Positions 1 through 64,000 of a DNA stretch of 64,000 nucleotides are shown in pieces. The stretch spans positions 1-64,000 of the forward strand of contig JAFKAC010000010.1 in NCBI GenBank assembly GCA_025766275.1. Reading direction: 5' to 3'. The stretch's first letter is position 1, and each line of letters starts with the position of its first letter. A program made the position numbers and the translations under genes. The notes below the pieces were generated by a model. The model saw nothing but the letters and a program-made list of their open reading frames with translations, did not search any database and was not told where the DNA came from. This DNA comes from Lactarius indigo (Eukaryota; Basidiomycota; Agaricomycetes; Russulales; Russulaceae).

Positions 1-2568
1 CATGGGGCCAATTGTTATGCGCGAATTCGGCTATTGGTAGATACGCGGCCCAGTTATCTTGGCGCTCATTCACCCAGAAGCGCAAGTACTGTTCCAACCA
101 CTGATTGGTCCTCTCCGATTGCCCATCAGTGCGTGGGTGATACGCCGTGGATATGTTCTGTTGAACCCCCAAAATTCGACACGCTTCTCTTGTGAACTTG
201 GATGTGAAGCGGGGGTCTCGATCACTGATGATTTTGCGCGGTAGTCCGAATCGCTTAAAAATATGGCTGACGTACAGCGCGGCGGTTTCTTCTGCGGTTA
301 TTTCTTCTCTGCACGGTATGAACACCGAGGCTTTGCTACAGTCGTGGTCGGTGACAGTAAGGATACTGTCGTACCCTTCGGACGTCGGCAGCTTGGTGAT
401 GAAATCGATCGCCACCGTTTGAAAGGGGAGCGCATCGATCATTGGCGTAATGGGGTGTAGTGCTGCTCGTATGGGGCGTGTGTTTACCTTGTTTCGTTGG
501 CATTCCGCGCACCCTTGGACATATTCGTACACATCCTTCCGCAGTCGCGGCCACCAGTAGTGCCTCTCCAGGATTCGTTGCGTTTTTGCGATTCCCGGGT
601 GGCCATGTATCGGCAAGTCGTGATGGTCGTGAATCAGCACGCGGTGTGTCGATGCTGGTCCAGTTACTACGAACCTGCCATCCTTATACCATTCTCCCTG
701 TATCTTCTTCAATTGGTGGGAGTTTGCCCATATCTTGATTATTTGTTCGTCTTGCTGATGTCGCGGCTGCAGTAAGTTTGGGTTGAGGGTCAACATTCTT
801 GCCGCGTTGAGAGTTTGGACGAATACTTCCGGGGGGAGCACTACTACTTCGCTGTTGTCCCCTACCCCTTGGTCGTAGTCTGGTCGCCGCGACAGCGCAT
901 CGGCTCTTCCGTTGTTCTTTCCCTTGATATGATGGATCTCAAAATCGTATTCGGAGAGTTCGAGCACCTCCCTTGCAACGCGCCTGCTGATCTTTTGCGG
1001 CGACTTCCAGTACTGTAGGTTTAGGTGGTCGGAGTAAATCTTGATTTTGTGTGGTGCTCCGGCTAGTAACGGTCTCCAGTTTCTCAGAGCCTTGACGATT
1101 GCGAGTAGCTCCAGATCGTAAATGTCATAATTTCGCTCCGCTTCGGAGAGCGTTGCGGAGTAGTATCCTATGGGGTGTCGTTTTCCGTCAGATTTTTTTG
1201 CAGTAGTACAGCTCCCACCGCGTAACCCGAGGCGTCAACTTCTAGTTCGAACGGGTCTTGGAGAACGGGATGTGCCAATACTGGTTCTTCGGTTACGAGA
1301 CGTTTCAGGGTGTTGAAGGCCTTGTCTTCCTCCTCGGTCCACCTCCATTCTTCGTCTTTTCGTGTTAGTTTGGTAAGTGGTTTGGCGTGAGTTGCGAAAC
1401 CGCGAATAAAAAGTCTGTAAAAGTTGCAAAAGCCCAGGAAGGACCGCACGTCTTTGACTTTTGTTGGTGTGGGCCAGTTTGTGATGCCTTGAACTTTTAC
1501 GGGGTCCATGCGGGTCACCCCCCTTTCAAGGATTACCCCCAGGTAATCCATTCGCGGTTGGTGGAATAGACACTTCTCGAGTTTGAAGTAGAGGTCGTGC
1601 TCGCGCGCGACACACAGCACATCGCGGACTGCGGAAACATGGGCAGCTAGGTCGTGGTCAAAATGAGTCGCGATACCGATGTCATCCATATAAACACGTA
1701 TCGTAGTGCCCAGTCGCTCATGCTTGGCTATCGTGTTGCGATAGATGTGGTTCATCATAGCCTGGAAGGTCGCCGGGGAGTTGGTGAGGCCAAAGAACAT
1801 AACTGTGGGTTCAAAAAGGCCAAATTTAGTTTTAAATGCGGCTTTTTCCTGATCGCCGTCTCGAATGCGTATGTTGTTGTACCCCCATCGGATGTCGAGC
1901 TTTGTATATATGTGGGCGTTGCTGAGGTCTAGGATGAGATCTTGTATAAGCGGTAGCGGGTATTGGTTTCGAATGGTGTGAGAGTTGATGACCCGATAGT
2001 CCTGTACCGGGCGTAGCTTTCCGTCCTTCTTTTTAATGAAGAAGAATGATGACGCGTACGGGGATATAGAAGGGCGTAAGTAGCCCTGTTTAAGCTTCTC
2101 TTCTAAGAATTCTTTGAGTTCGCCTTCCTCCTTTTGCGTCATGGGGTATATTTTGCAGTCTATTGCAGCCGGTGCTGATGGTTTAAAGTCAATCGCATGA
2201 TCCCACGGTCTCGCCGGAGGGAAACGATGCGAGGCCTGTTCATCGAAGAGTTTGCGGAAATCGGCGTATACCGCAGGTAGTTCCACCGCCGTTTGCTGCT
2301 GCTTTGCCGATATAGCCAGTTCCGTCGAGGTCGTGGCTCGGGCGAAGGTTTCTTCGTGTAACTCCTGCACGATAGCCTCCTTTTCAGCAACGATTAGGGC
2401 GCGAACAATGGGTGTCGCGAGTAGATCTTCCGTTGTGGCTAGCACCACGGGTTGCACATCCGGATGTGTGGTGGCGGTGGCCCAGCTAATGGTAGGTTCG
2501 AAGGCGCTGAGCCATGGGTATCCGAGCACCATGTCTTCACTCCCAAGGTCGGTGACTAGGAAGGTCAT
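1..2568 (-). pseudogene. pol: Pol of element 1: reverse transcriptase, RNase H, integrase (frameshifted, left-truncated)
   Basis: The frame from 2568 has the end of protease, then reverse transcriptase with the catalytic box VYMDDIGIATH (about 1695-1665), then the start of RNase H (ELEVDASGYAVGAVL). It stops at 1168. The correct continuation is one frame away: the reading slips at a run of seven T on the plus strand (about 1194-1200), after which RNase H motifs (SDHLNLQYWKSP), the H2C2 finger (a long H...H...C..CQ pattern at about 580-480) and the integrase core with DRDPRFTS and AYHPRTDGQSERTNQWLEQY continue without a stop to base 1. A one-base contraction in a homopolymer explains the break, so this copy is likely inactive, or the base is an assembly error. 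Confidence 0.88.
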
Positions 2569-2573
2569 CTTCT

Positions 2574-2900
2574 TTATCTGTTGTGTGTTTTTACTTCGAG
2601 GTTAACGTAATGAGTGATTAACCCAGCTTTGTTCTCCGTATTATCTATATTCCATATTCTTCGGGGTGTTTGTAATGGTTGTATCGGGATTCCGGCCCGA
2701 GCTGCCATGTTTGGCTTGATGAAGTTGTCGGTCGCTCCAGAGTCGACCAACGCGTTTGTTTCAGTCGTTCGGTAATTCGTTCGGACAGTCACTGGAATTC
2801 GCAAGGATCGGTAGCGCGTTGTCACAATTACAGAATTACATTGTAAAGCCCTCACCCAGACTGACGGGTTCAGGCGTCCCGAAAACCCTCTTTCCCCCAT
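2574..2900 (-). CDS. Aspartic protease domain of element 1
   Basis: A 108-codon frame with the retropepsin active-site signature ALVDSGATDNFI. It overlaps the gag end by about 30 bp in the -1 frame. The flap and C-terminal half of the protease (VTDLGSEDMVLGYPWL) is not in this frame: it opens the next ORF, so a one-base shift near 2575 splits the protease domain. That shift falls within a conserved domain rather than at a domain junction, so I read it as a mutation rather than programmed frameshifting. Processing of the Gag-Pol precursor would be its normal role. Confidence 0.8.
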   Translation of the reverse strand: MGERGFSGRLNPSVWVRALQCNSVIVTTRYRSLRIPVTVRTNYRTTETNALVDSGATDNFIKPNMAARAGIPIQPLQTPRRIWNIDNTENKAGLITHYVNLEVKTHNR

Positions 2901-4912
2901 AGATCCTGAAGGATGAGGTCTTTTACTTCATCCGTGCTATTGGCTACCTGCGTGAGCCACTCCTTGGCTTGTTCTCCCGCGGTTTTCGTGCTTGCCATGT
3001 TGATCTGCGGCATTGGTGTTGTACTTGGCGCCGGTGACATATGTCCCGGCAGCGATGGCTCGTATTGCGACACGGGACCCGGAGGGTAGCCCGTGGTTTC
3101 GGTCATGCGACTGCTAGTTGGCGCATTCTGCTGCCATTGTCTCTGCCTTCGCGGGTATGGACAGTTTCGTGAGAGGTGACCTGGAGCGTCGCAGTTATAA
3201 CAAAGGACGTTCCTTAGGTCTCGTCGCGAGCCTCCTCTCCCTCGTCCCCTTACTCCTGGTCCGCCTCTTGGCGGGAATGGCGGTGCTTGCCAATCCCGGT
3301 GGGGCAACTTGTTGAAATCTACGTCTTCTGACCCTGCCAGGCGTACCTTGGCGCGATCCGCCGAGGTATCCATAGCCCAGGGATTGGCGGGCAGGTTCTG
3401 CGGTAGTGCCCATCCTGCGTTACCGGTCTGCTTCTTTGGTTGCGTGGGGGTGTTCTTGTATTCGTTGAGCCTCGCTTTGAGGTGGATGTAGTTCTTCTGC
3501 CGCTTGAGGACGGCCCTCTTCCAATCATCAAACGTGATCGGGTCGTCGAATTGGAACGCATTCTTGAATAGTTCTCTCGGTAGCCCCGACGTGAAGAGGT
3601 CGATCGTTTGTGGTTCGTTGAGACGGTAATGAGCTTTCCGTGCCAGCTGTTCGAAGTCGTTGACGTACTTATCAATATCTTCGCCAACCATTTTGAACCC
3701 CTTCCTTAGTATTGCTTGTGCCTGTTCGCGTTCCAGCGTATTTTCAAATCGCTGGCTGAAGCCGTCGGCCACGGCGTCCCACAAGTCGCGAGTATAGGGA
3801 CTAATCCCTCGTTGTATCTGCCTGTTGAGCCAGTTCAGGAACGATAGGACCCATTCGCTGACTGCTCCGCCTTTGATGTATGAAAGGAACAGGAGGCATC
3901 TCCTGTAATCGTTGCGCATGATAGGGGCGTCCAGGTTCATGCCCCAGTAGACGTGCCACTGTGTCAGAAATTGGTCGACTTTGAGTCTGTCTCCGTCAAA
4001 AATGGAAGGTGGCTCGCCGGTTAGCTTTTCGTTATGATGTCCCCCTCCTCCGACATCTCCGCCGCCTCCTCCACCGCCTCCTCCGCCTCCTGGTGGTCCT
4101 GCGGGAGGCATTCTTGGTGGCTCCGTTCGTCGTAGGTCAAATGGGATACCTCCCCCTGGTGGCGGTGGCGGGTCTCCACCCGGTCCTCCCACTCCTGGCG
4201 GGAGGTCTAGCGCGGGCTGTCGCCCAGATGGGGGGTCCCCTCGATCTGAGCCTATTGCTCTAAAGATCGCTGCGTCGTCGGCGGTCATGCGTACGCCTGT
4301 CTCGGGGTTAATAGGCATGAGGATTTCTCGTGCCTCTTCTTGTATTACGCGTGCTTCTTCTATTGCGACTTCTTCCATGGCTCGGGTTATGGTTGCCATG
4401 ATAGCTGGTGAGCGGATGTGAATTGGCTCTGGTTCTGTAATGTGCGCGGACTCAGCTCGTTCGATGAGGAGATCCTGTATTGCTCCTCCGCTTGTCTCCG
4501 TTTGATTGGGTTCTCGTCCCTCGCTTTCGTCTTGGCTGCTTTGCCCTTCTTCTGATACTACTTCTCCGGTGGAATGTTCTCGTATTTGTCCGTCAATGGG
4601 ACCCCAATCTGCTCGGCTATTGAGCTCTCGGGCGTCGATGTCACACTGATATCTGGGTCCTGCCGGTCGTATAACGTCCCAGTGGGAATCTATGGGGTTC
4701 CACGCAACCTCTGTCCAACACAAATGGTCGAAGTTGAACTCAACTGGTCGGAACCTGCTAGGTCCGTTGAATTCCACGAAATATCCGGTTTCTTCTTGTC
4801 TTTCCCTCCAACTAGCAGCTTGTAAAAAGCGCGTGGGGACGTTGCGTTCTCCTCTTCTTGGGAGCGAATAGGGACGGAAACTCGTCCACTGGTCTCTTGT
4901 TGTTACGGCCAC
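2870..4912 (-). CDS. gag: Gag polyprotein of element 1 with CCHC zinc knuckle
   Basis: A 680-codon open frame. The N-terminal 300 residues are acidic and then rich in Pro and Gly, including an uninterrupted Gly tract (about 4050-4090). The middle has the retrotransposon gag core, including a stretch around FLTQWHVYWGMNLD and a block with YVNDFEQLARKA. A single zinc knuckle CYNCDAPGHLSRNC (CX2CX4HX4C) lies near residue 590 and should bind the element RNA during particle assembly. The frame ends 30 bp inside the next ORF (2574-2900), which lies in the -1 frame relative to gag, so protease and pol could be reached by frameshifting. The start is the first ATG, just 20 bp downstream of the LTR end and overlapping the primer-binding site, so the true start may be slightly internal. 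Confidence 0.88.
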   Translation of the reverse strand: MAVTTRDQWTSFRPYSLPRRGERNVPTRFLQAASWRERQEETGYFVEFNGPSRFRPVEFNFDHLCWTEVAWNPIDSHWDVIRPAGPRYQCDIDARELNSRADWGPIDGQIREHSTGEVVSEEGQSSQDESEGREPNQTETSGGAIQDLLIERAESAHITEPEPIHIRSPAIMATITRAMEEVAIEEARVIQEEAREILMPINPETGVRMTADDAAIFRAIGSDRGDPPSGRQPALDLPPGVGGPGGDPPPPPGGGIPFDLRRTEPPRMPPAGPPGGGGGGGGGGGDVGGGGHHNEKLTGEPPSIFDGDRLKVDQFLTQWHVYWGMNLDAPIMRNDYRRCLLFLSYIKGGAVSEWVLSFLNWLNRQIQRGISPYTRDLWDAVADGFSQRFENTLEREQAQAILRKGFKMVGEDIDKYVNDFEQLARKAHYRLNEPQTIDLFTSGLPRELFKNAFQFDDPITFDDWKRAVLKRQKNYIHLKARLNEYKNTPTQPKKQTGNAGWALPQNLPANPWAMDTSADRAKVRLAGSEDVDFNKLPHRDWQAPPFPPRGGPGVRGRGRGGSRRDLRNVLCYNCDAPGHLSRNCPYPRRQRQWQQNAPTSSRMTETTGYPPGPVSQYEPSLPGHMSPAPSTTPMPQINMASTKTAGEQAKEWLTQVANSTDEVKDLILQDLWGKEGFRDA

Positions 4913-4918
4913 GGTGGT

Positions 4919-4929
4919 ATCTTGGTCTT
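4919..4929 (-). promoter_or_regulatory. Primer-binding site of element 1, complementary to the predicted transcript 5' end
   Basis: Two bases after the LTR end, the minus strand reads AAGACCAAGAT. The LTR segment at 5141-5131 reads ATCTTGGTCTT, its exact 11-base complement. That segment begins 34 bases after the TATTTAAA box, where transcription should start. This arrangement matches the self-priming known for Tf1, where the first 11 nt of the mRNA prime minus-strand synthesis in place of a tRNA. Transcript start is inferred from TATA spacing only. Confidence 0.65.
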
Positions 4930-4931
4930 AA

Positions 4932-5452
4932 TGTAACGTCGCCACGACGTTAGCTCGACTTGAGCTCAATGAGGGGTAACAACTTAGCGGATGTCTTGAA
5001 GACTCGAAGGTCCAAGCGTAGGCAATAGTGAACACTCGAAGGTGCACTGTACGTTGAGAGAGAAATCGAAAGGCAGAGAGATCGAGAGGCAGAGAAGTCG
5101 AAAGATAAGAGAAACAAGTGACGATTCAAGAAGACCAAGATGGCGTATCTTGGTCTTCACAAGACGGTTTAAATACACAAGTCAGCAGGCTTTCAAGCGC
5201 TGCTATGAGTCACAGTAAGGTAGCGTCCAACGTATCGCAGAAACATCGCAAACACTAATACTACTAGTACCTGTACTAGTATCGAGTCATCAAGGCACCG
5301 CTCAGTCAGCTATCAGTCGTATCGCCTATCACCTCACCGTATCGCCGTAAGTAAGTCCGCAACTAATCTACCTTACCGCCGTAGTTGCAACCGGTACAGT
5401 AAGGGTCCTCAGAAGTTATCGTACCACAGTACCGAAAGTCCAAAACGTGACA
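4932..5452 (-). repeat. 5' LTR of element 1 (521 bp)
   Basis: Minus-strand LTR starting TGTCACG (at 5452) and ending CGTTACA (at 4932). A TATA-like TATTTAAA is at 5175-5168. Thirty-four bases downstream the LTR carries an inverted repeat with arms GACCAAGAT and ATCTTGGTC. The solo LTR at 16,905-17,424 (520 bp) is the same family, with the same ends, TATA spacing and hairpin, which fixes both boundaries. The first bases right of the LTR (5453-5457, CAACG) would be the target-site duplication, but the partner site lies outside the window. Confidence 0.9.
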
Positions 5453-5457
5453 CAACG

Positions 5458-6648
5458 TGCCAAAGCAACAAAATCAATCACCACCGACAGAAACCCCATC
5501 TATTTCCCATCACCACTGAACCGTCAGCCGAACCATTTGAGGTGGTAGCCATGGACTTCATAGTCAAACTCCCGGTATCAAAGGGGTTTGATTCGATTCT
5601 CACCATCACAGATCATGATTGCTCAAAAGCGGCAATATTCATACCGTGCAACGAAACCATAACGTCAGAAGGAGTGGCAAAACTCTATCTCCGATATGTC
5701 TACCCCCATTATGGCTTACCCCGAAGGGTTATATCAGACCGAGACCCAAGATTCACGTCTACATTCATGAGACAACTATGCAAAACGTTAGGAATACAGC
5801 AAAACGTGTCATCAGCGTATCATCCCCAAATGGACGGACAATCGGAACGCACTAACCAATGGCTAGAACAATACCTACGACATTGGTGTAATGTACAACA
5901 GGACAATTGGGCAGAACTACTACCCATGGCACAATTCGCGCACAATTCATGGAAGAACGCCACCACCAAGCATTCCCCGTTTTCACTCATCATGGGATGG
6001 GAACCGCGAACCACATGGACACCCAAACCGTCAAACAACCCCGTGGTGGATCAGAGATTAGAAGAGTTACTGATACTCCGACAACATGTGCAGGATAGTA
6101 TCAAGCATGCGCAACTCCTTATGGCCCAACGAGGAAAGACAGGATTCACACCTTATCAACAAGGAGACCAAGTATGGTTAGAAGGAACCAATCTCCGTAC
6201 CTTCTACCCCACGAACAAACTAGCTCCAAAATGATACGGACCCTTCAAAATTTCCAAGGTCTTATCAGACGTCTCATACAAGTTAGAGCTTCCGGCATCA
6301 TGGAAGATACATCCAGTATTCCATGCGAACCTTCTAACGCCATATAAGGAAACGGAGATACATGGCGCAAACTATACCCGACCGCCACCAGACCTTATTG
6401 AAGGAGAAGAGGAGTACGAAGTGGAGCGAATTGAAGACGCCCAGGAACAAGGAAGAGGGCGTAAACTCCACTACCTAGTAAAGTGGAAAGGATTCCCACC
6501 AAGTGACAACACCTGGGAACCCGCGACAAACATGACCCACGCCGCAGACGTCATCAAAGACTTTTACCAACGATACCCACCGCCAAAGGGGCTGGGACGA
6601 AACGATATAAGGACACCCCCAGTCACATTCCTCTCAGCCCAACAATGA
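5458..6648 (+). pseudogene. Integrase with C-terminal chromodomain, element 2 (one nonsense codon)
   Basis: The frame opens with the CQ..K end of the H2C2 finger, then the core with AMDFIVKLPVSKGFDSI (first Asp), VISDRDPRF (second Asp) and HPQMDGQSERTNQWLEQY (catalytic Glu). After APK a TGA at 6232-6234 stands where the family has TGG (Trp). Past it the same frame continues with the YGPFKIS and WKIHPVFHANLLTPY motifs of the Gypsy integrase tail and a chromodomain (HYLVKWKGFPPSDNTWEP, about 6460-6520), ending at 6648. A chromodomain places the element among chromoviruses and would direct integration to marked chromatin. Upstream finger residues are lost through insertion of element 1. TGG to TGA is a single transition, so this copy was intact recently. 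Confidence 0.88.
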
Positions 6649-8093
6649 CCGACACCCCAGTATCAGACACCACCCTCGTTCAAGTCCTCAGCAACCCCCA
6701 ACTTGAAGCCGCCCTCGAACGAGGGATCGTCACCATCGACCTCTCCGATATCCCCCCACTGTCACCTCCGCCGTCCCCCCCAACATGCCGTCATCGTCAA
6801 CCCCATTCCCATCGAACGAGAGCCTGGGGAGCTCACCCCATCGACACCCGAGGAAGGGCAATACTCCCCAATGCCCCCTCCTCAACAACAGTCAACCCCT
6901 TTACCCGAACAACAACCTCAATCGCCACCATCCTCCCCGTCATCCACACCACCCCCACCACTAGAACCATTTACCCCAGTCGCGTCCACACCCCCATTGA
7001 CTATAACCGACCCGACTCTCCCCCCAACAACACAGACGACCCTGGTGCCCCATTCTTCCCAAACACCCCAGGAACCCCCAAGTACTACCCATTACAGATC
7101 CCACTACCAGACGGTGGATCCAACCCTGCGAAGTATATTTACTATCGTAAGGGGTTCACCGGAGTAGTGGGGACAATGGGCATCGGGCAACCCCACTATG
7201 AGAGGAAGTCTACCTCTTGTCACTTAGGCCGAATGTCTCGGCACCCCCCCTCACGGCAGAACAGCTGCAGTTCTTCGACCCCCACGACATCCGCGCCTGT
7301 GCTTTAGACGAAACCCTCATCGAGGCTGAACTCGCCACGGCTTACTGCCGAAATCACTAGGCTACGGACGGGACTCTTAGCACTCAAAGAAATCGACGAG
7401 AAGTGCGAGAAGCTAGAGGAAAACGCGTGCAAGCTACGGTCGGAGCGACTTACGGTAGATCTGATGTTAGCCAGCACAAAAAGGCGGCTCCAATATGCAG
7501 GGGCGTTGGCTACTATTGGCGATGAATACGCACGCATGACTGCCCTACCTGCACCCCTCCATCACTCTCATTACGCCATCCCATTCTCCCCGCGACGTGG
7601 AGGACCACTAGAGTTCCCTCGCCTCGCTGACAAAACTCATCGGCGATGTTGCTATCACTGCAACAGCCCCCACCACCTCGTGCGCGACTGCCCCACTCGA
7701 CCACGACCAGCCTGTCGTCACTAGCCAGAGTCAAGAGCATCAATCTTATCGATGCATCTTTCGACGAGCAGGTATGGTCGAGGAAGTGATCACGACCCAC
7801 AGGCCGACGAGTGTATACGACAGGCCGTGACCACGGAAGCCACCACTTCTTTTACGGTCCCTGAACCACCGACAATCGCAGCCCAGACCCAAGGAAGGTG
7901 GTGTGGACGTTGCTTTCATACTTGACGCCAACCACGACGAGATCCGATGCCCGCAGTACGAAATGTGTCGCAAGTGTGGCAAACGTGGACCCTTCCTCTT
8001 TCTCAAAACACACTACTGTCGGCTCGACATTTCTCCCTGGCCGGAGAATGACTTGGACGCCAACATCTACGACCTTGTCGACCCAGAATGTTG
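6645..8093 (+). pseudogene. Extra 3' ORF of element 2: Pro-rich protein with CCHC knuckle and Cys-rich finger
   Basis: Starts at an ATG that overlaps the integrase stop by four bases (ATGA). The first about 45 codons (MTDTPVSDTTLVQVLSN...) are in frame 6645. A shift near 6780 moves the coding signal into the frame of 6703-7167, a very Pro/Ser/Thr-rich linker. Further shifts lead to a helical, charged segment (about 7370-7540), then a knuckle CYHCNSPHHLVRDC (7650-7691), and finally a Cys/His cluster (CPQYEMCRKCGKRG, about 7950-7990, followed by H..YC). It ends 28 bp before the polypurine tract. It is not an envelope gene: I see no signal peptide or membrane segment. Nucleic-acid or Gag-like binding is a guess from the knuckles; the function is unknown. 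Confidence 0.6.
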
Positions 8094-8129
8094 AAGTCGA
8101 GGCGTCTTCAAGCCTGAACGGGGGGTAAT

Positions 8130-8709
8130 GTTACGATTTTTCTATTCCTGCCTTGCTCAACTCTTCAGACTCGTTCCTTCCCTTTTTCCACTCCGTCCCT
8201 TTCCCATATTATGAGCCCTGTATGACTACGCAGACGATACGTTTACCCGGTTCCTATCACGCGCTTTGCTTATCGTTGTTATCTTTCGATAAGCTTGACA
8301 TGTGCTAGTTTCCATTCACTTCTGACCACGCGCAGACCCGCGTGATTCTCCTTTGTCCCCGATTCAGACATCCCTTTATTCCCATTACGATCCACTTTTA
8401 TTCTCCAATAGGGAACGGCGTTATTCCCCTTTTTGTCCAGTACGATACGACGAGTATTTAAGCCTAGCACTACCTAGCTTGTACGGTAGACTAGACTTCT
8501 TGTGTAATACTACACTTGACACCGAGTCTCTCGACCTTCCGACCTTTGCTAGGCCTTCGCATCTTAGCCATCCTCTATAGTCCAAGTGGCATACGTCCTT
8601 GTGACTCTTGTGCACCATTATATCTGAAGTCAAGCCTTTGAGCTTAGACTACCGTCTATCTGACTGACTTGGTACAGGTCGTACCTAACGCCCCTGTAGT
8701 GGCGTTACA
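8130..8709 (+). repeat. 3' LTR of element 2 (580 bp)
   Basis: Begins TGTTACG directly after the polypurine tract ggggggtaa and ends GGCGTTACA. A TATA-like TATTTAAG lies at about 8455. The bases to its right (8710 on) at once resume minus-strand integrase coding of element 3. The LTR differs in sequence from that of element 1 but shares the TGT...ACA ends. Confidence 0.85.
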
Positions 8710-11700
8710 CGGTGGGGCCTCTTCTTTGTGGTCATTCATGGATGTTTCGCGATAGGGTGTGAGTAAGCTGGTGTGAAACACGTTATGTATTTTCCACTGC
8801 ACTGGCAATTGTAGGTGATAAGCCATATCAGAAGCACGTTGAAGGACAATAAATGGTCTGTATCGCTGTGGTGCTAACTTTGTGGATGGATGCGTTGTTT
8901 TTGAGCTTGTGGCCTCAAGCATACCTTATCACCTAATTGATAGGGCTGATACTTCGGTGATTCATGTACCCATTGTTGTTGCACCCCGATACATGGCGTC
9001 TCTTGCATTTGCTCTGGCTTCTGTGAGTTTCCACAGTTGTTGGTCAGTGGTAGGAGACGTGGTGGTTCCTTTCAGTTGATGTACTGTGGGTACAAACCCC
9101 ATGAGGAAGTTCGAACAGCATTTTCCATGTGGTGTCAGATGGCCAAGCATTCATAGTATACTGGGCAATGGGTAACATAGGTGCCCAATTGTCCTGTTGG
9201 TAGTTAGTGTATATATGGAGGTATTGTTCCAATTTTTGGTTGGTTCATTCAGATTGTCCATCGGTTTGCAGGTGATAGGTGGAACTAATGTTCTGTTGGA
9301 TGCCTAACGCTGAACACCATGCTCATGCTAGCGTGGCCATGAACCTAGGATTGCGATCTGATATGACTTTACTTGGTAGTCCGTAATGTGGGAGTACATG
9401 TCATATGTACAACTGTGCCACTTCTTCTGTCCCATACATCTCTTTCCAAGGTATGAACATGTTTGCCTTTGAGCATCCTTGATCCGTGATCGTTAAGATT
9501 GTGTCAAAACCTTGTGACTTTGGTAATTTCTAATGAATCAAGGGAGATAGTTTTGAATGGGAGGGGCGAGTCGTCCGGGTAGATCGGGGACAGTGGTATT
9601 CGTGGGCGTGTGGTGAGATTTTTGTTGGCTTGGCACTTCGTACAGCCGCAAATGTAGTCAATGATGTCTGCTTTCATGTTGGGCCACCAGTAATGTTTTT
9701 GGATGGCTGCTAATGTGTTGGACTGTCCTGGGTGTCTGGCAGAAATAGGTCGTGAAACGACCAAATTACCCCCCTCCTCAGGGAGGGATCATCCACAATC
9801 GCAGTTGGTCGTTATGGAACCACAGACCAGAGTTGTCATGCAACAGGGGGGTCGAGCATTGGCAAGAAGTCGGTATGGGAGGCTTGTGCGGCACGACATT
9901 GATCGTCCAGCATGGTGGTATGAGCGATGTCGATGAAGAAGGAAGGCGGAAGAACAGTAACCACAGAATTATCGATACCTGTGGGAATGAGTGCCGGGAT
10001 GACGAGAGAGTGTGTCAGCATGTAGAGTGGGTCCTGGGACATGTTTGAGGATGATATGGTAGTCGGCGAGGACATTGATCAGTCATGCGACTCATCGGTT
10101 AATATGTTGGGGAGACCGGTAATGGAGAAGATTCTGATGGTCAACAAGGACCATGACAGGATGAGTGGCGGTGACAAGTAGATGTCACCAGTGTTCGAGA
10201 CTGCACACTAGCACAAGAAGTTCACAATCATACACATCGTAATTTCTCTCAGTGGTGGACAGTGATTGTGAGAAATAGCCAATGACTTGCTGCTTCCTGT
10301 GGTCATCTGATTGTGTTAAAATGGCGCCAATCGCATAGAGGGACGCATTGGTTTGTAGTTGATATGGTGATGCAGGGTTGGGCTGGCATAGTGCGGTTGC
10401 GAACACGCAATGGATAGTAGAGTGTCAAGAGCTGAGGTACATTCTGGAGTCCATTGAAACGACACATCCTTTCGCAGTAGGTTAGTGAGAGGTCGTGCTA
10501 TTTCAGCATATCGAGGAATGAACAGGCGTTGGTAGCCAAGTATGCCAAGTGTGCTGCATAACTGTTTTATCGAGGTTAGAACTCTGGGCCAGTCTCGCAG
10601 GCCAGAGACCTTGTTGTCGCCCATCTGAATAGTACGGTCAGCGATAGTCATCCCAAGATAGTCTATTTCTGTTCGTTCAAAAGCGCATTTAGACAATTTA
10701 AGAAAGTAACTCTCCTTGAGGAGAGTCTGCAGTACTTGTCCAACAATGTTGCGATGTCGGTGAATGTCTGCTACGGTGGTGATGAGGATGTCGTCCATGT
10801 ATATGTAGAGTTCTGTCAGGTACTTGAGCAATAGAGTGGCAAAAGATACAATTCATTGCTCGAACGAATGTGGCGGGGGAGTTGGTAAGGCCGAAATACA
10901 TAACCATTGGTTCAAAAAAACCTCACAGTGTTTTGAATGTGGCTTTCCGTTGATCTCCATCTCGTATCCTGATGTTGTTATAGCCCCACCTTATATCGAA
11001 CTTTGTGAACAGGGTTTTGTTGGCTAGCTGATCAAGGAGATTCGAGATAAGTAGTATCAGATATGTATCTTTCAACGTGATTTGATTTAGCGGTTGTAAT
11101 CCTGTATGGGTCGGAGTTTCCCATCCTTTTTTTTGAGGAAGAAAAAGGACGAAGTGTAAGGAGATTCGACTCTTGGATATAGCCTTTCTCCAAATGTTCC
11201 TTTAAGAACTCGTCTAAGTGTACTAGCTCTTAGTGTTTAGCGGATAAATTTTGCATTGCAGCGTAGCAGGTGCATCTGGTAGTAGCATTATCGCGTGATC
11301 GTCCTCTTGACTCGGTGGGAATCGCTTTGTGGCTTCTTCCGAAAAGACGGTTGTTCATGGTTCATAGTGTTTGGGTAACATGTCATTTTCCTTGAGTCCC
11401 TTTTCCGCCTTCTGTTGCACAATTGTTCTGATACTCATTGTCCTTTCCATCGTGATCCTTCGTGGTTCGCCCTGCAATTGGTTGGTTGGCCAATCAATTT
11501 GTGGGTTGGTTTCTCTGAACCATGGGTGTCCAAGTATCATTCGAGGATGTCCAAGTCGCGTGACGTAGAGCAGAGTCTTGTATTGCTGTTCTCCCCAGTT
11601 AATCCATACTCGACAGGTTCTTGATATACTGCTGTGTTCATTCAATGTCCCGTCCACATTGTATACAAGTCTGTCGTGGACTGTAGACATATGGATGTTA

Positions 11701-12960
11701 AATCATTCAACACATTCATCGTTGATAAAATTATCAGATGCGCCAGAGTCGATCAACGTCGATATCTTTTCTGTTGTCCCAGTGACCGGAAGTTCAATGG
11801 TGAGTGTGTCGTTCGAAATGCTGTGGATGGCATTAATTGTTACAGATTCCTCTTCTTCTTTGGCATTGAGGCTAGCTTTGAGCAAGAGGTGTAAAATCAT
11901 ATTTTGCACTTGGTTGCCAACAACTCTAAAATTCCTGTCATTAACCAATCAGTAGTCAACATTGTTGACTCGTGGACAGGTGGTGGGGTTACAGTGATTT
12001 TGTTAACATGAGCGGGAGCTCACTTCATCGGGCATTCTCAAGATATGTGCCCTGTTTTCTTGCAGCGAAAGCACAACCCTTCTTGTTGACACCGGTCTAT
12101 CTTGACCAGTTCCTGAGGAGTGCGTATACGAGGAGTATATGTCTGTGTCATGTCTACTTCCATGGGTACAACTTGGTCATTTTGGGTTGTTGTCCATGGG
12201 GTTCGTGGTTGTTGGACTGGTAGTGGTGTTGTTTTTCCGATGGTTGCGATGCAATTTGTGATGGTGCGGTACCTCTGGACTTCCTCTCTTGCAGCCTGTT
12301 TCCAATCGTCCATTGTGACAGGCATTTTACTCCGTTTGAAACAGGATACTAAAAGTCCCTTCCGCAGTCCTCGTCTGAATAGGTCGACCATGCCTTTCGC
12401 AGTAGTGTCCCAGTCCACTGCCTTGGCCAATTGTTCAAATGTGGCGATGTATTCGTCTATATCATCTCCTTTCATAGTATGGGCAGTCAACTTGCATATG
12501 CATTTTGTTGACTCAGAGTGTCTGTCCAGGCATTTTTGAAGTCACTAATGAATTTGTTCCACAGAGTTTCGCTAGTCTCTGGTACCAGGTTCATGGGGTC
12601 GTTAATCTTTGCTTCTAGTTTTTTGTCTTGACTTTGGTTCCAGCTTTCCACCGCTGGTCCATGGATTAATGTAAGAGCTAGCGCCATGCGTTGATACAGG
12701 CTGACCATGCATTCATTCGTTCGATTGACTCTTCAAAATTGGTTGAACTTGTGTAAAAACTGCCGACTTCAGGCTCAATTTCCATCGAAGAAGTTTGGTG
12801 CAGCTCCCTGTAGTGGTCCTGTTATCGTTGCTGTCACACCACTGCTGGGATGTGCGTTCAGATCTGTAACAGTCCCTGCCTGAGGCAAAGGGCACTGAGT
12901 TAGTCCACTGCTAAGCAGAACGGCACCTAAGTCAACTGGGTGTTCCTTGATATAGCTCAA
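8710..12960 (-). pseudogene. Decayed internal region of Ty3/Gypsy element 3 (gag, protease, RT, integrase)
   Basis: On the minus strand gag pieces come first (about 12,960-12,040: MVSLYQRMALALTLIHG, KFISDFKNAW, YIATFEQLAKAVDW, first half of a knuckle CFRCKKTGH). Then the protease (LIDSGASDNFI, about 11,735), RT with the box IYMDDILITT (about 10,805), RNase H (about 10,400-10,200), the H2C2 finger (HYWWPNMKADII...CTKCQANK, about 9690-9630) and the integrase core with several in-frame stops and shifts. The last integrase piece (QLPVQWKIHNVFHTSLLTPY, about 8825-8760) is cut at 8710 by element 2. Many stops and frameshifts show that this is the oldest of the three nested elements. Confidence 0.85.
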
Positions 12961-13093
12961 GGTAACAAGGCTTCAGAGATGAGGGCTGTGGTAGAGATGA
13001 GAGGAGATTACTGAAGGGAACTAGGCAGTGTATTGACGAAGCCAAAGCTAAGGAGATACAGGGTGTACTACAGGGTTTATATAGCTATCATCC

Positions 13094-13192
13094 AGGCATG
13101 CCAGCAAGGCGATATGATGCCAGCAAGGCTAATGCCAGCAACACAAGTGCCAGCAAGGCAAACGCTAGCAAAGCAAATGCCAGCAGAGCTAA
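13094..13192 (+). repeat. Short tandem repeats of a GCCAGCAAGGC-type motif in the LTR of element 3
   Basis: At least six imperfect copies of (atGCCAGCAAgGCta), spaced about 15-20 bp, just upstream (on the minus strand) of the TATA box. Position and repetition would suit a transcription-factor binding array in U3, but this is inference only. Confidence 0.6.
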
Positions 13193-13484
13193 GAAGCGCA
13201 AAAGAAAGAAAGAGGAAGATAGGAGAAATAGGGGGCGTTCATTGTTGATAAGTGACCCTTGCGCACTTAGCAGCTCTAACAGACCAGACTTACAGATATG
13301 GACTGCTGTAGATTAATTAGAACCGCTTTAGATTAGATTTGATCTGTACAATCTCGGACCCCTTGTAATTTCTTATCTATGACATCACTGTACCATGACA
13401 TCATGCAGACTCCTCTAGAACTGTCATTTTACTACACCTTTGTTCTCTCTTTAGATATATCCTTATTGTGATGTCACTATAATA

Positions 13485-16400
13485 CAGTGTTGGACAGTTG
13501 CCGACTAAGGTCAAGAGTCAATGTCATCACATGTCGACTAGTCGGTGACTAGTCGCCGACTGTGGAACAACCATGACTTTTCTCATCATGTGACAGTAGC
13601 ACATTCCGGAATCTGTATTGAGTAATATCATATGATTTCTCTTATTCCATACCACAATGACTCATAGTGGCCGGTCATCTAATCGTTCTTGGGTCCGTGA
13701 CTTCTTTAAGGACCACCCAAAACTTGCCCAAAAAGCACCTGAAGCATACTCGGGCACGCGGACAACCCACGACAAAGCAAAAGTATACTGCAAGCTCTGT
13801 TTGGTCAAGCACGTCAATGAGGTCCTTGAACAAGACACAAGAGCTGTTGAAGCGGGTACTCGGCAGTTTGTTCGATCCAATGATATGATCGAACTGGAGC
13901 ATGCGTAACACTATCACATCAAAATTTCTTAGCTCAATTTCTTTTCAATTAGTTTTTTCAGTTAGGCAGAATGAGGCTGGCCACGGGTGGTTATCAGCAC
14001 GTACAGAGGGGCTGGTCAATCATCTTCGACTCTGCGATCTTCAGCCCCCAGCAGTGCTTGAGAAAGCTCAGGCACATAAAGATCGTGTGTTGGGAACCAC
14101 TGCAGCTGGCAAAAGGACCCGTCGCGATATGGAGGAAGAATCCGAAGATCCTGAGGCATCATCATCGCTATTCCGACAATGCAGCATATCACCGTATCCA
14201 GGTCAACTACCTGCGTTCCATGTTCAAACACCTTCTGAGACCTTCCAGTCCCCGTACACCCTCTCGGTCGTATCAAGGGGATCTTATTCTGATTTTGAAT
14301 GAGAGCCCTCTGTTGCCTCCTCTATCTCCACCTCATCGTCTAGCCGCGGTGCCTCTCCCTTCAACTTCCCGCAAATCCCATCTCAATCTCAATCTCAATC
14401 TCGACGCGGCGCGTCTCGTCCCTCTTCACTTAACCCTCAAGCACTCGCTGAACCGACCTGGTCAGACATACAACAGGCGCGCTTTGAGGAACGAATCACA
14501 CGCATCACTGCAGTGGCGGGATTTCCGCTCTCGTGGGTGGAAAACCCAGAGTGGCTGGATTTTTGCAACGACTTTGTTCCGCAGGCCAAGTCGCCAAGTC
14601 GAAAAGTTCTTACCAAACGTCTTCTGCCGCGAACACTCAACGAATTACAACAGAAGGCAAAGCAACAGGTAAGTGGCAAGAACGCAACTGCCTCGTGCGA
14701 TGGCTGGACAGGCGAAAATTTCCATCATTACATCGTGTTTATGATCATGGTTGATAAGAAGGTATGGCGCTTTTATTACGACGAGCACACTGTATCTGAC
14801 TAGAACTAGGTCCATACAGTGAATGTTCATGACGCGTCTAATGAAAAAAGACGGCCAACAATCTATATAATCTAATGGTGGAAGTACTCGAGCGTCTTCA
14901 GTCAGAATGGAAGGTCACTGTTGTCGCGTTCACGACAGATGCATCTGGCGAATCTCGAAAAGCACGAAAGCTACTACTTGCGCGTTTTCCACACCTTGTA
15001 TGCCCTGACTGTTTTGCGCACCAGGTTTGACTTTTTATTTATTTATATTCTTCGTTATACTGACACAATCGTTTCAAAGGTGAACCTCATTGTCGGGGAC
15101 TACTTCAAGGCCGAGTCGATATATGTCAAGCATAGCAAGATGGCCTCAGATCTCATCAGCTGGCTACGCAGCAAGACGTACGTCCTTGCCCACCTTCGGG
15201 AGATTCAGACGCAAAACGGACAGCCACCGCTTACTGTGATTCGCGTGGTCTTAACAAGGTGGACAGCACACTACCTCGCCTTCAAGCGTCTGCTCGAGCT
15301 CGAGCTCCCTCTCCGAACCCTCATTACTCAAGACGCAATGGCTTCATCCGATCAACAGGTCTTCATCTCTCCGGGCTTGACAGCAGCAAATAAACGAAAG
15401 GCGCGTGAAATGAAAGCAGTCATTGAGGACAGCACTTTCTGGCACTCATTAGCTCGGTACGTCAATCCGAGATCAGTGGTATCGGTCTAATATTTTTTGA
15501 TACAGCCTCAAGACGCATCTTGAACCCCTTGCGAGAGCCGCAAATGTGGCCCAAGCGGCATTCTGTCGTTTGGATCAGATCTTGCTCACATTTGGCTCCC
15601 TCAGCATATATTATCGCGAAATCATGGATCAAGACCCCGACAATGCCATCGGATGTACAGCTATTCTCGACAGCATCGAGAAGCGGTGGGTGAAAGCAGA
15701 CCAGGACATCTTCATTGCAGCCGTTCTTTTAAATCCATTTGTCAAAACTGCCACCTTTTCTCTTCGAGTTTCGTTCCTCACACGAGCTGGTGTGTTTACG
15801 CTGCTGAAGCGTTTATATCAACGCTTCTTCTCCATCACCGAGTCCCCCGACCAGCTGTCTGCCAATATAAACACACTCTTCACAAACATCCAGGACTACT
15901 TCAGCGAGCATGGCGGCAACTTGGCAGTGTATGCTGGTCCCATCAAAGATAGGGCGCAGGCTAATGGCGTGTCCCCCGGATCCGGTTGAGCTATATGAGG
16001 GAATGGTTCCCATCACTGCTGGCTCCCCCCCCAACACCACTCTTTAAGCTCGCACTTCACATCTTGTCCATTTGTCCTAATTCTGCCTCATGCGAGCGGT
16101 TGTTCAGCATCTTCGGCAACACTCTCACAAAGCTCAGGAATCATCTAGGAAAGTCCACCCTCACCTCACTTGCGGAACTGAAAATGCACATATGCGATGA
16201 ACACATGCGCAACGGCGATACCAAACAGCGGCTGAAGCGCTTCTACGGGACCACATCATGAGCAAGTCCCTCCTCAGGTCAACTGGAGTCCCTCCTCACC
16301 CCGCCGCTGCTGGACGATGAAGCAGGAGACATTGCAATGGATATTGATCCCGTGTTGCAGCAGTTGTCGGATGGTGAGACTGACGATTTTAATCGCATTA

Positions 16401-16835
16401 CAGAGTCTTTCGGCAGGCAATCAGACTACGACAATGACGACAGGGACGGACAAATGCCGTCAACCATTTCAATTACGATTGTCAACCTTTTTAACCACAC
16501 AGAAAAAAATTGGATATCATTACATGAACGCAGCACATCTCGGAGCCTAAACGAGGAACTGGAGCTCTATGAGCTCCTCAACTTGGACCCAGCAGGAGTG
16601 GAAGGTGTTGACATAGAGATTGATCACGCTCTGGATAGTATATTCGTTGTCTAGTATGCACGCGCGACACGACTTCGTTTTTTATGCATACAAATTAATT
16701 GTCGAATTGGGTGACACCGATTACCTCACTAACTGATGTAGGCATGGGAACAGTCACGGTCATTTGTGGTCACTGACCCCATGGTCAGATGACTTTCCTG
16801 ACTCTCACGACTAGTCACTGACTGGCACAACACTG
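13485..16835 (+). mobile_element. hAT-family DNA transposon (3351 bp)
   Basis: Ends are CAGTGTTGG... on the left and ...CAACACTG on the right (8-bp perfect terminal inverted repeat, imperfect beyond). It is flanked by identical 8-bp target duplications CTATAATA at 13,477-13,484 and 16,836-16,843. An 8-bp duplication and the CAG...CTG ends are diagnostic for hAT. It is inserted in solo LTR B1. Subterminal copies of (c)gactagtc and related motifs near both ends (13,530-13,560; 16,805-16,825) could be transposase binding sites. The perfect duplications point to a fairly recent insertion. Confidence 0.96.
13657..16654 (+). CDS. hAT transposase (intron-containing, partly degraded)
   Basis: The N-terminus has a BED-type zinc-finger beginning (VYCKLCLVKH... 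with later His/Cys in ARTEGLVNHLRLC after an intron near 13,908-13,960). A Ser-rich linker follows, then the block AGFPLSWVENPEWLDF (about 14,513), CDGWTGENFHHY, the catalytic region VVAFTTDASGESRKARKLL (about 14,930), VLTRWTAHYLAFKRLL, and the C-terminal dimerisation domain with SICPNSASCERLFSIFG and KLRNHLGKSTLTSLAELKM (about 16,060-16,190). A tail with ASRSL-like LNEELELYELLNLDP continues to 16,654. Several intron-like gaps occur (around 14,800, 15,020-15,080 and 15,460-15,505). A TGA near 16,259 and a shift near 15,980 may be mutations or lie in introns, so activity is uncertain. Confidence 0.85.
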
Positions 16836-16904
16836 CTATAATATCATCTTAGTCTGGACTCTTATTGTTTTCACGCTTCTTGTTCCCCATCTGTACATTC
16901 CTTT

Positions 16905-17424
16905 TGTCACGTTTCGGCTTGTATGGACTGTACGACTTGGGACCCTTACTGTACCGGTTGCAACTACAGCGGTAAGGTAGATTAGTTGCGGACTTACGAT
17001 AGGCGATACGAGTACGATAGGAGATTGCGCGCTGATTGCTGACTGAGGACTACGCCACCGATACTAGTACTGGTAGTACTAGGGTTTGAGATACTTACAC
17101 GATACGTTGGATGCTACCTACAGTGACTCATAGCAGCACTTCTAAGCCTGCTGGCTTGTGTATTTAAGACGTCTTGCGAAGACCAAGATACGCCATCTTG
17201 GTCTTCTTGAATCGTCACTTCTATTCTCTTTCTCTCTCTCACTTCGCCTCTAAGGTTGTCCGACTTCGCTCGTGACCAGAATACTGCAACTTGCCGGTGT
17301 GCCTTCGCGCATTCACTAAGGCAGGGACTTAGACCTCCGCGTCTTTAAGTTAGGAAACCAATATCGCTAAGTTGTTACTGCCAACTTCGTGCTCTAGTCG
17401 AGCTAACATCGTGACGGCGTTACA
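16905..17424 (+). repeat. Solo LTR of the element 1 family (520 bp)
   Basis: TGTCACG...CGTTACA with a perfect 5-bp target duplication CCTTT at 16,900-16,904 and 17,425-17,429, inside solo LTR B1. It carries the same TATTTAAG box, the GACCAAGAT / ATCTTGGTC inverted repeat and the ends of the element 1 LTR, in opposite orientation. Confidence 0.93.
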
Positions 17425-17745
17425 CCTTTTGTCCACATGTAGAACAATGTCCCTTGTACTCTGTGACCCTATGTTACATCCTTGTAGTAGTGTCACACCT
17501 GTAAACAGTATAAGTAGTGTACCATGTATGCTCCTGGTCCACATCAGTTCTCAACTGCTTGTGTGCCAGGTATGTCTCTTCCTCTCACTTGTAACATCAG
17601 TTCTCAACTGCTTGTGTGCCAGACCCTTTGCTTCAACTGCAACTCCCTGTCTCACCTCTGCTTCCAGCATCCCTGCATATCTCACCACAGTCTCCTTTGT
17701 CACTGTGAGTATGCTCTTTGTGTTTGCTGTTCATCATTCATGACA

Positions 17746-18387
17746 TTACCCCCGTTCTAAGGGGTGACTTCCACGTCACCCAGTCGAATGGCATCCAGAT
17801 GCATGTCATGGAATGTTTGTACGAGGTCAGGGGCTGTGGAGAACTCACTGTCACTCGACAGCGAGGGATATGGTTGAAGATGACAGCAGGCGAGGTAGAG
17901 ACGGAGAGAGCATAGAAGGGGGCGAAGAGGAGGCGTCTTGGCTCAAAGGAAGTAGTGGCGCACAAGGGTGGGGCACTCGAAGGAACTAAGAGGCAAGAGG
18001 GAAGATGTCACAAGTGGACAGTCTGAGGGACTGTCTGATAGATTGCGCTAGCTTATATACTACAGGGGGTGGTCTGTGCATAGGTTTAGGGCAGGCTTAG
18101 GGCCTGTCCATGAGTGCTGCGCAATACTGCAGATTGGAACATTCCAGAGACAAGTTATTAATACTATCCAATCAGAATAAAGGATAAGCCTGGTACAACT
18201 GCGCCGCAGTTGATGATGCCATATTGCACCATAGTGGCGTGATTCCGCAGCAGCTGCAGGACCTGTGATTAGAACACATGTTCCTTGTGACTTGGTTGAT
18301 TATCTTCGTTGATCGGTAAACAATCAACTGTTGATTGATACACGTGCACATGCACATGTGACTTGGAAAGACAGAGTAGTCACATGA
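17746..18387 (-). other. Unclassified repeat-derived segment with polypurine tract and TATA box
   Basis: On the minus strand this stretch has a TATA box (GTATATAAGC, about 18,062-18,053), a short inverted repeat (cagacagtccctcagactgtc, about 18,040-18,020), a 75-codon open frame (17,965-17,738) of no recognised family, and ends in the polypurine-like gaacgggggtaa next to the LTR of element 3. It looks like the remains of a non-autonomous LTR element or of the 3' end of another Gypsy copy. No coding domain was recognised. Confidence 0.35.
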
Positions 18388-18392
18388 CACAT

Positions 18393-18900
18393 TGTTACGG
18401 TACGGACTTAATGACTCATTACGCACGACTCATGACCGGTTATGACTACGGTCCGGTATCAGCATTAGTCATGGACTCTTACATCGTATCAGTCAGCATA
18501 GTAGTTCGCATGTGATTGTGACTCATGTATGACTCATTCCTAGGATAGCGGTACTAGGGTTCGAGCTAGTTACGCTATTGGTTACCTATTGTTCTAGCGG
18601 CGCTTTAAAGCCCGCGCGTATCTGTATAAGTAGTAGACTCGGAAGACCAAGAGTCCCCATCTTGGTCTTCTTCAATCCACCACCTGATTCGTCTCTTGTC
18701 TGCCTTAGTCCTAGACTAAGAGTGCTTCCACTTGTATCCATCAAGGGATACTCCCTGTTACCTTTTTGCTGCAGCGTGTGCCAGTGTGCCCCTGTTCAGC
18801 CTGCGCTGGGTTAACACGTGTTCCCCATCCGCCTAACCTCCGCTAAGTCGATTACGCCCTTTACGAGTCCAAGTCGGACTAACGCCGGTGGAGCGTAACA
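18393..18900 (+). repeat. Solo LTR, Gypsy family related to element 1 (508 bp)
   Basis: TGTTACGG...GCGTAACA with a perfect CACAT duplication at 18,388-18,392 and 18,901-18,905. It has a TATAAGTA box (about 18,626) followed at the same spacing as in element 1 by an inverted repeat with arms GACCAAGA and TCTTGGTC, so it shares the self-priming-type hairpin. Confidence 0.9.
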
Positions 18901-18910
18901 CACATCACGT

Positions 18911-19525
18911 TGATGAACAGCAAGATGGAACCTATACTCACAGTGGGACAAAGTACTGTGGTGAGATAGAGGTAGCAACTGGTAAGCAGCAGAGGGGAAG
19001 TCTTGCAGGTGAAGCAGAAGTAAAGTCTGGCACACAACAGTGAGGAACTGATCATACATTGGAGAGGAGAAGACATACCTGGCACACAACAGTGAGGAAC
19101 TGATGTGGACCAGGAGCGTACAAGCCTTACTACTTATACTATACAGGAGGGTGACACTACTACAAGGTGAGTAACAGGGTGTCACAGAATACAAGGGATG
19201 CATTGTTCTACATCAGGACAAAGGAGTGTGTGTAAAGGGAACAAGGCGTACAAGAACAAGGAAAGTCCAGACCAAATGATATCATAGTGACATCATAATA
19301 AACATAGTGCTAAAAGGAGAACAAGGGACGGAGTACAATGAAGAGTCCAGAGTAGTCTACACAATGTCATTGTACAGTGATGTCATACATGACGCAATGA
19401 TAAGCGCTAGATTGTACAGATCAGAAGTAAGCAATCTACATGTCCATTTAATCTAATCTAAAGCAGTCCATGCTGCAAGTCCGGTCCGTACGAGCTGCTA
19501 AGTGTGCAAGGGTCACTTATCAACA
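18911..19525 (-). repeat. Solo LTR, family B copy 2 (615 bp)
   Basis: Minus-strand TGTTGATAAG...GTTCATCA with a perfect CACGT duplication at 18,906-18,910 and 19,526-19,530. It contains the family-typical duplicated segment ending GTGTGCCAG, with the first copy followed by GTATGT. Confidence 0.92.
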
Positions 19526-19619
19526 CACGTGACCGTCGGAGAGCGAAGTTCAAACTCCGATTTCGGATTTCCCCTTTAGGCAGTTGATGACACAAGCCCG
19601 GTCCGGTCCGGTCTGGTCT

Positions 19620-20215
19620 TTAGGCGCCTTGAGTCATGACCAGGTTTATAGGTTCATGACATTCACTATAATGAGGACTCTAATCCTCAGGGTGACAAGA
19701 CTGATGACTCTTTAGATGAATCATCTGTCCATGATGAGCCATCTGACCATTCATGGGCTGCAGAATCTCCTTCACTTCATGGGTCTCAGGAAGAAACTGA
19801 TCCTGGTGAGTATGGCTGCTATCATGGTGTTTTTCATTTATTCATGATATATGTTTAGGGAATGACGGAACACCCGACTCTCCAGGATATAAATCTTCAA
19901 ATATCAATAGATCATCATCATCAGGTTTGTACCTCGTCCATATCCTATCACAGCTACCCAGATATACTAGCATCCCAACTTTCAGATATAGCAGGTCCAT
20001 CAGATACACACCATGTGCAGGAAATGAAGGAACTCAATACTAGCCCACTTATAGAGAAAAGGAAACAATTTATCAAGCTGTCAGAGAAGATCAAGTGAGT
20101 ACTTTCAATGCAATAGTTTCCCAGCCATTAATCCTGCTTTTCTAATCATTCTTCAGGAATATGGACACTGGCAGGGGTGCAGCAAAAGTTCATCCTAGCT
20201 ATCTAGCCAGGTAGT
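19620..20215 (+). pseudogene. Fragment of an intron-containing gene, unknown
   Basis: An acidic, Ser-rich coding signal (about 19,670-19,805: ...DDSLDESSVHDEPSDHSW...) is followed by an intron-like GTGAGTATGG...TTTAG (about 19,806-19,859). A frame starting MTEHPTLQDINLQISIDHHH at 19,862 then runs to an intron-like GTGAGTAC...TTCAG (about 20,096-20,157) and a short further piece ending near 20,215. Introns with proper ends in an otherwise decayed stretch suggest the 5' end of a transposon or host gene. I recognise no domain. Confidence 0.35.
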
Positions 20216-21425
20216 CTATATGTACATTTCCATACTGGAATATCTGCACATGTTTTCCACTTACTACTTAATATTCTCCTGTACTAATCTATCATTTGTT
20301 GACCAGTAGTATGTGCATATGAGCTTCAGGATATCCACACTTCCACAACCATATTCAAGTCCTGTAAACACCTGCAATGTCTATAGAGATCTTATGGGGT
20401 TAAACCACCAATTGAAAGATTGGGGACCCATTTATATCTCTACACATCCAATTAGGAAGTCCTGTTGTATATCCTTATGAGGTCCCTATCCTGTATTCAC
20501 CTTATTTACTCCCCTGTATTTCCTTTCACTGACACCCACTAGCCTGCATTTGTATGTATTCACAAGCGGGAACTCCACTCTAGCTCACTGTGCCTTGGCT
20601 CTGTCTGTTGTCTCTGACACTTATAAGCAGTCACCACATACTTGTGATCAAATATTCCATTCTGCTCATTTTATTGAATATAGATGACCTCTGGATACTC
20701 CACATAGACTAGTAGCCTCTATGACCTCAATGCATTTCCATTCTATTTATGAAATCCGTTGGAGATCCCCGACTATTTCCAACCCACCTATCGTCAGTTA
20801 CACTATCAATTATCAGAGATGTCCTGATTGGTATATTCTTATTAGATAACCTCTGAATAGACCACATAGTAGCCTCTATGATCTCTGTTCATTTATATTT
20901 TACTTATGATGACCCTCAGAGATCCCCAACTATCTCTGACCCACCTGTCATCAATTAGACTATCAATTATAGCAGGTGTCCCAATTGGTATATTATTATT
21001 AGATATTCTCCCTAATATGCATAGACTATCAATTGACAGTCACCTGTGATCAGACACTCCTTATGTATTCTGTTTCACTTGTATTCATTTGATGTGCTTG
21101 CACATATCTGAGTGGATGATCTTATATGCCTGGGTCTTGCTCCTTTGATTGATTACACATCACCTTTGGATACTACACATATAATACCCACCTCTAAGCC
21201 TTTCTATTCTGTGTTTGAGTAACCCATCAATCCCCAACTATTCCTGACTATCTCCGACCCAGCCGATGTCAGTTAGAGTATCAATTATGGCAGAATCTCC
21301 GCCGTTGGCCAGCACTGGCTGAGTATGAACTATTAAAGAATCTCACCATCAGTTGGGGGTATCAATTACATAAGCCACCACTGATCATTATGTGACCCAG
21401 CACAGGTCCTTGTGCCTGAAGGGTT
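20216..21425. repeat. AT-rich stretch with 2-3 degenerate copies of a roughly 160-bp tandem repeat
   Basis: No gene seen. Phrases recur in order: acctctg.ata..ccacata...tagcctctatga (20,688; 20,850; weakly 21,175), gagatcccc.actat.tc...acccacc (20,763; 20,918; 21,230) and tatcaattat (20,807; 20,967; 21,277). The first two copies are about 160 bp apart, the third about 320 bp further. The stretch is clearly more AT-rich than its neighbours, as expected of old mutated repeat DNA. Confidence 0.6.
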
Positions 21426-21429
21426 CCAG

Positions 21430-21921
21430 GTGAATTGACAGCCCCATTACATTCATTTCCCCATCACCAGACCAGATGGAGCTACCATGAATGCCAGTCA
21501 CATTCAGATCATCTCAGGTGCAAACCTGTTTGTACTGGGAGTAATCCTGGGTTCTCCCCACCTTTATGGCACTCCCCTGTACGCCCACCCGATGCTGTTA
21601 GCTGCGCATCACACCCACATCACCCACAAGGACTTAGTTATTCTCATGGCAGATAAGATCACCAACAGGGCACTTAACCACATTGGAGACAAGTCTCTGA
21701 TAGCAGAGGTGACCTGATACCATGCCACCACCTACAAGGAAGAACAGTTGCAGGCACACATTTGACAGCTCAAGGCGATAGTCTTGTCGGCTCACAACAA
21801 GATGGACAGCATTTACAGGTTGGAGAGGGCCAATGTTTTCGAGTGGATTGAGGATGAGCAGAGGATGTGGGCACCATGAGACTTTTGGTGAGCCTGGGGT
21901 CTCATGCTGAAAAGGAGGTGA
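21430..21921 (+). pseudogene. 3' ORF relic of a Gypsy element, ending at a polypurine tract
   Basis: A frame starting near 21,487 (MNASHIQIISGANLFVLGVI...) runs to TGA at 21,715. The same frame resumes with a helical segment (NKMDSIYRLERANVFEWIED, about 21,800-21,855), broken by stops, and the region ends in aaaaggaggtga just before an LTR start. Like the extra ORF of element 2 it lies between the expected integrase end and the 3' LTR, so it is probably the corresponding accessory ORF of another family. The function is unknown. Confidence 0.4.
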
Positions 21922-22232
21922 TGTCACAATTTGAGATTTTGCTGTGGACACTTACTACTTACAGTGTGGCACTGGTAGTAGGGCATAATCTGTCATGGAC
22001 TCAAAGTGGATCTATCATGTGTAGGAGTAGTTATGACTTGATCCTAGTAGTAGTTGTACTAGGATTTGCTGTATTTACACAATTCGTAGGATGCCTCTAG
22101 GTGGCACTTCAAAGCCCATCTCTATGCCTTTGTGCCTTACCAAGAGTTAACATGCCTTTGAGCATCATATCCGCTAAGTCATGCTGTTGTAATACCAAGC
22201 TCATGTTGAGCTAACATCATGACAGCATTACA
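21922..22232 (+). repeat. Shortened Gypsy 3' LTR (311 bp)
   Basis: Starts TGTCACA after a polypurine tract and ends GCATTACA. It aligns in order with parts of the 520-bp LTR at 16,905-17,424 (gtactagg-tttg...tac-ca..-tacg/cgtagga.gc; gagctaacatc.tgac.gc.ttaca) but lacks about 200 bp. The next bases TGTGG would be its target duplication; the left partner was not found. Confidence 0.65.
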
Positions 22233-22239
22233 TGTGGTG

Positions 22240-22788
22240 CCAAATTTGTGTACAAAGTCGAGATTGATCCTGGATATACATTCTAAGATGAAAGCTTGTA
22301 GAGCCTGACCATTGATCTTCCAAATTTGGGCCCCTCTAGTGTGAAGTGTTGGATTGGGGCATGGAATGCTTCCATCCAGCCACTCCATAAATGCTTGCCT
22401 GTCAACAACATAGCTGAGGTACAGATTCCAATCTTCTCAATTGGATTTGCTCCTGTCAAGGATGAGATCAGCTGGCCATGTAGAATCTGGCATGAGTGTG
22501 CACTCAGTGAGAAGGATGCCATCAACAATAACACTGTGTGTTTGATTGCCAGAGGGGGCACCAGATGAGGAGGAACTGGCAGTGGTCCCAGAGGACATTG
22601 CCAGAGCAGGGGTACTGGTAGTGGTCCCAGAGGAGGTCACCACAGTGGTTGTTGCCCCAGTTGTAGTGGTCCCACCAGTTGTGGCCATGTTAGGTACAGT
22701 CCTGCCAGAAGGCATGGTGAAGTCAATGTCTTGGTGATTATTGGAGAAGCTTGGAGAGAAGCAGGGAGGATAAACAGAGAGAAGTTTG
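22240..22788 (-). pseudogene. Gag-like retrotransposon fragment with Thr/Ser/Gly-rich N-terminus
   Basis: The minus frame from 22,715 starts MPSGRTVPNMATTGG, continues Thr/Ser/Gly-rich, then has LTECTLMPDSTWPADLILD. A one-base shift later it continues with WMEWLDGSIPCPNPT, IWKINGQALQAFILECIS and ends in the adjoining LTR. The pattern of a low-complexity start followed by a W...L.G...W...D..A...I segment resembles Copia-type Gag, but this is a weak match. It is cut at both ends by LTRs. Confidence 0.4.
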
Positions 22789-22793
22789 ATTTT

Positions 22794-23416
22794 TGATGAA
22801 CAGCAAAGACATAACCAATACTCACAGAGGCAAAGAGTCTGTGGTGAGATACTAGTTGCAGCTGGTTAGCAGCAGAGGGGATGTCAAGCAGGTGAAGCAG
22901 AAGTGTCTGGCACACAAGCAGTGAGAACTGATGTTGTTACATTAGAGGGAAGGGAGCTTACCTGGCACACAAGCAGTGAGAACTGATGTGGACCAGGAGC
23001 GTACATGGTACTCTACTTATACTCCTACAGAGGGTGACAGTAGTACAAGGTAAGTAACGCTAGTCACAGAATACAAAGGTGCTATTGTTCTACAAAGGGA
23101 CAAAAGAGTGGATGCTTTGAGAACAAGGGAAAGGAGAACAAGAAGAGTCCAGAACTAGATGATATCATACTGACATCATAATAAAGATAATACCAAGTAA
23201 AGAACAAAGGAAAGCACAAAGGTGTTATACAACGCAGAGTCCGGATGTATGATGTCATAGAAGTACAGTGATGCAATAGATGATGCAATGATAAGTCCAG
23301 ATTGTACAGATCAAATAGTATCTAATCTACAAGTCCTGTATATCTAATCTAAAGCAGTCCATGCTGCAAGTCCGGTCCGTACAAGCCGCTAAGTGCACAA
23401 GGGTCACTTATCAACA
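22794..23416 (-). repeat. Solo LTR, family B copy 3 (623 bp)
   Basis: Minus-strand TGTTGATAAG...GTTCATCA with a perfect ATTTT duplication at 22,789-22,793 and 23,417-23,421. Same internal duplicated segment as in B1 and B2, with GTAAGC after the first copy. Confidence 0.92.
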
Positions 23417-23589
23417 ATTTTCTGGCTAGGACATTGAGGTTACAGATGGGCAGCAGGGCCCATAACCTTTAAAAACCTAGACCAGAATATATATACCTTA
23501 GATCCTTGTGGAGTGGAAGGAACTAAGGGCTAAGATGAACAAATACCAGGTCATGTATAAACTACCAATCACGTGAGTCACGGACTGAG

Positions 23590-23868
23590 ATGGCGTATTC
23601 ACTCAAACTCAACACAAGGTCCTTGCCAAGGTCCCATTTAAGAGTCTGCTTGCTTGATAACATCACCACCATCGTGGTCTCTTCAATAGCAGCCCCAAAC
23701 CAAATGACGGAACCACATGCCTACAACGCACGTACTAACTCTTGCGTACATGCAGAGAAGACGAGGAAGGTCAGTTCCTCACAGCGCCACCCACTCAAGC
23801 TGATCCACGAGGGGGCGACAGGTTATAGAGCGAGCAGACAAATGAATGGGGAAAAACACAGTCTGTGA
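23590..23868 (+). pseudogene. hyp2, copy A (unknown conserved ORF, partial)
   Basis: Encodes ...HAEKTRKVSSSQRHPLKLIHEG, the same unit seen on the minus strand near 39,850 (copy B) and near 53,200 (copy C). Copies B and C go on to an MAL..IL..D.IDFD.PN segment that is missing here. It is convergent with GTPase gene A. No known domain was recognised; conservation across three copies in the same frame suggests a former gene. Confidence 0.4.
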
Positions 23869-24007
23869 TATCGAGTCTCATCATACACATCATACATAGC
23901 CCAACTACTACTAGTAGTACATGATGCGTGGACCATTCGACAATACATCTAATTTACCTTTCCTAGCGGTGTTCCTCTGACCCCAGTATGAAGACCAATG
24001 ATCTCGT

Positions 24008-27000
24008 CTACATAAATGTGGTTTCGACCAAAGACTGAGACTGTACTAAAGGCGTGACCGGGTATTATCTGAACAAATATAAGAACAAACAAACCAAATC
24101 AGTGGCCATAATAAAGGCTGCAAATGACTCGTCGGAATGTTCATGAGAAGGTGCAGTAAGGTGTTGTCGAATCTTCAGGTCAATATTTGCCTTGCAATAT
24201 TTGGTGTTCGCACTCGTTAAAGCTGATTTAGTTGACTTGTTTGAGAGAGATAGGAAAGTCGCATGCTTCAAGATGATGATAACCGCTTTAACAAAACGTT
24301 AAATAGGCGCTAAAAATAATAACGTGAAATACCAAGGATCAAATGATAATCGACAGCAAGACCGGTGGCGGTAAGCTAAAAAGATAAAAGTCATAAGCTA
24401 GGGGTAGATGAGTGTCATACAGAGAGAACACCTTTCGAATGGCGGGAAGTGACATCGTCCGCACTACCTGACGGACAGGTGAGATTTTTTGGTTGGGGGA
24501 GCATACAGAGAGCACATACAAACTGGAGAACCAAAGGTGAATGGTATTAGCAGGCTAGAATGGGGAGCATGCACGCACACGCTAGTTAATCAGGGACGAG
24601 TACGATCAATGGCAGAGTCAAAGACAGGGATGATCAACACGCAAAAAATGCAGAAAAGCCAGCAGAAACTCACATCCTGAGGATCCGAGGGCGAGAGTCG
24701 TCAGCAGGCGCAATACACAGCGACATATGACAGCCACTCACCATCTGGAGAGCCAAGGAGAGCTGTTGTCAGCAGACTCGAAACATAGGGAGATACACCA
24801 GCGACTCACATTCTGGAGAGTGGAGGACAGGCGTCATCAGCAGGCCCGGAACACAGCAAGGAACTGCAGCCACTCACTCGCTGGAAAGCCCAGGACAGGC
24901 GTCATCAGCAGGCTCGAAACGCACCAAGCCATGGCAGCCACTCACTTTCTGGAGAGCCGAGGACAGCCATCGTCAGCAGGCTCGAAACACAGAGACACAC
25001 AGCAGCCGCTCACCGACTGGACAGATGAGGACAGCCATAGTCAGCAGGCTCGAAACACAGTGACACACAGCAGCCACTCACTTCCTGGACAGACGAGGAC
25101 AGCGGTCGTCAGCAGGCTTGAAACACAGCAACACACAGCAGCCACTCACATCCTGGACAGACGAGGACAGCCGTCGTCAGCAGGCTCGAAACACAGCGAC
25201 ACACAGCAGCCACTCACAGCCTGGACAGACGAGGACAGCCATCGTCAGCAAGCTCGAAACACAGCAACACACAGCAGCCACTCACTTCCTGGACAGACGA
25301 GGACAGCCATCTTCAGCAGGCTCGACACACAGCGACACACAGCAGCCACTCACTCTCTGGACAGACGAGGACAGCCGTCGTCAGCAGGGTCAAAACACAG
25401 CGACATACAGCAGCCACTCACCAACTGGACAGACGAGGACAGTCATTGTCAGCAGGCTCGAAACACAGCGACACACAACAGCCACTCACCATCTGGACAG
25501 ACGAGGACAGCCGTCGTCAGCAGGTTCGAAACACAGCGATACACAGCAGCCACTCACAGGCTGGACAGACGAGGACAACCATCGTCAGCAGGCTCAAAAC
25601 ACAGCGACACACAGCAGCCACTCACACCCTGGACAGACGACGACAGCAATTGTCAGCAGGCTCGAAACACAGCGACACACAGCAGCCACTCACCGACTGG
25701 ACAGACGAGGACAGCCATAGTCAGCAGGCTCAAAACACAGCAACACACAACAGCCACTCACCAACTGGACAGACGAGGACAGCCATCGTCAGCAGGCTCA
25801 AAACACAGCGACACACAGCAGCCACTCACATCCTGGACAGACGAGAACAGCCATCGTCAGCAGGCTCAAAACACAGCGACACACAACAGCCACTCACTCT
25901 CTGGACAGACGAGGACAGCCGTCGTCAGCAGGTTCGAAACACAGCGAAACACAGCAGCCACTCACCAACTGGACAGACGAGGACAGCCATCATCAGCAGG
26001 CTTGAAACACAGCGACACACAGCAGCCACTCACTCTCTGGACAGACGAGGACAGCGATTGTCAGCAGGCTCAAAACACAGCAACACACAGCAGCCACTCA
26101 CTTCCTGGACAGACGAGGACAGCCATAGTCAGCAGGCTCGAAACACAGCGACACACAGCAGCCGCTCACCATCTGGACAGACGAGGACAGCCATCGTCAG
26201 CAGGTTCGAAACACAGCGACACACAGCAGCCACTCACATCCTGAACAGACGAGGACAGCCATCGTCAGCAGGCTCGAAACACAGCGACACACAGCAGCCA
26301 CTCACCAACTGGACAGATGAGGACAGCCATCGTCAGCAGGCTCGAAACACAGCGACACACAGCAGCTACTCACATCCTGAACAGACGAGAACAGCCATCG
26401 TTAGCAGGGTCAAAACACAGCGACACACAGCAGCCACTCACCAACTGGACAGATGAGGACAGCGATTGTCAGCAGGTTCGAAACACAGCGACACACAGCA
26501 GCCACTCACATCCTGGACAGACGAGGACAGCCATCATCAGCAGGCTCAAAACACAGCGACACACAACAGCCACTCACTTCCTGGACAGACGAGGACAGCC
26601 GTCGTCAGCAGGTTCGAAACAAAGCGACACACAGCAGCCACTCACCAACTGGACAGACGAGGACAGCCATCGTCAGCAGACTCGAAACTGTGAGTAAGGG
26701 CTGACACTCACCCACTAGTAGTCCGCGGCATCAAGGATCATGAATCCTTTACCACAACTTAATACTATTAATACTTACCCAGATGCGTGGAAACGCCCAA
26801 AGACATTCCTGGATTATATCTTCGACCTTGGTGCTATTATGCGAACGGACACTGCAATGCTTGTTATCATCGACGCTCACTTTGCCCCTTCAATTGGTGT
26901 ACTCACCGTTTCAAAGCTGCTTTAACACCGAATTCTAAGTTTCCCCTTTGCACCGCCAAAAGCATCAATCCGACGATGTCGTCATTCAATGCTGCAGCTG

Positions 27001-28560
27001 TCGTCTCAATAAGCTTATCGCAGCCCATACTTTGCTTGTGCATTTCTGCCCAAAACCGTTAGCAATTACTCCATATTCGCCTTTCAACTCACTTTCTAAT
27101 CGCACAAATCTAACACCATCATCAAGTGCACCCAAGTAGTGCTCTTCAAATTGTTCTTCTGCCACATCAGACACGTTGTCATCTGGGCTTCCGAAATCCT
27201 CCACATGAATTTGGACATTTCGTAGGAATTGATCATATTTTGTAAACACGACAACGACAGGGACTGAAAACGATTTTGTCAATACAGTCACGAACGTCCG
27301 TGATGACGCACCATTCCCGTCAGGACAGATGTCCTTGATAAACCTCAGATCGAGCCCTGGTCGTTGGTTGTCCATTGGGACACAGTACCTCAAAATAATA
27401 TGATCGTCAGATGGCGTAATCGTGAACACCCGAGACTCCAAACCATATCGCATGTAATCTGTTTTGCAGTCGCGTTTCTCCACACTTGCGTCGAATAAAT
27501 CCCTGCAAAATCCCAAGTTCGTCTTCGCTACCAGACTCAATACCACGAGAGTCATGGAAGATGTAGCCCTTATTATTAGAGAACACGAGTTCGTCATCGA
27601 TCGTGTGCTCGCCTCGCTAACTCCATGTTTAGAGGCAAAGAAGAGAGGTAATACTATTATCACTAACGTCCATGGACGGGTCGAGTCTAACCTGATCGGA
27701 GGTGAGATCACGTTCACAGACGAAAATGTTGGACCACATACCTCCTCCCTTCCTCGATGAATGACTGGGCTCTCTGTAGTTTCACATATTCTCTGAAGAA
27801 TCGATGTCTTCCCCGCATTTGCCCTTCCTATAATAAGTACTCGGAACTGGACTTCGGGAATTCGACGACGGTGTTGCTGAATGACGGTATTTGAGAAGGT
27901 GGGCAGAGGGCCAAGAACGCGAGTGGCATCTGCCAACTATAGGAGGAATTGAACGGCTTGCTGGCACAAGAGAACAACCAAAGACCCACAGGTTTAGGTT
28001 TCCCGTACACAAAGGTTACGGTAATGCGACGGTTGCTATCTGTGAAGCCTCTCGGCATGAGGTGGACTGTACTAGGAGTAAGAAGTCTCCACCTTCCAGA
28101 CGGGCAACCGTGGAGTCTCCGAGGTTGTATGGTTCAAACGCAACCGAATACTCAGCAACGCTTTTTTTGAAAAGCGCTCGCTGGATGATCAACGTTGCAC
28201 TTGTGTGGGTCCTAACATGGCTGTGCGAAAGACATTAATATTCGATGGTGAGAACAAACACGACAGACATTTGAGGTTCCCAAAGAATAGGAACTCCGTT
28301 CTTGAATTTTTTAGACTTGTATTTGACACCGGTATCGTCCTTGAAAACGAGCTCGAGGTCGGATGTAGGACGTGTCTCAATAAATTTGACGGATATTTCT
28401 ACGCAAACATCAATTCTGCTCAGGAGCAATGGTGAAACCTATATACTTTTCAAATTTATATATCTGTACGTGAACTGGTCAGCCTATGCTCAAGTGGAAG
28501 CTGTTCGACTAACTGAGCTTGATCATCCATATCAGTTACAGATCGCGAATTCGATTCCAT
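24008..28560 (-). CDS. C2-like + P-loop GTPase gene, copy A, with single-codon exon array
   Basis: Reads from an ATG at 28,560 (MESNSRSVTDMDDQAQLVEQ) through a beta-rich C2-like part (SRIDVCVEISVKFIETRPTSD) to the GTPase domain. G1 is IIGRANAGKTSILQRI (about 27,840-27,790), G3 HDSRGIE, G4 FTKYDQF (about 27,245-27,225), each in exons joined by 45-60-bp introns. An exon ending ...FPRIW in phase 0 leads into the 68-bp array (26,714-24,674, 31 triplets, plus two more before the next long exon). The reading frame resumes in phase 0 with SLPAIRK, LTATGLAVDYH and a C-terminal part ending at the stop 24,008-24,010. Exon-intron junctions of the first 100 codons are uncertain. The copy lies in the inverted module and looks intact. 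Role unknown; related fungal proteins are uncharacterised. Confidence 0.75.
24674..26714 (-). repeat. Array A: 31 single-codon triplets separated by about 65-bp introns
   Basis: On the minus strand each 68-bp unit reads GTGAGTGGCTGC..., a branch-site-like TGCTGAC about 25-28 bases before the end, ...CTGTCCAG, then a 3-base piece, then GTGAGT again. The triplets begin TGG TTG GAA GAT TTG (W L E D L) and contain Leu 6, Asp 6, Glu 4, Arg 3, Met 3, Ser 2 and single Trp, Gly, Pro, Ala, Lys, Asn and so on; none is a stop codon. The intron bodies are nearly identical except in the last four units, which are more diverged. The plus strand has long open frames (505, 336 and 200 codons) only because the unit lacks stops on that strand. 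Confidence 0.9.
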
Positions 28561-28979
28561 CCCAAGATATATGGAATTTGATTTTCTAAGCTTGGGTGCG
28601 GTGTGATGAGCTCTGATGAAGTAAAGGTGGATGTAGGAGCGACGGGTGGAAGTCAACAAACAGACACAAAAAAGCCGTGAGAGACACGCACGTGTGAACC
28701 CAGTGCACTCAGGAAGCGCCCGCCGTTCTATTCCCACTTTCTCGTCTATGACAACCCGACAACCTTCCGGAACGGTCAACCCTCCGACGAGACCACGCCG
28801 ATTGGATTGACTTATGGTCGTTGGAGTTCCTTTTTAATATCAAAAGTTTTTCATTACTCTCGTTCACACTAATTCATCAGAAACAGTCAGCTCAACAACA
28901 CCTCCCTCAATCAACCTTGTAACCGTCTCAATGACCCACGCAAAGCTTTAAAAGACAAACTGAGCCTACCCCTCAAATG

Positions 28980-29900
28980 AAGTGAGTACCCAATTATCTT
29001 CGCTTAGGACATCGGTCTGGCTCAGAACTCGAAAAGGACCCAGGTGCCCGCCTACCGACCTCTGGGTCAGCCATGCAAAGAGAGCACCATCCTCTCTATC
29101 TTACTCACTGACCTAACTACTGATCAATTCTTCCCAGTCTCCGCGGCATAACCTGCGTCACCAAGACGCGAGGACGTCAAACCCAGACTCTTGTCGCTCG
29201 TGTAGCTAGCGGCTTTCCCCTCCATGCGCGACATCCTATCTGCTGCGTCGGAGTTGGCACCTCCCAGGAGCGACAAGATGAAGGAGCAGTTGTAGTAGCA
29301 GCTCTACATCCACAAGCTCGCCACCGTATTGCTTGTGCTTGACGCGCGCACGGTCTGGCACAACTGGCCAGTCGAGGAGGACGTGCGTGGGCACGAGGCG
29401 GTGGGAAAACGATTCGGTCCGGGCTTAACAAGATTGGTATGTCCCTTCCGTCCCCATGCCACTGCATCCCTTCTCTCTCGAATTCTCGGTGCCGCTCGAG
29501 AACTCACATACCTGGCTGAAGCCCCTCCGCCCTGACGTTACGCTCCCGCTCCCCGACCCAATACCAGCGCACTCCTCCCGTTTCACATGGTATACAGGCC
29601 GAGCAGAGGCGCAGACGATCGCATTATACCAGCCGTATCCGTTGTCACTGTTCGAACTGATTCCGATGGATGGCGGCCAGGTCGTATTAGGTTATTTTTG
29701 GTGTGATACAGCAACATTTCAATGATCTGATCTATCTCCTACCATCATAGGAAACATCGGTATGTGCGTATGTGTCATTCCTGATACCTGCTCGCCACAA
29801 GACCTTGTCATGAATTTGATTATACTGTACTTGGTCACTATTGGACAGAAGAGGAGCGGAACGTGCGATTCGGGACAGTTTCGACGAGTTTATGAGTTCC
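28980..29900 (+). pseudogene. hyp1, copy A (unknown duplicated gene)
   Basis: Coding traces include MLVLDARTVWHNWPVEEDVR (about 29,329), an intron-like gap, LLSRILGAARE, a Pro-rich stretch and GRAEAQTIALYQPYPLSLFE (about 29,600-29,660). Copies occur at 33.7-34.4, 45.9-46.6, 54.1-54.6 and 55.2-55.9 kb. It is divergent from GTPase gene A. I do not recognise the family. Frames are broken, so this copy is likely not functional. Confidence 0.4.
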
Positions 29901-30329
29901 TGAGTACATGTCGTGTGTAATGTACACGATAGTAGTAACGTGATGTATCTGAGCTTTACGACGGAAATATAGATAGCTATGATGCGAAGATATTGGGCAG
30001 GGATCGTGCAGGATTAACGAAAAGGAGAGTAGCCGTCTGGATGGAGGACCCGAACCCTTCTCCATAGAAAAAAGGTCAAGTGTGGCAATTGAATGAGAGA
30101 GAGATGTGCGCGAAGAAAGCATCCAATAAAATGAGAAGAAAAATGAGCATACATGAGTTCACTACACGCGGACCAATTCACCCTGCTCGAGTTCCCAATG
30201 CGCCCCCGATAGAAAGACGACGCAAAGTAATGCCGATCCCAGTGGAGGTCGAATCCACAGCGCGAAACGTAACGGACCTTCCTCCCCCTTGGCAGCTTCA
30301 GTCGCCAGTGTAGCCCATAGGGGGAGGGT

Positions 30330-30970
30330 ACGAAGCGCCTGGAAGTTCGGCAATGGCGATCCGATCTGCTTGTACAGCGCTTGCAGTAAGACCTAGTACT
30401 GATCAGTCAGACAGTCAGAGAAAGAGCCAAGGGGGGCAGCAGACGCGCACTTCATCTGAAGTGCCGTCGAGACTCCGCTCGAGCGGCTCGAGCACCGTGC
30501 CGGTATTTCCCGGCACGCCTAATAAAACAACCGCCCGCACGTGCGCATGTCCACATCGGGCGCAAGCACAAGTACGGGATCCTTCAGTGCACCTCCGAGC
30601 GTGCCGAAAAGCGCCGTGGGGCGCAAGCCATCGTACAGCGTACTGGCGATGCGTAGCGTCGCGCAGTGCAGCAGACGGCCAGGAGTGAGCGCAACCACGA
30701 GGTGGGGCTGCTATCGAGCACGACAAGGCGCGGCGCGGCGGTGGCAGGCACATCCAGCGCTGCGCGGGGCAAGCCAACCCAATGAAATGGGGAAGCACGG
30801 GGTGAGCAAGACGTGCACGCATGAGCGCGGCGAGAAATTCGTCGAACAACGCAGAGGGGAGCGTATCACGGAGTTGCGTGAGATGCGTGAACGTACCCGG
30901 CCCAGCGGCAAGCAGCTCCGCGTCGAAGGCCAGGTACCTTCTCCGTTGTCCAAGAATATCTCCGGTGAAT
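30330..30970 (-). pseudogene. F-box/leucine-rich type gene relic, copy A
   Basis: Frames in minus orientation contain FDEFLAALMRARLAHPVLPHF and, one frame off, PRAALDVPATAAPRLVVLD, matching copy C (44.7-45.5 kb) and copy B (32.4-33.3 kb). The Leu/Ala-rich pattern with LPHF and LVVLD steps is that of the leucine-rich part of Agaricomycete F-box proteins. The F-box itself is not present. Frameshifts mark it as a pseudogene. A second small exon with WELEQGELVRV-like coding lies at about 30,170-30,350. Confidence 0.5.
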
Positions 30971-31065
30971 AATAGGGCTCACCATTGTTTCACTTTTTGT
31001 CTTCCCGGACTCAGACCTACACCTCTGGAATTCAACGACATAGTAGTTGTGTGATGGAAGCAAGT
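30960..31065 (-). pseudogene. Truncated GTPase paralogue with P-loop, fused to the F-box relic (copy A)
   Basis: The minus frame reads VEFQRCRSESGKTKSETMVSP, in the place of the P-loop segment of the neighbouring GTPase genes (FRVLIIGRANAGKT). SPIIHRR follows, comparable to ESPVIHRG in the full genes, and then sequence switches to the F-box relic. The same junction exists at 44,640-44,725, so the fusion predates duplication of the module. Confidence 0.5.
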
Positions 31066-31244
31066 TGACGATCGATTTGATCCCGTCCTCGATCGATGAT
31101 GGTTCACACGATCGATCGGGTCGCTTTCCTGATTTGACCCTGACCCGGCTGTGGTTCTGTCGTCTATGTATGTCCAGTGACGCGTGATGAAGGTGAACCG
31201 TGTGAACTATCAATCTAGAATGGGATCGAAATCGATCAATGACT

Positions 31245-31375
31245 CTTACTTCTGCGGATACGCAACGACCCGTCATCGAATTCCAAAGATCCAAGTCCTT
31301 ATTATTGGAAAGGCAAACGTCAGAAAGACATCCAGTATGTGATACAACAGACGCCCCCATTATACCAGCAATTAG
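31245..31375 (+). pseudogene. GTPase paralogue fragment (P-loop exon)
   Basis: One plus frame reads HRIPKIQVLIIGKANVRKTSSM (written here only as a local match), aligning with IPEIQFRVLIIGRANAGKTS of the full copies, with the P-loop AGK changed to VRK and a stop directly after. It lies between modules A and B in inverted orientation to relic 30,960-31,065. A dead P-loop exon. Confidence 0.55.
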
Positions 31376-31551
31376 ACTGGTGACCTTTCCCTCTATGGGG
31401 TGTCGGCTTCGCAGAACCTCGAATCGACGAACCTCCAGTCGCTTGCGACCCCTCAAGAAACCTCGTTTGAATGGTTGGTTACGAGTATAACCAGAAATAC
31501 AGCTAGAAGGAGGTACGTCACCTGGTCTTTCCCACAATTAGAGAGAGACAG

Positions 31552-33280
31552 TTGGAACGCACCGATCTTGTAGACTACGAACACGACCGCATTCTGGCGG
31601 CCTCACTTCCACCCTGCCAATTCCCTCTTTTCCCCACGGCACCCTCCTACCCATTACACATGCGCTGGTTCGAGCAGTCTCGAAATCTCGACATCAAGGA
31701 TATGCTCAGTCTCATGAACTCACCATCTAAGATCTCTTAGACATCTCAATCCTCCATCTCGATGTCTCTGCGCTGGCGAATGACAACCGTTGCTTCCATT
31801 TTACATTTCCGCAGGGGACGAGGACACTCCTCCAATGCCATTTCCCATCTCCAATGTGCCCTGGCCCTGTCCTCCTAGCCGCTTGCCATCGCCTCCATCT
31901 CCAGATATCTGTCCTCTCAGCTGCCTCGTGTGACGCGCCAGCATTATCTCCGAGCCGGACATGGCCTGAACCGATTTGCCCGTCTCACCTTCCTCCCCGT
32001 GCATGTCTGAGATGTTCTCGAGCGTACCAGCATACATCATCCCTCCTAGTGCCCGATCCTCCTTCCAAACACACCCCATCCACGCCCGTACACTCAGCTC
32101 ACCAGCATTTCTTCACTCCCCAACTGAGTCCGTGCATACAATTCCTGCACCACCACCACCCCAGCGTATCAGAGTGACTACCCCACAGACATTCAAGCTG
32201 CGCAGCCCACGGCCTGCCCGACAGCAGGCACACCAGGACCCCCCGATCCCGCTGTCATCCGTCTCAGGCTTTGGGCACGTCCCGCACTCCCCAGTGACCC
32301 GTTCTTGCCCGCGTCTCGAAGCGGTTTAGCGCTGGCGCGCAGCTCGCACTCCACCGTACGCTCGAGCTATCTGCTGATAACCCCGACGCGTGCGTCGCGC
32401 GGCTAGCGGGGGCACCACATCTCGCGGTGTTTGTGACGACGCTCGCGTTAGGCGCCTACACGCCGGCGCACGGGCCGTCCTTTGTCCTTGCGCTGTCCCT
32501 GGCGCTCCGCTCTATGCGCGCTCTCGGCGCTGACCTTCGACGCGGAGCTACTCTGGGCGGTGCCAGGCACGCTTACGCACCTGACGCTGCCTGCCGACAC
32601 GTTTTCCTATTCGTTCTTCGATGACTTTCTCGCCGCACCCGCGCTTGTGCGTCTCATGCACCTTGCGTTGCCTCACTTCGTCGGCGTGCCCCCTGCAGCG
32701 CACGAAGTCCCGCCCTCATCCGTGCCACATCTCGTCGTGCTTGACAACAGCCCCGGCCGGGCAGCTGCGCTCGCTCCTGGCCGTCCGCTGCGGATCGCGA
32801 GCACGCTGTACTATGACTTGCGCCCCACAGCGCTTTTTGGCGCGCTTGGCAGCGCGCTGAAAGTGCTCGTGCTCGTTCTTGCGCCGGAAGTGGGCATGCG
32901 TACGCGCGTGTGGTTATTGGGAACACTGGGAAAGACTGGCGTGGGGCTTGAGGCGCTCGAGCCTCGAAATGAGTCTCGATGGCACTTCAGATGAGGTACA
33001 CGTCTGCTACCCCCTTTGACCCTTTCTATGACTGATCAGTACTAGGTCTTACTTTAAGCGCTGTACAAGTAGGTCGGGTCGCTATCGCCGAACCTGCAAG
33101 CACTTCGTACCCTCCACCTCCGGGTTACGCTGGCGACCAAAGCTGCAAAAGCGGAGGAAGGCCCGTCGCGTCTCGCGCTGTGGACACGATCTCTACTGGA
33201 ATCGGCATTGCTTTGCGTCGTCTTTTTATCAGGAACGCATTGGGAACTCAAGCAGGGTGAATGGGTCCGCGTAAAATGAA
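31552..33280 (+). pseudogene. F-box/leucine-rich type gene, copy B
   Basis: A Pro-rich segment (31,552-31,740, ...FPTAPSYPLHMRWFEQSRN) and a Ser/Pro-rich one (31,810-32,330) precede a leucine-rich part: LAVFVTTLALGAYTPAHGPS (32,420 on). After a one-base shift near 32,520 it continues LTFDAELLWAVPGTLTHLTL, RLMHLALPHFVGVPP, SVPHLVVLDNSP and ASTLYYDLRPTALFGALGSA, to 32,994. A last exon is near 33,050-33,280. The repeating L..L.LP pattern is that of F-box leucine-rich proteins. The frameshift makes it probably inactive. This is the longest of the three copies. Confidence 0.55.
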
Positions 33281-33679
33281 CTCGGTCATGCTCATTTATC
33301 TTCTCTCTTTTTTTTGGATGTCTTCTTTGCGCACATATCTCTCTCATTCGATCGCTACACTCGTTACTACTTGACCTTTTTTTTTATGGAGAGAGGTTCG
33401 GGTCCTCATCCAGATGGCTACTCGTCTTTTCGTTGATCCTGCACGATCGCTACCCGATATCCTCGCATTATAGTTGTCTATAGTTCCGTCCTAAAGCTCA
33501 GATACATCTCCTTACTCCTATCGTGTACATGACACACGACATGTACTCAGCAACTCATAAACTCGTCGAAACTGTCCCGAATTGCGCGTTCCACTCCTCA
33601 TCTGTCCGACAATAGGGACCAAGTGAACTATAATCAAATTCATGACAAGGTCTTGTAGCGACTAGGTATCAGGAGTGAC

Positions 33680-34384
33680 ACATACGCACATATCGATGTT
33701 TCCTATGATGGTAGGCGATAGAACAGATCGTTGAAATATTACTGTATTGCCCGAAAATGATTTTTATCCAACCTAATCGACTTGGCCGCGGTCCATCGGA
33801 ATCAGTTCGAAAAGTGACAACAGATACCGCTGATATCATGCGACCGTCTGCGCCTCTGCTCGGCCTGTATACCATGTGAAAGCGGAGAAGTGCGCCGGTA
33901 CCAAATTGGGGAGCGGGAGCGTGACGTCATGGTCATGGGGCGGAGGAGCTTCAGCCGGGTATATGGGTTCTCGCGCGGCAGCGAGAATTCGAGAGAGAAG
34001 GGATGCACTGGCATGGGGATGGAACGCACGTACCAATCTTGTTGACCCCGAACCGAACTGTTTTCCCTCCGTCTCGTTCCCACGCACGTCCTCCTCGACT
34101 GGCCAGTTGCGCCACCCAACCGGACCGTGCGCGTCAAGCACGAGCAATACGGTGGCAAGCTCGTAAATGCAGAGCTTCTACTACAACTGTTCCATCGTCT
34201 TGCCGCTCCTAGAAGGTGCCAGCTTCGACGCAGCAGATAGGATGTCGCTTATGGAGGGGAAAGCTGCTAGCTGCACGAGCGACAAGATAGGTGGTGCTTT
34301 CTTTGCATCGCCGACCCTGCAGGTGGGCACTTCGGTCCTTCTTCGAGTTCTGAGCCAGACCGATATCCTAAGATAATTGGGCAC
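33680..34384 (-). pseudogene. hyp1, copy B
   Basis: The minus frame from about 34,147 has MLVLDAHGPVGWRNWPVEED, then LLSRILAAAREPIYPAEAPP, then FTWYTGRAEAQTVA. Upstream an exon-like piece (about 34,260-34,190: ...SISDILSAASKLAPSRSGKT) precedes it. Same arrangement as in copies A and C, in the opposite orientation to GTPase gene B. Family unknown; stops occur between the pieces. Confidence 0.4.
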
Positions 34385-34818
34385 TCACTTTATTTGAGGG
34401 GCCCAGGGTAGGCTTGGTTTGTCTTTTAAAAGTTTTTCGTGGGTCGTTGAGAGGGTTACAAAGCAGATTGAGGGAAATATTTTCGAGCTGACTGCTTTTG
34501 ATGAATTAGTGTGAACGAGAGTAATGAGAAAGGTTTGATAATAAAAAGAAACACTAACGGTCACAAGTCGATACAATCGGCGTGCTAGACTACCCTGCGT
34601 CGTCGGAGGCTTGACGGTTCCAGGCAGGTTGTCGACTCGTCATAGACGAGAAACCAGGAACAGAACGGCAGGCGTTTCCTCAATGCCCTGACACGTGGGT
34701 GTCTCACGGCTTTCTTTCGTCTGTCTGCTTCCATCCGTCGCTCCTACATCCAATTTTTGCTTCATCAGAGCTCTCCACACAGCACCCAAGCTTAGAAAAC
34801 CAAATTTTATATCTAGGG

Positions 34819-37800
34819 ATGGAATCGAATTCACAACCTGCAACTGATATGGACGATCAAGCTCAGTTAGTCGAACAACTTCCACGTGAACATAGGCTGA
34901 CCGGTTTGCGTACAGATATATTGATTTGAAAGGTATATGGGACCTACCATTTCTCCTGAGCAGAATTGATGTTCGCATAGAAATATCTATCGATTTTATC
35001 GAGACACGTCCTACATCCGACCTCGAGCTCGTTTTCAAGGACGATGCCGGTGTCAAATACAAGTCTAACAAATTCAAGAACGGTGTCCATATTCTTTGGA
35101 AACCCGACATGTTCGTGTCATTAGCCGTGTCTTCCCTCACCATCGAATACTAGTTTTCTTCGCACAGCCATGTTAGGGCCCGCACCAGTGCTACGTTGAC
35201 CATCCAGCGAGCGCGTTTCAAAATAATGGCTGCCGACATTTCGGTCAAGTTTAAGCTAGACAGGTTTGGAGACAACAACGTCGTCTGTCTGGAAGGTGAC
35301 CTCTGTTCCTAGTACCATCCACTTCATGCTTAGAGGCTTCACAGATAGCAACCGTCGCGTTACCGTGACTATGGTGTATGGGGATCCTAAACCTGTAGGT
35401 CTTTGATTGTTTCCTGGTGCCAGAAAGCCATTGATTCCCCCTATAGTTAGCAGGCGTCACTCGCGTTCTTGGCTTTTGGCCCACCTTCTCAAACGCTGTC
35501 ATCCAGAAACACCGCCGTCGAATTCCAGAAGTCCAGTTCCGGGTGCTTATTATAGGAAGGGCAAATGCAGGAAAAACGTCTATCCTACAGAGAATATGCG
35601 AAACGACAGAGAGCCCCGTCATTTACCGAGGAAGGGAGGAGGTGCGTAGTCCAACCTTTTCGTCTGTGAATGTGATCTCACTTCCGACCAGGTTAGACTC
35701 GATCCGTCCATGGACGTTAGTGATAACAGTTCTTCTCTTCGGTTGCCTCTAAAGATGGATCCAGAGAGGCGAGCACAGAATCGACGATGAACTCGTGTTC
35801 TCCAATCATAAGGGCTACGTTTTCCATGACTCTTGCGGAATTGAGTCAGGTAGCGGCGAGGAACTCATGGTTCTGCAAAAATTCATTCGACGCAAGTGTG
35901 GAGAAAGGCGGCTGCAAGATAGATTGCATGCGATATGGTTTGAAGTCTCGAATGTTCACGATTACGACAACTGACAGTCACACTATTTTGAGGTATTGTA
36001 TCCCAATGGACAACCAACGACCCCAGCTCGATCTCAAATTTTTTAAGGACATCTGTCCTGACCGGAATGGTGCGTCATTACGCACATTCGTGACTGTATT
36101 CAATAGAGTAATTTCCAGTCCCTGTGATTGCCGTGTTTACAAAATACGACCAATTCCGCCGAAATGTCCGAATCCATGTGGAGGATTTTGGAAGCCCAGA
36201 TGACAATGTGTCCGATGTGGCGGAGAAAAGGTTTGAAGAGCACTACCTACATCTTCTTAGTGGTGATGTTAAATTCGTGCGTTTAGAACGTAAGTTGAGA
36301 GGCAAATACCAGAGATAGGAGCTAATGCTTTTGGGTAGAAATGCATAGGAAACATATGGGTTGCGATAAGCTCATTGAGACGACAGCCGCAGCTTTGAAC
36401 GATGAAAGCATCGCATTGATGCTCTTGGTTTTACAGAGGGGTAATTTAGAATTAAGTGTTAAATCAGCTTTGCAGCGGTGAGTGTGCCAATTGAAGGGGG
36501 AAAGTGAGCGATGATGATAACAAGCATCGCAGTACCCGTTACCATCGTGGCATGGGGTTCGAAGAAATAGTTCAAGCATGTCTCGTCCCGTTTCCATACA
36601 TCTGGGTAAGTATCAATAAAGTGTTAATTATGGTGCTGGATTCATGATCCTTGATACCACCTAACTACTAGTGGGTGAGTGTCAGCTCTTACTCACAGTT
36701 TCGAGATCAAATAACCGGGCCATGTCGGTGCACTGCACTCCAGGAAGTGAGTGACTGCCATGGCTCTGTGTTTCGAGCCTGCTGACGACGGCTGTCCTCG
36801 GCTGGCCAGAAAGTGAGTGGCTACCGTTTCTCGCTGTATTTAGAACCTGCTGATAATGGTTGTCGTCCGCTCTCCAGTTTGTGAGTGGCCGCCATGGCTC
36901 GCTGTGTTCCGAGCTCGCTGACAACGGCTGTCCTGGGCTCTCCAGTCGGTGAGTGGCTGCTGATTCTCACTATATTTTGGGCCAGCTGACGACAACCGTC
37001 CTCTGCACTCTAGGAAGTGAGCAGGACCCATAGCTCGCTATTTTTTGAGCCTGCTGACGATGCCTGTCCTCGGTTGTCCAGGAAGTGAGTGGTTGCCATG
37101 GCACGCTGTGTTTCGAGCCTGCTGACGATGCTTGTCCTCGGTTCTTCAGTCGGTGAGTGGCTGCTGTGGGTCGCTTCATTTCGAGCCTGCTGATGACGGC
37201 TGTCTTCGGCTGTCCAGTTGGTGAGTAGGTTACGTGGCTCACTGTATTTAGAGCCCGCTGACAACAGCTGTCCTGGGCTCCCAAGTCTGTGAGTGGCTGC
37301 AGTGACTCACTGTATTTCAAGCCCGCTGACGGCGGCTATCCTCGGCTCTCCAGGAAGTGAGTTACTGGTATGACCCTCTGTGTTTCGAGCATGCTGACAA
37401 CGGCTGCTCTCGGTTTTCCAGGGAGTGAGTGGCTGTATTGGTTCACTATGTTTCGAGCCTGCTGACAACGGCTGTCTGCGGTTCTCGAGTTGGTGAGTAG
37501 CCGCCGTGGCTCGCTGTGTTTCGAGCCTGCTAACGATGACTGTCTTCGGCTGTCTAGGAAGTGAGTGGCTTCCATGGCTTGCTGTGTATCAAGGCTGCTA
37601 ACGACGACTCTCCTCGGTTCTCCAGTTCGTGAGTGGCCACTATGGCTTGCCATGTTTCAAGCCCGCTGACGATGCCTGTCTTCAACTCTCCAGTCGGTTA
37701 GTGGCATGGCTCGCCGTATTTCAAACCTGCTGACGATGCTTGTACTCGGCTCTGCAGTCGGTGAGTGGCTGCCGTGGCTCCTTGTGTCTTGAGCCTGCTA

Positions 37801-39165
37801 ACGATGGCTGTCTTCGGCTGTCCAGAGAGTGAGTGGCTGCTGTGGCTCGCCATGTTTCAAGCCTGCTGACGACGGCTTTCCTCGACTCTCCAGTCAGTGA
37901 GTGGGGGCCGTTTCTCATTGTGTTTATAGTATGCTGATGACGGTTGCCCACTACTCTCCAGTCGGTGAGTGGCCGCCGTGGCTCGCTGTGTTTGGAGCCT
38001 ACTGACGATGGCTGTCCTCTCTTCTCCAGTTCGTGAGTGGCTACCATTTCTCACTCTGTTTCGAGCCTGCTGACGACCCCCGTCCTTGGCTCTCCAGCTG
38101 GTGAGTGGCTGCCATGGCTCGCTGTATTTCGAGCCTGCTGACGACGGCTGTCCTCGGCTGTCCAGGAGGTGAGTGACTGCTGTGGCTCGCTGTGCTTCGA
38201 GCCTACTGACAACGGCTATCCTCGGCTGTCCAGGAAGTGAGTGGTTGCTGTTACTCGCGGTGTTTCGAGCTTGCTGACGACAGCTATCCTCGGCTCTCCA
38301 GGAAGTGAGTTGCGGCTGCTGTTGTTCGCTGTATTTCGAGCCTGTTGACGATGGCTTTCCTCGGCCGTCCAGTTTGTGAGTGGTTGCCATGACTCACTGT
38401 GTTTCGAACTTGCTGATGACAGTTGTTCTCGGCTTTCCAGTTCGTGAGTGGCTGCCGTGGATTGCTGTTTTTTGAGCTTGCTGACGACACTCGCCCTCGG
38501 CTCTTCAGGACGTGAGTTGCTGTATTCTTTCTGCGTTTTTTACCTGATGATCATGTCTGTCTTTGACTCTCCATTGATCGTCCTCATCTCTGATCATCTA
38601 GCGCGTGCGTGTATTCCGAGTCTTTCCTTTTTAATCTGCTAAGGTCTTCACCTGGACCTTCAGTTCGTAAGTGCTCTCTATATGGTCGCTTAACCAAAAC
38701 GCTCACTTCTCCATCAGCGAAGGCAGATTATTTCACTGCCCACCGTTCGAAATGTGTTCTCTTTGTATTACTCTCATTTATCCCTCGCCTTATGATTTTA
38801 TTTCTCTAGCTCACTGCCACCGTTGATTATCATTTGATTCTTGGTATTTCACTCTAAGATTCTCAGCGCCTATTTAACTTTTTGTCAAAGCTGTTATCCT
38901 CATCTTGAAGCACGCCACATTCTTACGCCTCTCAAATATGTCACCTGAATTAGCTTTAACCCACGCAGAGGTCGACTATCAGGAGGAAAATATCGACCTG
39001 AAGATTCAACAACACCTTGCCGCATCTTCCGAAGAGCATTCCGACGAGTCATTGGCAGCCTTTATTATGGCCACTGATTTGGTTCGTTTGTTCTTATACT
39101 TGTTGAGATATCTCGTCAAGCCTTTATTTCAGTCTCAGTCTTCGATCGAAACCACTTTTGTATAG
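34819..39165 (+). CDS. C2-like + P-loop GTPase gene, copy B, with single-codon exon array
   Basis: ATG at 34,819 (MESNSQPATDMDDQAQLVEQ). C2-like exon LPFLLSRIDVRIEISIDFIE (about 34,950). GTPase G1 VLIIGRANAGKTSILQRICE (about 35,545-35,605), G3 FHDSCGIE (about 35,828), G4 FTKYDQF (about 36,132). Introns have GT...AG ends at positions equivalent to copy C, and the domain can be read without stops. An exon ending VPFPYIW in phase 0 leads into the array (36,672-38,511, 28 triplets). Two further triplets follow, then exons SLPTVRN, LTATVDYHLIL and VILILKHATFLRLS, and the stop at 39,163-39,165. This copy is the most diverged in its array, yet frame and splice signals hold, which argues for function. 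Molecular role unknown. Confidence 0.78.
36672..38511 (+). repeat. Array B: 28 single-codon triplets in diverged 68-bp intron units
   Basis: Unit bodies differ at many positions, with a few indels, yet 26 of 28 units start GTGAGT (others GTTAGT and GTGAGC), nearly all have CTGAC, CTGAT or CTAAC at the branch position, and 26 of 28 end in CAG or TAG (exceptions AAG near 37,285 and GAG near 37,490). Triplets are all sense codons: Glu 8, Ser 7, Phe 5, Leu 3 and single Trp, Lys, Gly, Arg, Asp and so on. Antisense frames are broken into short pieces here, unlike in arrays A and C. Confidence 0.88.
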
Positions 39166-39439
39166 ACGAGATCATTGGTCTACACCGTTCTGGGCATCAA
39201 TATCCCCGTGCAAGTTTATCTTCTTACTGGAGTTGAAGGAAAACCGCAAGGAATGATGAATATATTTATTATTGAATGGTCCACGAATCGTATACTAGTA
39301 GTTGGGCCATGTACGATGTGTACGATCGAATTCGATATCCTAGACGGCGTTCTTCCCCATTCATTCATCCGCTCACGCTTCAGCTGTCGCCCTCTCTGCA
39401 TCTTATGCTATCACTAGCCCGCGTAGCCACTGAATGCAC

Positions 39440-39925
39440 AGATCTAGGGAGTCAAAGAGGTAGATACAGATGTAGAACACACAGTGGTGGCAGGAGGTGC
39501 GCCGCCCGCCACGCCCGTATGGAATGGCTTCTCTAACGCGTGGTCGAGCCTGGTGACCCTTTTCGGGTCAGGACTAGGAAGCCGTGTGAGATGCACCGGA
39601 CCGGACTGTGCAATCTCCGCGAAGCTCTGTCTTCGAAGCACCCTGTGCGAGGTGGGAGAAAGGACAGGAAAAAGGGGGCAGGTCGGCGTGTGTCTAATTG
39701 GGCACGTCGAAGTCTATCTAGTCAGTGAGCAGGATGCTCGCGAGTGCCATGCGTAGGAACATATCTGGGGCTTTGTTCTGCCGCTCGCGGATCAGCTTCA
39801 GTGGGTGATGCTGTGAGGAACCGACGTTCCTCGTCCTCTCTGCATGCGCACGAGAGTTCGTGCGAGAGCTGCAGGCATATTGTAACATCTTTTGGTTTGG
39901 AGTTTCTAATGAAGAGACCATAATA
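39440..39925 (-). pseudogene. hyp2, copy B
   Basis: The minus frame from 39,921 reads MVSSLETPNQKMLQYACSSR, then HAERTRN, QHHPLKLIRE and MALASILLTD, followed by TAG where copy C has GAG (Glu), then IDFDVPN. A second piece (39,641-39,444) reads SFAEIAQSGPVHLTRLPSPD and DHALEKPFHTG. Same two pieces as copy C; convergent with GTPase gene B. The stop and gap suggest a pseudogene. Family unknown. Confidence 0.45.
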
Positions 39926-40512
39926 GCAGTAATTTATCGAGCAAGCACTCTCTAGAATGGGCCCTTGGTGTTCGGACTGAGAGTTGGATGAGCATGGTAC
40001 GCAAGAGTAAGCGACAAGCGACGCACGACGAGTAGAATGCAGATACTGTGAGTCCGGCAGAAGTTTGAACCGGTGGGTGTACTCTAGGTGAAGACGACGG
40101 TATCCAAATGATATCTCAAGTGGTGAGACAAGCTAGAGCCACTGGTATCCAATAATACATCATACACGAAGTGAAGTGTAGACAAGAGGGAGACCGATTG
40201 CACGGCCCGTTAGTCACAATACCCGAGTACCGCCTTGGTTGATAGTACATCTCCTTGTTACCTTTGCATACATGTACACCCAACTCGAAGCTTCTCGAGA
40301 TGAGTTACCATTATTGAGTGCCCAGAATGGGTATTCGCTTGCCTATTCGAAATGTGTCCAAACAAAATACAAAGAGACGCGTCGGCGCGGAAATAAAAGC
40401 CACGGGCGACGGCCGCCGGACCCCGTCCCCATCGACATATTATATATATAGTGAATTAGACGACCACTGCTTGAAACATCTCCCCGCTTTTTTTCTCTAC
40501 CAACTACAGTGG

Positions 40513-41275
40513 ATGTCTCCCGCTATCCAGCGCCCTACACTGGTAGCTATTTACACAATTCTCTCAGCTCACCTTTTTCTGACCGATCCTGATGTTCTAC
40601 TCTTGGTTCTACTCTCTGTATCCATGTCTCAAAATCCTCGCACGCCCTCTCTCTCGCCCCACTCTATTTAATCTGGTTGCAGTGACTTCACCTTTGTCTA
40701 TCCAACGGAAATTCTCGCGTTCAACGACGAGCTCCCTGAATTTTCCCGCCTCAACACTACGGTGCTCGGTACGCCCTCTCTCGCGCCCACCCGCTTCTCG
40801 GGGACTGCAACATGGGCGATGCGCGAGTATGGGTGTCTGATCGAGGACAATAGGATCACGTTCCGCGCAAGCTACCTGATCGACTCCAAGGGCGTGCTCA
40901 GGTACGGCTCTTTCTCTACATGGGGTTGTTGACCGCTGACGCGCTGACGGTTCCACCTGTCTTGTAGGCAGATCACGACGAACGACCTGCCCGTCGGACG
41001 GTCCATCGACGATGTGCTGCATCTTGTTCAGGCGTTCCAGTTCACCGTAAGCATATATATGTTCTTCGTTGTTGGCGGATAGCGTGCTGACGTGGTGCGG
41101 AAATTCGAAGGACGCTCACGGCGAGGTTTGTCACGCGAACTAGAAGGAAGGGAGCAAGACCATCTGCGCGGATCCTCTTGCGAAACTCGATAAATTTGCT
41201 ACCGCCATTGTCGATGGAGCGCTCGAGAATGGGAAGGCGAGTGGGACCAAGCGTGCGCGCATGGACACCGAGTGA
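40513..41275 (+). pseudogene. Peroxiredoxin pseudogene (peroxidatic Cys replaced)
   Basis: Copy of the gene at 56,330-57,299. ATG at 40,513 (MSPAIQRP) but exon 1 is cut after eight codons by a deletion. The third exon reads DFTFVYPTEI: the peroxidatic Cys codon has become TAT (Tyr). A deletion then joins the end of that exon to [20 protein letters not shown]. In the last exon the sequence around the resolving Cys reads VCHAN followed by TAG, where the intact copy has TGG. It ends with the shared RARMDTE. Three independent lesions make a functional product implausible. Confidence 0.88.
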
Positions 41276-41581
41276 ACGACGATACCTGACAATTTAGAAC
41301 GAATCGATAGACAGTTTGCGTAGATCTTTGCTATAATTTCCAAAAGCACATGATCTTTTTATTGTCTGCATAGTATTATCTGCTATTTACTCTCCAATTG
41401 CTATTCGTGCGTGCTCGTCGGTATCAGCGAATCGATGCAAGGAGCGTCTTAAGGGAACGAAGTTCCATCTCACCCAAAAAAAATCAAACAAATGTTGAAT
41501 GAGAGCTCGTTTATCTCGAACAAGCTCACAAAGCACAATAATTTGGATCCTTCGTTCATTCGCTGCTCACACTAACGCCTA

Positions 41582-43890
41582 TTACTGCTCGCGCTTCCAC
41601 TTGTCGTAGCACTCGAACGTGACGCTCACCAAGAAGCACGGAATGCTTTGTTCGATATCGACCCAGTTCCACATGAGCTGCAGCAACTCCTGTGGGCCAC
41701 CTGCATGCGTGCCTCTCCTCCACCTCCGTCCTTCAGACCAGGTTAGAATACGAACGTGGCACCAATGTCGTACTGCGCACCTGTCCATTATCGTAGAACG
41801 CGAGCTTAGCGCCAAGGATTGCCGAGAGCGCCTCGCGAAACTCGGCCGTCTTGCTCGCGAACACCTGTTGCAGGCGGAGCATGTGCTTGTTGCGCTGCTT
41901 GAGTTCAAGTTCCGCCTTTTTCGCAGACCACTGTCTATCTCTCCTGCGGCACCAGCTGCTCCTCGCCATTTGCGTCCGGGGTCAGGGTTGTGAGCGCGTT
42001 TTTGAGCAAGGGAGGCGCTGGAGGCGCGGCGCATACTCGGATTTGAGCCAGTCGAGCGCAGCTTGTCGTAGATCGGTCCAGTTTTGTGCATGAGTTGCGC
42101 AGAGAAAGAGGACGCGCACATAGGAGGGCACGTACGGTCCAGCGCCAATCTCGCCGTGCAAGTCAAAGAACGTCTGCTCGAGCTACTCTGTCCTTCTCTT
42201 CCTCTTCCCTTCTTCCAGGGCTTAAGGACGGGAATCAGGGAAGGGACGCACATGGGTTGGGACGACGTACCTTGGCGTGCCTCTTGTAGAGCGTGCTTCT
42301 CATTGGTCAGGTAGTCGTGCAGGGCTTGGAGGCCAGCGTGGGCCGCTTCGCAAACTCTTAGATCTCACCTTCGAGCGCATGCATACACGCCTTGTACTCG
42401 CTCATCAAAGCTTCAAGCACCCCGACATGCTTTCCTTTCGCCTGGTCAACATGGCCAGTACCCTGAGCAACCTCCTCGCTCGTGTAACTCGCCTATTAGG
42501 TAGTCAGTGCAAATCAATGGGCAAGATATGGCCATCGTGGACGCACATTAAGCGACTGTAGTAACCCGATCTCTCGCTCTGCGAGCGTTGCGGCGCCCTT
42601 GGCCCTCATTGTGAGGTCGTCTTCCGCCCACGTCTCCTGTAGCAGCGCATCAACTGTCGCCCGTGCGTGGACCTCCCATGCCTGCACTTCTACCCTGCGC
42701 TGGCGCAGCGCCGCATGGTCAGCGCCGTGCGTCTGGAGGAGTCCGTGTCGGAGGTGCAGCGCAGGCAGGTTGTGCGTGATAGATACTGGCGTCGTGGCGT
42801 GCATCTCTGAAGCAGCATTGTGCGCAGCCCTAGTCCACGTCAGAGAGTACAGAAGTAGTAGTGGATGGGGGCGCACCACGCCTTGCACTCAGCACGCACC
42901 GCCCACCTGCACATCCGCCTCAAGGGGCGCATCATTGTCTCACACAGGTCATCCGCGCCCGCTGCCCACTGCTCGAGTGCGCGGTTCAGCCCGCGCAGCA
43001 CCTCGAATGCCGCGTGGCACGTGCAAAGGGAGCCCAGCTCTGCCATTGCGAGAGTATGTGCCAGCTCCAGCTATCACCAGTGTTCCGCTTGGCGCATGAG
43101 CTCGCCATGCAGCACAGACTGGCTGGCCTCTTCTGCGTCGTGCTGCACGAAGTCCGCCTGCACGGTCGCCTGGGGTCGGGAGTGAACTGCAGACGCAGGG
43201 CCTCAGCACCGTGTGCAGCCACTGCGTCGTGCAAGACGCGGAGCCCTGCGGAGAGGGAGCCGACTTGGCGCTCGCAGGAGGTGAGCTTCGCGGCTTACGC
43301 GGCGAGCTTCTGGGATGTGGAGTACGAGAGCGCATCAAGTGTAATTTGGAAGTCCGTGTAGTCCTATTTGAGCAGTTCCGAGCATAAGGAACGGATGCCC
43401 TCAGCTGCTTTTGTGTTCGAGTTGTTAATCTCAACTTGCAGCACTCTATTTCGGCTACGAACCTTTTCACCCTCATGTTCCTTTGAGATGTGCTCTTTTC
43501 CCACTCTCTCTTCTTTTTCGCGTTCGGCAAGCCACTGACGATCGGCTTCGAGGCGTTCAACAGTCGCATCATGCTCAGGGAGGAGACGAGTTTTGAGCTG
43601 GACGCGGGTGGCCTCTCCGATGGCAAGTTTGCACTCGAGAGCCTTTCGGAAGAGGGTAGTATTCAGTGCCTGAACATGCTGCTGTCTCTTGGCTGTTGAG
43701 AGTTGTGGATCTGTACCTGGGGGAATGTGTCAGGGATCCGGCATATAGGACGGGGACCACGATGAACCACGCTTGTTTTCTGCAGCGAGGGAACCTATTT
43801 TTGCAGACCTTGTCAAATACTAAGGTTGAGGACGACCATCAGGGGCCTTTCATAGGCCTGTCAGTGGAGTGAGACACCAGCATGGCCCGT
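41582..43890 (-). pseudogene. MAD1 pseudogene (copy of 57,583-59,994)
   Basis: Same exon order and strand as the MAD1 gene near the right end. Recognisable pieces: C-terminal VFASKTAEFREALSAILGAK and YDNGQV (41,830-41,790), WNWVDIEQSIPCFLVSVTFE (about 41,680-41,620) and coiled-coil segments (42,300-43,700), now in shifting frames with stops. It lies downstream of the peroxiredoxin pseudogene, convergent, as in the intact pair. The terminal -REQ ends early with TAA. A decayed duplicate. Confidence 0.85.
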
Positions 43891-44630
43891 TAACTCTAAA
43901 GTGTCTAATATGGGTATTTGCTTGCCTATAGAGTTCGTCCAAACAGGCCCAAAGAGATGCATCGCAGAAGGCAACCTGCTGTTGAGCTGACTATTTCTTC
44001 CCAAGGCAAATTAGTGTAGATGAGGGAGAAGGGGTTGGAATGTCGATCTGGGGGTATTTGAGAGAAACGCAGGTGACCATAAGTCGAGCCAAATGGCATA
44101 ATCGATCACCCTATGTTGTGGTGTTGAGAACAAGAGATGTGAGTTGACGGTGTTGGATGTTGTCAGGAATGAAAAGCCATGGAGGAACGGACAACACCTC
44201 CGCCAGAGAGGTGCACCAACACGTCAACGGGCGTCAACCTGACTTCAACCTGTACGTCAGTTGTGCGGCATGAGGCGGCCCGATATAACTTACTGCCTAT
44301 TTTACACGTACAAGCCTCTCATGGCCTCCTTCTGTCTTCACCACATGAGTAGAATGCGAAGGTTGTATGTCTGGCAAAACATTCTATGCATCGGTGGGTG
44401 TAATCTCGGTGGAGACAATGATGTCTAACGCACTGGGGAAAGGCTGAGCCAGCCAATAATACGGTCCGCAAGTCATGGTAGGATGAACAGGTAAGCAAGT
44501 ACTCCTATCAACTCAGTGGGATTTTGTGCTGGAAAACCACTTTAGAGACGTTATGAATATATTGACGACAGAACCACAGGAACCATCATCGATCGAGGAC
44601 AGGATCAGATCAATCGTCAACTCGCTTCGC
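43891..44630. other. Non-coding stretch related to the hyp1 5' region
   Basis: No gene seen. Parts (44,010-44,220) match 55,830-56,090 and 54,880-55,100 in order (ctgggggtatt.gagagaaac.c..gtgac.a.aagtcgag...cgac.accctatgt), which is the region upstream of hyp1 and before the peroxiredoxin gene. Thus it is a duplicated intergenic segment at the border between modules B and C. Confidence 0.5.
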
Positions 44631-44634
44631 ATCA

Positions 44635-44725
44635 CACAAACACCCTGTCGTCGAATTCCAGAGGGGTAGGTCTGAGTCCGGAAAGACAAAAAGTGGAACA
44701 ATGGTGAGCCCTATTATTCACCGGA
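44635..44725 (+). pseudogene. Truncated GTPase paralogue with intact P-loop motif, fused to the F-box relic (copy C)
   Basis: Plus frame VEFQRGRSESGKTKSGTM: GRSESGKT fits the GxxxxGKT P-loop and aligns with GRANAGKT of the full genes. SPIIHRR follows, then the F-box relic starts. Same junction as at 30,960-31,065. Confidence 0.5.
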
Positions 44726-45535
44726 GATATTCTTGGACAATGGCGAAGGTGCCCGGCCTTCGACGCGGAGCTGCTTGCCGCCGGGCCGGGTACGCTCACG
44801 CATCTCACGCAACTCCGTGATACACTCCCCTATGCGTTCTTCGACGAATTTCTCGCCGCGCTCATGCGTGCGCATCTTGCTCACCTCCCGCTGCCCCATT
44901 TCGTTGCGTTGGCTTGCCCCGCGCAGCGCTGGATGTGCCCGCCACCGCCGCGCCGCGCCTTGTCGTGCTCGATAGCAGCCCCGACCTCGTGGTTGCGCTC
45001 ACTCCTGGCCATCCACTGCGCTGCGCAACGCTACGCATCACCAGTACACTGTACGATGGCTTGCGCCCCGCGGCGCTTTTCGGCACGCTCGGAGGTGCAC
45101 TGAAGGATCCCGTACTTGTGCTTGTGCCCGATGTGGACATGCGCACGTGCGGGCGGTTATTGGGCGCGCCGGGAAATACCGGCGCGGCGCTCGAGCCGCT
45201 CGAGCGGAGTCTCGATGGCACCAGATGAAGTGCGCGTCTGCTGCCCCCCTTGGCTCTTTCTCTGACTGTCTGACTGAGCAGTACTAGGTCTCACTGCAAG
45301 CGCTGTACAAGCAGGTCGGATCGCCATTGCCGAACTTCCAGGCGCTTCGTACCCCCCCCCCCCCCCCCTACAGGCTACACTGGCGACTGAAGCTGCCAAG
45401 GGGGAGGAAGGTTCGTCGCGTCTCGCGCTGTGGACACGATCTCCACTGGTATCGGTATTACTTTGCGTCGTCTTTCTATCGGGGGCACATTGGGAACTCG
45501 AGCAGGGTGGAATTGGTCCGCGTGAAGTGAACTCA
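44726..45535 (+). pseudogene. F-box/leucine-rich type gene relic, copy C
   Basis: Pieces FDAELLAAGPGTLTHLTQLR, FDEFLAALMRAHLAHLPLPH, then a shift, then PAAPRLVVLD-like VPATAAPRLVVLDSSPDLVV, LRITSTLYDGLRPAALFGTL and LVPDVDMRTCGRLLGAPGNT, to 45,228. A further exon (about 45,290-45,530: QVGSPLPNFQALRT) is interrupted by a 17-base C run. Shifts relative to copy B, and no upstream F-box, indicate a pseudogene. Confidence 0.5.
45352..45368 (+). repeat. Homopolymer of 17 C
   Basis: A run of seventeen C inside the last exon of the F-box relic, where copies A and B have a mixed (CCCTCCCCC-like) sequence. Either slippage in the pseudogene or a sequencing-prone site. Confidence 0.95.
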
Positions 45536-45939
45536 TGTATGCTCATTTTTCTTCTCATTTTATTGGATGCTTTCTTTGCGCACATCTCTCTCATTCAATC
45601 GCCACACTTGACCTTTTTTCTATGGAGAAGGGTTCGGGTCCTCCATCAAGACGGCTACCCTCCTTTTCTTTGATCCTGCACGATTGCTGCCCGATATCTT
45701 CACATTATAGCTGTCTATAGTTCCGTCATAAAGCTCATATGGATCACGTTACTCCCATCATGTACATAACACACGATATGTACTCAGCAACTCATAAATT
45801 CGTCGAAACCGTCCCGAAGCGCGCGTACTGCCCCTCTTCTGTTCGACAATAGTGACCAAGTCCAGTATGATCGAATTCACGACAAGGTCTTGTGGCGAGT
45901 AGGTATCAGAAAATGACACATACACACATACCGATGTTT

Positions 45940-46560
45940 CCTACGATGGTGGGAGATAGATCAGATGATTGAGACGTTGCTGTATTGCACCGAAAATAAT
46001 GTTTACCCAACCTGATCGACCTGGCCGCAGTCCATCGGAATCGGTTAGAACAGTGACAACGGATACGGCTGATATAATGCGACAGTCTGCGCCTCTGCTC
46101 GGCCCATATACCATGTAAAAGCGGAGGAGTGAGCTGGTACCGGGTCGGGGAGCGGGAGCGTAGCGTCATGGTCATGGGGCGGAGGAGCTTCAGACAGGTA
46201 TATGGATTCTTGCGCGGCACCGAGAATTCGAGAGAGAAGGGATGCAGTGGCATGGAGATGGAAGGCACGTACCAATCTTGTTAAGCCCGAGCCGAACCGT
46301 TTTCCCACCACCTCGTGCCCACGCACGTCCTCCTTGACTGGCCAGTTGCGGCGGACCGTGCGCGCGTCAAGCACGAGCAATACGGTGGCGAGCTTGTGGA
46401 TGTAGAGCTGCTACTACAACTGCTCCTTCATCTTGCCGCTCCTGGCAGGTGCCAACTCCGACGCAGCAGATAGGATGTCGCGCATGGAGGGGAAAGCCGC
46501 TAGCTACACGAGCGACAAGAGTCTGGGCTTGACGTCGTCGCGTCTTGGTGACGCGGGTTA
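45940..46560 (-). pseudogene. hyp1, copy C
   Basis: Minus pieces in order: GFPSMRDILSAASELAPARS (about 46,495-46,440), HKLATVLLVLDARTVRRNWP (about 46,405-46,345), ASLLSRILGAAQESIYLSEA (about 46,240-46,190) and FTWYMGRAEAQTVALYQPYP (about 46,120-46,060). Same layout as copies A and B; divergent from GTPase gene C. Frames are joined by intron-like gaps, so it could be a real gene, but TAG after the first piece suggests decay. Confidence 0.4.
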
Positions 46561-47149
46561 CGCCGCGGAGACTGGGAAGAACTGATCAGTAGTTAGGTCA
46601 GTAAGTAAGATAGAGAGGATGATGCTCTCTTTGCATGGCTGACCCAGAGGTCGGTAGGCGGGCACCTGGGTCCTTTTTCGAGTTCTGAGCCAGACCGATG
46701 TCCTAAGCGAAGATAATTGGGTACTCACTTCATTTGAGGGGTAGGCTTATTTTGTCTTTTAAAGCTTTGCGTGGGTTATTGAGGCGGTTACAAGGTCGAT
46801 TGAGGGAGGTATTGTCGAGCTGACTGTGTCTGATGAATTAGTGTGAACGAAAGTAATGAAAAACTTTTGATATTAAAAAGGAACTCCAACGACCATAAGT
46901 CAATCCAATCGGCGTGGTCTCGTCGGAGGGTTGACCGTTCCAGCAGGTTGTCGGGTCGTCATAGACGAGAAAGTGGGAATAGAACGGCGGGCGCTTCTTG
47001 AGTGCACTGGGTTCACACGTGCGTGTCTCTCACGGCTTTTTTGTGTCTGTCTGTTGACTTCCATCCGTCGCTCCTACATCCACCTTTGCTTCATCAGAGC
47101 TCATCACACCGCACCCAAGCTTAGAAAACCAAATTCCATATATCTTGGG

Positions 47150-50100
47150 ATGGAATCGAATTCGCGATCTGTAACTGATATGGACGATCAAGCTCAGTTA
47201 GTCGAACAGCTTCCTTTTAAGCATAGGCTGACCGGTTCACGTACAGATATGTTAATTTGAAAGGTATATAGGTCTCACCATTTCTCCTGCAGTTCCTGAG
47301 TAGAATTGATGTTTGCATAGAAATATCTGTCGATTTTATTGAGACACGTCCTACATCCGACCTCGAGCTCGTTTTCAAGGACAATGCCGGTGTCAAATAC
47401 AAGTCTAACAAATTCAAGAACGGAGTCCCTATTCTTTGGGAACCTGAAATGTCTGTCGTATTTTCCCTCACCATTGAATATTAATTTTCTTCGCACAGCC
47501 ATGTTAGGACCCACACCAGTGCAACGTTGATCATCCAGCGAGCGCTTTTCAAAAAAAGGGTTGCTGAGATTTCGGTTGAGTTTGAGCCATACCTCGGAGA
47601 CTCCAAGGTTGCCCGTCTGGAAGGTGGGGGATCTCTTTCTCCTAGTACAGTCCACCTCACGCTAAGAGGCTTCACAGATAGCAACCGTCGTGTTACCGTA
47701 ACATTTGTGTACGGGAAACCTAAACCTGTGGGTCTTTGGTTGTTCTCTGGTACCAGCAAGCCGTTGAATTCCTCCTATAGGTGGCAGGTGCCACTCGGGT
47801 TCTTGGCCCTCGGCACACCTTCTCAAACACTGTCATCCGACAACATCGTCGTCAAATTCCAGAAATCCAGTTCCGAGTACTTATTATAGGAAGGGCAAAT
47901 GCGGGGAAAACATCGATTCTGCAGAGAATATGTGAAACTACAGAGAGCCCTGTCATTCATAGAGGAAGGGAGGAGGTACGTAGTCCAACCATTTCGTCTG
48001 TGAATGTGACCTCACTTCCGATCAGGTCAGACTCGACCCGTCCATGGACGTTAGTGATAATAGTATTACCTCTCTTCTTTGCCTCTAAACATGGAGTTAG
48101 CGAGGCGAGCACACGATCGACGACGAACTCGTGTTCTCTAATAATAAGGGCTACATTTTCCATGACTCTCGCGGTATTGAGTCTGGTAGCGAAGACGAAC
48201 TCCGGATTTTGCAGGGATTTATTCGACGCAAGTGTGGAGAAGGGCGACTGCGAGACAGATTACATGCGATATGGTTTGGACTTTCGAGTGCTCACGGCTA
48301 CGCCAGCTGACGATCATATTATTTGGAGGTACTGTGTCCCAATGGACAACCAACGACCACAGCTCGATCTGAGGTTTGTCAAGGACATCTGTCCTGATGG
48401 GAATGGTGCGTCATCACGGACGTTCGTGACTGTATTAACAAAATCATTTTCAGTGCCTGTCGTTGTCGTGTTTACAAAATATGATCAATTCCTACGAAAT
48501 GTCCAAATTCATGTGGAGGATTTCGGAAGCCCAGATGACAACGTGTCTGATGTAGCAGAAGAACAATTTGAAGAGCACTACTTGCGTGCACTTGATGATG
48601 GTGTTAGATTCGTGAGATTAGAAAGTGGGTTGAAAGGCAAATATGGAGTTAGTGCTAACGGTTTTGGGCAGAAATGCACAAGCAAAGTATGGGCTGCGAT
48701 AAGCTTATTGAGACGACAGCTGCAGCATTGAATGACGACATCGTCGGATTGATGCTTTTGGCAGTGCAAAGGGGCAACTTAGGATTGAGTATTAAACTAG
48801 CTTTGGAGCGGTGAGTGCGCCAATCGAAAGAGAAAAGTGAGCGTCGATGATAACAAGCGTTGCAGTGTCCGTTCGCATATTAATAGCACCGAGGTCGAAT
48901 ATATAATTCGGGAATGTCTTAGGTCGTTTCCACGTATCTGGGTACGTATTAACAGTATTAAATTGTGGTAAAGGATTCATGATCCTCGATGCCGCTTAAC
49001 TACTAGTTGGTGAGTGTCAGCCCTTACTCACATTTCGGGCCTGCTGACGATGGCTGTCCTCGTCTGTCCAGAGAGTGAGTGGCTCTTGTGTGTCGCTGTG
49101 ATTCGAGCCTGCTGACGATGGCTATCCTCGTCTGTCCAGGATGTGAGTGGTTGCTGTGGCTCGCTGTGTTTCGAGCCTGCTGACGATGACTGTCCTCGTC
49201 TGTCCAGTTGGTGAGTGGCTGCTATGTGTTGCTGTGTTTCGAGCTTGCTGACGATGGCTGTCCTCGTCTGTCCAGGATGTGAGTGGCTGCTGTGTGTCGC
49301 TGTGTTTCGAGCTTGCTGACGATGGCTGTCCTCGTCTGTCCAGAGAGTGAGTGGCTGCTGTGTGTTGCTGTGTTTCGAGCCTGCTGATGATGGGTGTCCT
49401 CGTCTGTCCAGGAAGTGAGTGGCTGCTGTGTGTCGCTGTGTTTCGAGCCTGCTGACGATGGCTGTCCTCGTCTGTCCAGGAAGTGAGTGGCTGCTGTGTG
49501 TCGCTGTTTCGAGCCTGCTGACGATGGCTGTCCTCGTCTGTCCAGAGAGTGAGTGGCTGCTGTGTGTCGCTGTATTTCGAGCCTGCTGACGATGGCTGTC
49601 CTCGTCTGTCCAGGATGTGAGTGGCTGCTGTGTGTCGCTGTGTTTCGAGCTTGCTGACGATGGCTGTCCTCGTCTGTCCAGAGAGTGAGTGGCTGCTATG
49701 TGTCGCTGTGTTTCGAGCTTGCTGACGATGGCTGTCCTCGTCTGTCCAGTTCGTGAGTAGCTGCTGTGTGTCGCTGTGTTTCGAGCCTGCTGATGATGGC
49801 TGTCCTCGTCTGTCCAGGATGTGAGTGGTTGCTGTGGCTCGCTGTGTTTTGAGCCTGCTGACGATGACTGTCCTCGTCTGTCCAGGATGTGAGTGGCTGC
49901 TGTGTGTCGCTGTGTTTCGAGCTTGCTGACGATGGCTGTCCTCATCTGTCCAGGAAGTGAGTGGCTGCTGTGTGTCGCTGTGTTTCGAGCCTGCTGACGA
50001 TGGCTGTCCTCGTCTGTCCAGTTGGTGAGTGGCTGCTGTGTGTCGCTGTGTTTCGAGCTTGCTGACGATGGCTGTCCTCGTCTTTCCAGTTCGTGAGTGG

Positions 50101-52529
50101 CTGCTGTGTGTTGCTGTGTTTCGAGCTTGCTGACGATGGCTGTCCTCGTCTGTCCAGTTGGTGAGTGGCTGCTGTGTGTCGCTGTGTTTCGAGCTTGCTG
50201 ACGATGGCTGTCCTCGTCTGTCCAGTTCGTGAGTAGCTGCTGTGTGTCGCTGTGTTTCGAGCCTGCTGACGATGGCTGTCCTCGTCTGTCCAGAGAGTGA
50301 GTGGCTGCTGTGTGTCGCTGTGTTTCGAGCCTGCTGATGATGGGTGTCCTCGTCTGTCCAGGAAGTGAGTGGCTGCTGTGTGTCGCTGTATTTCGAGCCT
50401 GCTGACGATGGCTGTCCTCGTCTTTCCAGGAAGTGAGTGGCTGCTGTGTGTCGCTGTGTTTCGAGCCTGCTGACGATGGCTGTCCTCGTCTGTCCAGTTC
50501 GTGAGTGGCTGCTGTGTGTCGCTGTGTTTCGAGCTTGCTGATGATGGCTGTCCTCGTCTTTCCAGTTGGTGAGTGGCTGCTGTGTGTCGCTGTGTTTCGA
50601 GCCTGCTGACGATGGCTGTCCTCGTCTGTCCAGAGAGTGAGTGGCTGCTGTGTGTTGCTGTGTTTCGAGCCTGCTGATGATGGGTGTCCTCGTCTGTCCA
50701 GGAAGTGAGTGGCTGCTGTGTGTCGCTGTGTTTCGAGCTTGCTGACGATGGCTGTCCTCGTCTTTCCAGGATGTGAGTGGCTGCTGTGTGTCGCTGTGTT
50801 TCGAGCTTGCTGACGATGGCTGTCCTCGTCTGTCCAGTTGGTGAGTGGCTGCTGTGTGTCGCTGTGTTTCGAGCTTGCTGATGATGGCTGTCCTCGTCTG
50901 TCCAGAGAGTGAGTGGCTCTTGTGTGTCGCTGTGATTCGAGCCTGCTGACGATGGCTGTCCTCGTCTGTCCAGGAAGTGAGTGGCTGCTGTGTGTCGCTG
51001 TGTTTCGAGCTTGCTGACGATGGCTGTCCTCGTCTGTCCAGGATGTGAGTGGTTGCTGTGGCTCGCTGTGTTTTGAGCCTGCTGACGATGGCTGTCCTCG
51101 TCTGTCCAGGAAGTGAGTGGCTGCTGTGTGTCGCTGTGTTTCGAGCCTGCTGACGATGGCTGTCCTCGTCTGTCCAGTTCGTGAGTGGCTGCTGTGTGTC
51201 GCTGTGTTTCGAGCTTGCTGATGATGGCTGTCCTCGTCTTTCCAGTTCGTGAGTGGCTGCTGTGTGTCGCTGTGTTTCGAGCCTGCTGACGATGGCTGTC
51301 CTCGTCTGTCCAGAGAGTGAGTGGCTGCTGTGTGTTGCTGTGTTTCGAGCCTGCTGATGATGGGTGTCCTCGTCTGTCCAGGAAGTGAGTGGCTGCTGTG
51401 TGTCGCTGTGTTTCGAGCCTGCTGACGATGGCTGTCCTCGTCTTTCCAGGATGTGAGTGGCTGCTGTGTGTCGCTGTGTTTCGAGCCTGCTGACGATGGC
51501 TGTCCTCGTCTGTCCAGTTGGTGAGTGGCTGCTGTGTGTCGCTGTGTTTCGAGCTTGCTGATGATGGCTGTCCTCGTCTGTCCAGTTGGTGAGTGGCTGC
51601 TGTGTGTCGCTGTGTTTCGAGCCTGCTGACGATGGCTGTCCTCGTCTGTCCAGGATGTGAGTGGTTGCTGTGGCTCGCTGTGTTTTGAGCCTGCTGACGA
51701 TGACTGTCCTCGTCTGTCCAGGTGGTGAGTGGCTGCTGTGTGTCGCTGTGTTTCGAGCCTGCTGACGATGGCTGTCCTCGTCTGTCCAGAGAGTGAGTGG
51801 CTGTCATATGTCGCTGTGTATCGCACCTGCTGATGGCTCTCGCCCTCGGATCCTCAGGATGTGAGTTTCTGTTGGCCTTTCCGCATCTTTTGCATGTTGA
51901 TCATCCCTGTCTTTGACTCTGCCATTGATCGTACTTGTCCCTGATCAACTAGCGCGTGCGTGCATGCTCCCCATTCTAGTCTGCTAATGCCATTCACCTT
52001 TGGTTCTCCAGGTTGTATGTGCTCTTTGTATGCTCCCCCAACCAAAAAATCTCACAGGTCCGTCAGGTTGTGTTCATGATGTCACTTCCCGCCATTCAAA
52101 ATGTATTCTCTTTCTATGACACCCATCTACCCCTAGCTTATTATGATTTTTATCTTTTTAGCTTACTGCCACCGGTCTTGCCGTTGATTATCATTTTATC
52201 CTTGGTATTTCACGTTATTATCTTTAGCGCCTATTTAACCTTTTGTCAAAGCGGTTATCATCATCTTGAAGCATGCGACTTTCCTATCTCTCTCAAGCAA
52301 ATCAACTGAATCAGCTTTAACCGGTGCGAACGCTGAATATTGCAAGGCCAATATTGACCTGAAGATTCGACAACACCTTACTGCACCTTCTCAAGAGCAT
52401 TCCGACGAGTCATTTGTGGCCTTTATTATGGCCACTGATTTGGTTCGTTTGTTCTTATATTTGTTAAGATAATACCCAGTCAACCCTTTAGTACAGTCTC
52501 AGTCTTCGGTCGAAACCACATTTACGTAG
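47150..52529 (+). CDS. C2-like + P-loop GTPase gene, copy C, with single-codon exon array
   Basis: ATG at 47,150 (MESNSRSVTDMDDQAQLVEQ). A C2-like part is built from RIDVCIEISVDFIETRPTSD, a 48-bp intron, and TLIIQRALFKKRVAEIS with VEFEPYLGDSKV. GTPase motifs: G1 VLIIGRANAGKTSILQRI (about 47,874-47,925), G3 IFHDSRGIESG (about 48,155-48,185), G4 FTKYDQF (about 48,470-48,490), with four short introns of correct ends. The next exons read TTAAALNDDIVGLMLLAVQR and RSHINSTEVEYIIRECLRSF, ending PRIW in phase 0. Then come 43 triplets of the array, two more triplets, and phase-0 exons MMSLPAIQN, LTATGLAVDYHFIL, VIIILKHATFLSLSSKS and ...FIMATDL; stop at 52,527-52,529. The N-terminal junction near 47,240 is unresolved. 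Role unknown. Confidence 0.8.
49007..51860 (+). repeat. Array C: 43 single-codon triplets in near-identical 68-bp intron units
   Basis: Triplets sit at exact 68-base steps (for example 49,072; 49,140; 49,208; 49,276), with one unit 4 bases short (about 49,500-49,545). Every unit starts GTGAGT, has TGCTGAC or TGCTGAT at the branch position and ends CTGTCCAG or CTTTCCAG. Triplets: GAT 10, AGA 9, GAA 9, TTG 8, TTC 6, GTG 1, so only Asp, Arg, Glu, Leu, Phe and one Val. The first residues read L R D L D R E E R D R F. Units elsewhere vary at only a few positions (C/T at TGTCGC, CCTGC/CTTGC, GAT/GAC). A 7-unit block is repeated 680 bp apart. Confidence 0.93.
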
Positions 52530-52774
52530 ATGAGATCATTGGTCTTCATACTGGGGTCGGAGGAACACCGCAAGGAAAGGTAAATAGATGTATGTATTAT
52601 CAAATGGTCCATGCATCATGTACTAGTAGTTGGACCATGTATGATGTGTACGATGAAACTTGATATCCCAGACTGTATTTTTCCCCATTCATTTGTCCGC
52701 TCGCCATTTAACCTGTCCCCCCCTCTATAGCTCCTGCTATTACTAGTCCATGTGACTATTATGGGTGCACATGT

Positions 52775-53285
52775 CTAGGCGGTCAAAGAGGTTGGTACAG
52801 ACACAGAACACACAGTGGTGGTGGGAGGTGCGCCGCTGGCTGCACCCATGTGGAAGGGCTTCTCGAACCCGTGGTCGAGCCTGGATACCCTTTTTGGGTC
52901 AGCACCAGGAGGCCGTGTGAGATGCACCGCACCGGATTGTGCGATTTCCCCGAAGCTCTGTCCTTGGAGTGTCTTGTCAGAGGTGTGGGGTAGGAGAAAG
53001 GACAGGAGAAGGGAGGCCAATTGGCATGTGTCTAATTGGGCATGTCGAAGTCTATCTCGTCAGTGGACAGGATGTTCATGAGTGCCATGGGTAGGAATGT
53101 ATATGGGGTTTTGTTCACCCCCTCGCAGATCAGCTTGAGTGGGTGGCGCTGTGAGAAACTGGCCTTCCTCGTCTTCTCTGCGTGTACTCAAGAGCTAGTG
53201 CGTGCGCTGTAGACATGTGGTTCCATCATTTGGTTTGGGGTCGCTAATGAAGAGACCATGATGGTGGTGATGTTATCGAGAAAGC
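52775..53285 (-). pseudogene. hyp2, copy C
   Basis: Minus pieces: TPNQMMEPHVYSARTSS then a stop, HAEKTRKASFSQRHPLKLIC, FLPMALMNILSTDEIDFDMP (about 53,110-53,045), and further on SFGEIAQSGAVHLTRPPGAD with DHGFEKPFHMG (about 52,960-52,850). Copies A and B share the same order. Convergent with GTPase gene C. The in-frame stop in the first piece argues against function of this copy. Family unknown. Confidence 0.45.
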
Positions 53286-53489
53286 AGACTCTTAAATGGG
53301 ACCTTCGTGTTCAGACCGAGGGTTGGACGAGCGGGGTGCATCAGAGTTAGTTAGTGTCATGTGAGGCACTGGCACGTTGAGTAGAATGTGGGTACTATGG
53401 GTCTGGCCCAGAAGTTCCCTGCATCAGTGGATGCATTCTGGGTAGAGATGACGATATCTCAAGCAGTGAGACCATGTACATGAAACTAC

Positions 53490-54560
53490 CCAATCATAAT
53501 ACAACTTGCTGTTGCCGAAGATGTGGGCGCTTCTCACTTGCGGTTTATCTGGCAACTGGGGCTGTCAAGGCAGCCGGGCCACGTCTTGCGCTGTGCACAC
53601 AAACACCTCTGGCTGCGACATGTTTTACTTCTCTCTCTATTTTGGATATTTTCTTTGCATGTATGTTTTATCTCTCATTTACAGTATTCACCACACTTGA
53701 ACTTTTTTTTCAAAGGGCGTGAATTTCCGATATGGCTGCCGTTGAGAGTCACACTCCTTTTTTTGTTGATACCTCACGATATGCTCACATTACTACGACT
53801 GTCTACAGTTTCGCCATAAAGTTCGTATGTATAACGTTACTCTCATCATGTACATAACTTATCAAACAACTCGCAAATTCATATTCATCTAAGCTCTCCC
53901 AAACATGAATCGCAGCGCACTTCACCTTTATTCTCAGGAACTGTCGCACCACTGGCCTACAGTCTTGCGATGGGTTGGTATTGGAAACAACACACGTATA
54001 CACACAAAGGTGTTCACAGTGATGGTGGGAGATAAACCACATCGAAAGAATAAAGCCTTTAGCATCCATCAGAGCCAGCCTGATATGCGTTCCAGCTGAA
54101 TTGCTACTAGCGTGGCTGGGCGCACGGAACAGGTGCAAGGAAACCATGTCACGCTACACGACGACCGCACTACCAGATACTACCAAACCTTGTAGCCTCA
54201 AGGCGACCATCTGCGCCCCAGCTCTATTCGAGAATTCGAGAGAGAAGGGGTATGGAGGCAGAAGGCACGTACCAATCTCGTTGTTGCACGACCATGAACC
54301 GAACCCTTGCCCTCCCCGGCTTCACATCACCATACTTCCTAGACCAACTGGTCGTGGCACCTAACCGAGTCATGCGCGTCAAGCACGAGCAATACAATGG
54401 CTGGCTTGTCGGAGACGTTGAGTAGCGTGAGGGTGTATAGAGGCTACAGCTCCGGCTGTTTCTTCGTCCTAGCCTTTCCTAGTAGATGCCTGCTCTGAAA
54501 TAGCAGATAGGATGTCGCACATAGTGGATAGTTACGTCAGCTACTCGCCATCATTACATC
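53490..54560 (-). pseudogene. Partial module copy D: F-box 3' end (plus) and hyp1 relic (minus)
   Basis: 53,540-53,730 matches 45,400-45,620 (end of the F-box relic and the following poly-T-containing spacer) in plus orientation. 54,560-54,230 on the minus strand has MCDILSA, then LTLLNVSDKPAIVLLVLDAH, matching hyp1. The stretch between has no recognised gene. This is a fourth, partial copy of the left half of the module, placed directly after module C. Confidence 0.45.
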
Positions 54561-55227
54561 TTCGTGCGGTGTGTCGTGCAGCGGAGACTGAGCGGAATGG
54601 ATTAGTGGCCAGGCTGGCGAGTAAATACTCAGCTTCTTGTAAGCATCGATAGGGGCGGCAGAGGGCAGACAAATATATGGGGTGCGCTGCTTTGGTGCAC
54701 TGCAAACTCTGAGATCGAGAACACTTGCGTCCTTTTGAGTTGTGGGCCCAGGCAATGAAATTGGGCATAATCTTCATTCGAAGGCTAGCCTTGGTTTTTT
54801 TTCTCGAGTCCATTGAGAGGGTTATGAGGTCGACTGAGGACAATGCTGTCGAATTTCTCGCAGTGAAGCGGTTTGAACAAGAAGCATGTGAGAAGGGTTA
54901 AGGCTCCAGCACCGGGATATTTGAGAGGAACACCAGTGCTCACAGATTGAGTTAAACGGCGTAGTTGACTAGCTACTCCACATCATTGAGTGTTGAGGCT
55001 TGAGGCTTTTTGAGGACGGGAGCCATGAGTTGGTGTGTCAAGATGTCGTCGTGAATGGGGAGTTGTAGAAGAACAGATAACAGCCCTACCTCGCTCCCTC
55101 GTCGGCCTGTTAGTAAGGACCAACGTCTCGCCTAGAGGCGGCGCGACGTATCCATTCTAGGGCCTCTCACGACGCTCTTCATCTGCTTCAGGGTCCGTAG
55201 CTCGTACATCCACTTCATCAGAGTCGA

Positions 55228-55927
55228 CTATCCAAAAATCTTAGAAAAGGTGGGGGGATGGAGACAGACAGCTACGCACCGGTTTTGTTGGACACGAACA
55301 CGAGTTGCTCGTCCTCCGCCTCGCACCAGCGCACTTCCTCCTCGACCAATTGGCGCGGCCCCGGTCGGGTTGTGCGCGTCAAGCACAAGCAGCACAACAT
55401 TGACACCGTCACAACCCTGCGCAGCAGGAGGATGCAGTCCCACTGTGACTGCTCTTTTCATCCTCCTACTCCCGACAGAGACTCGCTCCGACACGGTGGA
55501 TGACATTGGCCAAGAGAGCGATGAAAGCATCAGCTTTCGACGCCATCATCGCATCTTCGTGACGTCGGTCACCTGGTTGGATATCGGGCGGAATGGATAG
55601 GTGGTGGCAAGGTCGGCGAGTAAGATGGATGGGGACAGACAGCAGACGTACGGAGCATCTGTGCTGCGGACCTTGCGATGAGGCAGATGCGCCAGGACTA
55701 CATCATTTGAGTTCTGCGCCGTCTCAATGTTAGTGGCGTTATCCTGAGAGACGAAAATCGAGTGCAAACTTTACCTGAAGTGTATGATTGGTTGCTTTTG
55801 TGAGGATTGCGAGGTTGAGAAGAGATACTGTTGAATTGACTATTTCCTTCTCATAACGAGTTGGTGTAAATGAGAGAGGTGTTGGAGTGTCGGCCTGGGG
55901 GTATTGTAGAGAAACACCAGTGACCAC
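55228..55927 (-). CDS. hyp1, copy E (possible original)
   Basis: Minus exon-like pieces: NSTVSLLNLAILTKATNHTL (about 55,840-55,780), an intron-like GTAAAG...GCGCAG, NSNDVVLAHLPHRK, a further intron, a piece with DLATTYPFRPIS, then CDGVNVVLLVLDAHNPTGAA and IGRGGSALVRGGG (about 55,410-55,330), running to 55,228. Of the five copies this has the best-conserved junctions and no early stop in the VLLVLDAH exon. It is divergent from the peroxiredoxin gene. No domain was recognised. The 5' and 3' ends are uncertain, and it may also be decayed. Confidence 0.4.
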
Positions 55928-56329
55928 AAGTCGAGTTAAACGGCGTAATCGACTACCCTATGTCATGGTGTTAAGAACAAGAGAGATGAGTTGGCCATGT
56001 CAGGAGGTCGTCATGGATGAGGAGCTGGGGAGGAACAGACGACAACTCCGCCCCAGAGGCTCAGGCTAACGTGCCAACATGCCAACGCGTCGACCTATGT
56101 GCATCAGTTAGGCGGTCCGATATACAGTCTGCTCGAGACCTCTGTGGCGTCGTAAGTGACGGGATGGCCAAAATAGATATTCGCTTGCCTATTCGATGCG
56201 GATCCAAACAAGTCCAAAGAAACGCGTCGCGGATTGCCACGGCCGCCCCGTCGCCATCGGCATATTATATATAAATCAGACGACGACCTTTGAACGCTCC
56301 CCGCTTTTTCTTCTTTGCCAACTACCAAG

Positions 56330-57299
56330 ATGTCTCCCACTATCCAGAGCCCCGCACCGGTGTTTAGCGTCACTGCTTTCATAGATGGTGCTTTCAAGGA
56401 GGTATCCTTGGCGGACTACCTCGGCCAATGGTAGCTATTTTACGCGTTTCTCTCAGCTCACTTTTTCTGACCTGCCCGTCCCAGGGTGATCCTGATGTTC
56501 TACCCTCTGTGCGCACGTCCCTCAAATCCTTGCGCGTCCTCTTTCCCACTCACCCCGCTTCTTTTTTCATCTGGCTATAGTGACTTCACCTTTGTCTGCC
56601 CTACCGAAATTCTCGCGTTCAACGACGCGCTCCCTGAATTTTCCCGCCTCAACACGACGGTACTCGGTACGCCTTCTTTCAAGCCAAGTCACGCATGGAC
56701 TTATTGATAACGTGCACGCGTGACAGCCATATCGACCGACTCGGAGTACTCGCACCACGCGTGGGCGCAGCAACCGCGTAGTGCTGGCGGGCTCGGGCCC
56801 AACCTGAGCATTCCGTTGCTCGCAGACCGCAACATGCGCGTGGCGCGCGAGTATGGGTGTCTGATTGAGGACAAAGGTATCGCGTTCCGCGCGAGCTACC
56901 TGATCGACCCCAAGGGTGTGCTCAGGTGCGGTCCTCTCCTTGTATGGGATTGTCGATCGCTGACGGTACTACCTGTCTCGTAGGCAGATCACGATGAATG
57001 ACTTGCCTGTCGGACGGTCCGTTGACGAGGCACTACGTCTTGTGCAGGCGTTCCAGTTTACCGTAAGTTTTTTTTTTTTTTGCTTTGCTTCGTCGTTGGC
57101 GGGCAGCATGCTGACATGGCGTGGCAAATCGAAGGACGCGCACGGCGAGGTGTGTCCCGCGAACTGGAAGGAAGGGAGCAAGACCATCCGCGCGGATCCT
57201 CTCGCGAAACTCGATTACTTTGCTGCTGCTGCCGCCAACGGGGCGCACGAAAATGGCAAGGCGAACGGGACCAAGCGTGCGCGCATGGACACCGAGTGA
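56330..57299 (+). CDS. Peroxiredoxin (2-Cys type, Tsa1/AhpC family)
   Basis: Reduces hydrogen peroxide and organic peroxides using a reactive thiolate. Exons: 56,330-56,430 ([20 protein letters not shown]), 56,485-56,508, 56,581-about 56,666, about 56,721-56,925, about 56,983-57,062 and 57,135-57,299. The peroxidatic Cys is in [10 protein letters not shown] and the resolving Cys in [10 protein letters not shown]; the active-site Thr of the PxxxTxxC motif is the T of F-T-F-V-C or the neighbouring position, and the catalytic Arg is in [11 protein letters not shown]. All introns have GT...AG ends, and joining them gives one frame of about 215 codons, a normal length. The C-terminus is Ala/Lys-rich ([13 protein letters not shown]). 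Convergent with MAD1. An inactivated duplicate lies at 40,513-41,275. Confidence 0.92.
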
Positions 57300-57582
57300 A
57301 CGATGCTTGACATTTTAGAGCGAATCGATAGATAGCCTGCGTAGATCTTTGCTATAATCCTCAAGAGCGCACCATCTTTTTATTAGCTACATAATACCAT
57401 CTGCTATCTGCTCTTCACTTATTATCCACGCGTGCTGGTCGGTCCCAGGGATTCGACGTTGGGGTAGTCTCAAAGGAGCGGTGAAATTCTATCTCAGCCA
57501 AACAGAGTCATACGGGCATCGAATGAAAGTCTTTTTCACAAAATTGCACGAGCACAACTAATAAAACTGGATCACCGCTCAT

Positions 57583-59994
57583 TCACTCACCACCGCCCAT
57601 TTGCTGCTCGCGCTTCCGCTTATCGTAGCACTCGAGCGTGACGCTCGCCAAGAAGCACGGAATGCTCTGCTCAATCTCGACCCAGTTCCGCATCAGCTGC
57701 GGCAATTCCTGTGGGCCGCCCTCGCCCTGCGCGACGAGCTGCATGCGCGCCCCCCCACCACCTCCGTCCTTCGGCGCCGGCTGGAATACGAATGCGGCGC
57801 CGAGGTCGTACTGCGACGTGACGCGCACCTGTCCGTTATCGTAAAACGCGAGCTTGACGCCGAGGATCGCCGAGAGCGCCTCGCGGAACTCGGCCGTCTT
57901 GCCCGCGAACACCTGGCGCAGGCGCAGCATGCGCTTATCGCGCTGCTTGAGCTCTGCCTCGAGCTGCGCCTTTTCCTCGCAGACCGCCGCCCAGCTTGCG
58001 CGCGGCACCAGCTGCTCCTCCCCATTCGTGTCCGTGTTGTTAGGGTTGGTGGGCACGTGATGGTCGAGCGCGGAGAGGCGCTGGAGGAGCGCCGCGTTCT
58101 CGGATTTGAGTCGGTCGAGCGCGGCCTGTCGCAAATCGGTCCAGTTTTGTGCGGGGTTCTCGCAGAGAGAGAGCACGCGCACGCCCGGAGGCACGTGGCG
58201 TCCCGCGCCGATCTCGCCGCGCAGGTCGAAGAGCGTCTGCTCGAGCTCCTCGATCTTTTCTCTGTCCTTCTCGGCCTCCTCTTCCTTTTCTTCGAGCGCT
58301 GAAGGATGGGAATCAGGGAAGGGAAATATGTGGTGGATGAGGATGACGTACCTCGACGCGCCTCCTGCAATGCGTGCTTCTCGTTGGCCAGCTCGTCGCG
58401 CAGGGCTTGGAGGCCCGTGCCTTGGTTGAGAGCGGGCCGCTTGGCGAGTTCTTGGATCTCAGTTTCGAGCGCGCGCATGCGAGTCTTGTACTCGCCCACC
58501 AACGCCTCGAGCTCTCTGACGTGTTGTTCTTTCGCCTGGTCGATATGGCCAGTGCCCTGTGCGGCCTCCTCGCTCGCATAGCTTGCCTATCAAGTAGTCA
58601 GCACTAAATGAGGGATGTGAGAGATTGCCACGCGCGGCCCAGACGCACATTAAGAGCCTGCAGGAACCCAATCTCTCGCTCGGCAAGCGCAGCGGCGCGC
58701 TCGGCCCTCGTCGCGCGGTCTTGTGCAGCCCGCGTCTCCTGCAGCAACGCATCAGCCGTCGCGCGCGCATCAACCTCCCGCGCCTGCACGTCTGCGAGTT
58801 CCGCCTCGCGCTGTCGCAGCGCCGCGCGGTCGGCGCCATGTTCCTGGAGTAGGTGTGCATGCTCGAGGCGCAGCGCAGAAAGGCTCTGCGTAATAGAGAT
58901 AGGAGTCGCGGCGGGCGTCTCTGGAGGCGCAGTGTGCGCGGCCCTAGTCCGCGTCAGAGAGTCCAGAAAATGGGGGTGGGAGGGAAGATGAAGACGTACC
59001 ACGCCTCGCGTTCCGCACGCGCCGCCTGCACCTCCGCCTCGAGGCGCACAACCGTCTCGCGCAATTCGTCAGCGCCGGCCGCGCGCCGCTCGAGCGCGCG
59101 GTTCTGCTCCCGCAGCACCTCGATGGCCGTGTGGCGCTCACGCAGGGAGCCCAGCTCCGCCATCGCGCGCGTATGTGCCACCTCCAGCTGCCGCGAGTGT
59201 TCTGCTTGGCGCGTGAGCTCTGCACGCAGCACGGACCAGCTGGCTTCTTCTGCGTCGTGGCGCGAGAGGTCCGCCTGCGCGGTTGCCTGGGCGTCGAGCG
59301 CTGATTGTAGGCGCAGGACCTCGGCGCTGTGTTGGGCCGCTGCGTCGTGGGATGCGCGGAGCTCTGAGGAGAGCGATTCGACTTGGCGCTCGCGGGAGGT
59401 GAGCTCCGCGGCTTGTGCGGCGAGCTTCTGGGATGTGGTGTGAGAAAGGGCGTCGAGTTTGTCCTGGAGATCCGCGTAGTCCTCTTTGAGGGTGCTCAGT
59501 TCTGAGCGCAGGGAACGGGCGTCCTGGTCTGCTTTTATCTTCAAATCGTTAGTCTCTCGACTTGTAGCTCTTTGTTTTTGTGACTACGTACCTTTTCATC
59601 CTCGCGTGCTTTTGAGACCCGCTCTTTTTCCTCTCGTTCTTCTTGTTCACGTTCGGCGAGCCACCGACGATCGGCTTCAAGGCGTTCGATAGCCGCGTCG
59701 CGCTCACGGAGGCGTGTTTCAAGCTGGACGCGGTTAGTCTCTGCTGCGGCGAGTTTTCGTTCGAGAGCCGCTTGGGATAGGGTAGAATTCAGCGCCTGAG
59801 TGCGCTGCTGTCTCTTTGCCGTCGAGAGTTGTGGATCTGTTCCCAGAATGCGTCAGAGATAGCGCGGTATAAAGGATGGGCCATGACGGACCACGCTCGA
59901 GCTCTGCAGCAAGGGAATCACGTTTTGACGTCGTCGCAGACCTTGACGAAGGCTGAGGCTGAAGACGACTAGCGGGGACCTTTCTTAGGCTCAT
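57583..59994 (-). CDS. MAD1: Spindle assembly checkpoint protein Mad1
   Basis: A long coiled-coil protein that in other eukaryotes recruits Mad2 to unattached kinetochores. Start ATG at 59,994 (MSLRKVPASRL), first intron near 59,885-59,835, then heptad-rich coiled-coil exons (ERLEADRRWLAEREQEEREE; KIKADQDARSLRSELSTL; ALRQREAELADVQAREVDAR; QHVRELEALVGEYKTRMRAL). The last exon carries the conserved C-terminal globular domain: RMLRLRQVFAGKTAEFREAL, SAILGVKLAFYDNGQVRVTS, MQLVAQGEG and VEIEQSIPCFLASVTLECYD, ending at 57,583. RLRQVF aligns with the RLK-containing segment known to contact Bub1. Introns are 45-60 bp with GT...AG ends. The start is 132 bp from the divergent gene at 60,126, suggesting a shared promoter. 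A decayed duplicate lies at 41,582-43,890. Confidence 0.85.
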
Positions 59995-60125
59995 CAGTTG
60001 AGTGAGACCAGCGTGACAGGACCACGTCACAAAGCGGGGAGGTGCATGTCACACCTTTCTGCGGTTGTGCGGGTCCGATTGTCTCATCTGCCTTTGTCTC
60101 TACTACCACCTTTTACCTCCAACAC

Positions 60126-62271
60126 ATGGCCTCCGGTTCAGAGTATTCCTCGAGCTCAGAAAGCGATACTCCTATCGCAAAGAGGAAAAGGGCAACGGGC
60201 TCAAAGACCGACGGCGATGAATTTTCTTTCAAAAACGTTCTTCGCCCCCCGCGCTCGACAACCTACACCGCACAGGCACTCTATGGTGCGGCCGTCTGTT
60301 CGCCTCAGCTTACGTTCTAACATTTCGCTTCAGACCAGATTGTCGAAGGAGTGATTGATTTGGATCCTCACTACCAACGCGGTTCGTGGCTCTTCGTTTG
60401 CTGCACTCCCACGTCCTTAATTCCGCTTTCCTCGGCGCTAGATGTCGTCTGGTCAGAGATCAAGCAGATTGGTCTCATTGATTCTATTTTCCGAAACTTT
60501 TACATCCCGCCTATCATTTTTGGTAATCCTCTTCTCTCTCCATAAGCGCCTATATACCTGACCTCCGTCATTCACAGCCGTGTCTCAGTCGTCGGACGGG
60601 ACAGAGCGGCGCGTTTGCATCGACGGCAAACAACGCTTGACCTCGATACAAAAGTTAGCACGCTCTCTCTTTTCTGATCCTCGACCTCTGTTCACATTTT
60701 CCTCGTATCTTCAGATTCATGGATGGCCTGGTGCGTTTCTCTCGTCTCATCATATTCCCAAATTCCGACCCTGTTAACAGATATTCCGTGTGTCTTCCTT
60801 GTAAACTTTGAAATCTGCTTGCTAATGCGTCTCGTTGGCGCGTGCAGATAAAGACGAGTGAGATGAGGTCTTATCGTCCTTTTTATCTCAGGGCTGACAA
60901 TAGTTCACAGGGAGAGCAAGAGAAAGTACTGGTACAAGCAGAAAGCAGGAAAACCGGGAAAGCAGCTCCCACCGAAGTACAAGCGAATGTTTTCTAATAA
61001 ACAAATCGTCTGCATTGAGTACATGGAGATCACAGAGGATGATGAGCGCGAGATCTTTCGGGTGCGCCGTATCCTCCACCTTTTTTTTTTGTTATCCCTC
61101 ATTCTCCCAAAATAGCGAGTACAACTTGGTATGGCCCTCAATTACGCCGAGAAGATGAAAGCGGAAGCACCGACGCCTCGGCAAACCCTTATCCACGAAC
61201 TCGTCCAAGAGTTTTCCATGCCCCTTCGCTCCCTTGGGTTCAATGACCGACGAGACGCCGCTTTCCGCTGGATTGCACAGTCGCTCCAAACAATACTCGA
61301 TCCACGTCCCATCATCAAGCGCACGACCGCGACGACCGCGCAGCAGACCGCATGGCTCAAAGATACCGCGCCGCTTGACCCAGCGTGGAAGAAGCGCGTA
61401 CAGCACTCATACAAGCTACTTATCGACACGCTTTCTGCATATCCAGAGTGCCTCAAAGTCTCGCGCGGGCCCACGACGATCGCGCCAATAGACCTCGTCA
61501 TGATGATTCTACTCGTATTTGAGTTCCATGAAAAGCTTTCACCATCGCGGCTGGCGGACGCGCTACACGCTCTGCGGATGGCGGCGCGCAGCGAGACGAA
61601 GGACCTGATGTGGAAGGGCGAGCACATGGGCTACTACCTCGTCTTCTTAGACCGCCTCGAGCGGCTGGGTGAGGCAGCGCTGAACACGGGAGGCGGGAAG
61701 GACGCGCAGGCGATGGACATCGACCCGCCTCCTAAGCGACAACGAACAGACGGTACGTATTCGCCCTTATCAACGACTATCTCACTCTCACCCCTGCTCG
61801 ACGACAGATTACACGCCGACGTCGTTATCGTCACCAGTATCCTCAGTACCGCCGGCGGCCGTACCCCCACGGAGTTCAAGCACGCCGCAGCGCACATCAA
61901 CCAGGGCACAGCTACAGCAAACATCCCAATTCCCCACACCACGTCAGCCCTCGGCGGTACCCCCATCACCCATCACACCTACCATTACGGCCATGTCTCC
62001 CCCCGCCATTCCAGCTAATTCTGCCCCCGTCTCCTCTCCTGTCCAGGCACAAGCGTCTGCGGGCCTCGCGGCGCTCGAGTCGATGCTCGCCACGTTCCCA
62101 TATCCTCTCCCGCCTGCAAATACTGACCGTCTGGCGGCGATACGAGCGGCGAAGGTCGCTATTTTGAACGGACAGCACCAGCCGCAATCGCAGCAATCAC
62201 TGTCCGGATGGCCGGCGCCTATTGGCGGGAGCGGGCCGAGTGGAGGCGGAGGTGGCGGAGCGAGAAAGTAG
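60126..62271 (+). CDS. DUF262-domain protein (ParB/GmrS-like fold)
   Basis: Starts MASGSEYSSSSESDTPIAKR with a basic, Ser-rich tail (60,126). Short exons follow: VLRPPRSTTYTAQALY; QIVEGVIDLDPHYQR; DVVWSEIKQIGLIDSIFRNF with YIPPIIF (about 60,440-60,525). The signature VCIDGKQRLTSI (DGxQR-type, about 60,610-60,650), MDGL, the segment PPKYKRMFSNKQIVCIEYME (about 60,970-61,030) and the long exon MALNYAEKMKAEAPTPRQTL from 61,131 complete the domain. The C-terminal third is Pro/Ser-rich and ends in Gly-rich GGSGPSGGGG and RK at 62,271. DUF262 proteins in bacteria include nucleases of restriction systems, but the fungal nuclear-looking versions are uncharacterised. About eight introns. Divergent from MAD1. 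Confidence 0.8.
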
Positions 62272-62400
62272 TAATATATTACTAGCATTGAAGGGACGGT
62301 CCTTCGGACCGTCTCTGAGTGGTGGAGGGATGCGGTCCGACTTATTGATGTACATATAGACAACGTCGTCACAGAGCTACGTGAGATAAGGGAAAAATTG

Positions 62401-63162
62401 TTACAGCGTGTTTACTTCGTCTACGACCAGCACTGCAGTGTCATTTTCGAACGCGACGAGGTCACCGGTGAAGGCGACTATGCTGCCGGGCCATGGCATT
62501 GGTTGGGCATGTCGTGGCCACATTGGACGCAATCCTAACACTGCGCGAATTGTCAGTTCTGTGTTTGTCACAGTTTGGCAGATGTGTTGTGAGATGGTCA
62601 TTGAGAAAGTGCGCGTGTCAGGTTGGGCTGTTGCAATTCTCCCACTGATGGTGATTCTTGTTGTTGTGTTCGAAATAAGGAACGGGCGTGTGAGGTGTGA
62701 AATGGGGAGCATCTTGCGGAGTGGATAGCGTTAATATCGGTTGCCCCCTTTTTTTGGGGTTGTGACATACTCGGAAGAGATCGCCCATCATGTTGAATTC
62801 GCTGTCTCGACGAACGGGGCTGTGCTGGTGGATGTTGGCTTGGAATCCGACGATCTGTGTAATATAGAACGTCATTTGCCGTCTGGGGGAGTGGTGGGAG
62901 ATTGTCTCACTTTGGCGTAGATGGCATGAATACCTTCTGTTTGTTCTTGTTCGTTGGGTTGCGGTTTGTACGCTAGGCTACAAATGACATGGGTTCCAGC
63001 GACTGGCAACGCACAGTTTACGATGGCATCAAAAATGACATATTCGTGATGGTTCGCGTCATATGCTGTTCGTTTGTTTTCCAGCACTGCGCGACCGGTG
63101 AGATAAGCAGAATCTAGGAGATGGGCTGACATGAGGGGCGTAATAGTTTTCATCGGTGACAT
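62401..63162 (-). CDS. Conserved hypothetical protein, tandem paralogue 1
   Basis: ATG at 63,162 (MSPMKTITPLMSAHLLDSAY). Exon 1 ends ...IHAIYAK before GTGAGA; intron to TACACAG near 62,870; exon 2 IVGFQANIHQHSPVRRDSEF to NMMGDLFR; intron GTATGT...GCAAG near 62,720; exon 3 MLPISHLTRPFLISNTTTRI to VAFENDTAVLVVDEVNTL, stop at 62,401. Beta-rich, and the end of exon 3 reads like a small barrel (GSIVAFTGDLVAFENDTAVL). The neighbouring gene has a similar layout in its C-terminal half, so the two are likely tandem paralogues. No named family was recognised; a single-strand-binding (OB-like) fold is a guess. Confidence 0.6.
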
Positions 63163-63330
63163 GTGTTTAAGTGGGATTCAGGATGTATATTTCAATTGGC
63201 TGTTGAATTGTGAAATTTCAAGCGATGAAATTCAACGGATGAGATTTATTTCGTATTGTACAATGAGGAAGCGCGGCCCAATGTTTGGGCGGTTGACAGA
63301 CTGAGGGATGAAGATGAAAACGGTTTTGTT

Positions 63331-64000
63331 TTAGATCTCATTGTTTACTTCGTCATCGGAATTCATACTCTTGCGTTTCCCCAAGCGAACCTGTGAAGTG
63401 GAAGGAGTTGTAGAACTCTGTGACGTGGAAGGTTCGGACGTCTGTTGAGATCGCGTCCGCCCTTTGATTTGCTGTCGCAAGTCCATCTTGCTTTCTAAGG
63501 TCGTTTTCTTCGGCCCATTCTTTGTTTTTGTTTTTTCTGGCGTGAAGATATAGGTGATATCTTTCACAGCGACTGTTGCGCACGTGATGGTTTTCTTCCC
63601 AGGTGGTGTGTAACTTTCAAATCCAAGTAGGATCCCGTTCCACCCAATGATCGAGTTAGGTTGGGGGATGCGTTCACCTGGATTAGCCCACTTTGGATTA
63701 TTGTCGAGGCGACCTCGAACGGCAATGTCATCGGTGCTTTGACCTCCGTCAATGTATTGGGCTGCATGGATAAAAAATGAAGGGGGATGTGCTTGAACGG
63801 AGGTGACCAGCGCAGAACCTGAGATGCGGATGGTATCGTCAAGTTCTGGTCCATTTATGGCGGACAGCGGCTGCATCTTTGGGAAGTAATCAGTGTTTGT
63901 GAAATTGAAAAAGCTGTATGATAGTTGTACCGATTCAATTTCTCCGAGAAGGTGAATTTGACTGTCATCATATTTCTCACTGTTTATGTGGCGTCCAGGT
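63331..64000 (-). CDS. Conserved hypothetical protein, tandem paralogue 2 (5' end outside window)
   Basis: Open frame from the right window edge (PGRHINSEKYDDSQIHLLGE...) through YFPKMQPLSAINGPELDDTI, ISGSALVTSVQAHPPSFFIH and PQPNSIIGWNGILLGFES to a Lys/Ser/Thr-rich tail (TRSQQTSEPSTSQSSTTPST) and a stop at 63,331. An ATG at 63,876 lies inside, but coding clearly continues upstream in the same frame. The middle aligns in order with exon 3 of the gene at 62,401-63,162 (SG.A...; NSII.W.G.L..FE). The tail with KRKS may be a nuclear localisation signal. Confidence 0.6.
   Translation of the reverse strand, partial: PGRHINSEKYDDSQIHLLGEIESVQLSYSFFNFTNTDYFPKMQPLSAINGPELDDTIRISGSALVTSVQAHPPSFFIHAAQYIDGGQSTDDIAVRGRLDNNPKWANPGERIPQPNSIIGWNGILLGFESYTPPGKKTITCATVAVKDITYIFTPEKTKTKNGPKKTTLESKMDLRQQIKGRTRSQQTSEPSTSQSSTTPSTSQVRLGKRKSMNSDDEVNNEI

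Follow-up and report, generated by a model that had tools for sequence, protein, structure and literature searches.

Tandem single-codon exons are probably spliced stepwise into a segment of a GTPase-like protein in Lactarius indigo

The spliceosome is generally believed to have difficulty with very small exons. Isolated exons of 1 to 6 nt show that splicing at this scale can occur, and the available parts of the literature describe a spliced 1-nt exon in Arabidopsis APC11 (PMC4674806) and a 3-bp exon in Drosophila homothorax (PMC7392893), each lying singly between ordinary exons. Many short symmetric exons in series are found in the schistosome micro-exon genes, which carry ~80% of their coding region in exons of 6–36 bp and are thought to generate protein variation (PMC5825161, as far as its available text goes). 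According to the portion available of PMC9168663, the bicycle and megacycle genes of aphids evolve rapidly and contain many small internal exons, with more than 100 microexons in megacycle. Recursive splicing in Drosophila, as presented in the accessible part of PMC8605326, uses an acceptor adjoining a donor, removes the intron stepwise and, at RS-exons, lets the regenerated donor compete with the exon's own. Finally, introners or introner-like elements are introns multiplied in many genomic copies, fungi included (available parts of PMC9860276 and PMC4457414).

We analyzed a 64-kb stretch of the Lactarius indigo genome, hereafter the window, in which a preliminary description had placed about 43 consecutive 3-nt exons within a 68-bp repeat at 49,007–51,860. 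This repeat, array C, was confirmed: 43 triplets are each bounded by YAG on the left and GTGAGT on the right, with a spacing of 68 nt in 40 of 42 steps (the two others measure 65 and 66 nt), and Tandem Repeats Finder returned a 68-bp unit with 41.2 copies and 91% matches. The preceding exon indeed ends in phase 0 with PRIW (CCA CGT ATC TGG, then GTACGT). The single long exon said to follow the array was correct as to the in-frame continuation but not as to its structure, as the frame passes through a last single-codon exon (GTT) and then three separate exons (Table 1). Gene C totals 44 predicted single-codon exons, or 132 nt. A loose scan admitting weak donors gave TGA triplets (AAG followed by TGA, with the frame shifted), which were discarded when the scored scan restored CAG-GAA-GTGAGT. 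Retention of array C as coding sequence was ruled out by 31–39 stops in each sense frame.

Table 1 Coordinates of the predicted single-codon-exon arrays and neighboring exons in the window.
Feature	Position	Strand	Description
Array A	24674..26714	-	31 single-codon exons; first = TGG, 26712-26714; predicted peptide WLEDLDLDMERLRDLSGPMLREADESKRNMD
Array A, last single-codon exon TTT	24520..24522	-	
Array B	36672..38511	+	28 single-codon exons, paralogous gene; predicted peptide WEKFSEESLSEGLEFSSRSSFLEEEFFD
Array B, last single-codon exon TTC	38664..38666	+	
Gene C, G-domain exons	47862-47975, 48026-48049, 48101-48273, 48329-48405	+	Joined in one frame
Gene C, G-domain exons, continued	48454-48624, 48672-48810, 48866-48941	+	One frame; last ends ...FPRIW, phase 0
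Array C	49007..51860	+	43 single-codon exons, 42 introns of ~65 nt (GTGAGT...TGCTGAC...YAG); predicted peptide LRDLDREERDRFDDELFLFREEFLREDLREDEFFREDLLDVRD
Gene C, last single-codon exon GTT	52012-52014	+	151-nt intron before, GTATGT after
Post-array exon VVFMMSLPAIQN	52067-52102	+	In frame
Post-array exon	52162-52204	+	In frame
Post-array exon AVIIILKHATFL...FIMATD	52252-52439	+	In frame

Our model of gene C is partial and leaves out the N-terminal exons (from about 47150) and those past 52439. An annotated Lactarius indigo protein (P0003) matches gene C at 100% over 67% of the query. We take GRANAGKTS, DSRG, and TKYD to be the G1, G3, and G4 motifs. PF01926 (MMR_HSR1) scored just below its cut-off on gene C (21.3 bits against 21.9; E 2.9e-4) and is present in many of its homologs; fold searches recovered the G domain and no firm family, and a PDB sequence search with P0095 gave no match. 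The counterpart of the exon at 52252–52439 is under purifying selection (pooled pN/pS 0.44 over 91 pairs from 14 loci).

The window holds two further arrays, A on the minus strand and B on the plus strand, the latter with strongly diverged introns and yet with its splice signals retained. Neither had been noticed in the preliminary description. Elsewhere in the window, on both strands, no chain of at least three units was found, and in 200 mononucleotide shuffles of the array-C stretch the chain never exceeded two. Genome-wide, with one mismatch allowed, unit starts numbered 1353, against six for the reversed pattern, and part of the places listed were followed. An array stands at the identical site of a GTPase-like gene in 38 of the 39 family places read in this genome, namely in all 23 for which the full locus was read and in 15 of the 16 with a partial reading, the one without it being L034 (in the 3.3 kb examined). 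The arrays comprise 14 to 67 units. A closing single-codon exon (TTT, TTC, TCT, ATT, or GTT) is present in 22 of the 23 fully read loci; in the exception, L053, the array reaches the edge of the stretch examined.

The triplet spacing was also recovered by a tally that did not presuppose it, although it was confined to the spans found by our scanner. Within the array spans of the 23 fully read loci, 824 of 842 GTRAGH donors have their nearest YAG exactly 3 nt upstream. The other 18 comprise 14 with AAG or GAG at that distance and four that are a second GTGAG within an intron, so that an AG lies 3 nt upstream of 838 of the 842. The triplets of exactly 3 nt number 859, and three unit boundaries (in L049, L053, and L057) are something other than a plain triplet.

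No stop codon occurs among all 1123 triplets. The 859 triplets of 26 array segments would be expected to contain 113.5 stops from their own positional composition; when one array per near-identical set was kept (17 arrays, 623 triplets), none was observed against 75.2 expected, and the 264 triplets of 15 further loci are likewise free of stops. Three other codon classes are nearly absent: NAG (5 observed, 86.2 expected), GTN (8 against 91.8), and NGT (1 against 52.4). Each of these would introduce a competing splice site; NAG would form a second acceptor, and GTN would place a donor right at the acceptor. Lys, Glu, and Gln are encoded by NAG and NAA codons in a ratio of 5:168 in the arrays and 24:28 in the flanking exons of gene C (Fisher p 2e-13, with triplets that are not all independent). 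The splice signals persist where other positions have changed. In array B, conservation is 0.99 for the donor, 0.94 for CTGAC, and 0.94 for the acceptor, against 0.81 for the rest and 0.35–0.57 for the triplets. GTGAGT, CTGAC at intron position 38, and YAG are conserved in 24 array segments, diverged ones included, and the introns have the conserved donor, branch-point, and acceptor consensus of the U2-type GT-AG class, CTGAC presumably being the branch box. Since the triplets lack stops and avoid rival-site codons while the splice signals are conserved as the rest drifts, these patterns support a reading in which the arrays would be coding, codon by codon.

Proteins from short contigs provided a second line of evidence. 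We considered 32 homologous proteins labeled 'jgi' or 'lgn' among the matches listed. As their contigs measure 0.9–3.0 kb and carry intronless ORFs, we took them to be RNA-derived, the 'jgi' label alone having no RNA meaning; they very likely represent spliced RNAs of sister genes, so that the splicing would be that of relatives and not of this strain. Eighteen of the 32 have 28–61 residues exactly between both flanking exons, and the pooled composition of these peptides correlates at 0.86 with the genomic arrays and at 0.55 with the flanks, P0019, P0132, and P0139 being less array-like. Four others, P0057, P0151, P0058, and P0193, have 4, 7, 11, and 18 residues followed by VIGC, VSGC, or VSGH, which is the translated donor, and P0057 continues through a whole translated intron of 21 residues. 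In these partly spliced proteins the array is entered from its 5′ side, but a protein caller would end there anyway and so hide what lies downstream. In the remaining 10 there is neither a span across both flanks nor a unit intron, and P0052, P0155, and P0168 among them seemingly read straight into the first intron. The preliminary claim of in-frame single-codon exons between conserved introns of a GTPase gene is thus supported by the selection signatures, the sister loci, and these proteins.

Comparison of gene copies showed where change accumulates. Gene C and its copy L039 differ at 1 of 2722 sites in the upstream flank, at 10 of 2660 intron sites, and at 14 of 123 triplet bases, with six codons and five units changed. 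In seven pairs, the change per site in triplets and introns was 0.114/0.0038, 0.032/0.0070, 0.0115/0.0088, 0.0123/0.0028, 0.053/0.040, 0.022/0.051, and 0.317/0.046; two pairs clearly show hypervariability, which the other five, with a triplet rate 0.4–4.6 times the intron rate, do not. Two tests per array segment, on the following and the preceding intron, asked whether equal triplets share intron variants, as duplication of whole unit tiles would predict. For five of 24 segments (L045, L047, L050, L057, and array A) p was at most 0.015, and for the remaining 19 it exceeded 0.05. Introns of an array were closer to one another than to the nearest other array, as under concerted evolution, in L050 and L055 only (L039 was a tie). 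Support for the recombination step is therefore weak.

An array of this kind might be an intronic minisatellite grown from an intron-exon unit, removed as one 3-kb intron and contributing no peptide. Such a removal would join ATCTGG to the post-array exon in frame, it would suit the variable number of units, and in Lactarius tabidus the total skip is seen in one model, P0011 (PYIW-TEQVVSLPAIQ), although this is an annotated gene model only. A neutral satellite, however, would not hold 859 triplets free of stops, avoid NAG, GTN, and NGT, or conserve its donor, branch-point, and acceptor sites better than its other positions, and the 18 complete short-contig proteins have a peptide at the array site; we regard this explanation as highly improbable. 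Those proteins could alternatively derive from paralogs with one ordinary exon, the arrays here being decayed copies that are skipped or silent. L034, with no array in the stretch examined, would fit, but arrays fill the same site in all other family places, the post-array exon is under purifying selection, four RNA-like proteins pass from array-like residues into a translated array intron, and the pooled peptide composition tracks that of the arrays, which makes this origin very improbable as well.

We give next to no credence to a coding sense on the opposite strand. The 68-nt unit does form an open antisense frame, and array C is overlain by a minus-strand ORF of 932 aa (49028–51826), with merely three stops per minus frame; array B, however, has 17 stops in every antisense frame while keeping its sense splice signals, so that the openness of array C would be a by-product of a unit without antisense stops. 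A reading that accepts the exons is that splicing is stochastic or regulated, with different molecules skipping different units to yield very many in-frame isoforms, similar to Dscam at the grain of single codons. With 3-nt exons in phase 0, any donor can pair with any later acceptor without affecting the frame, and the sites within one array are nearly all alike. Yet the 18 complete peptides have the size of whole arrays (28–61 residues for 14–67 units) rather than that of heavily skipped ones, and no pair of isoforms from one gene was seen among the short-contig proteins in the matches listed. We consider such variable skipping rather unlikely.

Our preferred reading is that the single-codon exons are, with high probability, spliced into a segment of the GTPase, one amino acid each. 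The spliceosome would work through the ~65-nt introns successively in the 5′-to-3′ direction, each removal contributing one amino acid, and the resulting segment of 14 to 67 residues would join the G-domain half to the helical C-terminal half. Stepwise removal is likely, given that an acceptor and the next donor are just 3 nt apart, and it would resemble recursive splicing in which each ratchet leaves 3 nt behind. Since each unit pairs a complete codon with an intron of its own, units could be gained, lost, or exchanged without breaking the frame; it is plausible that the array serves to maintain hypervariability in one segment of the protein, and we infer a hypervariable linker between the G-domain half and the helical C-terminal domain. 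Somewhat short of an even bet is the broader idea of a codon-shuffling device in a large fungal GTPase family, in which single codons sit on interchangeable introns. Recombination between these introns, by unequal exchange or gene conversion, would generate new peptides of any length free of frameshifts and stops, and splicing would read them out stepwise into a segment that probably serves recognition of a changing partner.

If the arrays are spliced in this manner, dozens of genes in a single genome would each have 14 to 67 tiny exons joined in sequence with none lost, and the arrays would offer a natural system for testing intron definition and stepwise splicing. Assembly of a segment residue by residue through splicing would represent a novel means of building and varying a protein. 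Codons separated at the DNA level would allow a segment to be lengthened, shortened, or reshuffled without frame cost. Among the database models of the family that were read, most end ahead of the array, include its introns in the translation, or omit it, so that databases would for the most part lack the hypervariable portion of a large family of mushroom genes. No report of arrays of single-codon exons was found in the open-licence PMC literature.

The internal exons of the array segment are mostly very short and symmetric, as in micro-exon genes. However, where the schistosome exons are of mixed size and dominate the coding region, array C consists of 3-nt exons, dozens in tandem with one near-identical intron repeated, and accounts for 43 of the 390 codons of our partial model of a GTPase-like protein. 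Aphid bicycle genes differ in that their internal exons mostly start in phase 2, with ~17 exons on average, and the available text on bicycle and megacycle genes does not describe single-codon exons or repeated identical introns (PMC9168663). Introners, as portrayed in the available text, insert at many genes genome-wide, whereas the Lactarius copies examined form tandem runs in a single gene family, always at the one site, and every copy brings a codon of its own. The Drosophila ratchet serves long introns and leaves nothing or, for example, a 51-nt exon (PMC8605326, available part). In Lactarius, by comparison, three bases separate acceptor from donor, GTN, which would give a zero-length ratchet, being avoided, and one codon would be left per step, in arrays of 14–67 codons among short fungal introns.

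Gene C of the window, whose product we take from its G motifs to be P-loop GTPase-like, carries array C, in which each unit consists of an intron of ~65 nt (GTGAGT, a CTGAC branch-point-like box and YAG) and three bases. The preliminary description had placed a 68-bp repeat unit at ~49,007-51,860, with single codons between splice signals, and the triplets read in order indeed gave 43 codons and no stop: LRDLDREERDRFDDELFLFREEFLREDLREDEFFREDLLDVRD. Also as described, the pre-array exon ends in phase 0 (ATC TGG before GTACGT). The long phase-0 exon said to follow the array stands as an in-frame continuation but not as a single long exon, as a 3-nt exon, GTT, lies behind a longer intron and is followed by short ordinary exons in frame. 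Gene C therefore has 44 single-codon exons, the 43 array codons and the GTT exon.

Location of the arrays and other features discussed (L-numbers are family places in the same genome; C-numbers before a colon are contigs)
Feature	Location	Strand	Content
Array A	window	minus	31 codons + one; paralogous gene
Array B	window		28 codons + one; paralogous gene
Array C	window 49007-51860	plus	68-nt unit, tandem repeat
GTT exon of gene C	window 52012-52014		3 nt
Post-array exon of gene C	window 52251-52439		used as query
Gene C region	window 46229-53300		compared with L039
L039	C231:98000-106500		second copy of gene C region
Antisense ORF	window 49028-51826	minus	932 aa
L034	C223:315126-318395		no array in stretch read
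L053	C248:1649500-1657000		longest array, 67 triplets up to edge of stretch
Other repeat	window 20710-21005		157-bp unit x1.9, 80% matches; differs from array unit

When the 90.3-Mb assembly containing the window (G000:C2:1-64000) was queried with the pre-array exon, 23 places were found, the three window genes and 20 others, all of them with an array. An upstream exon ending TGG directly before GT was at the expected place in 23/23 loci, the final single-codon exon was seen in 22 (the array of L053 reaches the edge of the stretch), and an MSLP-type exon with an in-frame AG was recognised in 18. The G-domain query gave 59 matching stretches and 30 loci of ~3 kb, and 14 of these loci coincide with places already counted; in 15 of the 16 additional ones an array begins and continues for 17-19 triplets until the stretch ends, which makes 264 stop-free triplets altogether. 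Arrays are thus present at 38 of 39 family places, several of which are near-identical copies of one another, and L034 is the sole exception in the stretches read. The G-domain match of L034 contains an internal TAG. With one mismatch allowed, a short unit pattern had 1353 matches genome-wide, compared to 6 for the reversed control.

The array structure is real and is selected both as splice sites and as codons. The 23 loci together have 859 triplets, none of them a stop, where their position-specific composition predicts 113.5; the 623 triplets left when one array was kept per near-identical set likewise contain none (75.2 expected). The depleted codons are those that would disturb splicing: NAG, by creating a second acceptor (5 observed, 86.2 expected), GTN, by placing a donor directly against the acceptor (8 and 91.8), and NGT (1 and 52.4). 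Among Lys, Glu and Gln synonyms, the NAG:NAA ratio was 5:168 in the arrays compared to 24:28 in the flanking exons of gene C. For 824 of the 842 donors within array spans the distance from the nearest preceding YAG is exactly 3 nt, and for 14 others it is an AAG or GAG that precedes at this distance; three unit boundaries, in L049, L053 and L057, are off this rule. One boundary in L053 can be read as a 6-nt exon or as a shifted donor. The diverged arrays (L047-L049, L051, L052, L058 and array B) conserve the donor (0.91-0.99), the branch box (0.89-0.94) and the acceptor (0.93-0.98), and the remaining intron positions average 0.78-0.82. Neither this codon constraint nor these conserved splice signals would be required of a satellite that is excised whole as a single intron. 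Antisense coding was also considered, as a 932-aa ORF spans array C because the 68-nt unit has no antisense stops, but this ORF is not kept in array B and was rejected; an annotation pipeline could take it for a repeat protein.

An acceptor and the next donor could hardly be bound simultaneously, because they are 3 nt apart. Splicing of the first intron would instead leave a codon at the end of a long exon, the next donor would become usable once that codon was joined, and repetition would add one codon per splicing step. The scarcity of GTN and NAG fits such stepwise splicing, since with these codons a ratchet of zero length or a shifted acceptor would become available.

Proteins of relatives suggest that the single-codon exons are very probably expressed there. 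Among the homolog matches listed, 32 proteins from short contigs (source labels 'jgi' and 'lgn') were examined, and in 18 of them (15 by motif pattern, plus P0128, P0132 and P0139, which span without a pattern match) 28-61 residues join the flanking exons, for example YYYDLSDSDDFDLHLHHDDDDLLSDFSSFLSDFDDLDDDDFEPSVKH (P0143) and FLREERLESLEFEELDVQMESSEEMSELSLGSLFEELLRSLKSLNHFTAH (P0133), where the final few residues come from the next exon. These contigs are 914 to 3017 bases long, whereas the equivalent protein stretch in L. indigo takes several kilobases with many introns, so we infer that they are RNA. The pooled residue composition of the 18 peptides correlated at 0.86 with the genomic arrays and at 0.55 with the flanks; individual peptides differ in this respect, with P0019, P0132 and P0139 resembling the arrays less.

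The most telling of these products are four short-contig proteins, among the matches listed, that terminate within the array: P0057 (FFFN, then VIGC), P0151 (LNLFSSS, then VSGC), P0058 (LFEEEGDTFIE, then VSGC) and P0193 (VWKDKDFYEDDKDFNEEY, then VSGH). Judged from their sequences, the endings fit a translated donor such as GTGAGTGG(C), and the proteins look like products of RNAs in which 4-18 units have been spliced and the following intron is retained. P0057 continues VIGCCALLCFKPVDGTCHWIS, 21 residues that cover a full 65-nt unit in translation (one translated L. indigo unit is VSGCCVLLCFEPADDGCPRLS). These partly spliced forms are consistent with a 5'-to-3' order, of which a protein caller cannot show the downstream part. 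The other 10 of the 32, among the matches listed, end in the segment or enter other sequence; in P0052, P0155 and P0168 the reading seems to pass directly into the first intron.

Of 194 proteins scanned, 15 have a translated intron following the upstream exon, namely P0057 and 14 models that belong to five Lactarius species besides L. indigo (vividus, tabidus, hatsudake, sanguifluus and pseudohatsudake), as expected if annotators missed the single-codon exons. In two annotated Lactarius quietus proteins, P0066 and P0110, the upstream exon is followed by an array-like stretch (e.g., SWDEFDFEMEKDNFSELELFN in P0110), so array codons may already be present in a few databank models. Another annotated L. 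quietus protein, P0010, has two G domains in tandem, from a gene fusion or joined models. By protein matches, related proteins also occur in Galerina (P0038), Leucocoprinus (P0160, P0174) and Psilocybe (P0162); given these Agaricales members and the array-like segments of MSM-type short-contig proteins (P0136, P0138, P0140, P0141 and P0143), the arrangement may reach beyond Lactarius.

Protein matches identify the family as hypothetical proteins of Lactarius indigo, with P0003 100% identical across 67% of the gene C query, and the PF01926 score of the gene C protein is slightly below the cut-off. A query with the post-array exon found 48 places, 41 stop-free and 7 with one or two internal stops, and its pooled pN/pS over 14 array loci was 0.44 (91 pairs). 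This purifying selection downstream of the arrays means that this part must be reached in frame. In the predicted model of the homolog P0019, the putative segment (residues 283-343) has the G-domain half on one side and a helical C-terminal domain on the other, with pLDDT block means of 47-72 up to residue 330 and higher beyond; those of the predicted helical domain (residues 341-430) are 75-96. Whole-model fold matches were weak, with dynamin-like and immunity-related GTPases on top and G-alpha chains tied, so we claim no family.

Contig C231 carries a second copy of the gene C region, L039, and two copies of gene B, L051 and L052, which are either alleles of a dikaryon or recent segmental duplicates. 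Between gene C and L039, mismatches number 1 in 2722 bases upstream, 7 in 1311 bases downstream and 10 in 2660 paired intron positions, yet the arrays are 43 and 46 codons long, and they differ by 6 codon replacements (14 base changes) and by the gain or loss of 5 units. L040, L041 and L042, with upstream flanks 94% similar, have 14, 34 and 34 codons. Aligned to C, the codon string of L039 scored far above its own shuffles (32.6 vs 21.2) and that of L041 slightly above (17.2 vs a maximum of 16.6, 0/500), and those of L040 and L042 did no better than theirs (155/500 and 67/500 reach the score). Older pairs change slowly: a single synonymous change separates L051 from L052, and B differs from L052 by one synonymous change plus an indel of two units. 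This pattern suits fast turnover of units while arrays are young and constraint once they are old.

Searches of an open-licence library listed no case in which single-codon exons form an array. The nearest known things are tiny exons (PMC4674806), micro-exon genes, aphid bicycle genes, recursive splicing and introners.
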